The notes below the pieces were generated by a model. The model searched no databases. It had not been told where the DNA came from and saw only the letters and a list, made by a program, of their open reading frames with translations. The translations under genes were made by a program, and so were the position numbers. From positions 496,001-560,000 of the forward strand of contig NZ_CP110820.1 in assembly GCF_034359465.1 (NCBI RefSeq): 64,000 bases of DNA, given 5' to 3'. Each line of letters begins with the position of its first letter. Within the stretch, counting starts at the first letter, position 1. This document shows, one piece after another, positions 1 through 64,000 of the stretch. This DNA comes from Candidatus Bandiella woodruffii. Lineage in GTDB: Bacteria; Pseudomonadota; Alphaproteobacteria; Rickettsiales; Midichloriaceae.

Positions 1-1163
1 AATTTATCCGGGCTTAAAAATTTTGCGATCGGACCTTTGCCCTCACCATTTTCGTCTATGGCGATATATGCCAGCCCCTTTGCTTTAAGTTCAGCCTGGG
101 CAAAAGCTATCATTTTATCATAAAACCCTCTACTGAGCCCCTTGCAATTATGCACTGGTATAGCACGAACTACGCTGCCGTTTTCAATTCCAGCATTAAA
201 TATGGAGAAGTCTGAGTGTCTAAACACCTCTGTCGCATCTCGGATAACTATTGGGTTTCTTAAATCTGGTTTATCTGAACCATATTTTAGCATAGCGTCG
301 TGATAAGTTATTTGAGGGAATGGATAATCCGTCACCTTCCAATCCGAAAATGTTTTGAAAGTATTAGCAAGTACCGGTCCAATTGCCTCAAAGACGTCTT
401 CTTGCGTCACAAATGACATCTCTATGTCCAACTGATAAAACTCCCCTGGCGCTCTATCAGCTCTTGCGTCCTCATCTCTGAAACATGGGGCAATTTGAAA
501 GTACCTATCAAACCCTGCAATCATAAAAAGCTGCTTGAATTGCTGAGGCGCCTGAGGGAGGGCATAAAACTTCCCTGGATGCAATCTACTTGGTACCAAG
601 AAGTCTCTTGCTCCTTCAGGTGAACTTGCAGTTAATATTGGGGTTTGAAATTCAGTAAAACCTCTCTTGTACATTTCATCTCTTAAGAATCTGGCAACCT
701 TGCTTCTTAAGGCAATATTGTTGTGCATATTCTCCCTTCTTAAATCTAAAAAACGATACCTCAGTCTTAAATCTTCTGGAAATGGTTGGTCAGAGTTCAC
801 GTTAATTGGCAAAACTTCAGCTTCTGATTCAATGTTGAATTGTTCTATAACAATTTCTACCTCACCTGTTGGCAACTCTTTATTGATGGTTTCTTCTGAC
901 CTCTTTACCACTTTGCCAACCACGGTTATTACACTTTCATAACTCAGTGATGTAAGTGTGTTAAAGTCCTCCTTTGGCAGTGGATAAAGCCTATCATCCT
1001 GATTGGATGTTACCAATTGAACAATGCCAAAATGGTCTCTTAAATCTATGAAATAAACCCCTCCGTGATCTCTTTTTCTGTGGATCCATCCTGAAACTTT
1101 TACAGTACTGCCGATATCTTGGGTGGACAGTTGTCCACATTTATGAGTTCTGAATTTATGCAT
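1..1163 (-). CDS. aspS: Aspartyl-tRNA synthetase, 3' part missing
   Basis: Charges tRNA-Asp in the cytoplasm. About 387 codons are visible out of the roughly 590 usual for the bacterial enzyme; the C-terminal end lies beyond the window edge. The translation opens [18 protein letters not shown] and continues into the OB-fold anticodon-binding domain with the family stretch [11 protein letters not shown], then enters the class II catalytic domain. I chose ATG at 1161-1163 because it gives the standard family N-terminus. It lies 11 bp after the transaldolase stop on the same strand, so the two are probably cotranscribed. Whether it is a discriminating or non-discriminating AspRS cannot be told here. 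Confidence 0.95.
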
Positions 1164-1174
1164 ATGTATTTTGG

Positions 1175-1822
1175 TTATGTTTTGACTGTACTCCAGTCGT
1201 TAAGAAAAATTTCAATACCTTTTTCTGTCAAAGGATTATTTATCATAGCAGAGATAAGGCTTGGTGGTAAGGTTATAACATCCACCCCAAGCTTAGCCAC
1301 CTCTATTATATGTATTGGGTTTCTTATTGACGCAGCTAAAATTTGAGTTGAGATATCTGGATAATTTTGGTATATGGCGCAAATATCTGCTATCAGTGCG
1401 ATGCCATCGCGCCCCATATCATCAAGCCTACCTATAAATGGGGATACATAAGTGGCACCAGCTTTTGCAGCAAGCAATGCTTGTGTTGGAGAAAAGCATA
1501 AGGTCATGTTGACAGCAATAGACTTTTCAGCCAATACTTTACAAGCTTTCAGGCCATCTTGGGTGATTGGTAATTTTATTGTAATTTGAGGCGCTATCTC
1601 AGAGAGCCTTTCCGCCTCGCGCAACATGTTATCATAATCAGTTGCTATCACCTCAACACTTACAGATGTATCTATAATTTCACATATCTCGCGTATTACA
1701 GTTCCAAAGTCCTGTTTTGACTTGGCGATGATGGACGGGTTTGTTGTAACTCCATCAACAACACCCAATTCTTTATATTTTTTTATGGCTGCAACATCGC
1801 AACTATCAAGGTACACCTTCAT
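1175..1822 (-). CDS. tal: Transaldolase / fructose-6-phosphate aldolase family protein
   Basis: Small 215-residue transaldolase-like class I aldolase. It has the short single-barrel form shared by fructose-6-phosphate aldolase and the short transaldolases. Seen: the N-terminal MKVYLDS with Asp6, the TTNPS motif at residues 26-30, and the Schiff-base lysine in TIKLPIT (Lys83). It would interconvert sugar phosphates in the non-oxidative pentose phosphate pathway; the sequence alone does not separate transaldolase from aldolase activity. It is first in a likely operon with aspS and divergent from ribE, sharing an 82-bp intergenic region. Confidence 0.88.
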
Positions 1823-1904
1823 GTTTAAGTAGTGAAGCTCAGTTTGACTAATTATCCAAGGTAGGATATATTTTTTTTAACTTAATGCAAGAGAAATAAA
1901 AGGC

Positions 1905-2507
1905 ATGTTCAGTGGCATTATAGTCGACATTGGTACTATTTCACACATCAATAAGGAATCTAGAGATTGGAAAATATTGATACGTACTTCTTTAAATTTG
2001 AAAGAAGTATCAATAGGTGATTCTATTGCATGTGATGGGATTTGCCTGACAGTGATTGAGGTATTGGAGCATGAGCTTGTGCTTCAAGCTTCATTAGAAA
2101 CACAGAAGGTCACAAATTTAGCCCAATGGAATAATGGCTACAAAGTAAATCTAGAAAAAGCTTTGAAAGTGGGGGATTTGCTCAATGGTCATTTTGTGCA
2201 AGGGCACGTTGATTGCGCAGTAAAGCTGTTAGGAACCGAAACAATTGGCGGTTCTCACGCACTTCAATTTGAGCTCCCACATAAAATTAAGAAATATATA
2301 GTTAATAAGGGAGCCATAACAATAAACGGCGTCTCCCTCACCGTGAATGAGGTGACCGATCATCAATTCTTTGTCAATATCATCCCACACACATGGGGCT
2401 GTACAAATTTATCCAACCTTATAATTGGGGCAAAAGTCAACCTTGAGGTTGATTTATTAGCCAGATATTTAGAGAAACTTAGAGGCGACGTAAAAAATCA
2501 GCTATAA
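1905..2507 (+). CDS. ribE: Riboflavin synthase, alpha subunit
   Basis: Catalyses dismutation of two 6,7-dimethyl-8-ribityllumazine molecules to riboflavin, the last step of vitamin B2 synthesis. The 200-residue protein has the duplicated lumazine-binding barrel: the first repeat starts MFSGII and the second starts after VQGHVD (about residue 98), with ITINGVSLTVNEV in repeat two. Length is normal for the family. The gene converges with hslU and their 3' ends overlap by 6 bp. No other rib gene is in the window. Confidence 0.93.
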   Translation: MFSGIIVDIGTISHINKESRDWKILIRTSLNLKEVSIGDSIACDGICLTVIEVLEHELVLQASLETQKVTNLAQWNNGYKVNLEKALKVGDLLNGHFVQGHVDCAVKLLGTETIGGSHALQFELPHKIKKYIVNKGAITINGVSLTVNEVTDHQFFVNIIPHTWGCTNLSNLIIGAKVNLEVDLLARYLEKLRGDVKNQL

Positions 2508-3821
2508 AATGAACTTCGCAAGATCATCCTGCTTGTTGATATCGGCTAGGTTTTTCTCCACGAACGCCTCGTCAACAACGAATTTGTTTCCGGCATTTTC
2601 ATCCGCGTTGAAGCTGATATTTTCCAGAATTTTTTCAAACAACGTGTGCAAACGCCTAGCACCTATATTTTCCACTTCTTCGTTAATGTGAATTGCATAT
2701 TTTGCTATGCTGTTTAAACCGCTTTCCGTAAACTCTAGGGCTACTTTTTCGGTCTCAAACAAAGCAGTATACTGCTTTGGTAATGAGTTTTTTGGTTCTT
2801 TTAGTATTCTAACAAGGTCTTCCTGGGTTAATGGGTGTAGTTCCACCCTAACAGGAAGTCTTCCTTGAAGTTCAGGAAGTAAATCTGATGGTCTAGCCAA
2901 GTGAAATGCACCTGATGCAATGAATAAAATATGGTTAGTTTTTACCATGCCATACTTGGTACTGATGGCAGTTCCTTCAATTAATGGAAGCAAATCTCTT
3001 TGCACACCTTCTCTATTAACCTCACTGCGCTTATTAACATTGCCGCTGGCTATCTTGTCAATCTCATCCAAAAATACAATACCGTCCTCTTCTGTCATTT
3101 TGATTGCTTTGTCTATTATGGATTGCTCGTCAATCAAATTATCTGTCTCCTGTGCTACAAGATGCTTCATTGCCTCGGAAACTTTTAACTTAACTAACTT
3201 TTGGTTCTTTGTCCCCATAGTTTTGTTCAGCAAATCCCCCAGATTAAACATCCCCATTTGCCCTCCTGGCATTCCTGGAATGTCAAAGGTTGGTATATTT
3301 TGTTGTTTATTGGTTGGCTCAGTGATTGAAATCTCCACGTCTCTTTCATCCAATTCTTTGGAGTTAAGCTTTTCCAGATATAACTTTTTCGTTTCCTCAG
3401 AAGCATCTTTTCCCACTAAACAATCAACTAATCTGAGCTTTGCAGCCTGTAGAGCAGTGCTTTTCACCTCATCAGAAAAATCCTCTCTCACCATTTTGAT
3501 TGTAATATCAAGTAAATCTCTAATTATGGAGTCAACGTCACGCCCCACATAGCCTACTTCAGTAAACTTTGTGGCCTCGATTTTAATAAAAGGGGATTTT
3601 AAAAGCTTTGCCAATCTCCTTGCAATTTCGGTTTTTCCAACTCCAGTTGGGCCAACCATCAGTATATTGTGTGGGGTTACCTCATCTTTTATTTCGTCTG
3701 CAATATGTTTCCTTCTCCATCGATTTCTAAGAGCAACAGCAACAGCTTTTTTTGCCTGTTCTTGGCCAATGACATATTTATCTAACTCATCAACGATTTG
3801 TTTTGGTGTGAAATCTTTCAT
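2502..3821 (-). CDS. hslU: ATP-dependent protease ATPase subunit HslU
   Basis: AAA+ unfoldase that feeds substrates to the HslV peptidase (ClpQY system). The 439-residue protein has Walker A GPTGVGKT at residues 57-64, the HslU-specific I-domain in the middle, and Walker B VFLDEIDKIA at about residue 250. The N-terminus MKDFTPKQIVDELDKYVIGQ is typical of the family. It follows infC by 5 bp, giving the order thrS-infC-hslU on the minus strand. Its usual partner hslV is not next to it; only ribE follows, in convergent orientation. Confidence 0.95.
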   Translation of the reverse strand: MKDFTPKQIVDELDKYVIGQEQAKKAVAVALRNRWRRKHIADEIKDEVTPHNILMVGPTGVGKTEIARRLAKLLKSPFIKIEATKFTEVGYVGRDVDSIIRDLLDITIKMVREDFSDEVKSTALQAAKLRLVDCLVGKDASEETKKLYLEKLNSKELDERDVEISITEPTNKQQNIPTFDIPGMPGGQMGMFNLGDLLNKTMGTKNQKLVKLKVSEAMKHLVAQETDNLIDEQSIIDKAIKMTEEDGIVFLDEIDKIASGNVNKRSEVNREGVQRDLLPLIEGTAISTKYGMVKTNHILFIASGAFHLARPSDLLPELQGRLPVRVELHPLTQEDLVRILKEPKNSLPKQYTALFETEKVALEFTESGLNSIAKYAIHINEEVENIGARRLHTLFEKILENISFNADENAGNKFVVDEAFVEKNLADINKQDDLAKFIL

Positions 3822-3826
3822 TTATA

Positions 3827-4342
3827 CTATTTCGGGACAATGATTACAGAAAGTTGCTTTCCTTCTTTCTTGACATCAACTTCAACCTTAGAAAAAGCTG
3901 CTGATTCGGCTTTGAATTTTTCTATCACACCAAGACCAACATCCTCATGCGCGATTTCACGCCCTTTAAAAAATAAACTGACCTTCACCTTATTGCCATC
4001 ACTTACAAAGCGTTTTGCATTGTTCAATTTAACATTAAAGTCTCCTATTGCGATGTTTGGTCTTAGTTTAATTTCTTTGACCTCAACCACTTTCTGTTTC
4101 TTTTTGGCTTCCTGAGCTTTTTTTGTAATTTCGTACTTATACTTGCCAAAATTCAACACCTTGCAAACAGGAGGCACCACGTTTCCAGAAATTTCAACTA
4201 AATCTAGCATTCGGGTTTTAGCCAATTCCAACCCTTCTTGCAAAGTGGTGATGCCAACCATCTTGCCATCGTGATCTATAAGACGGATTTTGTTAGCTGA
4301 AATGGTTTCGTTTACATTAATATTTGGTTCTTTCTTGGATAT
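3827..4342 (-). CDS. infC: Translation initiation factor IF-3 with AUA start
   Basis: IF-3 binds the 30S subunit, keeps subunits apart and checks the initiator tRNA-start codon pair. The first ATG in frame (4259-4261) would give only 144 residues and cut the N-domain. Reading upstream in the same frame extends the protein to a normal 172 residues, beginning SKKEPNINVNETISANKIRL. The only sensible initiation codon there is ATA at 4340-4342, seven bases after a strong AAGGAG (4350-4355). The thrS stop codon lies 3 bp upstream in the same frame. IF-3 genes are known to use rare codons such as AUU or AUA for autoregulation. The C-domain ends normally. Confidence 0.9.
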   Translation of the reverse strand: MSKKEPNINVNETISANKIRLIDHDGKMVGITTLQEGLELAKTRMLDLVEISGNVVPPVCKVLNFGKYKYEITKKAQEAKKKQKVVEVKEIKLRPNIAIGDFNVKLNNAKRFVSDGNKVKVSLFFKGREIAHEDVGLGVIEKFKAESAAFSKVEVDVKKEGKQLSVIIVPK

Positions 4343-4355
4343 AACTTAACTCCTT
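4340..4355 (-). promoter_or_regulatory. infC ribosome-binding site with non-canonical AUA start
   Basis: Read on the minus strand: AAGGAG (4350-4355), seven bases, then ATA (4340-4342). The Shine-Dalgarno lies inside the last codons of thrS, whose TAA is at 4346-4348. A strong SD with a codon that IF-3 itself discriminates against is the arrangement behind infC autoregulation in Escherichia coli, where the codon is AUU. That the same control acts here is inferred. Confidence 0.78.
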
Positions 4356-6262
4356 TTTTGTTGTATTTCTAATAGTAATTTATCCATAAACTGATTTAAC
4401 TCAAGCGTTTCTTGCTGATTACTACCTATTTTTCTTATAGAGACCAGATTACCCTCTTTTTCTTTTTCCCCTAATACGGCAATCATAGGTACTTTTTCAA
4501 GAGAATATTTTCTGATTTTGTAGGTGATTTTTTCGTTCTCAAGATCAATAGTACACCTTATCCCTTTTGTTCTAAGAGTACTAAAGACAGTCTTAGCATA
4601 ATCATTTATACTATCTGTAACTGTTATTATCACAACCTGGGTTGGTGCAATCCAAAGTGGCAAGTTTCCAGAATAATGTTCAATTAATATGCCGAGGAAT
4701 CTTTCTATTGAGCCAAAAAGCGCCCTATGTAACATCACCGGCCTATATTTTTTACCATCTTTATCAATGTAATTTGCGTCCAATCTCTCTGGAAGATTGA
4801 AATCCACCTGTAGGGTTCCTAACTGCCAATCTCTTCCTATTGCATCTCGCATTACAAACTCTAACTTAGGACCATAAAATGCCCCCTCTCCTTTGTTTAA
4901 AGTGTATGGCAATTCTTGTTCGACTAACGCATTAAGCAGCGCTTTTTCTGCAGAATCCCAAACTTCATCAGAGCCAATTCTTTTTTGCGGTCTATCGGAA
5001 AACTTGACTTTTACGTTATTAAATCCAAAATCTTTGTATATCTCCATTATCAATTTGCATACAGCAATACACTCTTCCGTTATTTGCTCATTGGTACAAA
5101 ATATGTGAGCATCATCCTGGGTGAATGCGCGCGCCCGCATTAACCCGTGTAGTGCTCCTGATGGCTCATATCTATGCACTTTGCCAAATTCTGCCAAGCG
5201 TAGGGGGAGTTCCCTGTAACTTTTTATCCCCTGGTTATATACTTGAATACCACCTGGGCAGTTCATGGGTCTGACTGCATATAACCTCCCCTCCTCAATT
5301 GTATTGGCGGTAAACATGTTTTCTCCAAATTTTTCCCAGTGACCAGATGCTTCCCATAATTTTTTATCCATTATTTCAGGCGTGCTAATCTCAAGATAAC
5401 CATTATTGTTTTGTTTTTCCCTGATGTAATTCAACAGTCTTTGAAATAAATCCCAACCTTTTGGATGCCAAAATACAGAACCTTGAGCTTCTTCTTGGAA
5501 ATGGAATAAATCTGATGCCTTCCCGATCTTTCTATGATCACGTTTTTCAGCTTCTTCAAGCATTGTTAAATACTGCTTAAGTTGCTTTTTATCCGCCCAG
5601 GCTGTTCCGTAGATTCTCTGTAGCATTGCGTTATTGCTGTTGCCTCGCCAATATGCTCCCGCCACTTTCATCAATTTGAACGCTTTTACAACGCCAGTTG
5701 ATGGTGAGTGAGGGCCTCTGCAAAGATCGGAAAAATTGCCTTGAGTATATATTGTGATCTGGCTTTCTTGAGGTAGCGACCCAATAATTTCTACTTTATA
5801 AGTCTCTCCCTGTTTTGAAAAGAAATCAACAGCTTCTTCTTTTGTGACAACTTTTCTTATGATGGGAAGATTCTGATCAATAATAGACTGCATTTTTGCT
5901 TCTATTTTTTCCAGGTCCGCTTCGCTAAAAGGTTCTACATTGGCAAAATCATAGTAAAAACCGTTTTCTATAGTAGGGCCAATCGTGACTTGTGCTGAAG
6001 GATATAACTCTTTCACTGCCTGCGCCATTATGTGTGCCGCATCATGTCTGATAATGTCAAGTCCCTCCGTACTAGAAGAAGTTACAAATTCAACATCATC
6101 ACCAACAACAACTTCGGTAGATAAATCTTTTACATCGCCGTTAATTTTGATTGCAACACATTGCTTATGCAAGCTCTTGTCAATCTCACTGAGCAGTTCA
6201 ACTCCACATATTTTTTGTTGATCCAATTCCTTTATTTTACCATTCAGCTTTATTTCGTTCAT
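4346..6262 (-). CDS. thrS: Threonyl-tRNA synthetase
   Basis: Charges tRNA-Thr and edits mischarged serine. At 638 residues it is the usual bacterial length. Seen in order: an N-terminal TGS-like region, the editing-domain motif HDAAHIMAQAVKELYP, the class II catalytic core with RYEPSGALHGLMRARAF and the zinc-ligand segments MNCPGG, DDAHIFC and MLHRALFGS, then a C-terminal anticodon-binding domain. Directly upstream of infC, as in many bacteria. It is divergent from priA across about 180 bp that must hold both promoters. Confidence 0.96.
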   Translation of the reverse strand: MNEIKLNGKIKELDQQKICGVELLSEIDKSLHKQCVAIKINGDVKDLSTEVVVGDDVEFVTSSSTEGLDIIRHDAAHIMAQAVKELYPSAQVTIGPTIENGFYYDFANVEPFSEADLEKIEAKMQSIIDQNLPIIRKVVTKEEAVDFFSKQGETYKVEIIGSLPQESQITIYTQGNFSDLCRGPHSPSTGVVKAFKLMKVAGAYWRGNSNNAMLQRIYGTAWADKKQLKQYLTMLEEAEKRDHRKIGKASDLFHFQEEAQGSVFWHPKGWDLFQRLLNYIREKQNNNGYLEISTPEIMDKKLWEASGHWEKFGENMFTANTIEEGRLYAVRPMNCPGGIQVYNQGIKSYRELPLRLAEFGKVHRYEPSGALHGLMRARAFTQDDAHIFCTNEQITEECIAVCKLIMEIYKDFGFNNVKVKFSDRPQKRIGSDEVWDSAEKALLNALVEQELPYTLNKGEGAFYGPKLEFVMRDAIGRDWQLGTLQVDFNLPERLDANYIDKDGKKYRPVMLHRALFGSIERFLGILIEHYSGNLPLWIAPTQVVIITVTDSINDYAKTVFSTLRTKGIRCTIDLENEKITYKIRKYSLEKVPMIAVLGEKEKEGNLVSIRKIGSNQQETLELNQFMDKLLLEIQQKRS

Positions 6263-6446
6263 AAAATATTGTTGGTCTTTTAGTAAATAATAGCCGTATT
6301 ATACGCAAAAACTTAAATTAGCTCTAGCGTTATTTTGAAAAACCACTGATAATATTTTCCATGGTGTAACATCTGAGGCAGAAGTAAACGAAGCTTGAAG
6401 AGAAAGTTTTTTCAACTAAAATGGATAAAAAAATAGATGGAACTTG

Positions 6447-8444
6447 ATGTTAAAGGAAGTTAGGGTAGCAAGTGTTATATTAGCGCTTCCATTAGAACAG
6501 GAATTTTCCTATAAAATTCCAGATAAACAACAAAACGCTAAGATCGGCTCTATAGTCAAAGTGATGTTTCGAAATAGAGAACAAATCGGCGTAATTACAA
6601 AAATAGATCATATTTATGAAGACACCTTTGACTACGAACTAAAAGAAATTTCAGATTTCTACAATTTACCTCAGCTCAGTGGGAAAATCATAGATTTTGC
6701 CCGTTGGATGGCAAAGTATAATATGGTCTGTTTTGGTAACGTTATAAAAATGCTGTTGCTTAACAAAAAAAATATTGAATATCAGATAGGTAGGGAAAAT
6801 TACGCCAATTACAACAGCATAAATACCACAATCGAAGTACAGTTATCAGAGCTGCAACACAATGTGGTTGAAAAAATTCAAGCAAGCGGATTCAACAGAT
6901 TTGCAGTTCATTTAATCCAGGGGGCAACCGGTTCTGGTAAAACTGAAGTATATTTAGAAACTGCGCAAAAAATAATTGATGATAAGGGGGAAGTTTTAAT
7001 ACTTTTACCAGAGGTTTTGCTTGCAACTCAATTAGTTGAAAGATTTAAAACACGTCTTAAAAATTGCAACATAGCTGAATGGAATTCATCTCTATCCCCT
7101 AAAAAAAGAGCCATAGTTTGGCATGGGGTGCTGAATGGAGAGATAAACGTAGTAGTTGGAGCAAGGAGCGCACTATTTTTACCTTTTTTAAATCTAAAGC
7201 TTGCCGTAATCGATGAAGAACATGACAACTCCTTTAAACAAGAGGAGGGTATAATATATAATGCAAGGGATATGGCAATTATAAAAGCAAAAATAGAAGA
7301 GTTTCCAGTCCTACTTTCCACAGCAACACCTTGTGTTGAAACATACCACAACTCTATGCAAAAAAGGTATGAACTGCACAAACTACCAAGCAGATATACA
7401 GGTGTTGCTTTGCCTAGTGTGAAAATAGTTGATTTAAACCAACTAAGTAAAAATTATAATGAGTGGATATCAGCCCCGCTTCGTGACGAGATACTTAATT
7501 GTTTAAAACGTCAAAAATTATCGATGATTTTTTTAAATAGGCGTGGGTATTCTCCATTAACTTTATGTAAAAATTGTGGCGAAAAATTTTCTTGTCCAAA
7601 TTGTCAATTTTGGCTGGTTGAACATAAAAAGAAAAACCAAATGCTATGCCATTATTGCGGTTTTTCTCAAGAAAAATTAATCAGGTGCACAAAATGTGAG
7701 TCTGAAGAAAAACTTGTGGCTATTGGGCCAGGTGTTGAAAGAATTGAAGAGGAATTACAATCTTTATTCCCTAACGCAAAAATAGCTGTACTTACAAGTG
7801 ACACCGTAGGAGACCTAAAAAAAGCCTCAAAAATTATTCAAGAAATAGAAAATAAGGAATACGACATAATACTAGGAACGCAAATGTTGGCAAAGGGACT
7901 AAACTTCCCAGATTTACATCTTGTTGGAGTAATTGATGCAGACATTGCATTTGCCGGAGGTGACCTAAGAATTTTGGAGAGAACGTTTCAGCTATTATAT
8001 CAGGTTGCTGGAAGAGCTGGAAGAGAACAAGAGAAGGGTCTGGTACTTATACAAACATCTTTTGCAGAGAATCAGCTGTTAACACATATTAAACAATGGG
8101 ACTACGATGCATTTATTAATCTTGAAATCGAAAATAGGTACAAAGCTTTTATGCCTCCATTCTCAAAATTGGCAATGATCAGAGGAAGTGCCAGTTGTGA
8201 ACATAATTTACACTCATTTATGCATCACATCGTGCAACTTGCCCCCCTAAAAAACGAAATAGATATACTGGGTCCATCACCCGCCCCAATGTATAAATTA
8301 AGGAATAAATTCAGGTATAGAATTATCATCAGAACTAAAAAACAAACTAATATTCAGAGTTATATCAGTCAATGGTTGGATTCAATCAATGTTCCATCCT
8401 CGATTCAGCTTAAAGTGGATATTGATCCATATAATTTCATTTAA
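6447..8444 (+). CDS. priA: Primosomal replication-restart helicase PriA
   Basis: 3'-5' DNA helicase that reloads the replisome on stalled forks. 665 residues from ATG 6447; a TTG directly before it at 6444 is also in frame. Seen: N-terminal DNA-binding domain, Walker A GATGSGKT at about residues 160-167, DEEH box in VIDEEHDNSF, and the zinc-binding module with four CxxC pairs (CKNC, CPNC, CHYC, CTKC). Helicase motifs follow, including QVAGRAGRE. Length and motif order are normal, so it looks functional. The next downstream gene is separated by an IS-A copy. Confidence 0.95.
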   Translation: MLKEVRVASVILALPLEQEFSYKIPDKQQNAKIGSIVKVMFRNREQIGVITKIDHIYEDTFDYELKEISDFYNLPQLSGKIIDFARWMAKYNMVCFGNVIKMLLLNKKNIEYQIGRENYANYNSINTTIEVQLSELQHNVVEKIQASGFNRFAVHLIQGATGSGKTEVYLETAQKIIDDKGEVLILLPEVLLATQLVERFKTRLKNCNIAEWNSSLSPKKRAIVWHGVLNGEINVVVGARSALFLPFLNLKLAVIDEEHDNSFKQEEGIIYNARDMAIIKAKIEEFPVLLSTATPCVETYHNSMQKRYELHKLPSRYTGVALPSVKIVDLNQLSKNYNEWISAPLRDEILNCLKRQKLSMIFLNRRGYSPLTLCKNCGEKFSCPNCQFWLVEHKKKNQMLCHYCGFSQEKLIRCTKCESEEKLVAIGPGVERIEEELQSLFPNAKIAVLTSDTVGDLKKASKIIQEIENKEYDIILGTQMLAKGLNFPDLHLVGVIDADIAFAGGDLRILERTFQLLYQVAGRAGREQEKGLVLIQTSFAENQLLTHIKQWDYDAFINLEIENRYKAFMPPFSKLAMIRGSASCEHNLHSFMHHIVQLAPLKNEIDILGPSPAPMYKLRNKFRYRIIIRTKKQTNIQSYISQWLDSINVPSSIQLKVDIDPYNFI

Positions 8445-8487
8445 AGCGATTAACCCCTTTAAGTTGTGTCATTGATATGTTACCATT

Positions 8488-9290
8488 GAAATGTGGGGAG
8501 TGTTGCCATAAGATAGATGAGATGCTAAAATGAATATAGCGAGCAACAAAGAAAATAGAAATATGAATACAGAGTGTAAAAAATGCAGTAGCAGTAAATA
8601 CGTTAAGAATGGTAATATTAGGGGTATGCAAAGGTATAAATGCAAAGAGTGTGGATGTAATTTTACAAGCACTAAATTAAGAGGCTGTTCGCCAGAGATG
8701 AAGGCTCTGGCAGTGTTATTGTACAGCATGGGGAAAAGTAGCTTTAGATGACTAGGGAAATTATTTAAAGTAGCTCATACTAGCGTATATAAGTGGATAA
8801 TACTGTATGCTAAAAAGATACCAAGACCAACAGTGCCGGAAGAATTGAGAGAAGTTGAAATAGATGAGATGTGGCATTTTGTAGATTCAAAAAAAACAAA
8901 TTATGGATATGGAAAGCCTATAGTAGGGAGCTCAAGAGAGTTGTTGCCTGGGTGGTTGGTAAGCGTAACGTTACAACCTTTAGAAAATTGTGGAAAATCA
9001 TAAGTAGAGATAATTGCAGTTATTACACAGACGATTGGTCTGTTTATTCAGAGGTTATACCTCGCCATCAACATGTTGTTGGCAAACAACATACACTCTC
9101 AATTGAGTCCAATAACTCAAACACAAGGCACAGAATTGCAAGAATGACCAGAAAAACAAAGGTAGTTTCAAAATCTGAAGAAGTTGTCGATCTTACGATT
9201 AAGCTCTGGGTACATTTTGAGGATAACAATAATTTCCTAAGTGAGCAGGGCAATTTTATATCTATCTTATGGCAACACTCTGGAAATGTG
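8488..9290 (+). mobile_element. IS-A copy A1 (IS1 family) with 8-bp target duplication
   Basis: Element 8496-9282 (787 bp), flanked by GAAATGTG at 8488-8495 and 9283-9290. The left end is GGGAGTGTTGCC. The right end differs from every other copy: it reads as the exact complement of the left terminal repeat (GTTGCCATAAG) where others have GTTAGCCAAAG. It is a clean insertion between priA and the hypothetical gene at 9313. Confidence 0.93.
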
Positions 9291-9305
9291 ATCAATAATA
9301 AATGA
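8530..9305 (+). pseudogene. IS1-family transposase of A1, inactivated
   Basis: The first frame has a C2C2 zinc ribbon (CKKC...CKEC) and an HTH. It is cut by TGA at 8749-8751 where other copies have TGG (Trp74). The second frame carries the DDE catalytic core (TDDW, SIESNN). The two are joined at a run of eight A. The altered right end makes the second frame run to 9305, past the element. The same premature stop is in copy A4, so A1 and A4 share an ancestor. Confidence 0.85.
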
Positions 9306-9312
9306 GGTATAT

Positions 9313-9702
9313 ATGAGTACATTTTCTTTTTACAGCGTTACAAATTCTTTTCTTCAGTATGCAGCAGAGATTGGTATTATAAAAGAATTTATAGGAGATA
9401 AAAATCCAATTTTACAGGATGTGATACTTGCCACTGAGATCGGTGTTAGGTCTGTATCAGATATAGAGACAGAAAATTATAATGATTTAATAGCACAAAT
9501 TGGGTTGTTTTATATAGTAGCACAAGATTTTGATTATAAGGGCATGAAAGCAACTTTAAGTGAGACAATTGAAGACATGCGGTATTACGGTTCTTTTCTG
9601 TACCAAAATGTTACGCCGTCAGAAACTCATTTGATTCATGATGATGGCATATCAGAGCACAACCTGTCACAACAACATTTGAATACAGTGGCACTGTTTT
9701 AG
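9313..9702 (+). CDS. Hypothetical protein
   Basis: 129 residues, acidic, with no signal peptide or membrane segment. It begins MSTFSFYSVTNSFLQYAAEI. A plausible ribosome site (GAGG at 9304-9307) precedes the ATG. I do not recognise the family. Composition and length look like a real helical protein rather than random frame. Copy A1 has landed directly upstream; removing it joins the start region to the sequence after priA, so the native promoter may have been displaced. Confidence 0.55.
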   Translation: MSTFSFYSVTNSFLQYAAEIGIIKEFIGDKNPILQDVILATEIGVRSVSDIETENYNDLIAQIGLFYIVAQDFDYKGMKATLSETIEDMRYYGSFLYQNVTPSETHLIHDDGISEHNLSQQHLNTVALF

Positions 9703-9802
9703 ATATCATCTCAAGCTTATTGTTCTACACACCTCTAATAAGTCCCTCCGTCAAAATAGTCTGAGGTATGGCAAAACTAGGGAATAATTAGATAAAAATC
9801 TG

Positions 9803-9913
9803 ATCAAATCCATAAGAAAATAATAATATATTTATTTATGTAAAATCTCTTATGGATTTGATGGTAAATGGCAATCCTGCAAGGCTCGCGCGCAAGCGCT
9901 AGGCTTGCCATTT
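9803..9913. repeat. Two adjacent inverted repeats in intergenic DNA
   Basis: The 9703-10049 gap holds no gene that I can support. It contains a perfect 15-bp inverted repeat ATCAAATCCATAAGA (9803-9817 against 9848-9862) with a 30-bp AT-rich loop. Directly after it lies a 9-bp pair AAATGGCAA / TTGCCATTT (9866-9874, 9905-9913) around an unusually GC-rich core (GGCTCGCGCGCAAGCGC). No T-run follows, so a standard terminator is unlikely; a small nonautonomous element is possible. Confidence 0.5.
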
Positions 9914-10049
9914 GCGATTTTAAAGGGAATGTTAAACGACCTGCACTAAGCCAGTTTTTGACCTTTATCCTCCAAGTATCTACCCATCACTGCTGTTACC
10001 AAAGCATAAACCCAACAAAAGCAACAAGTAAGTGATACCAAATTTAATG

Positions 10050-12758
10050 CTATCCACTTACATATCTTATCAGGTGCATATATTCTTTATTTTTTTTATT
10101 TGTTTTTGCATTATTCATAACAAAGAATTCTGTTTTATTACATAAAAAATCTTCTAATAATTTTTTTAGTCCCGCTGTTGTTTTTTCAATATCAATTGCA
10201 ATTGATATTGAAATATTTGTTATAGACTTACCGCTTATATCTACATAAAAAACACCAGCATCAATCTTTGAGTATTGGATATCTTTAAAACCTCCGTGCA
10301 GTAAAATAAATTTTTCTATTGCCAATTGAGGGTAAATTCCTTGGTTCACCTCATTAGCACTTGGTACATAACCGGTTTTATAGTCTAAAATCTTTGCGCC
10401 ATTCTTTGTTATTTCAATTTTATCTGATATGCAGTGAACATAAATTGATCGATTTGCTATATCTAAAGCTATACCCCCTGGGATTTCGCTAAAAATCTCT
10501 GCCCCCGAAGACCTACACTGATACATATTTTTGATGATATTCTTGAGTCTCACGTACCATAGTTTACTGATTATAAATGGTACATGATATTCTTTTATGC
10601 ATTTATAAAACAGAGAGGTGAATTCATTGGTATAACCCTCTAAACTATCATACCTCTCACAGCAAACCTGTGAAAGAACTTGGTGTAACATAATTCCAAA
10701 CTCTTTTTTTCCCGCAGATCTTCCTATATCTTCTAATGGGTTAAGCTTGGCTATATACTTCGCATAATACACATATGGATTAGACATCAACTTTTCCACA
10801 CCACTAACTGAAATTTTATTTGGCCTGGAGCTGACATCCATGTTTACACATCCAGATATTCTATCTACTGCTTTATCCTCGTGTTGCAACTGTTGCAACA
10901 AAGTTCTGTATTTTCTGCTGAACAAATCTGATTGTTCTTTTGCCTCTTTAGTAAGTAACATTTTTTCAAGCCATCTGCATTTTGTTGTTTTGCCGTTAAG
11001 AGATTCGCTATAGCTAAGAACTACATTTTTGTTAAACAGTGAATTGAAGAAATCATATTCCATAAAACCAATCTCTACATCAAATGATTTTAATTTATTG
11101 GCTGTTCTGGTATATGGATGAAAATACCCGTGGTCTAAGTTAGTATCTGGAAATATACCCTCATTCAATCCTGCAAATACCAATACTTCATACTGCATAT
11201 TCCTGTTTTCAAACGTTTGTAAAATTTGCACAGAACAATTAGGCATTGTGTTTGTTGTTCTCATGTTTGCGGATATAATTTCTTCAATAATCGCAATATA
11301 TGTATTGAAATTTAAAAAGTACTCTTGTTTAAAATGTTTTAAGTCCTTTTCAATTGATGGTAAAATTTGTCCTAAAGTTGAGCTATCAAAGTTTTGCCTT
11401 AAAGCATTGAACACTCCGACATGAATTTGAAAATATTTATATAAATTATTCTGCTCGTTTTTAATTTCTTCCCTTGCACTTTTGAGATTCCTTTCAAACT
11501 CTAGTAAAGAATTGAATTTCTCTTGCTGACATTGGTTGAGTTCTTGAAAATAATCACTGATATTTTCTCTGTATAGGTGTTGGCGTAGATAATTGAGCTC
11601 CCAGTCTTTAAGTTCTTCTTTATCATAGAATTTGGAATACTTGGACTTCAGAATATCAAGTAAAAAAAGGTAGTCGTTTTTTGTTGAGTTCAAATAATTT
11701 GCTATCAATAAAAATAGCATCAGCTCCTGATTGTTTCTGTATGAGTTGGACAATAGGTTATCCACATCTATATCCCAAAGTTTTAAGAAGCTTTCTATTT
11801 TCTGCGCCAAGTCGATTGATTTTGTTTGGACTACTATCTTCTTCTGACCATTAGCCAATTGCTCTCTAATGAAAAGAGATATTAATTTCGCCTCCTCGTT
11901 TGGGTTTTTAGCAGTGAGGATATTTATGTTATTATCCCTATATTCTATTAGGTTCTCAACATCCTCAACTGTTTGTGGCAGTATATTGTTACGATTTAAA
12001 AAACTAGATATATGGCATTGATGGCTCTTACCAACATTATTGTATAAATTCCCATCAAACCCTCTGATAAATATCACACTTTCTTCGTGTTTTGCCAAAT
12101 TATTCAAAAAAGAGGATATATAGTTTACGTCTGTTTGTGGGAGGATCGTAAATACTCGTTTTTTCGTACTATGGTCCCATGCCTTTGTTATTGTGCTTAC
12201 AGCCCAATTAAGGGAAGCAGCTTTAAGTAATAAATTATGAGCACTTAGATGATGCTCCAGCTTATTCAATATAACAAGCAATATTTTCTCATTTTTTGAG
12301 GTAGGGAATATTTTTTTGTAATCATATTGATAGTGGTAACATTCAAAAATCGCCTTCTTAAGTTTTTCAACACTCAATGTCCTAAAAAATGTAGGGCTGG
12401 ATTCATCGCTTGTTTTTTTTAAATCTTCGATGATAAATTGTAATAAAATTGTTAACTGCTGGTTTGTGACAACCTTTTTTCCAAACAAATTGGTTGTTAA
12501 TTCTGGTAAATCTTTACAAAAACCATCAAATTCTAAAATGTTTTCGTCAATAGAAGAAAATGTTAAAGTTTTGGGCAATAACACACTTTTTTTGTTAGCG
12601 CAGATTTTTTGCTGAAAAAAAGCATGCTGCAGCCTTTTATGTGGAAAAATAATTAAACTTTCATTTGGCTGTTTGAAGTCATCAGTGATATCCAGTATTT
12701 TTCTGGTGAAGCATTTAATAAAATCATTATTAAACGGAATATTATAAATCTTTCCCAT
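10050..12758 (-). CDS. addB: Double-strand break repair protein AddB
   Basis: Subunit of the AddAB helicase-nuclease that resects double-strand breaks, alphaproteobacterial type (902 residues). The helicase-like region includes FAGLNEGIFPD and an early LIIFPHKRLQ stretch. The C-terminal part holds the PD-(D/E)XK nuclease core with ILDYKTGYVPSANEVNQGIY and PQLAIEKF. It starts ATG 12756-12758 inside the last codons of the adaptor gene (17-bp overlap), so translation is probably coupled. The partner addA is not in the window. Confidence 0.85.
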   Translation of the reverse strand: MGKIYNIPFNNDFIKCFTRKILDITDDFKQPNESLIIFPHKRLQHAFFQQKICANKKSVLLPKTLTFSSIDENILEFDGFCKDLPELTTNLFGKKVVTNQQLTILLQFIIEDLKKTSDESSPTFFRTLSVEKLKKAIFECYHYQYDYKKIFPTSKNEKILLVILNKLEHHLSAHNLLLKAASLNWAVSTITKAWDHSTKKRVFTILPQTDVNYISSFLNNLAKHEESVIFIRGFDGNLYNNVGKSHQCHISSFLNRNNILPQTVEDVENLIEYRDNNINILTAKNPNEEAKLISLFIREQLANGQKKIVVQTKSIDLAQKIESFLKLWDIDVDNLLSNSYRNNQELMLFLLIANYLNSTKNDYLFLLDILKSKYSKFYDKEELKDWELNYLRQHLYRENISDYFQELNQCQQEKFNSLLEFERNLKSAREEIKNEQNNLYKYFQIHVGVFNALRQNFDSSTLGQILPSIEKDLKHFKQEYFLNFNTYIAIIEEIISANMRTTNTMPNCSVQILQTFENRNMQYEVLVFAGLNEGIFPDTNLDHGYFHPYTRTANKLKSFDVEIGFMEYDFFNSLFNKNVVLSYSESLNGKTTKCRWLEKMLLTKEAKEQSDLFSRKYRTLLQQLQHEDKAVDRISGCVNMDVSSRPNKISVSGVEKLMSNPYVYYAKYIAKLNPLEDIGRSAGKKEFGIMLHQVLSQVCCERYDSLEGYTNEFTSLFYKCIKEYHVPFIISKLWYVRLKNIIKNMYQCRSSGAEIFSEIPGGIALDIANRSIYVHCISDKIEITKNGAKILDYKTGYVPSANEVNQGIYPQLAIEKFILLHGGFKDIQYSKIDAGVFYVDISGKSITNISISIAIDIEKTTAGLKKLLEDFLCNKTEFFVMNNAKTNKKNKEYMHLIRYVSG

Positions 12759-13842
12759 CTTTGTTCATGTGGACAAGCTTTTCCCCTGCCTGAAGATACT
12801 GATGCCCAAGAGTAATAATTTTTACAGATTCTGGCAAATTAATAACCCAGAATCCATCACTGTCTTCTCCAATTATTTCTACTGGAACAAACTCTACAAC
12901 TTTTTCTTTATTCAAGATTTTAACCCCAACATTTCCACTGACGTCTATGTTGATTGTAGACTGATTTACTTTATGTGCCAAAAAACTTCCTGCATTCACA
13001 ACCACTCTAACAATCTGCCCACTTTTCAATCCAAGTTCTGTATTGTCGGTTAAGACTTCTGCTGCATAAGTTTTGGTCACATCATTTGCAGAGCAACTTA
13101 GCGAAGATAATTTTTTTATATTAACCTCTTTGCCATCGATGACTAAAGACACCCCTGTGCTGCGTTTCACATCATCAAATTGGCTATTTGGAACACTGAA
13201 CTTTATTTTGATGATTTTATTGGATAAAAATTTTCCAACCGGAGAACCAGCTGTTAAATAGCCACCCACTTTGGCATTTATTTCATCAATCACTCCATCA
13301 TAAGGTGCTTTTATTATAGAGTTATCCAGATTTATTTTAGCTTGCTTCATGTTAGCTTTAGCGTCATAAAGCTTGGCTTTAGAATCAGCAAGGCTTGCAT
13401 TAGAACCCAACCCTTGTTGTTTTAGCTTTAGCGCAGATTGATATAAAATCTCTTTGTTGGCTAAATCTTCTTTGGCAGCATTATAACTTTGCAGGTAGTT
13501 TTTTTGATCAAGTTGAACTATCTCACTCCCCCTTTTTAAGAAACTCCCATTTTTTGCCAGTATACTAACAACTTTCCCATTTAGCTCAGAGGTTAAAATT
13601 ACATGTTCTTCTGCTTTGGTTATGCCAGTAAAACTTAATGTCTTATCTTTGTTTACTGCCACAGATTTTGATACTTTATAGTTTAAATTGGGTTGGTTAA
13701 TTACATTTGGCGCTTCCTTTCCCTTGAAAACAGCACTTAGCATCCAGATTGTTAATACTATAAGAAAAATTATAACTATACGAAGTTTGGCAGAAAGTTT
13801 CTTAAATTTATGTGATAATTGCAATAACATATAAAAATTCAT
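12742..13842 (-). CDS. RND efflux periplasmic adaptor (HlyD/MFP family)
   Basis: Membrane-fusion protein linking an inner-membrane pump to an outer-membrane channel. 366 residues: one N-terminal membrane anchor (about residues 22-43), a split biotinyl-lipoyl-like domain (HVILTSELNGKVVSI ... IKAPYDGVIDEINAKVGG), and an alpha-hairpin between the halves. The start ATG overlaps the gltA stop (TAATG), and an alternative ATG lies four codons in. The pump itself is not nearby, so the substrate is unknown. Confidence 0.82.
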   Translation of the reverse strand: MNFYMLLQLSHKFKKLSAKLRIVIIFLIVLTIWMLSAVFKGKEAPNVINQPNLNYKVSKSVAVNKDKTLSFTGITKAEEHVILTSELNGKVVSILAKNGSFLKRGSEIVQLDQKNYLQSYNAAKEDLANKEILYQSALKLKQQGLGSNASLADSKAKLYDAKANMKQAKINLDNSIIKAPYDGVIDEINAKVGGYLTAGSPVGKFLSNKIIKIKFSVPNSQFDDVKRSTGVSLVIDGKEVNIKKLSSLSCSANDVTKTYAAEVLTDNTELGLKSGQIVRVVVNAGSFLAHKVNQSTINIDVSGNVGVKILNKEKVVEFVPVEIIGEDSDGFWVINLPESVKIITLGHQYLQAGEKLVHMNKDGKDL

Positions 13843-15140
13843 TAATCTTTGTCAGTTGTTTGGTATTGTCTCTCAACGTGCCCAGTATATATCTGACGCG
13901 GTCTTCCTATTTTCATTTTTTGGTCCTCTATCATTTCTTTCCACTGAGCAACCCACCCAGCAGTCCTCGCTAATGCAAAGAACACTGTAAACATCTGAGT
14001 TGGTATCCCAAGTGCTCTATATATTATTCCTGAGTAAAAATCAACATTTGGAAACAATTTTTTATCAATAAAATACTCATCCTTTAAAGCTATTTTTTCA
14101 AGCTCTATTGCAATGTCCAAAAGTTTATCAGATTTAATGTTCAAGTCTGCCAAAACTTCGTGACAATGTTTTTTGAGGACATTTGCTCTTGGATCGTAAT
14201 TTTTATACACTCTATGCCCAAAACCCATCAGTCTGAAAGGATCGTTTTTATCTTTTGCTTTAGCTATATAAAGAGGAATACGCTCTAGCTCCCCAATTTC
14301 CTCAAGCATTTTAATAACCGCTTCATTCGCTCCACCATGCGCTGGCCCCCAAAGTGATGCAATGCCTGCACTTACCACCGCAAATGGATTTGCGCCAGAC
14401 GATCCTGCAAGCCTTATGGTTGATGTGGAAGCATTTTGCTCATGGTCTGCATGTAAAATCAGCAAGGTGTCCAAAGCCTTGGCCACAACTGGGTTCACCT
14501 TATACTCTTCGGTTGGAACTCCAAACATCATTTTCAGCAAATTTGAGCTGAAGTCTAATTTGTTATCTGGATATGTAAATGGCAAACCAATTGAATATTT
14601 ATATGCCATCGCTGCAAGAGTTGGAACTTTTGCAATCAATTTTCTGATAGCAGAATCACGCTGTTCTGCATTTTTGATGTTTAAACTCTCATGATAAAAC
14701 GCAGATAAGGAGCTTACTGTCCCAACCATAATTGCCATAGGGTGCGAGTTGCGAGGGAAGCCTCTGAAGAAAAACTGTAACTGTTCGTGCACCATAGTGT
14801 GGTGTTTTATTGAATATACAAACTGATTTTTTTCCACTTGATTTGGCAGCGAACCATATAAGAGTAGGTAGCAAACTTCCATGAAGTCACTCTTTTCCGC
14901 CAATTCAGTAATATTATACCCTCTGTGACGCAGAATGCCAGCTTCACCGTCTATGTACGTGATTGAAGATTCGCAGGATGCAGTAGACATGAATCCTGGG
15001 TCATATGTAAAATATCCAGAGGAACTGTATAAATCTCTTACATCTATCGCAGATGGCCCCTCAGTACCACCTACTATTGGTAACTCTATCTCTTTCTCAA
15101 CCCCTGGAATTTTTAGGGTAGCTTTCTGTTGTTCGCTCAT
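13842..15140 (-). CDS. gltA: Citrate synthase
   Basis: Condenses acetyl-CoA and oxaloacetate to start the TCA cycle. 432 residues, hexameric type II form as in Rickettsia. Catalytic segments are present: [11 protein letters not shown] and [14 protein letters not shown] each carry the active-site histidine, and NVDFYSG carries the aspartate. It is first of a tight three-gene run gltA-adaptor-addB with overlapping ends. icd and sucA-sucB-lpd also occur in this window, so much of the oxidative TCA cycle is encoded here. Confidence 0.96.
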
Positions 15141-15251
15141 TTTAATCGATTTAGTAACAAAATATAGGTTTTATGCTATACGCGAGATTTTACTTTTTCA
15201 ATAATTATTTATTTTATTTCTTCTATCTTTCTTTTGTATACCTCTCATCAA

Positions 15252-15806
15252 TTAAGTTTTTAATTGAGAATTTATATATTTTTCGAACGATTTAAGTATT
15301 TTATTACTTGCATAACCAAGCATTGGATGCATTAATTTCTGAAGAAATTTTGATTTAAGGGAAAATTCTGTTTTAAACTTTACGTCTGTTTTATCCTCAT
15401 CCACCATTTGTAACTCCCAACTTGAATTAAGAAACTCAAAAGGCCCATCAATCATGGTCGCCTTAATATATACCACACGTTTTTTAAAAGCTGGCATCGC
15501 TCTTTTGACGCCATCACGTTCCGTTGCACACTCTTTTTTACGCTCCTCATGCCTGCCACTTAATTCCTTATTATTTTTATCGTTATCTTCCATAGTGTCT
15601 TTAACCGTTACTAAAGATGTATACTTTATATTCATTCCTTTAAAAGAAATAATAAGATCAGCTGTAAAGCCCGCTTCAGTCTGCGTGATAATTCGTGCAC
15701 CGCTGCACCACGGTAAAAATTTTGGGTAGCTATTTGTATCTAAGATAACCTTTTTTAGCCTTAAGATATTGTGATCAATCAATCTTGAATCTGAATATGC
15801 AAACAT
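15252..15806 (-). CDS. COQ10/RatA-like START-domain protein with in-frame repeat insertion
   Basis: SRPBCC-fold lipid-binding protein of the COQ10/RatA type, thought to chaperone ubiquinone. Family members are about 145-150 residues; this one is 184. The start MFAYSDSRLID, the middle FKGMNIKYTSLV and the later IDGPFEFLNSSW are conserved. Residues about 69-111 are extra, charged, and match the dispersed palindromic repeat family, which has inserted without breaking the frame. The insertion falls between two beta strands, so the fold could tolerate it. It ends the group 16284-15252, one base after the preceding gene. Confidence 0.8.
   Translation of the reverse strand: MFAYSDSRLIDHNILRLKKVILDTNSYPKFLPWCSGARIITQTEAGFTADLIISFKGMNIKYTSLVTVKDTMEDNDKNNKELSGRHEERKKECATERDGVKRAMPAFKKRVVYIKATMIDGPFEFLNSSWELQMVDEDKTDVKFKTEFSLKSKFLQKLMHPMLGYASNKILKSFEKYINSQLKT
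15474..15602 (-). repeat. Dispersed palindromic repeat inserted in the COQ10-like gene
   Basis: The inserted stretch shares GCATGAGGAGCGTA exactly with the repeat at 17744-17907. It ends in a sequence matching that repeat's tail (GCCAGCTTTTAAAAAACG against GCCAATTTTTCAAGTTATCG). Its peptide (KELSGRHEERKK...) matches the reading of the copy near 63300 (KELSGKYGERIKK...). The boundaries are approximate. Confidence 0.72.
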
Positions 15807-15807
15807 C

Positions 15808-16284
15808 TTAATTTATTTGAACTAACTTATAACCACCATTATCAATAACAAGCCTGTAACCCGCAAAATGTTCTACCTCAAGTTCGTCTTTGGTATGAAC
15901 TTTTATCATCCACCTGCTTTGTAAAGGCAATTTCATTTCTATTCTATAAGGAGAAGTGCATAGTTCAAACGTTTGAACATCCTTTTTATTTTGCATATCT
16001 ATAACTCGCACCATTAGCAAACCACTTCTAACTGATGTTTTGATAGAGATTGTATAAGTGTCGGGTTTTTCTTCAACAGATTCAACTACTAACTCAAATT
16101 CTTCAGATAAAATACTATCCCCCGCAGTGTTCTTAGAATTGGTTGTTGCATAGTTTTTTTTTGATGTATCAAGCACGATCTTAGTATTGTAGGTATTGTT
16201 GGCAATGTAAATCAATGCTGTATCCGTGAATAAAAAAAACAGAAAAAACAGAATTAGATAAATTTTATACCTGTAACCGTGCAT
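15808..16284 (-). CDS. Membrane-anchored hypothetical protein, FixH-like
   Basis: 158 residues with one N-terminal membrane segment (about residues 7-28, YLILFFLFFLFTDTALIYIA) and a beta-rich exterior domain. Anchor position, length and the late PLQSRWMIKV...GYRLVID region recall FixH-type cytochrome oxidase accessory proteins, but the match is weak and no cco gene is nearby. It is followed after one base by the COQ10-like gene, which suggests a shared transcript. A membrane or periplasmic role is as far as the sequence goes. Confidence 0.5.
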   Translation of the reverse strand: MHGYRYKIYLILFFLFFLFTDTALIYIANNTYNTKIVLDTSKKNYATTNSKNTAGDSILSEEFELVVESVEEKPDTYTISIKTSVRSGLLMVRVIDMQNKKDVQTFELCTSPYRIEMKLPLQSRWMIKVHTKDELEVEHFAGYRLVIDNGGYKLVQIN

Positions 16285-16362
16285 ATATACTCAAGCTATC
16301 TGTCGTCTATACATTTGCCAATTCTTAATTTGACTTTAGGTATACTCTCCTTGGATGGCAAC

Positions 16363-17571
16363 TTATTCAATTGCCTTTGTATCACCTTCTCCTTTTTGCT
16401 CAATCAATTTATTATACATCGCCGCGACCTCATCAAATGAATAAGTTCCAATCATCATTGGCGCCTCCTTTAGTTGAGTAATACGCAGTTCATATTTATC
16501 GTTTTGAGATTTGCTAGCAACTTTTTCAAATAACTTGATAACAGCTGCTTTTTGGTTGTCTTGAATCATGCCTAATGAAAGCGCCCGCATAATGTCAGCA
16601 TTAGCAAACAATGTGTTATAAAAATTGAAATAAAAGTTTAACAAATTAGTATAGTTTACAACGCCAAACTTCAAGTCGAAAAAAGGTATCATTTGAGTTT
16701 TCCCAAGCACCATATCACCATCTATCTGAAAGCTATATGGCTGAGTGGTCAACTTAAGAGTGTCTATGTGTAACTTATATACAGGTTTCACGTCAGCCAA
16801 TATAACCTCTTCATTTAGATTGATTCTTGCATCATCCTTAAAATCAAATGAGCAGTTCAAATCACCAATCAAGCTAATTTCACCTAGCTCAGAATTTAAT
16901 TTCGCATAACTATCAGAAGTTGGTGTAGAGAAATATTTTGCCTTATCCGAATTAAATTTCACATTAAAACCAGTATGATCCTCAACAGACTGATTTGTTA
17001 ATTTGACTGTAAAATTATCCACAGAGGAGATTGATGTCACAGTGTCATCTTTTTCCACCTTGCTCGTTATGTGGCCAGAAGAAGTATAGTTGAGTTCATC
17101 AACATACTTTATAAAGTATCTCTCTAATCTATTTTTTTCTAAGAACTCATTCTGCGTGATTAAATATCCCTTTAACTTAACATTAAAAGCTGGGGCAGAG
17201 GTGAATGTAGATGAGTATTTTTGTTCTCCATTGGCATCCGTAATTAATGTATTTATTTTATCTGAAGATTCTACTTTCAAGCTTTTTGTTATTAAAGAAT
17301 GGGTGAGGTCGATATATTCAACGCTTGATTTATCCGAAAAACCTTGTCTCTCTTGCAGAAAAACTGGCTTTACCATTCTGGCACTCACATTCCAAAACCC
17401 AATATTACCATAGCTTATTTTGTCATATGTCAGCTTAAGACCATGTTCCAACAGCTTATCAGACACAATATCGATTGTCTCCTCTATCTTATTTATATGC
17501 ATATACCTTAATACAAAATTCACGCCAATTAATAAGCAAGCGGTGGATATCCATAATATTTTCTTTTTCAT
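16363..17571 (-). CDS. Hypothetical membrane-anchored protein, DUF2125-like
   Basis: 402 residues with an N-terminal signal-anchor (about residues 4-20, KILWISTACLLIGVNFVL) followed by a long beta-rich exterior region. The overall plan resembles the DUF2125 group of alphaproteobacterial envelope proteins; this is a judgement of layout, not a confirmed match. It lies 78 bp upstream of the FixH-like gene and 18 bp downstream of tRNA-Arg, all on the minus strand. Function unknown. Confidence 0.6.
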   Translation of the reverse strand: MKKKILWISTACLLIGVNFVLRYMHINKIEETIDIVSDKLLEHGLKLTYDKISYGNIGFWNVSARMVKPVFLQERQGFSDKSSVEYIDLTHSLITKSLKVESSDKINTLITDANGEQKYSSTFTSAPAFNVKLKGYLITQNEFLEKNRLERYFIKYVDELNYTSSGHITSKVEKDDTVTSISSVDNFTVKLTNQSVEDHTGFNVKFNSDKAKYFSTPTSDSYAKLNSELGEISLIGDLNCSFDFKDDARINLNEEVILADVKPVYKLHIDTLKLTTQPYSFQIDGDMVLGKTQMIPFFDLKFGVVNYTNLLNFYFNFYNTLFANADIMRALSLGMIQDNQKAAVIKLFEKVASKSQNDKYELRITQLKEAPMMIGTYSFDEVAAMYNKLIEQKGEGDTKAIE

Positions 17572-17589
17572 ACCTGAAGCCTCTGTTTA

Positions 17590-17666
17590 TGGTGCACCCG
17601 AAAGGATTCGAACCCTTGACCTTTAGATCCGTAGTCTAACGCTCTGTCCAGCTGAGCTACGGGTGC
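17590..17666 (-). tRNA. tRNA-Arg (anticodon ACG)
   Basis: A 77-nt cloverleaf read on the minus strand. The acceptor GCACCCG pairs with CGGGTGC, the anticodon loop is CTACGGA (anticodon ACG), and the T-loop is TTCGAAT. The discriminator A is followed by an encoded CCA (17590-17592). ACG is the arginine tRNA normally converted to inosine at position 34. Confidence 0.95.
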
Positions 17667-17743
17667 TCTTGTTTTCCACTAAATTTATATTCCTTTAATC
17701 GACAATGTCAAAGTTTATTTAGCTCTTTTTAAAGTTGATGAAA

Positions 17744-17907
17744 TATGCCTCTAGTAAATCAAGAGAGCTGGCGAATTTACAGACGACAGAGAACTTGGAA
17801 AAGAGCAATGAATACGAGTGATGAGCATGAGGAGCGTACTGTTTGTACGTGACGAAATGCGAAGTCCGAAGTATTTTAAGACCAATTTTTCAAGTTATCG
17901 GAGTATA
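17744..17907. repeat. Dispersed palindromic repeat, copy R1
   Basis: One of about eight copies of a roughly 165-bp family. Family ends are near TATACACCTCTCGTAAATC and TTATCGGAGTATA. Inner landmarks are CAGAGAACTTGGAAAAGAGC, a short palindrome around GCGTACTGTTTGTACG, and GCGAAGTCCGAAGTATTTT. It lies between tRNA-Arg and mrp and fills most of that 340-bp gap; a TATAAT-like box for mrp may follow at about 17908. Confidence 0.82.
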
Positions 17908-18007
17908 TATATAATCAATTTATTTTATGCTGACTATATAATAATTATATGTTAGCTTTAACGATGGTTAAGGACCTTCTACACAAAATAGCATTTTTGG
18001 ACAAAGC

Positions 18008-18808
18008 ATGTTTCCAAACGATAAGCCAAAGAAACAAAAAATTAAACTACCTAATATTGGTAAAATATTGGTTATAGCTTCTGGCAAAGGTGGGGTTGGC
18101 AAATCCACCTTTGCTTCAAATCTAGCAATAGCACTCGTTGAAGCTGGTAATAAAGTTGGTCTGCTGGATGCTGATGTCTATGGTCCATCTATGCCAAGAA
18201 TATTCAATATCAAGGAAAAGGGAGAAGTAAAAAACAATTTGTTAATCCCATTCTGCAAATATGGCGTTAAAATTATGTCCATGGGTTTTTTGGTACCGGA
18301 AGAATCAGCTCTTGTGTGGAGAGGACCAATGTTAACAAAAGCAATCCACCAGTTATTCAAAATGACGCTGTGGGCGACTCAAGAAGAACCCCTAGATTAC
18401 CTTATTATAGACACACCACCAGGGACTGGTGATATACATTTAAGTATCGCAGAAAATTACGAAATAGATGGAGCAATTATCATAACTACACCACAGACTT
18501 TAGCAGTCGTTGACGCACTAAAGGCGATTGATATGTTTAAAAAACTTCAGATAAATGTTTTGGGCATAATTGAAAATATGTCATTCTTCATCAATAGCAC
18601 TACCGGCCATAAGGAGTATATATTTGGTAAAAGTGGGCTGACTGACTATTGTAAAAACAACAAAATACAATATATCGGCGACGTTCCAATTGATAAGAAC
18701 TTGGCGGATAAAACGTTGATTAATCTTATAGATGACAATGCAATCAAAAGCTTATTTAGATCCATTATTAACAATCTTAAGCTATCCAGTTGCGCCTCTA
18801 AAAATTAA
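18008..18808 (+). CDS. mrp: Mrp/NBP35-family iron-sulfur cluster carrier ATPase
   Basis: P-loop ATPase that carries [4Fe-4S] clusters to apoproteins. 266 residues: deviant Walker A SGKGGVGKSTFASN at about residues 23-36, switch LLDADVYGPSMPR, and DTPPGTGDIHLS. It lacks the N-terminal DUF59 domain of many bacterial Mrp proteins. The late region has no clear CxxC pair either, so cluster binding may be weaker or use other residues. ATG at 18008 gives a short basic leader before the P-loop. It stands alone between two palindromic repeats. Confidence 0.85.
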   Translation: MFPNDKPKKQKIKLPNIGKILVIASGKGGVGKSTFASNLAIALVEAGNKVGLLDADVYGPSMPRIFNIKEKGEVKNNLLIPFCKYGVKIMSMGFLVPEESALVWRGPMLTKAIHQLFKMTLWATQEEPLDYLIIDTPPGTGDIHLSIAENYEIDGAIIITTPQTLAVVDALKAIDMFKKLQINVLGIIENMSFFINSTTGHKEYIFGKSGLTDYCKNNKIQYIGDVPIDKNLADKTLINLIDDNAIKSLFRSIINNLKLSSCASKN

Positions 18809-18920
18809 AATACAATTGGATAACAGCTTAATAGAGACCACTGCATAATATAAAAATCAAAAGATTAGGGAAGAGAAAAGGAAAAAAATGCTTTGATGAG
18901 TTTGTAAAAAAAGAAAATAG

Positions 18921-18996
18921 AGCGCGTACAAAAGTACGTGACAAAATGCGAAGTCCGAAGTATTTTGACGCCAATTTTTCAAGTTATCGGAGTATA
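18921..18996. repeat. Dispersed palindromic repeat, partial copy R2
   Basis: Only the 3' half of the family is clear: GCGTACAAAAGTACGTGAC, then GCGAAGTCCGAAGTATTTTG and the terminal TTATCGGAGTATA. The upstream part (from about 18862) is degenerate. It lies between mrp and IS-C copy C1. Confidence 0.75.
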
Positions 18997-19078
18997 TAGC
19001 TAATTTACTACCATTTCAGCTATTTTATGATGTCTTTACTGGCTATTATTATCTGCCAAACTAAACGGTACATCTCAT

Positions 19079-20278
19079 GGGAGTGTTGCAAGATGGAATA
19101 AAGAAAGGTATAGTGGAGTGGATTACAGAATAAAGAAGAGAAAAATGTCATCAGCGCATCAAATAATAATGGTATGTTTGGATCAATTGGTTGGTAGTGA
19201 GCATCAATATCGCAAATTTAAGGAGCTGTTTAATTTTGGGGCAGCAGAGCAAGAGCTGAAGGGAATTGAATCTCCTGCTAATTATAAGGGATATGGTGTT
19301 TTACGTTTATTTAAATGCTTGTTGTTACAGTTTATGGAAGATTTGTCAGATCGTGAACTAGAAAGATATTTGAGTGACAGTGTTGCAGCCAAGTGGTTTT
19401 GTGATTTTGATTTAACCGAAGCCACACCTGATTATAGCGTTTTTAGTAGAATCCGCTCAAAGATAGGAACAAATTTGTTATCAAAAATCTTTGCCATTTT
19501 TAGAGATCAACTAAAATCTCAAGGATATATGAGCGAGGTATTTACTTTTGTTGATGCAAGTCACTTGATCTCCAAAGCTAATTTATGGGAAGAGCGGGAT
19601 GAAGCCAGAAAACAAAAATATGAAAAACTTAACAACGAAGTCTTGCCTAAAGTCGCACATGATAAACAAGCCAAAATAGGGTGCAAGGGTGGTAGTAAAT
19701 TTTGGTATGGCTATAAGAAAAACATGTAAGCGTAGATATTCAATCCGGAATGATCAACAAGGTTGCTATAACGCCTGCTAATGTTACCGATGCAAAGGGA
19801 GTTGCGCATGTTTTACCAAATAGTGGAGCAGTTTATGCTGACAAAGGGTATTGTGTTGCACCAGCAAAGAATGCAGCTAAAAGCAGAGGTATTCATTTTT
19901 GCGCCATCAAGAAAAACAATATGAAGCAAAAGAATTTTGACCTTGATCGATACTATACTTCCATAAGGGCTCCGTTTGAGAGGGTGTTTTCTCAAGATAA
20001 TAAACGATTGCGATACATAGGAATTGCCAAAAATCAGTTTGCTGAATTTATGAATGCTATCTGCTTTAATTTAAAACGTTTAACGGTTCTTACTGCCTAA
20101 GCTCATAAAATCACGCTTCGCAGAATCAATAAAAAGCTAAAAATTACCATATCCCACCTCAAAGAAATCTTTTGAATTCTTGGGGAAACCAGTTTTTTGT
20201 TAATTTTTTTAGACCATGGTCCAAACTTCCTTAAATCAAACCATCACATTTATCCTTATTTTATCTTTCAACGCTCCC
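19079..20278 (+). mobile_element. IS-C copy C1 (IS5 superfamily), full length
   Basis: 1200-bp element with ends GGGAGTGTTGCAAGAT and, inverted, GGGAGCGTTGAAAGAT. The flanks do not match (CTCAT left, ATATT right), although copies C3 and C4 have perfect 5-bp duplications. The right side abuts the NRPS fragment. This indicates recombination between IS-C copies rather than simple insertion. Confidence 0.9.
19118..20100 (+). CDS. IS-C transposase (DDE, IS5 superfamily) in two frames
   Basis: The first frame starts at GTG 19118 (about 203 residues). It contains LSDRELERYLSDS, DYSVFSRIR and the catalytic-type TFVDASHLISK, and ends at TAA right after AAGAAAAACATG. The second frame resumes with HVSVDIQSGMINKV and carries VYADKGYC and the ERVFSQ segment. 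A one-base backward slip at the five-A run joins them. All IS-C copies share the break, which argues for programmed frameshifting. Confidence 0.85.
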
Positions 20279-20537
20279 ATATTTGATAGTCGTTATATAT
20301 GCGCTATGATCAATCATAACTCCCTTAGGATTGCCAGTTGTACCTGATGTGTATATAACATATGCTAAATTCGCCCTTAATCCAATGTTTCTAGGATTTG
20401 CATGAGGTTGTTCTCTCAATTTTTCTAACGTTTCGTTGTGGTCGATCGCCAATATACTAACCATTTTGTTAGCAAACGTTGTATCAATGATGCTTTGTAT
20501 ATCTTGCTTATATATTTTATTGGTTAATACTACGTTA
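20279..20537 (-). pseudogene. NRPS adenylation-domain fragment
   Basis: A piece of about 85 codons of an amino-acid adenylation domain of a nonribosomal peptide synthetase. The diagnostic core motif A3 is intact: YVIYTSGTTGNPKGVMIDH. The stretch before it (SNVVLTNKIYKQDIQSI) fits the usual upstream region. It is cut at both ends: the 5' side by the IS-B copy at 20538 and the 3' side by the end of IS-C copy C1. It is the only remnant of the synthetase in this window and sits among other NRPS-associated genes (26476-33655). Confidence 0.85.
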
Positions 20538-21371
20538 GATAATGTCGTCATGAGATTTTAAGCCAAAGAGATAAGCATCTAATCTGAATTGCGGCAAGAA
20601 AAGAAGCTGAATTTTTAGCATATCTGGTTGCAATTCCCCTCCATCTTTTAAGATGAAGAAAGGTGTTTTCTACAATATGCCTTATTTTGTATAAATCTTT
20701 ATCGTATTTTCTCTGGGTGATTCTGTTCTTTTTAGGAGGAATAACAACTCTCATGCCCAATTCTTGGGCATGGTCAATTATGTAATTAACATCGTACCCT
20801 CTGTCGGCTAGTAAGTACTCAGCTTTCATCTCTTCAATAAGATTAACAGCCTGCTTGCAATCAGCTTCTGAGCCTTTTGTGATAATAACTTTGAGTGGCA
20901 TACCATGTGAATCCAAGGCAAGGTGAATCTTTGTATTGAGCCCCCTTTTGTACGACTCATATCTTGATTGCCGCCTTTTGCACCTGAAGCATGTGGATGC
21001 ACTTTACTATGACTTGCGTCTATCATTAACCATTCCATATCAGGTTCTTTCACAAATATCTCCAATAAAGCCTCCCATATCCTTTTGTCTCTCCATCTGC
21101 AAAATCTTTTATGTGTATTTTTCCATCCTCCATATTCTGAAGGCAAATCTCTCCAGGGAGAACCTGTTCTTAATATCCAAAATACTGCGTTAATGAATCT
21201 TCTGTTATTATGTGCCAAACCTCCCCACGTACCTTCCCTTCCTGGTAAATGATCCTTTATCAAATCCCACATATTATCTGTTATATCATGCCTATGTAGC
21301 CCTAAATCCATTTTTACTCCTGATTTATCTTTTCTTTCATATTATATCACAAATCTCATGACGACACTATC
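20538..21371 (-). mobile_element. IS-B copy B1 (IS5 family, IS427-like)
   Basis: 834-bp element with inverted ends GATAATGTCGTCATGAGA / GATAGTGTCGTCATGAGA, flanked by TA on both sides. The left neighbour is the NRPS fragment. The right neighbour is the interior of IS-C copy C2, which lacks its first 45 bp at exactly this point. The missing 45 bp are not on the left, so B1 sits on a recombination junction. Confidence 0.9.
20548..21311 (-). CDS. IS-B transposase (IS5 family) in two overlapping frames
   Basis: The first frame starts MDLGLHRHDITDNMWDLIKD at 21311. It carries the N-terminal DUF4096-type domain and the first catalytic aspartate in MIDASHSKVHPHA. The second frame gives LNTKIHLALDSHGMPLK, LADRGYD (second Asp) and the VENTFLHLKRWRGIATRY end with Glu. 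The switch is at CAAAAGGGGGC; a -1 slip restores one protein. Identical in B1-B3. Confidence 0.87.
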
Positions 21372-22063
21372 TAAGGAAGTTTGGACCATGGTCTAAAAAA
21401 ATTAACAAAAAACTGGTTTCCCCAAGAATTCAAAAGATTTCTTTGAGGTGGGATATGGTAATTTTTAGCTTTTTATTGATTCTGCGAAGCGTGATTTTAT
21501 GAGCTTAGGCAGTAAGAACCGTTAAACGTTTTAAATTAAAGCAGATAGCATTCATAAATTCAGCAAACTGATTTTTGGCAATTCCTATGTATCGCAATCG
21601 TTTATTATCTTGAGAAAACACCCTCTCAAACGGAGCCCTTATGGAAGTATAGTATCGATCAAGGTCAAAATTCTTTTGCTTCATATTGTTTTTCTTGATG
21701 GCGCAAAAATGAATACCTCTGCTTTTAGCTGCATTCTTTGCTGGTGCAACACAATACCCTTTGTCAGCATAAACTGCTCCACTATTTGGTAAAACATGCG
21801 CAACTCCCTTTGCATCGGTAACATTAGCAGGCGTTATAGCAACCTTGTTGATCATTCCGGATTGAATATCTACGCTTACATGTTTTTCTTATAGCCATAC
21901 CAAAATTTACTACCACCCTTGCACCCTATTTTGGCTTGTTTATCATGTGCGACTTTAGGCAAGACTTCGTTGTTAAGTTTTTCATATTTTTGTTTTCTGG
22001 CTTCATCCCGCTCTTCCCATAAATTAGCTTTGGAGATCAAGTGACTTGCATCAACAAAAGTAG
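21372..22063 (-). mobile_element. IS-C copy C2, truncated at both ends
   Basis: Internal 692 bp of IS-C in minus orientation. It starts 45 bp inside the element (junction with B1) and ends where IS-A copy A2 begins. It contains all of the second transposase frame (21505-21879 region) and the end of the first. The rest of the first frame is missing on the far side of A2. Confidence 0.88.
21505..22063 (-). pseudogene. IS-C transposase fragment
   Basis: Carries the C-terminal half of the IS-C transposase: VDASHLISKANLWEER through the frame break, then MINKVAITPANVTDAKG to the end. The N-terminal 130 or so residues are lost, so it cannot be active. Confidence 0.85.
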
Positions 22064-22849
22064 GGAGTGTTGCCATAAGATAGATAAGATGCTAAAATGA
22101 ATATAGCGAGCAACAAAGAAAATAGAGATATGAATACAGAGTGTAAAAAATGCAGTAGCAGTAAATACGTTAAGAATGGTAATATTAGGGGTATGCAAAG
22201 GTATAAATGCAAAGAGTGTGGATGTAATTTTACAAGCACTAAATTAAGAGGCTGTTCGCCAGAGATGAAGGCTCTGGCAGTGTTATTGTACAGCATGGGG
22301 AAAAGTAGCTTTAGATGGCTAGGGAAATTATTTAAAGTAGCTCATACTAGCGTATATAAGTGGATAATACTGTATGCTAAAAAGATACCAAGACCAACAG
22401 TGCCGGAAGAATTGAGAGAAGTTGAAATAGATGAGATGTGGCATTTTGTAGATTCAAAAAAAACAAATTATGGATATGGAAAGCCTATAGTAGGGAGCTC
22501 AAGAGAGTTGTTGCCTGGGTGGTTGGTAAGCGTAACGTTACAACCTTTAGAAAATTGTGGAAAATCATAAGTAGAGATAATTGCAGTTATTACACAGACG
22601 ATTGGTCTGTTTATTCAGAGGTTATACCTCGCCATCAACATGTTGTTGGCAAACAACATACACTCTCAATTGAGTCCAATAACTCAAACACAAGGCACAG
22701 AATTGCAAGAATGACCAGAAAAACAAAGGTAGTTTCAAAATCTGAAGAAGTTGTCGATCTTACGATTAAGCTCTGGGTACATTTTGAGGATAACAATAAT
22801 TTCCTAAGTGAGCAGGGCAATTTTATATCTATCTTTGGCTAACACTCTG
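22064..22849 (+). mobile_element. IS-A copy A2 (IS1 family)
   Basis: Full-length IS-A with ends GGGAGTGTTGCC and GGCTAACACTCTG. Its left flank is IS-C DNA ending CAAAAGTA; its right flank begins AAAAAGTA and is not IS-C. Seven of eight flank bases agree, but the two sides belong to different sequences, so the history includes a deletion or a second event. Confidence 0.88.
22097..22842 (+). CDS. IS1-family transposase of A2
   Basis: Two frames joined by a -1 slip at eight A (about 22457-22465). The zinc ribbon and HTH lie in the first frame. The catalytic DEMW spans the join, with TDDW and SIESNN in the second. No premature stop, so it is potentially active. Confidence 0.85.
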
Positions 22850-22929
22850 AAAAAGTAAATGGAAAATTTACTGAGGCGCAACCTGAGTTGGTAAAAGGAC
22901 TAGTTAGATCAATATCTGGATTACTCTAA
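22850..22929 (+). pseudogene. 3' fragment of an unknown gene
   Basis: After copy A2 an open frame reads EKVNGKFTEAQPELVKGLV and stops at TAA 22927-22929. It looks like the last 25 or so residues of a real protein whose body was lost when A2 arrived. The family is not recognisable. Confidence 0.35.
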
Positions 22930-22998
22930 TAGTTGGTTAATTTGTGTAGCAAAAAAAGGAAGAATCTAGTAATATTGTGATGATATAAGTAGGCTCTT

Positions 22999-23925
22999 AT
23001 GACGATAGTAAAATACTTAAACCCAAGAAATGACATAGCATTTAAGAAGATCTTTGGAACTGAAAAGAACAAGGATATTTTGATGCATTTCTTAAACGAT
23101 GTAATAGAAAGAGAAGGGAAGAAAGAAATTACAAAAGTAAGACTACTCAATCCAATGCAACATCCTGAACTTATAGGAAAGAAACAGAGTGTAGTTGATG
23201 TTTTATGCGAAGAAGAGGATGGAACACAGTACATAGTAGAGATGCAGGTAGCAAAAGTTGGTGGATTTGAGAAAAGAGCTCAATACTACGCAGCAAAAGC
23301 ATATTCATCTCAAGCTGAAGAGGGGTATAATTATGATCATCTTAAGGAAGTAATATTCTTAGCGATAACAGAATATGAAATGTTTCCAAAGAAGAAGGGG
23401 TATAAATCAGTCCATTACACATTGGATAAAAAGACATATGAAAGAGATCTAAAAGACTTCTCATTTACATTCATAGAGCTCAAAAAGTTTAATAAAAGGA
23501 TAGAGGAATTAAAGAGCTTTGAAGATAAATGGTGTTACTTTTTCAAGTATGCAAATGATCCTGATGATATGGGTGAATTAATCAAAAACAGTGACGAGGT
23601 AATTACAAAAGCATACCATGAGCTAGAAGCACATCACTGGACAAAAGATGAGCTACGTGCCTATGAAGCTTCAGAGAAGATTGCTAGAGATAATAAAGCT
23701 AGAGAAGCTTATCTTGAGGGCCTTGCAGAACAAGCTGAGCTTAGGGGTATCGAAAAGGGTATCGAAAAAGGTAGAGAGGAAGGTAGAGAGGAAGGTATTA
23801 AAAAGGGTAAAATAGAAAGAAATTATGAGATAGCAAAAAACATGTTATCTCATAATATTTCTGCTGAGATCATATCTCAGTCTACAGGACTTAGTATTGA
23901 CGAGATCAACAACCTGAAGAATTAG
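22999..23925 (+). CDS. Rpn-family PD-(D/E)XK nuclease (recombination-promoting nuclease)
   Basis: 308-residue Rpn/YhgA-like protein, often annotated as a PD-(D/E)XK nuclease family transposase. It opens with the family signature YLNPRNDIAFKKIFG. The nuclease core follows with VDVLCEEEDGTQYIVEMQV (Asp then ExQ). The C-terminal part has a charged low-complexity run of EKG/REEG repeats, then a short helical tail ISAEIISQSTGLSIDEI. Such genes are multicopy in Orientia-like and Jidaibacter-like Rickettsiales. The frame is intact. The surrounding DNA is recombined mobile sequence. Confidence 0.9.
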   Translation: MTIVKYLNPRNDIAFKKIFGTEKNKDILMHFLNDVIEREGKKEITKVRLLNPMQHPELIGKKQSVVDVLCEEEDGTQYIVEMQVAKVGGFEKRAQYYAAKAYSSQAEEGYNYDHLKEVIFLAITEYEMFPKKKGYKSVHYTLDKKTYERDLKDFSFTFIELKKFNKRIEELKSFEDKWCYFFKYANDPDDMGELIKNSDEVITKAYHELEAHHWTKDELRAYEASEKIARDNKAREAYLEGLAEQAELRGIEKGIEKGREEGREEGIKKGKIERNYEIAKNMLSHNISAEIISQSTGLSIDEINNLKN

Positions 23926-23963
23926 CTAAGCATTAGTAAAGGTCTGGGTGGGGCGGCTCTGGG

Positions 23964-24068
23964 CACCGTCAAGTTTTGAATTATTAAAAGCCCAGAAGCA
24001 GATAGGTTGAATGATATATAAAGCTGTTCTGGCAACTATAACTAGAAAGATAAATTAACTTGACGGTG
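23964..24068. repeat. 105-bp segment bounded by 12-bp inverted repeats
   Basis: CACCGTCAAGTT (23964-23975) is repeated inverted as AACTTGACGGTG (24057-24068). No gene lies between. It sits between the Rpn gene and a recombinase remnant, so it may be a small nonautonomous element or the leftover ends of a deleted insertion sequence. Confidence 0.55.
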
Positions 24069-24075
24069 TCGTCAA

Positions 24076-24249
24076 TTAACTTTTAGATGACTTATTTTCT
24101 AGGCCAATAGGAACGTTTCTAAACTTTAAATAAGAATAAAGAGTAGCTCTTGATATTCCTAAATGAGCTGCGAGCTTTCTAGTGGAAAACTTCTTTTCTT
24201 TATACAAAGTTTCTGCAGCACACGCTTTTTCTTGGGCTTTTTTTGTAAA
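24076..24249 (-). pseudogene. C-terminal fragment of a serine recombinase (Hin/resolvase type)
   Basis: About 57 codons reading AAETLYKEKKFSTRKLAAHL, then GISRATLYSYLK, the helix-turn-helix that ends Hin-like invertases and resolvases. The catalytic N-terminal domain is absent: the frame is cut by the IS-E end at 24250. Seen: HTH and natural stop at 24076. The recombinase class is inferred from the HTH alone. Confidence 0.65.
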
Positions 24250-24863
24250 GGGAGTGTTGAAATCTAAGAGAGCATTTGGTAAGAAGGAGGAGAAAGAAAA
24301 AGCATAGTAAAGGGATGTCAAAGCAACTAAATATGGTGAGCTTAGAGCAATTGGTGAATGAGAATCATCAGTATAGAAAATACAAAGAGCTATTTGATTT
24401 TGAAGCGGTGGAAATGGAGTTGGTGGCAGTGGAAAAAGAGAATAATTACAAAGGATATGGAATTCTTCGTCTGTTTAAATGTCTACTTTTGCAGTTTATG
24501 GAGGATATGTCTGACCGTGAGCTTGAAAGATATTTGGGAGATAGCAATGCCGCTGAGTGGTTTTGTGATTTTGATTTGACAGAGCGCACACCTGACTAAG
24601 CGTTTTTAGTAAGATACGCAAGAAATTAGGGACCAATTTATTATCAAGAATATTTGCGGCATTTAGAGATCAGTTGCGCTCCAAAGGGTATATGGGCGAG
24701 GTATTCACATTTGTTGATGCCACTCATTTGATCTCAAAAGCGAGCCTTTGGGAGGAGCGTGATGCCGCTAGAAAAAAGAAGTATGAAAAGCTTAACAATG
24801 AAACTTGCCCAAGGTTGCGAGGGATAAACAGGCTAAGATAGGCTGCAAAGGTGGTAGTAAATT
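24250..24863 (+). mobile_element. IS-E, decayed relative of IS-C, truncated
   Basis: Begins GGGAGTGTTGAAATC. It encodes a diverged version of the IS-C transposase (MVSLEQLVNENHQYRKYKEL compared with MVCLDQLVGSEHQYRKFKEL). It is interrupted at AGTAAATT by IS-D copy D1; the remainder is missing. Confidence 0.8.
24276..24863 (+). pseudogene. IS-E transposase, frameshifted and truncated
   Basis: The first 94 or so codons are open, through DFDLTERTPD. Then CCTGACTAAGCG has lost a base relative to IS-C (CCTGATTATAGCG) and stops. The downstream frame continues VFSKIRKKLGTNLLSRIFAA, and another indel precedes the cut by D1. Not functional. Confidence 0.82.
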
Positions 24864-25603
24864 GGGAGTGTTTTAAAAAGGATAGGAAAGAAGAAAAGAA
24901 TGTGATATAAGGAGAGGGAAGGAAAAAAAAGAAAGGGAAAAATGGAGAAAATAGAATGTAAATATTGCAAAGGGAAAGGGGTATCAAAAAATGGATATGC
25001 AAGGAAAAAGCAGAGATACAAATGTAAGAGTTGTAATAAAAACTTTACAGAAGGAGATGGTAGGAAGAATTGGAAATATGGTAATAAAGAGAGGAGCATG
25101 GTGATAAAGATGTATCTAAATAACTGCGGAATTAGGAGGATAGCTCACATATTAAATATCCCGTTAAGTACAGTATTTTATTGGATCAAACAAGCAGGGA
25201 AAGTAGTAGATGAGATGGTGACGAATCAAAAGATAGAGGGAGATAAGAGGCGTATAGAGATATTAGAGATGGATGAGCTATATACATACGTCAAAAAAAA
25301 GAGAATAAAACAAGAATATGGACTGCTGTCGATAGGGACAGATTCAAAACTGTTGCGTTTAAAGTAGGTTCAGGTGATAAAGAAAATTACGTAGATTTAG
25401 CTCGTGAGCTAGGAGAAAAATACCAAATTCGTTATATGTGTACAGATGGGTATGAGGTCTATTGTCATTATAAAATTGCTCAAATACATCTGCAGACAAA
25501 GTCTGAAACTTGTTTGGTTGAGAGCTTCAATTCCTCCTTAAGGGATATGCTTGCTAGATTAAATCGCAAGACTAAACGCTTTAGCAAGTGTTCTGAAATG
25601 CTA
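24864..25603 (+). mobile_element. IS-D copy D1 (IS1-like), 3'-truncated
   Basis: Starts GGGAGTGTTTTAAAAAGG inside IS-E and runs to 25603, where IS-B copy B2 begins at CTA. The last 65 or so bp of IS-D are not found after B2, so this is another recombined junction. Confidence 0.88.
24942..25603 (+). pseudogene. IS-D transposase, 3'-truncated
   Basis: The first frame MEKIECKYCKGKGVSKNGYA has the zinc ribbon and HTH. The second frame carries MCTDGYEVYCHY and CLVESFNSSL. The last residues are replaced by IS-B sequence. Confidence 0.8.
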
Positions 25604-26437
25604 GATAATGTCGTCATGAGATTTTAAGCCAAAGAGATAAACATCTAATCTGAATTGCGGCAAGGAAAGAAGCTGAATTTTTAGCATATCTGGTTGCAAT
25701 TCCCCTCCATCTTTTAAGATGAAGAAAGGTGTTTTCTACAATATGCCTTATTTTGTATAAATCTTTATCGTATTTTCTCTGGGTGATTCTGTTCTTTTTA
25801 GGAGGAATAACAACTCTCATGCCCAATTCTTGGGCATGGTCAATTATGTAATTAGCATCGTACCCTCTGTCGGCTAGTAAGTACTCAGCTTTCATCTCTT
25901 CAATAAGATTAACAGCCTGCTTGCAATCAGCTTCTGAGCCTTTTGTGATAATAACTTTGAGTGGCATACCATGTGAATCCACGGCAAGGTGAATCTTTGT
26001 ATTGAGCCCCCTTTTGTACGACTCATATCTTGATTGCCGCCTTTTGCACCTGAAGCATGTGGATGCACTTTACTATGACTTGCGTCTATCATTAACCATT
26101 CCATATCAGGTTCTTTCACAAATATCTCCAATAAAGCCTCCCATATCCTTTTGTCTCTCCATCTGCAAAATCTTTTATGTGTATTTTTCCATCCTCCATA
26201 TTCTGAAGGCAAATCTCTCCAGGGAGAACCTGTTCTTAATATCCAAAATACTGCGTTAATGAATCTTCTGTTATTATGTGCCAAACCTCCCCACGTACCC
26301 TCCCTTCCTGGCAAATGATCCTTTATCAAATCCCACATATTATCTGTTATATCATGCCTATGTAGCCCTAAATCCATTTTTACTCCTGATTTATCTTTTC
26401 TTTCATATTATACCACAAATCTCATGACGACACTATC
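25604..26437 (-). mobile_element. IS-B copy B2
   Basis: 834-bp copy, TA on both sides. The left side is IS-D DNA and the right side is the leader of the phosphopantetheinyl transferase gene. The interrupted IS-D does not resume on the right, so sequence has been lost here. Confidence 0.9.
25614..26377 (-). CDS. IS-B transposase of B2
   Basis: Two frames as in B1 (26377-25892 and 25982-25614) with the same CAAAAGGGGGC switch. One difference from B1 is DRGYDANYI in place of DRGYDVNYI. No premature stop. Confidence 0.85.
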
Positions 26438-26475
26438 TACTGGAGGCAAAAAAATATATATGGATACTTTCTGAT

Positions 26476-27045
26476 TTGGAGCTTAAGCAATTGAATGAGT
26501 TTAAGTTCGTTCACGATTATACCACTTATGTAATATCTCATGTGGCAATGCGGCTATTGATATCTGAGTATACTGGTCTATATCCAAAGGAAATATGCTA
26601 TGAATACGGAAGTAATGGCAAGCCTAGTATTTCTTATCAATCTATGAAATTTAGTTTATCACATACGTTTCAAAAAGCATTAATAGGCTTTTATAATCAA
26701 GATATTGGGGGGGACATAGAGTATAAAAAGGAATTGCCTGACTATCAGGAGATGGCAAAATTGATCTTCACTGAAGAGGAAAGACTTTATATCCATAAAA
26801 GTGATTCAATAGATAGGTTTTACGAGTTGTGGACGAAAAAAGAAGCCATCATTAAGGGTATAGGGACTGGGCTTAATATAGAAGTAAATCGTTTATTGAT
26901 TGGCGCAAAAAATCAATTTATCGATGGCAACGGACAAGTATGGCAAATACGTTTGGTTAAATCAGACGAAAATTATATAGGGCATATAGCTTACAAGAGC
27001 TATTTCACCACTAACAAGCTGAACTATACGATATGGAACTTTTAG
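26476..27045 (+). CDS. Sfp-type 4'-phosphopantetheinyl transferase
   Basis: Transfers the phosphopantetheine arm of CoA to carrier domains; Sfp-type enzymes serve NRPS and PKS systems. Seen: NGKPSISYQSMKFSLSH, the signature DIGGDIEYKKE, and WTKKEAIIKGIGTGL with the catalytic Glu and Lys. The 5' end is unclear. TTG 26476 is the first usual codon, but the frame is open upstream (YIWILSDLE) with GGAGG at 26442-26446 and an ATA at 26458. An ATG at 26460 is out of frame. The N-terminal linker looks shorter than usual. B2 ends 38 bp upstream. It converges on the amidotransferase gene. Confidence 0.85.
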   Translation: MELKQLNEFKFVHDYTTYVISHVAMRLLISEYTGLYPKEICYEYGSNGKPSISYQSMKFSLSHTFQKALIGFYNQDIGGDIEYKKELPDYQEMAKLIFTEEERLYIHKSDSIDRFYELWTKKEAIIKGIGTGLNIEVNRLLIGAKNQFIDGNGQVWQIRLVKSDENYIGHIAYKSYFTTNKLNYTIWNF

Positions 27046-27127
27046 AAGTATACTGCGAGTATTAGTTCACTAAGAACTCTTCACGTAACTTTGTGTTCAA
27101 TTGCAGTCTCTCAGTACTATTTTTAAT

Positions 27128-27930
27128 TTTTATAAGGGAGTGTTGCCATAAGATAGATAAGATGCTAAAATGAATATAGCGAGCAACAAAGAAAATAGAG
27201 ATATGAATACAGAGTGTAAAAAATGCAGTAGCAGTAAATACGTTAAGAATGGTAATATTAGGGGTATGCAAAGGTATAAATGCAAAGAGTGTGGATGTAA
27301 TTTTACAAGCACTAAATTAAGAGGCTGTTCGCCAGAGATGAAGGCTCTGGCAGTGTTATTGTACAGCATGGGGAAAAGTAGCTTTAGATGGCTAGGGAAA
27401 TTATTTAAAGTAGCTCATACTAGCGTATATAAGTGGATAATACTGTATGCTAAAAAGATACCAAGACCAACAGTGCCGGAAGAATTGAGAGAAGTTGAAA
27501 CAGATGAGATGTGGCATTTTGTAGATTCAAAAAAAACAAATTATGGATATGGAAAGCCTATAGTAGGGAGCTCAAGAGAGTTGTTGCCTGGGTGGTTGGT
27601 AAGCGTAACGTTACAACCTTTAGAAAATTGTGGAAAATCATAAGTAGAGATAATTGCAGTTATTACACAGACGATTGGTCTGTTTATTCAGAGGTTATAC
27701 CTCGCCATCAACATGTTGTTGGCAAACAACATACACTCTCAATTGAGTCCAATAACTCAAACACAAGGCACAGAATTGCAAGAATGACCAGAAAAACAAA
27801 GGTAGTTTCAAAATCTGAAGAAGTTGTCGATCTTACGATTAAGCTCTGGGTACATTTTGAGGATAACAATAATTTCCTAAGTGAGCAGGGCAATTTTATA
27901 TCTATCTTTGGCTAACACTCTGTTTTATAA
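27128..27930 (+). mobile_element. IS-A copy A3 with perfect target duplication
   Basis: Element 27136-27922 (787 bp), flanked by TTTTATAA at 27128-27135 and 27923-27930. It interrupts the last 20 or so codons of the amidotransferase gene; removing the element and one duplication restores an open frame to the native stop. Confidence 0.95.
27170..27915 (+). CDS. IS1-family transposase of A3
   Basis: Same two-frame plan as A2, with an eight-A slip site. It carries one substitution at the first catalytic region (EVETDEMW instead of EVEIDEMW); the acidic residues are kept. No premature stop. Confidence 0.85.
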
Positions 27931-29683
27931 AACCAAGTTTTATAAATTGTGCAAGATTATATATCTCTTCTATTGATGACCAATCTACAGAGACGTGCGA
28001 AGCCTTCTTTTGGCACAAAGCCATGTCTTCATCATAAGCACGTGGATTTTGTTCATAGTAGTCTTTGACCGCATTATGGTAGATAGATTCTTTGGATGAG
28101 TTTATCCCAAAACCAGCTCCTTCATTCATCCCAGACTTTCTTCTGCTAGTAATGCTTTCAGGCAATTCGTCTTGAAATAATTCTCTGAGAATTGCTTTGT
28201 TAATATCTCCATTAATTCGTGCTTTAGGTGGCAATGACAAACAGAAAGACACTAGGTTTTTATCCATATATGGAACTCTGGCTTCTAATGTTGTATACAT
28301 AGAGGCTCTGTCTGCCATATGAAGATATGTTTTGTGAATGATTGATAAAGAATGCCATATTATCTTATCTTGATCAGATACATCTACTTCCCTGACGAAA
28401 TCATATCCTCCAAATAATTCGTCTGCTCCTTCTCCACAAAGGCAATATTTGAATCCGTCTTCAACAATTTTGCGGCATACGAAGTTGTAACTAACGGCAT
28501 TGCGTACCAAAACGGGTTCAAATGATTCCGTCATATACACCCCTTTTTGTAAATAAAAGTCCTGCATTTCCTTAATAGGAGGTGATACAATAATGTGCTC
28601 TATTTTAAGTCTATCGCATAGGATTTGAGCTGCTTGCAAATCAGACGAAGGTGTGTTATGCGCTGCCAGAGTATATGCCACTACTCTTGGATGTATTTTA
28701 CTTGCCAAATATGTAATGATAGAGCTGTCAATCCCCCCACTAAGTAAACAAGCAACACTTGAAGCTTCTTCTGGTATTCTTTTTTTTACTGCTTGCGTCA
28801 AATAATCACTTAATTCTGGGATATAAGCAGATGTAGGCAAGTCAGATGACTGACCTTGGCAAAAGTGGGGGGGAGTGAAATATCTTGTAGTTATACCATT
28901 TATCCAAATAGTTCCAGGCTCTAGCTCATGAATCTCTAAGTGCTCGTCTTGTATACTAGTTAAAGACTTAGCTTCAGAAGAAAATATCCAACTATCTTTG
29001 TATTTTGCATAGTACAACGGCTTCACACCCATTGGATCTCTAACCATTATCAACGCTTTTTTTTCATCGTCATAAATAGCAATCGCATATTTTCCGTCAA
29101 GGTATTGTACGAAATTTTCTCCCCATTCTGAGTATGACCGTAACACAACCTCGCTATCACATAAAGACAAAAATGGGCCAGACTTGGTTAATTCTTGCCT
29201 CAATTCTGCATGGTTATAAATTTCCCCATTAAAGACACTACATATTTTTTGATCTTGGGATTGCTTTGGTTGTTTGCCAGTTGGCTCACCCACAATTGCT
29301 AAACGATGAGCTCCTACTGCAACCCCAGATAAAACCAATGTTTCGTCACGGTATTTGACTTCCCCCCTATGAGATATTGGTTCGAGCAACTTTTTGAGAA
29401 AAGTTGCATTTGCATCTTGTCCTACAATACCAGATATTCCACACATAGTTAGTTACCTCTAAATTTATTACATTGCATGCTTTAGTTTTTCTTGTTCTAA
29501 TTTGCCCGCCAAACGTACTGCTGATTGCGCTATTATAGTATTTGGGTCAATTAAGCTCACATCCGTCATATCGATATACGGCAACGCTAAGGGTAGCTCA
29601 GTACACCCTAATATGACATTATTACACCCACTGTCAATTAAATAATGAACTGCTTCTTTAATAATCAAAATTGGATTAGGTAA

Positions 29684-30485
29684 GCTTTTATCAGAGTGTT
29701 AGCCAAAGATAGATATAAAATTGCCCTGCTCACTTAGGAAATTATTGTTATCCTCAAAATGTACCCAGAGCTTAATCGTAAGATCGACAACTTCTTCAGA
29801 TTTTGAAACTACCTTTGTTTTTCTGGTCATTCTTGCAATTCTGTGCCTTGTGTTTGAGTTATTGGACTCAATTGAGAGTGTATGTTGTTTGCCAACAACA
29901 TGTTGATGGCGAGGTATAACCTCTGAATAAACAGACCAATCGTCTGTGTAATAACTGCAATTATCTCTACTTATGATTTTCCACAATTTTCTAAAGGTTG
30001 TAACGTTACGCTTACCAACCACCCAGGCAACAACTCTCTTGAGCTCCCTACTATAGGCTTTCCATATCCATAATTTGTTTTTTTGAATCTACAAAATGCC
30101 ACATCTCATCTATTTCAACTTCTCTCAATTCTTCCGGCACTGTTGGTCTTGGTATCTTTTTAGCATACAGTATTATCCACTTATATACGCTAGTATGAGC
30201 TACTTTAAATAATTTCCCTAGTCATCTAAAGCTACTTTTCCCCATGCTGTACAATAACACTGCCAGAGCCTTCATCTCTGGCGAACAGCCTCTTAATTTA
30301 GTGCTTGTAAAATTACATCCACACTCTTTGCATTTATACCTTTGCATACCCCTAATATTACCATTCTTAACGTATTTACTGCTACTGCATTTTTTACACT
30401 CTGTATTCATATTTCTATTTTCTTTGTTGCTCGCTATATTCATTTTAGCATCTCATCTATCTTATGGCAACACTCCCGCTTTTAT
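29684..30485 (-). mobile_element. IS-A copy A4 with perfect target duplication
   Basis: Element 29692-30477, flanked by GCTTTTAT at 29684-29691 and 30478-30485. It interrupts the racemase gene. It is closely related to A1 through the shared TGA mutation. Confidence 0.95.
29699..30443 (-). pseudogene. IS1-family transposase of A4, inactivated
   Basis: Carries the premature TGA after MGKSSFR seen in A1. The slip run has only seven A, so the -1 slip would not restore the second frame. Doubly defective. Confidence 0.85.
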
Positions 30486-38863: not shown

Positions 38864-40073
38864 AAAAGGGGAGCGTTGAAAGATAAAATAAGGATAAATG
38901 TGATGGTTTGATTTAAGGAAGTTTGGACCATGGTCTAAAAAAATTAACAAAAAACTGGTTTCCCCAAGAATTCAAAAGATTTCTTTGAGGTGGGATATGG
39001 TAATTTTTAGCTTTTTATTGATTCTGCGAAGCGTGATTTTATGAGCTTAGGCAGTAAGAACCGTTAAACGTTTTAAATTAAAGCAGATAGCATTCATAAA
39101 TTCAGCAAACTGATTTTTGGCAATTCCTATGTATCGCAATCGTTTATTATCTTGAGAAAACACCCTCTCAAACGGAGCCCTTATGGAAGTATAGTATCGA
39201 TCAAGGTCAAAATTCTTTTGCTTCATATTGTTTTTCTTGATGGCGCAAAAATGAATACCTCTGCTTTTAGCTGCATTCTTTGCTGGTGCAACACAATACC
39301 CTTTGTCAGCATAAACTGCTCCACTATTTGGTAAAACATGCGCAACTCCCTTTGCATCGGTAACATTAGCAGGCGTTATAGCAACCTTGTTGATCATTCC
39401 GGATTGAATATCTACGCTTACATGTTTTTCTTATAGCCATACCAAAATTTACTACCACCCTTGCACCCTATTTTGGCTTGTTTATCATGTGCGACTTTAG
39501 GCAAGACTTCGTTGTTAAGTTTTTCATATTTTTGTTTTCTGGCTTCATCCCGCTCTTCCCATAAATTAGCTTTGGAGATCAAGTGACTTGCATCAACAAA
39601 AGTAAATACCTCGCTCATATATCCTTGAGATTTTAGTTGATCTCTAAAAATGGCAAAGATTTTTGATAACAAATTTGTTCCTATCTTTGAGCGGATTCTA
39701 CTAAAAACGCTATAATCAGGTGTGGCTTCGGTTAAATCAAAATCACAAAACCACTTGGCTGCAACACTGTCACTCAAATATCTTTCTAGTTCACGATCTG
39801 ACAAATCTTCCATAAACTGTAACAACAAGCATTTAAATAAACGTAAAACACCATATCCCTTATAATTAGCAGGAGATTCAATTCCCTTCAGCTCTTGCTC
39901 TGCTGCCCCAAAATTAAACAGCTCCTTAAATTTGCGATATTGATGCTCACTACCAACCAATTGATCCAAACATACCATTATTATTTGATGCGCTGATGAC
40001 ATTTTTCTCTTCTTTATTCTGTAATCCACTCCACTATACCTTTCTTTATTCCATCTTGCAACACTCCCAAAAG
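38864..40073 (-). mobile_element. IS-C copy C3 with 5-bp target duplication
   Basis: Element 38869-40068 (1200 bp), flanked by AAAAG at 38864-38868 and 40069-40073. It lies in the divergent region between rpmB and the 350-codon orphan frame. Confidence 0.92.
39047..40029 (-). CDS. IS-C transposase of C3
   Basis: Intact two-frame copy (40029-39418, then the second frame to 39047) with the same five-A switch as C1. The protein sequence is identical to C1 as far as I can compare. Confidence 0.85.
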
Positions 40074-40080
40074 TGAGTTT

Positions 40081-41133
40081 GTGTGGTTAAATGGTTTGTT
40101 ATACCGGCTATTTGCTTATAGATACTACGGTACTGATTTTTGGAAAGAGATTGGCAACGATATAAGCTGGGCGTCAAAGCGTCTTCCAAATCGAGATGAG
40201 TTGTTCACAATGTCTTGGCCATTGGCATCGGCTAATGTTATAGTTGAGCCCGTGATGAACAGTCTTTCTGAACGCAACCCTGTGGCAAAATCTGTAGTTA
40301 GAGACTGGACAAAAATACCCTCTACGATTGCTTCTTGGTGGGAGGCTAACGAAATAGGCGGCACTGGAATAAAGTATGATGAGGGAAGTGTATATGGTAG
40401 CCTGACAAAAACTGTTTGTAAGTCTTTGATAATCTCTGCGTATAGCGCTTTCCACACCAAATCTGATTCTGGACACTTAGAGGGTGTTAGTCGAACATCT
40501 AATTATGTATGTGAGCCGGTAACACGTGTTTTTGGTTTAACTTCAAGAGAAAGACAAAAACAAAACGCAACGGATACAGACTATATGGAATTTGCTGCGA
40601 ACAACATTAATGCAGAACTACTTATCCAAGCTGCAGTAGAAGGAATTATGAAGATTGCTGCCGCAGATCAAGCGGGGCAATTTCTCTCCAAATTTGGCAT
40701 CTTTTCTTTTCTTAAGTCCTCGTATATTGCAATTGAAAATAAATATATTGATTTTGCCATTGGCACAAGTGGGAGCTATGCACTTCTAACCGAAAGGCTA
40801 CATGCGTTATATAATGCTAAAATTGGTTTACAGAAAAAAGTACTCGTGATGCCGTCACTTATTATTTTGGATTTCGGTTTAAAAATAACGTTAGAGATGA
40901 TTACCACCTGTTTATTAACACCAACTTCGAGGATAACGCAAGATATTGCTGGAAATGCTATAAATCTGGCTTATGACTGGTATGTTGATATATTTTGCCA
41001 TAAGGATCATGACAACATATTGTGTGCGAAGAAGATAACTACCTCTGAGCATTATGATGACAACATTGCGGATGGAGTTTGTACGGGCGATGGTATGAAA
41101 GAAGCTCAAGATATTGTGAATCTTGAACTTTAG
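40081..41133 (+). CDS. Hypothetical protein, 350 residues
   Basis: A long open frame from GTG 40081 (WLNGLLYRLFAYRYYGTDFW) to TAG 41133. It has a tryptophan-rich N-terminus and hydrophobic stretches around residues 255-285 (VMPSLIILDFGLKI), so membrane association is possible. I do not recognise the family. Reading back through the C3 duplication meets a stop after 13 codons with no better start, so the GTG may be real or the gene may have lost its 5' end. Copy A6 begins 27 bp after the stop. Confidence 0.55.
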   Translation: MWLNGLLYRLFAYRYYGTDFWKEIGNDISWASKRLPNRDELFTMSWPLASANVIVEPVMNSLSERNPVAKSVVRDWTKIPSTIASWWEANEIGGTGIKYDEGSVYGSLTKTVCKSLIISAYSAFHTKSDSGHLEGVSRTSNYVCEPVTRVFGLTSRERQKQNATDTDYMEFAANNINAELLIQAAVEGIMKIAAADQAGQFLSKFGIFSFLKSSYIAIENKYIDFAIGTSGSYALLTERLHALYNAKIGLQKKVLVMPSLIILDFGLKITLEMITTCLLTPTSRITQDIAGNAINLAYDWYVDIFCHKDHDNILCAKKITTSEHYDDNIADGVCTGDGMKEAQDIVNLEL

Positions 41134-41160
41134 TTCTGTCCGCTCACCTAACAAGATATT

Positions 41161-41946
41161 CAGAGTGTTAGCCAAAGATAGATATAAAATTGCCCTGCTC
41201 ACTTAGGAAATTATTGTTATCCTCAAAATGTACCCAGAGCTTAATCGTAAGATCGACAACTTCTTCAGATTTTGAAACTACCTTTGTTTTTCTGGTCATT
41301 CTTGCAATTCTGTGCCTTGTGTTTGAGTTATTGGACTCAATTGAGAGTGTATGTTGTTTGCCAACAACATGTTGATGGCGAGGTATAACCTCTGAATAAA
41401 CAGACCAATCGTCTGTGTAATAAGTGCAATTATCTCTACTTATGATTTTCCACAATTTTCTAAAGGTTGTAACGTTACGCTTACCAACCACCCAGGCAAC
41501 AACTCTCTTGAGCTCCCTACTATAGGCTTTCCATATCCATAATTTGTTTTTTTGAATCTACAAAATGCCACATCTCATCTATTTCAACTTCTCTCAATTC
41601 TTCCGGCACTATTGGTCTTGGTATCTTTTTAGCATACAGTATTATCCACTTATATACGCTAGTATGAGCTACTTTAAATAATTTCCCTAGCCATCTAAAG
41701 CTACTTTTTCCCATGCTGTACAATAACACTGCCAGAGCCTTCATCTCTGGCGAACAGCCTCTTAATTTAGTGTTTGTAAAATTACATCCACACTCTTTGC
41801 ATTTATACCTTTGCATACCCCTAATATTACCATTCTTAACGTATTTACTGCTACTGCATTTTTTACACTCTGTATTCATATTTCTATTTTCTTTGTTGCT
41901 CGCTATATTCATTTTAGCATCTCATCTATCTTATGGCAACACTCCC
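41161..41946 (-). mobile_element. IS-A copy A6, no target duplication
   Basis: Full-length element, but the flanks (AAGATATT left, TTCTTCTC right) are unrelated. All clean IS-A insertions here have matching 8-bp flanks, so A6 marks a deletion or inversion endpoint. The right-hand gene is truncated at the element edge. Confidence 0.9.
41168..41912 (-). pseudogene. IS1-family transposase of A6, frame broken
   Basis: The slip run has only seven A, so the first frame ends SKKQIMDMESL and a -1 slip would not reach the catalytic frame. It also has FTNTKLRG instead of FTSTKLRG, shared with A7. Confidence 0.8.
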
Positions 41947-42356
41947 TTCTTCTCATTGCTATTAATGAGTGCACCAACCGTTTTTGCAATATCTTTTAGG
42001 TTATCGGAATTGCCAGTTTTGTTATTAGTATCACCGTTTTGTTTGTTGCTGGTATTAGACTTACCCATGCTGCCATTTTTGCTAATAGAGAATGAATTTA
42101 CGGTGCTCTTAATATTGCCAATTATATTCGACGGGTTAACATTTTTAAGGTTTGGCAAAGTTAAACTCCACTTATCACCGCTTGACATGCTTATAAAAAA
42201 ATATACTATCGCCAATGACAGCAGCATTATTATTGTTCTAATGCCTAAGAAATATAATAGCAAAAGCACAGGCATTGAATATAGTAGATAATCTAACATA
42301 AAAATGATCCAATATGGCATATAAGCCAATAGTAGCAAATTAATTCTACATAACAA
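41947..42356 (-). pseudogene. Membrane protein, 3'-truncated by IS-A
   Basis: An open frame from ATG 42356 with two or three hydrophobic segments in the first 55 residues (LLLLAYMPYWIIFMLDYLLY, TIIMLLSLAIVYFFI). An Asn/Ser/Gly-rich stretch follows, with DNLKDIAKTVGALINSNEKK before A6 cuts it. No family recognised. It is divergent from def. Confidence 0.5.
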
Positions 42357-42370
42357 TAAAAAAGTTTAAT

Positions 42371-42928
42371 ATGGGTAGTAACAATATTTTACCATTAGTA
42401 TTAGAGCCAAATCCATTGTTGCATCAGGTTTCGCATCTTGTTACTGATATAAATGAAGAAATAAGGGATTTTGCTCAAAAACTGATTGCAACGATGCAAT
42501 ACCACAATGGCCTAGGTCTTGCCGCTGTGCAAGTCGGAGTTTTAAAAAGAATCATAGCCATTGACATAACAAACAAGGGACAAGTTGAAGACGATTATCT
42601 TAGGTTAAATGAAGGACCTATGATTTTGATCAACCCTGAGATTGTTGAGCATTCAAAGGACACAAAGGTATATCAAGAGGGTTGCCTCTCTTTTGGACAC
42701 ATTTATCCAGAAATTGCAAGGCCTAACAAGATAAAAGTGAAATATTGGGATTTAAACGGAGTAGAAAATTTACTTGAAGCATCAGACAACATCATCTCCT
42801 CATGCATTCAGCATGAAATAGATCATACCAATGGAATAGTTTTTGTTGATCGACTTTCAAAACTAAAAAAAGAATTTATGATAAAAAAATATCTAAAGTG
42901 GCGTAAAATGCAACAGCATAACCTTTAG
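42371..42928 (+). CDS. def: Peptide deformylase
   Basis: Removes the N-formyl group from nascent proteins. 185 residues with all three metal-site motifs: GLGLAAVQVG (motif I), EGCLSF (motif II, Cys ligand), and QHEIDHTNG (motif III, HExxH). Motif I has A-V where GxGLAAxQ is the rule, which is within family variation. Start ATG 42371. Intact and alone, followed by tsaB. Confidence 0.94.
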   Translation: MGSNNILPLVLEPNPLLHQVSHLVTDINEEIRDFAQKLIATMQYHNGLGLAAVQVGVLKRIIAIDITNKGQVEDDYLRLNEGPMILINPEIVEHSKDTKVYQEGCLSFGHIYPEIARPNKIKVKYWDLNGVENLLEASDNIISSCIQHEIDHTNGIVFVDRLSKLKKEFMIKKYLKWRKMQQHNL

Positions 42929-43008
42929 TAATAATAGAAATTAGAAATGTTGCAAAATGACACAATAGAGGTTATGTTGGGACACTAATATTGCTATTTT
43001 GGGTACAG

Positions 43009-43620
43009 ATGATAGGACTAGCATTGGACACTTCATACTTATACGCCTCTGTTGCAATTATACAGGATGGGAAAGTGGTGTGTGTTAAAAATGGGGAAAA
43101 GCCCAATGAGCAAGCTGAGGTTATGAACATCCTCATAGAAGAAGCTATGGAGATGGCAGAACTGAAATTCCAAGACCTACAATATACAGCAGTCAGCACT
43201 GGGCCAGGCAGATTTACAGGGTTGAGAGTTGGTATATCTGTTGCCAATGCGCTTTGTTTTGCATTAAAGACACCATTGATACCTGTCTCGAATTTTGAAG
43301 CCATTGCTTATATTTATCAAAATAACAATCAAACTTTGCATGATAATATGGGGATTATCATAGAAGCAGGAGTTGAAAAATACTATTTTCAAAAATTCAA
43401 TAAAAGTGGTGTTATTTCCGACATATCAATTATAAGTAAAGACCTGGTAAGGCAATTAAAAGAAACACATTTCTTGGTGGGCAATACAGAAGGAGCGCAC
43501 GAACAAATTCAATTAAATGCGGTATATATAGCACTTTATGCAGATTGTAAAACGAAAAACACAACGCTTCTTCCTTCCGAATACCTCAAACCACAATATA
43601 TTTTAGATAACTACATATAA
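43009..43620 (+). CDS. tsaB: tRNA threonylcarbamoyladenosine biosynthesis protein TsaB
   Basis: Partner of TsaD in making t6A37 in ANN-decoding tRNAs. From ATG 43009 the protein begins MIGLALDTSYLYASVAI, the expected ASKHA-fold start; a TTG at 42991 would add six residues. The conserved STGPGRFTGLRVGISVANAL is present. 203 residues, near the family size. It is followed 20 bp later by icd on the same strand. Confidence 0.9.
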   Translation: MIGLALDTSYLYASVAIIQDGKVVCVKNGEKPNEQAEVMNILIEEAMEMAELKFQDLQYTAVSTGPGRFTGLRVGISVANALCFALKTPLIPVSNFEAIAYIYQNNNQTLHDNMGIIIEAGVEKYYFQKFNKSGVISDISIISKDLVRQLKETHFLVGNTEGAHEQIQLNAVYIALYADCKTKNTTLLPSEYLKPQYILDNYI

Positions 43621-43640
43621 TATTTTAAGAGTATAAACAT

Positions 43641-45071
43641 ATGACACAAAACACAATAACAGTTGCTTATGGAGATGGAATTGGCCCAGAAATTATGGAG
43701 TCGGTTTTAAAAATTTTGAGCCATGCAAAAACAGGGTTACAGATAGAAACCATAGAAATAGGAGAAAAAGTTTATAAAAAGGGCTTCTCTTCTGGCATAA
43801 CAGACGATGTATGGGAAGTCATTAATAGGAATAAGGTATTATTGAAAGCTCCAATCACAACCCCTCTGGGCAGAGGATATAAAAGTTTGAATGTAACTTT
43901 TAGAAGAAGCTTGGGTTTGTTTGCAAATATACGTCCTGCAATATCTTACCACCCTTTTATTGGCACTTTTAGAGATATGGATATTGTGATCATAAGAGAA
44001 AATGAAGAAGATTTATATTCAGGAATTGAATATAAATTAACACAAAATGCCACAATGGCGATGAAGCTAATTTCAGTACCAGGATGCCAAAGAATTGTAA
44101 GATATGCTTTTGAATATGCACGTGCAAATAATAGAAAAAAAGTAACTTGCGTTACAAAGAGTAATATATTGAAGATTACAGATGGATTATTTCAGGATGT
44201 TTTTTCCCAAATTGCGCTTGAATACCCAGAAATACAAGCAGAACATATGCTAGCTGATATTGCGTCTGCAAGAGTTGCAAGTAGGCCTGAAAATTTTGAT
44301 GTTATCGTTACGTTAAATTTATATGGAGATATTCTGTCTGACATTGCATCTGAAGTCTCTGGTTCTGTGGGTCTGGCAGGTAGCGCAAACATTGGGAAAG
44401 AACACGCAATGTTTGAAGCAGTTCATGGTTCTGCACCTGACATTGCAGGGAAAAATATAGCAAATCCGTCTGGACTTTTAAATTCAGCAGTAATGATGCT
44501 TAGATATATGGGGCACCATAAAGAAGCAAATCAAATTTACAATGCTTGGTTAAAAACAATTGAAGAGGGGTATCACACCGCAGATATATATACAGATGAG
44601 CAAAGCAAGGAGAAATTATCCACAACAGAATTTACCCAAGCAGTTATTGGTAATTTTGGAAAAGAACCCAAGCAACTGATCAATCAACATGTTTCCAAGG
44701 AAAATAATAAGATTAATGTCACAGAAAGTATTATAGTTGATGAAGTGATTGAATTGGTTGGGGTAGATGTATTTTTAAGAAAAAGTTTCACACCAGCTTT
44801 GGCGGAAGAACTGAAAAATTTAGATAACGCATTCAGACTGCATATGGTGTCTAACAGAGGGTTGCTAATTTGGCCAAGAGGTGCTGATATTTGTCCAGTG
44901 GATTTTTATAGGTTTAGATTCTTAAAGGCGGATAACGTCTCTAACATAACTCAAGATGATGTTCTAAGATTAATTAATAAGATAAATGAATTAAAGTTTG
45001 AAATTATGTCAATAATCAATTTAAATACCTATGATGATAATTTAGGCTTCAGCCTAGCACAGGGAGAGTAA
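43641..45071 (+). CDS. icd: Isocitrate dehydrogenase, long Rickettsia-like form
   Basis: Oxidises isocitrate to 2-oxoglutarate. The first 330 residues hold the catalytic fold: VAYGDGIGPEIMESV, IRENEEDLYSGIEY, NLYGDILSDIASEV, and FEAVHGSAPDIAGKNIANPS. A C-terminal extension of about 140 residues makes it 476 long, similar to the Rickettsia enzyme and unlike the short NAD-type. It is a few bases upstream of dprA. Confidence 0.93.
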   Translation: MTQNTITVAYGDGIGPEIMESVLKILSHAKTGLQIETIEIGEKVYKKGFSSGITDDVWEVINRNKVLLKAPITTPLGRGYKSLNVTFRRSLGLFANIRPAISYHPFIGTFRDMDIVIIRENEEDLYSGIEYKLTQNATMAMKLISVPGCQRIVRYAFEYARANNRKKVTCVTKSNILKITDGLFQDVFSQIALEYPEIQAEHMLADIASARVASRPENFDVIVTLNLYGDILSDIASEVSGSVGLAGSANIGKEHAMFEAVHGSAPDIAGKNIANPSGLLNSAVMMLRYMGHHKEANQIYNAWLKTIEEGYHTADIYTDEQSKEKLSTTEFTQAVIGNFGKEPKQLINQHVSKENNKINVTESIIVDEVIELVGVDVFLRKSFTPALAEELKNLDNAFRLHMVSNRGLLIWPRGADICPVDFYRFRFLKADNVSNITQDDVLRLINKINELKFEIMSIINLNTYDDNLGFSLAQGE

Positions 45072-45351
45072 GTATTGATACTGAAAAAATTTGACACAGC
45101 TATAAGCTGGATGGGTTCTGCGACGGATAAATCTAAGTCGGAAAGTTTTAGGCTTTCTTGGCTTAGATTGGCTAGAACCAAGAATGTTGGAGCCAAAACA
45201 TTTATTGAGCTAATGAACTTATACGGCGATCCTCAGCTGGCCCTGGAAAATGTGGATGTTTTAGCTAAAAAAGGTGGAGCAAAAGGTGATAAGTTAGTCC
45301 CGAGTATTGCCGTTATAGAAAAAGAAATTCTTGAAACTGAGAAACACGGTG

Positions 45352-46171
45352 CAAAAATTGGGAGTGTTTTAAAAAGGATAGGAAAGAAGAAAAGAATGTG
45401 ATATAAGGAGAGGGAAGGAAAAAAAGAAAGGGAAAAATGGAGAAAATAGAATGTAAATATTGCAAAGGGAAAGAGGTATCAAAAAATGGATATGCAAGGA
45501 AAAAGCAGAGATACAAATGTAAGAGTTGTAATAAAAACTTTACAGAAGGAGATGGTAGGAAGAATTGGAAATATGGTAATAAAGAGAGGAGCATGGTGAT
45601 AAAGATGTATCTAAATAACTGCGGAATTAGGAGGATAGCTCACATATTAAATATCCCGTTAAGTACAGTATTTTATTGGATCAAACAAGCAGGGAAAGTA
45701 GTAGATGAGATGGTGACGAATCAAAAGATAGAGGGAGATAAGAGGCGTATAGAGATATTAGAGATGGATGAGCTATATACATACGTCAAAAAAAAGAGAA
45801 TAAAACAAGAATATGGACTGCTGTCGATAGGGACAGATTCAAAACTGTTGCGTTTAAAGTAGGTTCAGGTGATAAAGAAAATTACGTAGATTTAGCTCGT
45901 GAGCTAGGAGAAAAATACCAAATTCGTTATATGTGTACAGATGGGTATGAGGTCTATTGTCATTATAAAATTGCTCAAATACATCTGCAGACAAAGTCTG
46001 AAACTTGTTTGGTTGAGAGCTTCAATTCCTCCTTAAGGGATATGCTTGCTAGATTAAATCGCAAGACTAAACGCTTTAGCAAGTGTTCTGAAATGCTAAG
46101 ATTATCCCTTGTTTTATTTTTTAACAAAGCTTTAGCTCTTTCTATCTATTTATGAACACTCCCCAAAAATT
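45352..46171 (+). mobile_element. IS-D copy D3 with perfect target duplication
   Basis: Element 45360-46163 (804 bp), flanked by CAAAAATT at 45352-45359 and 46164-46171, inside dprA. Confidence 0.95.
45437..46155 (+). CDS. IS-D transposase of D3
   Basis: Same two-frame plan as D2, with an eight-A slip run. It differs by GKEVSKNG in place of GKGVSKNG, a change shared with D4. No premature stop. Confidence 0.85.
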
Positions 46172-47083
46172 GTGTTGGCTTGTGATGAGATATATCCAAG
46201 CATACTTACCAATATTCCAGATTATCCACCAGTTCTTATAATTAAAGGTAATAAAGAGCTAATAACTAACACACATAAGTTTGCAGTGATTGGAGCCAGA
46301 AATTCTACAGTTAATGGAAACAGACTGGCTTATGATTTCGCAAAAGAGATTGCAAGAGCTGGGTATGTTATAGTATCTGGCCTTGCGAAAGGCATAGATT
46401 CTTATGCGCATAAAGGTAGTTTAGAATTTGGCACAATAGGTGTTATTGCTGGAGGAATAAATCATATTTATCCCAAAGAAAACGTTGAGTTATACAAAGA
46501 TATATATGGGAAAGGAGTTGTTATAACAGAACAACCCATTAACTCCACTGTTTTATCACAGCATTTCCCACAAAGAAATAGGATTATCGCAGGTTTATGT
46601 TTAGGTGTGCTGGTAATTGAGGCTTCTCAAAAATCTGGCACATTGATTACGACTAAATTTGCTTTGGATTATAATAGAGAGGTTTACGCGGTTCCAGGCT
46701 CACCACTAGACCCAAAATCTCAAGGTACTAACGAGTTGCTGAAACAAGGTGCAAATATGGCTTTGTCGCCAAGTGATATATTGCAAGATTTGAATCGGAG
46801 GGTTAAAGATACGACTTTTTTTTTGCTTCTGATAAGTTATTGAAATTTGTGGGATATAGCACAAACAACATTCCTTCTGATGCAGAACTAGACTTATATA
46901 GGGGAAAACTTGCCAATTCTTTGTCACACTCCCCAGTTTTAATTGAAGACATAATAGATCAACTAGGTATACCTGTTAACATTTTGAACTGCTTATTAAT
47001 TGAGCTAGAACTAGCTGGCCAAATTTGCAGAACTTCTGGAAACAAAGTATATCGAGTTGTAAAATTTTAATGACCGCCGCATG

Positions 47084-47109
47084 TATACTCCGCTAACTTC
47101 AAAAGTTGG
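47084..47109. repeat. Terminal fragment of the dispersed palindromic repeat, R6
   Basis: TATACTCCGCTAACTTCAAA and a few more bases match the inverted right end of the family (compare 34745-34776). It lies in the 45-bp gap between the convergent dprA and cysS. Confidence 0.6.
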
Positions 47110-47115
47110 AAACTT

Positions 47116-48456
47116 TCAGCTTGAAGTTATGTTATAGCCGTTTTTGGTATCCATAATCTTATACCCCAAATTCTCAATTTCCGTCCTAATTCTATCGGCT
47201 TCAACCCATTGTTTCTGAGCTTTAGCCAACTGTCTTTCTTCCGCGAGTAGGATTATCTCACTAGGTATATTTTTTTCTGGCCTTTTTGTTTTTAACTCGA
47301 AACCCAACAATCCACAATAAAATCGTAATTCTGCAGCTTTGCTTGTATCTCCTTTCAATATTTGTCCCGCCAACTTCTGTATGTATGACAATGCAAGTGG
47401 CGTATTTAAATCATCTGTTAAATAGCGTAAAAACTCATCAGAACTGTTATACAATTCTTCTTTAGGTGCTGATTCAAGAGCAACTGTGAATTTTTCAATT
47501 CCCTTTTTTGCATCATCCAGAGCTTTTTGATTAAAATCTAAAGGCTTTCGATAATGGGCCGTCAGATAAAAGTATCTTAGCACATCACCGGAAACCCCCA
47601 AGTCCAACAACTCCTTAACCGTTATAAAATTTTTAAGACTCTTGCTCATCTTATCACCGTTAACCGTAAGGAAGCCGTTGTGCACCCAATATTTGGCAAA
47701 TTGGTTGGTTGATGATTCGCAAATACTTTGAGCTATCTCGTTCTCATGATGTGGGAATATTAAATCTGCCCCACCACCGTGTATATCAAACTTATCGCCG
47801 AGTATATTCTTGCTCATGGCAGAACATTCAATGTGCCATCCCGGTCTTCCATGCCCCCATGGGCTGTCAAAATATACAGCTTCATTAATTTTCCTTGGCT
47901 TCCATAAAACAAAATCCAAAGGGTCATACTTCAGTTCAGACACCTCAATCCTTGCACCAACTTCCATCTCCTCCAACCTTCTGTTGGATAACCTTCCGTA
48001 CGCAGTAAAATTCCTTACAGCAAAATATACGTGCCCGTCGCTGACATATGCATGGCCTTTTGCAATCAACCTTTCAATCATCGCAATCATCTGCTGGATG
48101 TTTTCTGTAGCTTTAGGCTCATGATCTGGCAAAAGGCAATTTAAGGCTCCAAGATCATCATGAAAATAATCTGTCATTCTTTTGGTTAGAACCCCAGCAT
48201 CTTCACCACTTTGGCTACTGGCTGCAATAATTTTATCATCCACATCAGTTATGTTTCTAACATAAGTCACTTTTGGGTATATTGCTTTTAACAACCTATA
48301 AAGTACGTCGAATACAACTGATGACCTGGCATTTCCAATATGCGCCCTATCGTATACGGTAGGACCACACACATACATTTTCACTTCGTTTTTATCAAAT
48401 GGGACAAACTCCTCTTTCTGATTGGTGAGAGTATTGGTGAGATATATCTTTTGCAT
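47116..48456 (-). CDS. cysS: Cysteinyl-tRNA synthetase
   Basis: Charges tRNA-Cys. 446 residues, normal length. Motifs: CGPTVYDRAHIGNARS (zinc Cys and the HIGH-type HIGN), GRPGWHIECSAM and HGGGADLIFPHHENE (zinc ligands), and KMSKSLKNF (KMSKS loop). It converges with the dprA pseudogene. lpd begins upstream in the same orientation, 36 bp away. Confidence 0.96.
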   Translation of the reverse strand: MQKIYLTNTLTNQKEEFVPFDKNEVKMYVCGPTVYDRAHIGNARSSVVFDVLYRLLKAIYPKVTYVRNITDVDDKIIAASSQSGEDAGVLTKRMTDYFHDDLGALNCLLPDHEPKATENIQQMIAMIERLIAKGHAYVSDGHVYFAVRNFTAYGRLSNRRLEEMEVGARIEVSELKYDPLDFVLWKPRKINEAVYFDSPWGHGRPGWHIECSAMSKNILGDKFDIHGGGADLIFPHHENEIAQSICESSTNQFAKYWVHNGFLTVNGDKMSKSLKNFITVKELLDLGVSGDVLRYFYLTAHYRKPLDFNQKALDDAKKGIEKFTVALESAPKEELYNSSDEFLRYLTDDLNTPLALSYIQKLAGQILKGDTSKAAELRFYCGLLGFELKTKRPEKNIPSEIILLAEERQLAKAQKQWVEADRIRTEIENLGYKIMDTKNGYNITSS

Positions 48457-48492
48457 TTTGTAGATTTCACTAAAGCTAATACTTTTTGGCGG

Positions 48493-49899
48493 TTAAAAAT
48501 GAATAGGCTTAAAGTAGGTCGCAAGTGCAGCTTCCTTAATCGCTTCATTCAAACTTGGATGTGGGTTGCAAATTCGGGCTATGTCTTCGGATGATGCCTT
48601 AAACTCCATTGCCAACACAATCTCTGCTATCAATTCTCCGGCTGAAGCCCCTATGATGTGTGCCCCCAATACTTCATCCGTATTGGCGCATGCTACAATC
48701 TTAACGAACCCATCTGTTTCATTAGAAGTCCGCGCTCTGCTGTTCGCAAGGAATGGGAACTTCCCAACTTTATATGGGACTTTATTTTGTTTGAGTTCAT
48801 CTTCTGTCTTACCGACAACCGCAATTTCAGGGTGTGTATATACAACTCCTGGCACTGTGTTGTAATTCACATGACCATGCTGGCCATTAATGATTTCTGC
48901 AACTGCAACTCCTTCATCAGAAGCCTTATGGGCAAGCATTGGTCCAGCAATCACATCTCCAATGGCATAAATCCCTGTAACATTGGTTGAAAATTTGTTG
49001 TTTACCGAAACTCTACCTCTCTCATCCAAATTTATACCAATATTTTCAAGCCCTAAGCCTTTAGTATTTGCTTTTCTGCCAATTGCAACCAAAACAACAT
49101 CAGCATCTATTTTCTCGACCACACCATTTTGCACAGCTTCTATTTCAATATTAACTTTTTTGCCGATTACTTCTGCTTTGATTACCTTAGATGAAACTCT
49201 AAAAGCCAACCCTTGTTTCTCGAAAAGTTTTTTTGCTTCTTTCCTGATATCATTATCAAAACCCGGCAAGATGTTGTCTGCAAATTCCACTATCTCAACC
49301 TTAGCCCCCAATCTAGACCATACAGAACCAAGCTCAAGACCTATAACACCAGCCCCTATTATAATCATTTTGTTGGGGACTGTTTTAAGTGACAGTGCTC
49401 CATCTGAAGTAATGATTTTTTCCTCATCCACCAAGATATTAGGTAACATGATTGGGGTTGAACCGGTTGCAATAATTATGCTCTCTGCTGAAATCGTCTT
49501 CTTTTCTCCGTTATTTAAATTAACTACAACTTCTTTGCCTATGGAATTAAAACTTGCAAAACCGTTATAATAGATGATTTTATTCTTTTTAAATAATCCG
49601 GCAATACCATTGCCCAACCCTTCCAGTGTGTCTTGCTTATTTTTCATCATCTTATCCAAGGAGAAGTTAAGCTCCTTAAACTCTATCCCATGCCTTATAA
49701 AATCATGCTTGGCTTGATGATATTGATGTGTTGAGTGAAGCAGAGATTTAGATGGAATACACCCAACATTTAAGCATGTTCCACCCAAAAACTTTTTATT
49801 GTCCACACATGCAACCTTTTTTCCAAGCTGTGCAGCTTTAATTGCAGCCACATAACCACCAGGACCACCACCTATCACTAGAACATCATATTTTTCCAT
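48493..49899 (-). CDS. lpd: Dihydrolipoyl dehydrogenase (E3)
   Basis: Flavoprotein that reoxidises lipoamide in 2-oxo acid dehydrogenase complexes. I start it at ATG 49897-49899 (MEKYDVLVIGGGPGGYVAAI), after AGAGGTG; a GTG two codons earlier is in frame. The redox-active pair is in GGTCLNVGCIPSKSLLH, the NAD site at IIGAGVIGLELGSVW, and the His-Glu pair near the end in NPHPSLNEAI. Last gene of the sucA-sucB-lpd operon. Confidence 0.95.
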   Translation of the reverse strand: MEKYDVLVIGGGPGGYVAAIKAAQLGKKVACVDNKKFLGGTCLNVGCIPSKSLLHSTHQYHQAKHDFIRHGIEFKELNFSLDKMMKNKQDTLEGLGNGIAGLFKKNKIIYYNGFASFNSIGKEVVVNLNNGEKKTISAESIIIATGSTPIMLPNILVDEEKIITSDGALSLKTVPNKMIIIGAGVIGLELGSVWSRLGAKVEIVEFADNILPGFDNDIRKEAKKLFEKQGLAFRVSSKVIKAEVIGKKVNIEIEAVQNGVVEKIDADVVLVAIGRKANTKGLGLENIGINLDERGRVSVNNKFSTNVTGIYAIGDVIAGPMLAHKASDEGVAVAEIINGQHGHVNYNTVPGVVYTHPEIAVVGKTEDELKQNKVPYKVGKFPFLANSRARTSNETDGFVKIVACANTDEVLGAHIIGASAGELIAEIVLAMEFKASSEDIARICNPHPSLNEAIKEAALATYFKPIHF

Positions 49900-49962
49900 T
49901 TTCACCTCTAATTAAAATGCTTTTTTAGGGAGCATCACACTTTATTAACAACCATATGTTTA

Positions 49963-51126
49963 TTACAAACCAAACAAAATTTTCTCTGGCACTTCAACCA
50001 GCTCTTTTATCCTTTTTAGGAAGGTCACCGCTTCGCTACCATCTATAATCCTATGATCGTAAGAAAGCGCAATATACATCATTGGCCTAATTACAACCTC
50101 ATTATTTAACGCAACAGGTCTTGGGACAATATTATGCATTCCCAATATCCCAGATTGTGGAGGGTTGATGATGGGGGTGGAAAGTAAAGAACCATAAATA
50201 CCACCATTTGTAATGCTAAATGTCCCACCTTGCATATCATTCATTGAAAGCTTTCCTTCCCTTGCTTTTTTACCAAGGCTTGTAATTTCTTTTTCAATAT
50301 CAGCATGGCTCATCTTGTCAGCATCCCTAATCACCGGCACAACCAAACCTTGTTCTGTCCCAACTGCGACTCCTATGTTGTAGTAATTCTTATATACAAT
50401 ATAGTCTCCATCAATTTGAGCATTGATATTAGGAATTTCTTTAAGAGCTGTAACTGCAGCTTTTACAAAAAAAGACATGAATCCAAGCTTCACACCATGT
50501 TTTTCCTTAAAAGCATCTTGGTATACTGTTCTGCAGTTAATTGCAGCTAACATATCAACATCGTTAAATGTAGACAGGATTGCAGCTGTGTTTTGAGAGT
50601 CCTTCAATCTCTTTGCGATTGTTTGGCGCAGTCTTGTCATCTTTATCCTCTCCTCCAACTGCACAGCTTGCGAAACAGTTGCAGGCACTGCGATTGCTGC
50701 TAAAACATCACCTTTTGTCACTCTTCCATCCTTCCCTGAAGTTGTAGGTACTTGCGTTATATTATTTTCAGATGCAATCTTTCGAGCTGCAGGAGAAAAA
50801 ACCTGCTCATTTACATTAGTAGAGGCAGCCTGCTGCACATTTTGTTTTATATTTTCTTGTGCAGACTGGGCAGATGCGACAACTGCCGCTCCTTTTTCCA
50901 TAAAACCCAGTATATCACCTATAGCAATAACATCACCCTCATGCGCTTTAATGTCGGTGATTATGCCAGACGCCGGCGCATTAACTTCAAGCGTAATTTT
51001 GTCTGTCTCAAGCTCTATTAAGAGCTCATCGACATTAACTTGCTCACCAACCTTTTTATGCCATTTGGCAATTGTTGCCTCAGTAACCGATTCGCCCAAC
51101 GATGGTACTGTGATATTTATTGTCAT
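49963..51126 (-). CDS. sucB: 2-oxoglutarate dehydrogenase E2 (dihydrolipoyl succinyltransferase)
   Basis: Core of the 2-oxoglutarate dehydrogenase complex. 387 residues: lipoyl domain with [16 protein letters not shown] (lipoyl Lys near residue 43), an Ala/Gln-rich linker, the E3-binding domain [16 protein letters not shown]...GRVTKGDVL, and the catalytic domain with [13 protein letters not shown] at the end. It follows sucA by 14 bp. Confidence 0.95.
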
Positions 51127-51140
51127 AATGCTTGCTCCTA

Positions 51141-53939
51141 TTATTCAAATGCTTTGTTTAAAAATGTGTTCAATTCCTTAAGGTGGAGTTTTCCATACCC
51201 AGCTGAGGGCGATGCAGACTCATCCCTTCCAACATACTCAATCCTCACCGTTTCATCAAATCTCAACTTTATGTAGCTCCATGCTCCCATATTTTTGTGC
51301 TCTTCCTGGCACCAAATGATTTGCTTTGCCCCTTTATATTTCTTTAACTGTACAGTTATCTCCTCTTGGGGGTATGGATACAGCTGTTCAAGCCTTACCA
51401 ATGCGATATCTTTTCTTTGACGCTTTTCTCTTTCCTCAAATAAGTCATAATATACTTTCCCACTACAGAATATCACTTTCTTCACACTGCTGACTTGGAG
51501 ATCGTCGCTTAACACAGCATTAAAACAGCTATTCTTTGCAAAATCCTCCAACTTAGATACGGCCAACTTATGCCTCAATAAAGATTTAGGTGTCATGATA
51601 ACTAATGGACTCCGATAATTCCTGTGCATGTGCCTTCTTAATAGGTGAAAAATGGAAGCTGGTGTTGTGCAATTTGCAACCGTCATATTATCATTGGCAC
51701 ACAGCTGAAGATATCTCTCAAGCCTTGCGGAACTGTGTTCTGGCCCGTCGCCTGCATATCCGTGCGGCAATAACAAAACAAGCCCGTTCATCCGCAACCA
51801 TTTATCCTTCCCCGATGCTACATATTGATCTATCATCATTTGGGCACTGTTTGCAAAATCCCCATACTGTGCTTCCCAAATCACTAAGGTATTGGGACTA
51901 GAATAACTGTAACCATATTCAAACCCCATCACAGCCAACTCAGAAAGAATGCTGTTGTGTATTTCAAAGTTTGCACTTCCCCCAAGGTTTTGAAGTGGTG
52001 CATACTTGGATTCGTTCTCTTGATCAACCACTACAGCATGACGATGCGAGAAAGTGCCTCTTTCAACATCTTCACCTGTAATCCTAACATTATACCCATC
52101 TTGCAGCAGAGTAGCATAGGCTAAAGTCTCTCCCATGCCCCAGTCTATCCCATCTTCTTTGTCTAGCATTTCCTTTCTATTTTTCAAGACACGTTCCACT
52201 TTAGGATTTGCTTTGAAGTTGTTAGGAACAGAGCTCAATACTGTTGCCAAGCTCTTTAATTGCATTTTGTCAACAGCTGTCACCACTTTGCTATTCTTAT
52301 CAGTCAGAAATTCGTCAAATCCACTCCACACACCTTGTAACCAATCAGCTTTTTCTGCTTTATAGGTGTCGGAAAACTCAAACTCTTTATCTAAAAACTC
52401 CTTGAATTTGCCCTTTATCTGGTTTATTTCTTCTTTCGTAATTTCTCCCAAACTCAGTAATCTTTCTGAATAAATTTCTGAGGGAGATTTATGTTGGTGA
52501 ATAATGCTATACATTTTGGGCTGAGTGAACATCGGTTCATCACTTTCATTATGCCCATATTTACGGTAACCAACAACATCTATGAAAACATCTTTTTTAA
52601 ATTTCAACCTATACTCGGCAGCAATTTCACTCACATATGCCACAGCCTCAGGATCATCACCACTGACATGAAAGATTGGTGCTGCAATCATCTTAGCTAT
52701 GTCTGTACAATATCTTGATGATCTTCCATCATCAGATGTGGTTGTGAAACCTATTTGGTTGTTGGTAACGATATGCACCGCACCCCCGGTGTTATAAGCC
52801 TTAACATTACTAATGGCTAATGATTCCATAACAGAACCTTGCCCAGAAAACGCCGCATCACCATGCAAAAGCACACCCATCACCCGTTTTTTATCCACGT
52901 CTTTTATACTATCTTGCTTAGCTCTTACTCTGCCTGATACAACCGGGTTAACCAATTCCAGATGCGATGGATTTGGGGTAAGCGTAAGATGAATTTTTTT
53001 ATCTTCAATTTCCACATCAACCGAAGCACTCAAATGATACTTTACATCGCCTGGTAAATTTAGGCTATCAGGAATGAATATGCCCCCTTTAAATTCAGAG
53101 AAAAGTGCCCTATAAGGCTTTTTCATAATTTTTGCAAGAACGCTTAGTCTTCCTCTATGCGCCATCCCAAAGACGGCTTCTACAACGTTATTCTTCGCTG
53201 ATGTCTTAATAACCTCCTCAATCGCGATGATATTGCTCTCAGCTCCCTCAATCGAAAATCTTTTTGCTCCAGGAAACTTGGTATGCAGGTATCCTTCAAA
53301 CATCTCGACCTCAATCAGGCTGCTTAATATTTTTACCTTTTTGGATTTGTCAAAATTTATTATACCTGCAGCATTTTCAATTTTGCTTCTCAGCCATTCC
53401 CTTTCCTCTAAATTCTCCATATGGATAAATTCCACACCAAACCTGCCACTGTAAGTTCTTAAAAGAGTTTTGTATAGTTCATTTATTTTCATCTCGTTAC
53501 ATCCAAACGCACCATCAATGTATGCAATTTGTTCTAAATCCTCTTTTTTAATGCCATATTTGGTATGTTCTAATTCCAATGGAAGCTTACTCTCTCTTAC
53601 CTCCAGTGGATCTATCTTTGCAGCCATATGTCCATATGCCCTAAACGCTTCTATAAGCTTTGCAACCTTAAACGACAGGTTGGCATCTGATGACGTTGGT
53701 ATTGGTGGAAATTTTTCCTTCTGTGTCGAAACCGTTTTTTCTTTATAACCAACAATTTTTTCCTTTCTCTTCAGCCAACTCGGCCCTATAAAATATTGGG
53801 TAAAATCTCCATTATCCTCCCCTACTTGGGAAAAATACTGCCTCCAACTTTCATCTACTGATTGTGGATCATGCAGATATTTGTTGTAAAGCTCTTCTAT
53901 AAATATTACATTTTGCGAAAATAAAAGAGGATCAAACAT
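51141..53939 (-). CDS. sucA: 2-oxoglutarate dehydrogenase E1
   Basis: Thiamine-diphosphate-dependent decarboxylase that starts the 2-oxoglutarate dehydrogenase reaction. 932 residues, standard for alphaproteobacteria. Motifs: the N-terminal [17 protein letters not shown], the TPP-binding region [20 protein letters not shown], and [13 protein letters not shown]. First gene of the operon with sucB and lpd. The 305-bp region upstream must hold its promoter; I see no clear box and no other gene there before IS-D copy D4. Confidence 0.96.
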
Positions 53940-54236
53940 TTTATTGTACTAACTTCGACAAGTTTTACTTACTATTACCCCTTTAACCCAAAAAAATCAA
54001 GGCCCACTGTAAACTTATGAAGACTCAGAAAAATTTAAAAACCTTACTTCAGTTTTAGCAAGCTATTGGAAACTATAACTGATGGAATAAAAACATCGGC
54101 GGGCTATCCTTGAATACAATGATATAGATAAAATTGTTAGGAAGAAAATATGAGAAGAGATGTACTCAAAAACAGCCCATAACACTAAACGGTAGTATAT
54201 AGAACCAGGGCATGTAAGTCAACTCATAATGTTACA

Positions 54237-55056
54237 AATAAAACGGGAGTGTTTTAAAAAGGATAGGAAAGAAGAAAAGAATGTGATATAAGGAGAGGGA
54301 AGGAAAAAAAGAAAGGGAAAAATGGAGAAAATAGAATGTAAATATTGCAAAGGGAAAGAGGTATCAAAAAATGGATATGCAAGGAAAAAGCAGAGATACA
54401 AATGTAAGAGTTGTAATAAAAACTTTACAGAAGGAGATGGTAGGAAGAATTGGAAATATGGTAATAAAGAGAGGAGCATGGTGATAAAGATGTATCTAAA
54501 TAACTGCGGAATTAGGAGGATAGCTCACATATTAAATATCCCGTTAAGTACAGTATTTTATTGGATCAAACAAGCAGGGAAAGTAGTAGATGAGATGGTG
54601 ACGAATCAAAAGATAGAGGGAGATAAGAAGCGTATAGAGATATTAGAGATGGATGAGCTATATACATACGTCAAAAAAAAGAGAATAAAACAAGAATATG
54701 GACTGCTGTCGATAGGGACAGATTCAAAACTGTTGCGTTTAAAGTAGGTTCAGGTGATAAAGAAAATTACGTAGATTTAGCTCGTGAGCTAGGAGAAAAA
54801 TACCAAATTCGTTATATGTGTACAGATGGGTATGAGGTCTATTGTCATTATAAAATTGCTCAAATACATCTGCAGACAAAGTCTGAAACTTGTTTGGTTG
54901 AGAGCTTCAATTCCTCCTTAAGGGATATGCTTGCTAGATTAAATCGCAAGACTAAACGCTTTAGCAAGTGTTCTGAAATGCTAAGATTATCCCTTGTTTT
55001 ATTTTTTAACAAAGCTTTAGCTCTTTCTATCTATTTATGAACACTCCCAATAAAAC
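54237..55056 (+). mobile_element. IS-D copy D4 with perfect target duplication
   Basis: Element 54245-55048 (804 bp), flanked by AATAAAAC at 54237-54244 and 55049-55056. It is intergenic between sucA and uvrB and breaks no gene that I can see. Confidence 0.95.
54322..55040 (+). CDS. IS-D transposase of D4
   Basis: Two frames joined at eight A, as in D2 and D3. It has GDKKRIEIL where the others have GDKRRIEIL. No premature stop. Confidence 0.85.
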
Positions 55057-55207
55057 AAAATTTTTATTATTTTTGAATAATTAAACTGATTTTGACGGCC
55101 AAAAATTCAAAATAATTCCACCCATAATAAATAAAGATTTGGAAAATAAATTATCGTAGCATCCACCACTTAATCTAACTCATTATCAAAAGTATCACAA
55201 CTTATCG

Positions 55208-57190
55208 TCACGAGATAATTAATAAGTCCTCTTTCAGTCTGTTTAACTTATCACGTAATTTCGCTGCCTTCTCAAACTCCAGATTCTTAGCTGCTTCTAG
55301 CATCTCATGTTCAATTTTTGATATGTTGTTCTCCACCCCCTCCACGCTTAACTCCTCCTTATCATATATCATATTTTCAGATGCATCACTTGCTGCTAAA
55401 CTTAGGGAGTTCATCAATTGCTTTTTGATTGTGGTTGGAGTGATTCCATGCTCTTTGTTATACTGCTCTTGAATTTTTCTTCTCCTGGCCGTTTCCAAAA
55501 GGGCTTTCTTAATTGAATCAGTTTGTTTATCTGCGTATAAAATCACCCTGCCGTCACTATTCCTTGCTGCGCGACCAATTGTTTGGATCAGAGAAGTTTC
55601 TGAACGTAAAAATCCCTCTTTATCAGCATCTAAAATGGCAACTAAAGAGCACTCTGGTATATCAAGTCCTTCTCTTAAAAGATTTACTCCAACTAAGACA
55701 TCGTATTTCCCCTTTCTCAGCTCTTGAATTATCTCTACTCTCTCTAAAGTTTTTATATCTGAGTGCATATATACAGCTTTAACTCCCACCTCATTCAAGT
55801 AGTCTGTTAAATCCTCTGCCATCCTTTTGGTAAGAGTTGTAACCAGTACTCTTTGACTGTTTTTAGTTGTAACTTTACATTCTCCTATCAAATCATCCAC
55901 CTGCGTTTCGCACTTTCTGATCTCGCATATGGGATCTAGCAGTCCTGTTGGCCTTATAATTTGCTCCACAAACTCACCATTTGTATAGGCAAGCTCTCTG
56001 ATACTTGGCGTCGCAGAAACAAAAATAGTTTTAGGGCGCATCAAATCCCATTCCTCATATCTTAATGGTCTGTTATCAAGCGCAGATGGCAAGCGGAATC
56101 CATGTTCAACAAGTGTTGTTTTACGAGCTCTATCTCCATTATACATCCCCCCTATTTGCGATACCGTTACGTGGCTTTCGTCAATGAAGAGCAAGGCATC
56201 TTTAGGAATATACTCAAATAATGTAGGTGGTGGTTCCCCCTTGTTTTTACCCGAGAGGTACCTGGAATAATTCTCAATTCCTTTGCATGATCCTGTTTCC
56301 ATAATCATCTCCAAATCGAAGTTTGTTCGTTGCGTAATTCTATGGCATTCCACAATTTTTCCCTCAGAATTGAGCTCCTTTATTGTTTCATTTAATTCAT
56401 CTTTAATGAGCTTAATTGCTTGTTCTAGAGTTGGCCTTGGCGTTATATAATGACTGTTTGCAAATATTGTGATCTCTTTAAGACTCTTTGTTTTTTCTCC
56501 AGTTAAATAATCGAATTCATATATTTTCTCTACTTCATCACCAAAAAATGTCACCCTCCAAGCTGTATCTTGATAATGTGAGGGGAATATGTCTATACTT
56601 TCCCCTCTAACTCTAAAACCACCACGCACAAAATCTAAGTCCATCCTTTTGTATTGGAGTTCGACCAATTTTTGCATTATTTCCTTACGTTTATATTCTT
56701 GCCCCTTTTGCAGTTTAAAAGACATCTGTAAATAGAGCTCTGGTGCTCCAAGCCCGTATATACAAGAAACCGACGCCACAACAATCACATCTTTACGTTC
56801 AAGCAGTGCCCTTGTTGCTGAGTGGCGAAGCAAGTCTATTTGTTCATTAATTTGAGCATCTTTTTCAATATAAGTGCCTGTTTGCGCTATATATGCTTCA
56901 GGCTGGTAATAATCATAATACGAAACAAAATATTCGACTGCATTATCTGGAAAATACCCCTTCATTTCCTCATAAAGCTGTGCCGCTAAAGTTTTGTTAT
57001 GAGCCATAATCAGTGCAGGCTTTTGGCATTGTTGTATGACATTTGCCATTGCAAAAGTTTTTCCAGACCCAGTTACCCCTAATAAAACTTGATTTTGCCT
57101 ATTGTCGTTAATCCCCGATACTAAACTTTCAACAGCCCGAGCTTGGTCACCACTTAAGCTGTAGTTACTTTTTAATAAGAATTTTGTCAT
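55208..57190 (-). CDS. uvrB: Excinuclease ABC subunit B
   Basis: Damage-verifying helicase of nucleotide excision repair. 660 residues from ATG 57190 (a TTG one codon earlier is in frame). Seen: Walker [15 protein letters not shown] at about 40-53, the beta-hairpin [11 protein letters not shown] that inserts into [35 protein letters not shown], and a C-terminal UVR domain [20 protein letters not shown]. It is divergent from folK. Confidence 0.96.
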
Positions 57191-57262
57191 CAAAATTGTT
57201 GTTATTCAAAAACCTTTGTTTATACATTGAGAATAGTACACTAATTTAGCAACAAGTTGTAT

Positions 57263-57751
57263 ATGTATTATGTTATAGGAATTGGTAGTAATTTAGGCGA
57301 TAAAGCTCTTAATATAAACAATGCAATTAAGTTGCTTGCCCAAGTGTCTGAGGTTGTAAAAGTATCAAGTGTATACAAATCCAAAGCATTACTAAAGCCA
57401 AACTCTCCTGTCAGTTGGAACAAAGGCTTTTTGAATCTGGCAGTTCTACTAAACTACCCTCATGCGCCCATTACTTTATTTAAAGTTTTACAAACAATTG
57501 AGCAGCTAATGGGGAGGAAGAAACACCCAAGACCATGGGCTCCAAGAATAATTGACCTGGACATTTTAATTGCAGACAACCTTATCATTCAAGAAGAAAC
57601 ATTGCAGATACCTCATAAAGAGCTGTTAAACAGAGATTTTGCACTTATTCCAGCTGCTGAAGTTGCTCCAGATTTTATCCATCCTTTTGCACATAAAAGC
57701 TTGAGAGAACTTAGCTTGATACTAAAACCTGCACCTAAAAATCCAAAGTGA
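57263..57751 (+). CDS. folK: 2-amino-4-hydroxy-6-hydroxymethyldihydropteridine pyrophosphokinase
   Basis: Pyrophosphorylates the pterin precursor in folate synthesis. From ATG 57263 (MYYVIGIGSNLGDKALNI) the protein is about 162 residues; a TTG at 57257 is also possible. Signature HPRPWAPRIIDLDILIADN and the late PHKELLNRDFALIPAAEVAP are family features. Other fol genes are not in this window. Confidence 0.92.
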   Translation: MYYVIGIGSNLGDKALNINNAIKLLAQVSEVVKVSSVYKSKALLKPNSPVSWNKGFLNLAVLLNYPHAPITLFKVLQTIEQLMGRKKHPRPWAPRIIDLDILIADNLIIQEETLQIPHKELLNRDFALIPAAEVAPDFIHPFAHKSLRELSLILKPAPKNPK

Positions 57752-59414
57752 TGCTAAGTTTTAGAGTCATAGAATTCTCTTGAAGATGGCAGATGTTTTG
57801 AGTATAAGAATAGATAGCTCAAAGGTTCTCTGGCAATTATTTAATGGAAGTCTTTATTACCTTATGTTCTGTTCTGCGTTCTTCATATAACAGGCCTGAA
57901 TCAATTTGTTTGGGATACTAAAATGTTTAAAAATCACTTGCTTGGTATTTTTAGCCAGATAGCTACTTACTGCTTAACATCCGAGGCCAGGCTTTTTCAA
58001 CTTGGCGTCATTAATATTGATAACTTCGCAATAATTGAACAACATTTTGATAGCCAATCAACGCAATATATAGGAGAAAAAATTAGGAAGAGTCTCAGAA
58101 AAAGTACCAGAGATCAATTTTTTCTTCAAAAGCTTGATTATAACTCCTATGTGTTAGCTGTACCGTATGAAAATCACAAGTATGTGGTTAGGTTGATTGA
58201 GAAATTGATAGAGGACGTCAACTTAGGTAACGATGAATTTTGCAGTAACAGTTTATTCTTTCTTGTTAAAATAGGTTTAGCGCAGTATAGTCGCGATGGT
58301 ATTATGGAAGAATCTTTTAACTGTGCACAAATAGCACTCTTTGAGTGCAGGCATGAAAAAAATAACAACTATAGTTTCTATGACTTATCCTTAGCTAGGA
58401 TACAAAAACAAATAAATTATACCGACTTATTAGGTGTTTTTATGGGAGCGTTGAAAGATAAAATAAGGATAAATGTGATGGTTTGATTTAAGGAAGTTTG
58501 GACCATGGTCTAAAAAAATTAACAAAAAACTGGTTTCCCCAAGAATTCAAAAGATTTCTTTGAGGTGGGATATGGTAATTTTTAGCTTTTTATTGATTCT
58601 GCGAAGCGTGATTTTATGAGCTTAGGCAGTAAGAACCGTTAAACGTTTTAAATTAAAGCAGATAGCATTCATAAATTCAGCAAACTGATTTTTGGCAATT
58701 CCTATGTATCGCAATCGTTTATTATCTTGAGAAAACACCCTCTCAAACGGAGCCCTTATGGAAGTATAGTATCGATCAAGGTCAAAATTCTTTTGCTTCA
58801 TATTGTTTTTCTTGATGGCGCAAAAATGAATACCTCTGCTTTTAGCTGCATTCTTTGCTGGTGCAACACAATACCCTTTGTCAGCATAAACTGCTCCACT
58901 ATTTGGTAAAACATGCGCAACTCCCTTTGCATCGGTAACATTAGCAGGCGTTATAGCAACCTTGTTGATCATTCCGGATTGAATATCTACGCTTACATGT
59001 TTTTCTTATAGCCATACCAAAATTTACTACCACCCTTGCACCCTATTTTGGCTTGTTTATCATGTGCGACTTTAGGCAAGACTTCGTTGTTAAGTTTTTC
59101 ATATTTTTTGTTTTCTGGCTTCATCCCGCTCTTCCCATAAATTAGCTTTGGAGATCAAGTGACTTGCATCAACAAAAGTAAATACCTCGCTCATATATCC
59201 TTGAGATTTTAGTTGATCTCTAAAAATGGCAAAGATTTTTGATAACAAATTTGTTCCTATCTTTGAGCGGATTCTACTAAAAACGCTATAATCAGGTGTG
59301 GCTTCGGTTAAATCAAAATCACAAAACCACTTGGCTGCAACACTGTCACTCAAATATCTTTCTAGTTCACGATCTGACAAATCTTCCATAAACTGTAACA
59401 ACAAGCATTTAAAT

Positions 59415-60217
59415 AAACGTAACAGAGTGTTAGCCAAAGATAGATATAAAATTGCCCTGCTCACTTAGGAAATTATTGTTATCCTCAAAATGTAGCCAGA
59501 GCTTAATCGTAAGATCGACAACTTCTTCAGATTTTGAAACTACCTTTGTTTTTCTGGTCATTCTTGCAATTCTGTGCCTTGTGTTTGAGTTATTGGACTC
59601 AATTGAGAGTGTATGTTGTTTGCCAACAACATGTTGATGGCGAGGTATAACCTCTGAATAAACAGACCAATCGTCTGTGTAATAACTGCAATTATCTCTA
59701 CTTATGATTTTCCACAATTTTCTAAAGGTTGTAACGTTACGCTTACCAACCACCCAGGCAACAACTCTCTTGAGCTCCCTACTATAGGCTTTCCATATCC
59801 ATAATTTGTTTTTTTTGAATCTACAAAATGCCACATCTCATCTATTTCAACTTCTCTCAATTCTTCCGGCACTGTTGGTCTTGGTATCTTTTTAGCATAC
59901 AGTATTATCCACTTATATACGCTAGTATGAGCTACTTTAAATAATTTCCCTAGCCATCTAAAGCTACTTTTCCCCATGCTGTACAATAACACTGCCAGAG
60001 CCTTCATCTCTGGCGAACAGCCTCTTAATTTAGTGTTTGTAAAATTACATCCACACTCTTTGCATTTATACCTTTGCATACCCCTAATATTACCATTCTT
60101 AACGTATTTACTGCTACTGCATTTTTTACACTCTGTATTCATATCTCTATTTTCTTTGTTGCTCGCTATATTCATTTTAGCATCTTATCTATCTTATGGC
60201 AACACTCCCAAACGTAA
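59415..60217 (-). mobile_element. IS-A copy A7 nested in IS-C copy C4
   Basis: Element 59423-60209 (787 bp), flanked by AAACGTAA at 59415-59422 and 60210-60217. This dates A7 after C4. Confidence 0.95.
59430..60175 (-). CDS. IS1-family transposase of A7
   Basis: Two frames with an eight-A slip site and no premature stop. It has KLWLHFED where other copies have KLWVHFED. Potentially active. Confidence 0.83.

Positions 60218-64000: not shown

Follow-up and report, generated by a model that had tools for sequence, protein, structure and literature searches.

A probable IS630-type MITE of the Midichloriaceae as the source of an in-frame insert in a COQ10-like protein

Several families of short bacterial repeats provide precedents for repeat DNA that becomes part of genes. 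The Correia elements of Neisseria use TA as their target. Also named CREE or NEMIS, these elements are about 100-200 bp long and are present in more than 100 copies, according to the section of a review that treats them (PMC10969869). In Coxiella burnetii, the QMITE1 and QMITE2 elements form the C-terminal ends of proteins; in one strain, 33 amino acids of EnhC have this origin. Some of them lie in frame in the middle of an ORF, and the examples named in the relevant passages of the report are hypothetical proteins (PMC5896051). The Rickettsia palindromic elements (RPEs) and the Wolbachia palindromic elements are palindromic repeats of 100-150 bp in the Rickettsiales, and the portions of the reports that concern them describe some as residing within ORFs whose frame they leave unbroken (PMC10969869, PMC3767692, PMC4224334). 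Nearly half of RPEs lie within ORFs, as stated in the pertinent part of the review (PMC10969869). The kind of event described below is therefore already known, whereas the MITE family involved and its link to IS630 are new; the open-access literature that we searched contained no description of MITEs in the Midichloriaceae.

The DNA under study (the window) is a stretch of 64,000 nucleotides from Candidatus Bandiella woodruffii (G000:C1:496001-560000), whose genome comprises 1.225 Mb on three contigs. Unless a contig is named, coordinates refer to the window. A gene for a COQ10-like protein, adjoined by citrate synthase and by two ORFs without an assignment, carries an extra segment that coincides with a copy of a dispersed repeat:

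15252..15806, (-) strand: COQ10/START-like (Polyketide_cyc) gene, the insertion host; 184 amino acids, assigned by Pfam, an AlphaFold2 fold and the relative 1t17
15477..15578, (-) strand: extra 34 codons (residues 77-110), missing in the three closest orthologues
15470..15573, (-) strand: diverged copy of the 126/128-bp form of the putative MITE, with a recognisable right end but no recognisable left terminal repeat

The assignment of the host protein rests on a match of its residues 20-174 to the Polyketide_cyc/START family (PF03364, E 1.9e-16), on START/aromatase-cyclase folds as the structural matches of its model (Foldseek) and on 1t17 as the closest PDB entry by sequence. The AlphaFold2 model has a mean pLDDT of 87.3, with values of 98 on either side of the insert (residue blocks 61-70 and 111-120) and of 50-53 within it (residue blocks 81-100). 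Beta strands 58-73 and 109-120 flank the insert, which according to this model is a low-confidence surface loop on an otherwise confident START-like fold. A plasmid origin of the gene was considered and rejected, since plasmids give no DNA match.

The ORF was aligned with its counterparts from 26 other genomes of the order (27 of the 34 genomes, including this one, gave a match). In the three closest orthologues, which are 41-45% identical and lack the insert, residues 77-110 face one single gap. An initial annotation of this DNA had described about 43 extra residues at 15474-15602; the extra segment itself is borne out, and because the gap spans 34 residues (15477-15578), those bounds reached a little too far at the gene's 5' side. 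No matching segment was found in the ORFs of the 26 other genomes, and the segment is likewise absent from 19 more distant orthologues picked from the 80 loci of the scan. Distant orthologues that share the segment without similarity to the repeat, which the same annotation had named as contrary evidence, were sought in both sets and none was encountered. The alignment across the order also reveals an unrelated longer loop at the insert position in genome G018 and a shorter one in G011, so this loop tolerates changes in length.

At the DNA level, the segment matches a dispersed repeat, as had been proposed. A profile of the repeat that was trained on 10 other copies, with the COQ10 copy excluded, matches positions 15573-15470 with a score of 48.3 bits and an E-value of 5.1e-14 (nhmmer). 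When 1000 codon-shuffled COQ10-like genes were searched with this same profile, the best reached 10.8 bits, and a chance match to the repeat is thus ruled out. The copy is about 75-78% identical to its best relatives, including 78% identity to the copy at G000:C1:103003-103092 (E 6.8e-15, blast), and a covariance model, whose training set included this copy, places it at full length at 15469-15596. The segment defined by the orthologue gap and the repeat defined by the profile were found independently, and their ends agree within 7 nt. The sense frame across the copy is that of the Pfam-supported COQ10-like gene, and the proposal of an in-frame repeat copy that orthologues lack is upheld. It is nearly certain that the extra segment derives from the dispersed repeat.

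The repeat has two main forms: form A of 162 bp (including the TA at both ends) and form B of 126 bp, which has a 128-bp variant. Conservation ceases at TATAC and GTATA boundaries, beyond which the flanks are unlike. Of the 37 A copies that reach 150 bp or more, 28 have TATA at the start and 31 have GTATA at the end. The recognisable copies within the window are:

17744..17907, (+) strand: form A, 162-bp, full length; its neighbours are a tRNA gene and an ATPase-like gene
18920..18996, (+) strand: right half of an A copy
34653..34776, (+) strand: A copy without its left end
36599..36760, (+) strand: A copy, full length
36757..36877, (+) strand: second A copy, left-truncated, directly behind the copy at 36599..36760
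63278..63405, (-) strand: 128-bp form; adds 42 codons (126 nt net) and is open in the COQ10 frame
63404-63279, 36659-36756, 34684-34775, 17815-17893, 18920-18992 and 36775-36870: extents of the profile matches to these six copies

The initial annotation had counted seven other places in the window, which is approximately right (six profile matches above threshold together with end fragments at 33802 and 47084), and its exact block of 14 bases, GCATGAGGAGCGTA, is indeed present without mismatch at four places in the window. Genome-wide, this block gives 25 exact matches and 30 with one mismatch, compared with none for a reversed-pattern control. After merging of matches, the genome holds 81 non-redundant copies, a count of DNA-level matches from the covariance model (E<=1e-3) plus blast copies of at least 60 nt. 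Covariance matches above 1e-3 were excluded from this total unless blast agreed, as were 13 weaker or end-only places; the covariance search scored 150 of the 1621 first-look candidates, and older copies inside genes may be missed.

The intact 126-bp form folds as an end-to-end hairpin (z -8.0), and the 128-bp copy at 63279-63404 gives a z of -3.7, whereas values for one A piece (-0.2) and one B fragment (0.8) are near zero. The copy in the COQ10-like gene has a z of 0.01 and its hairpin is gone. Calling the repeat palindromic, as had been done, is therefore apt for the family and not for this copy; likewise, the 126-bp and 128-bp forms are palindromic repeats in the 100-150 bp range of RPEs, and the COQ10 copy is not. 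The family has the hallmarks of a MITE: its elements are shorter than 400 bp, contain no transposase, are dispersed in many near-identical copies and bear TA-ended terminal inverted repeats, and the 126-bp form folds from end to end. A reading of the repeat as an RNA family was discarded, as only two tRNAs reach Rfam thresholds in the window.

Other mobile DNA abounds in the neighbourhood. Positions 8481-64000 of the window are rich in near-identical insertion sequences of several kinds, a number of which consist of paired overlapping ORFs of ~122-161 amino acids, as expected of frameshifted transposases. The truncated MITE at 36757-36887 overlaps the 3' end of an ORF at 36874-37377 (-), seemingly supplying its stop codon. 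At G000:C1:482254-483409, an insertion sequence with ends like CTAGATA(A/G)TGTCGTCATGAG was apparently inserted at the CTAG of an A copy and appears to split off the left end of that copy.

The ends of the repeat point to the type of transposon involved. An IS630-family transposase gene (DDE_3, PF13358) survives in this genome as two remnants, one of which scores above the cut-off. Both end in an identical TTTGCCAACTCTTCAAGTTAATGTGGTATA followed by unlike DNA, and this combination fixes the end of the insertion sequence. The remnant end and the MITE ends have 21-22 of 30 bases in common, a level that none of 500 shuffles reached. A member of another genus (G007, locus L317) carries a decayed IS630 in several copies that are 47-48% identical to the remnant in this genome. 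Its left end, TATATCTCTAATAAATAGAGAGTAGGCAAA, agrees with the left end of form A at 25 of 30 bases (0 of 500 shuffles), compared with a best match of 21 among 28 other IS630 loci. Ends held in common with an IS630-family element are thus found both in the remnants of this genome and at the left end of the G007 element. Between the right ends of that element and the MITE, 17 of 30 bases agree, no better than chance, which we count against the link. Across 23 genomes of Midichloriaceae, no intact IS630 with the ends of the MITE was found, and the nearest elements by sequence are decayed. We also found no clean empty site with a TA duplication: joined flanks gave no clean match, and for two copies in G034 a comparison with four congeners of that genome yielded no empty site that could be aligned. 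The alignments break off within some 65 bp of one of these copies, and next to the other lies a member of a second repeat family. Because its ends match decayed IS630 elements both here and in another genus, the repeat is, judging from these sequences, very probably an IS630-type MITE that most likely owed its movement to an IS630-type transposase. A right-end match in G004 (L155, around 1500) belongs to a different hairpin element with the same terminal TTTTTCAAATTAACGGAGTATA, which suggests that several types of MITE share a set of IS630-like ends.

Representatives of this MITE are widespread in the family. A covariance model of form A identifies it in 11 of the 23 genomes and in 8 of the 14 genera of Midichloriaceae, with 90 matches here, 82 in G004 and 17 in G014; each of the remaining eight genomes has between one and four. 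Over 161 bp, the copies in G034 and G020 share 91-93% identity with the A consensus of this genome. The right end was not found with up to three mismatches in 13 genomes from other families of the order, and the MITE therefore looks lineage-specific, its distinction from RPEs being drawn from their descriptions only. What emerges is a high-copy MITE that occurs in 8 of 14 Midichloriaceae genera and is linked to the IS630 family. At L379:3753-3877 in G034, a MITE copy borders directly on a repeat of another, unrelated kind, ~125 bp long, which is abundant in G017 (no fewer than 15 places).

For the 81 copies, 11 stop-to-stop frames extend at least 45 nt past the copy on both sides. The COQ10 copy accounts for two of them, of which the sense frame is the gene, and none of nine other frames (the COQ10 antisense frame and eight others) has a Pfam match. 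The eleventh frame, at 210893, is a CCDC90-like ORF whose Pfam match lies downstream of the element. Only the COQ10 copy, one of 81, is thus internal to a Pfam-supported gene. Three additional copies provide C-terminal tails, to LpxB (817763), a SufB/D core protein (289522) and an SDF symporter (450724). The first of these ORFs (G000:C1:816377-817870; L143:178-1671) combines an Sdh5/SdhE domain (PF03937) with a following LpxB domain (PF02684), an unusual apparent SdhE-LpxB fusion, and its last residues, about 36, are MITE-derived. At 963850 (Peptidase_S9_N) and 767794 (GCV_T), copies may also overlap genes in frame at the upstream side, depending on where translation starts. The frequent in-frame presence inside protein genes that marks RPEs is consequently not seen here (one internal copy and three tails among 81). 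The suggestion that an unrelated family is doing what RPEs do holds for the in-frame repeat copy and for its lineage-specific look, but not for a gene-invading habit. The locus is better described as an IS630-type MITE that sits mostly outside recognisable genes, with the COQ10 insertion as one tolerated in-frame case.

How such an element might become protein can be read from its 128-bp form, which adds a net 126 nt and is open in one frame, the very frame used by the COQ10-like gene. The copy at 63278-63405 reads TQSILKIGKELSG... in this frame, the consensus translation of the form is KIGKELSG..ERIKKY..KCES.KMT.PTFKRRGV, and the COQ10 copy is 51% identical to the translated frame over 37 amino acids (E 3.9e-6). 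Given a net gain of 42 codons and an unbroken frame, a properly oriented and phased copy would extend a protein without breaking it. We propose that a non-autonomous IS630-type MITE of about 126-128 bp entered the loop between two beta strands of the COQ10/START-like lipid-binding protein. A transposase from an IS630 element that is now decayed in this genome would have recognised the roughly 27-bp ends (TATAC...GTATA) and joined the MITE to a TA target, and the copy, having landed in the right orientation and phase, would have lengthened the protein. Its DNA would later have decayed, so that neither the left end nor the hairpin survived, with the frame remaining open throughout, and the insert would persist because the loop tolerates extra residues. 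Since the left terminal repeat is unrecognisable and the gain is 34 rather than 42 codons, either a truncated copy was inserted or the insert was trimmed later; the element could already have been truncated at insertion, which counts against the full-length scenario. In this sequence of events we infer four components, namely insertion by a transposase, duplication of the TA, the 128-bp form as the insert and neutrality.

The alternatives to this proposal differ in which observations they accommodate. Perhaps the segment is a native, lineage-specific extension of the loop that resembles the repeat by chance; G018 and, to a lesser degree, G011 also have a longer loop here, with causes unconnected to the repeat, but neither the match of the copy-excluded profile (E 5.1e-14, approached by none of 1000 codon shuffles) nor the blast match to another copy (E 6.8e-15) fits with this idea, which we regard as extremely improbable. 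A selfish repeat in the manner of RPEs, habitually inserting in frame into many genes and spread by an unknown process, is a stronger contender. It would account for the unambiguous in-frame copy within a conserved gene, for a 128-bp form that is a net multiple of three with one open frame and for three further copies that form C-terminal tails. However, a single internal copy in 81 is hardly the record of a habit, and the ends shared with IS630 already supply a transposon explanation, making this reading quite unlikely.

A further possibility concerns the fate of the insert rather than its origin: the MITE segment may have been co-opted for a function of its own, in binding or regulation, that kept the frame open despite loss of the hairpin. 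In favour of co-option, the frame is open and the conserved fold intact even though the DNA is now about 75-78% identical to its best relatives. Nevertheless, the segment is a low-confidence loop with no predicted structure, and selection on the remaining protein explains the open frame, so that we consider co-option unlikely. The homology, its boundaries, the open frame, the position in the fold prediction and the ends shared with IS630 are established observations, and the insertion of an IS630-type MITE into the COQ10-like gene is, as a whole explanation, one in which we place high confidence. The gene offers one worked case of a MITE turned into part of a conserved protein.

Each of the known systems resembles this MITE in part. 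Like the Correia elements, which are bacterial MITEs with TA ends, it has terminal inverted repeats and no transposase of its own; unlike them, it resides in Midichloriaceae and has ends that match IS630 remnants of that family, the two being likened by description only. With the QMITEs of Coxiella, as characterized in the relevant passages of their report, it shares an intracellular bacterial host, C-terminal extensions and occasional copies in the middle of an ORF. The mid-ORF hosts named in those passages are hypothetical proteins of an unrelated bacterium, whereas the host here is a conserved and widespread fold. RPEs differ in that, by the account in the corresponding part of the review, a large share lies in ORFs, compared with the 1 in 81 copies of this MITE that is internal to a Pfam-supported gene. 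In addition, the portions of PMC10969869, PMC3767692 and PMC4224334 that deal with RPEs name no transposon ends, whereas the ends of this MITE match IS630. A MITE that ranges across the Midichloriaceae, has a protein-capable form (126 nt net) and is tied to IS630 invites the speculation, which we rate as possible though improbable, that the RPEs of Rickettsia and the palindromic elements of Wolbachia are likewise old IS630-type MITEs whose sources have vanished. If this were true, the unexplained spread of RPEs would gain a concrete mechanism. The Midichloriaceae MITE in any case provides a transposon-based model for testing RPEs.
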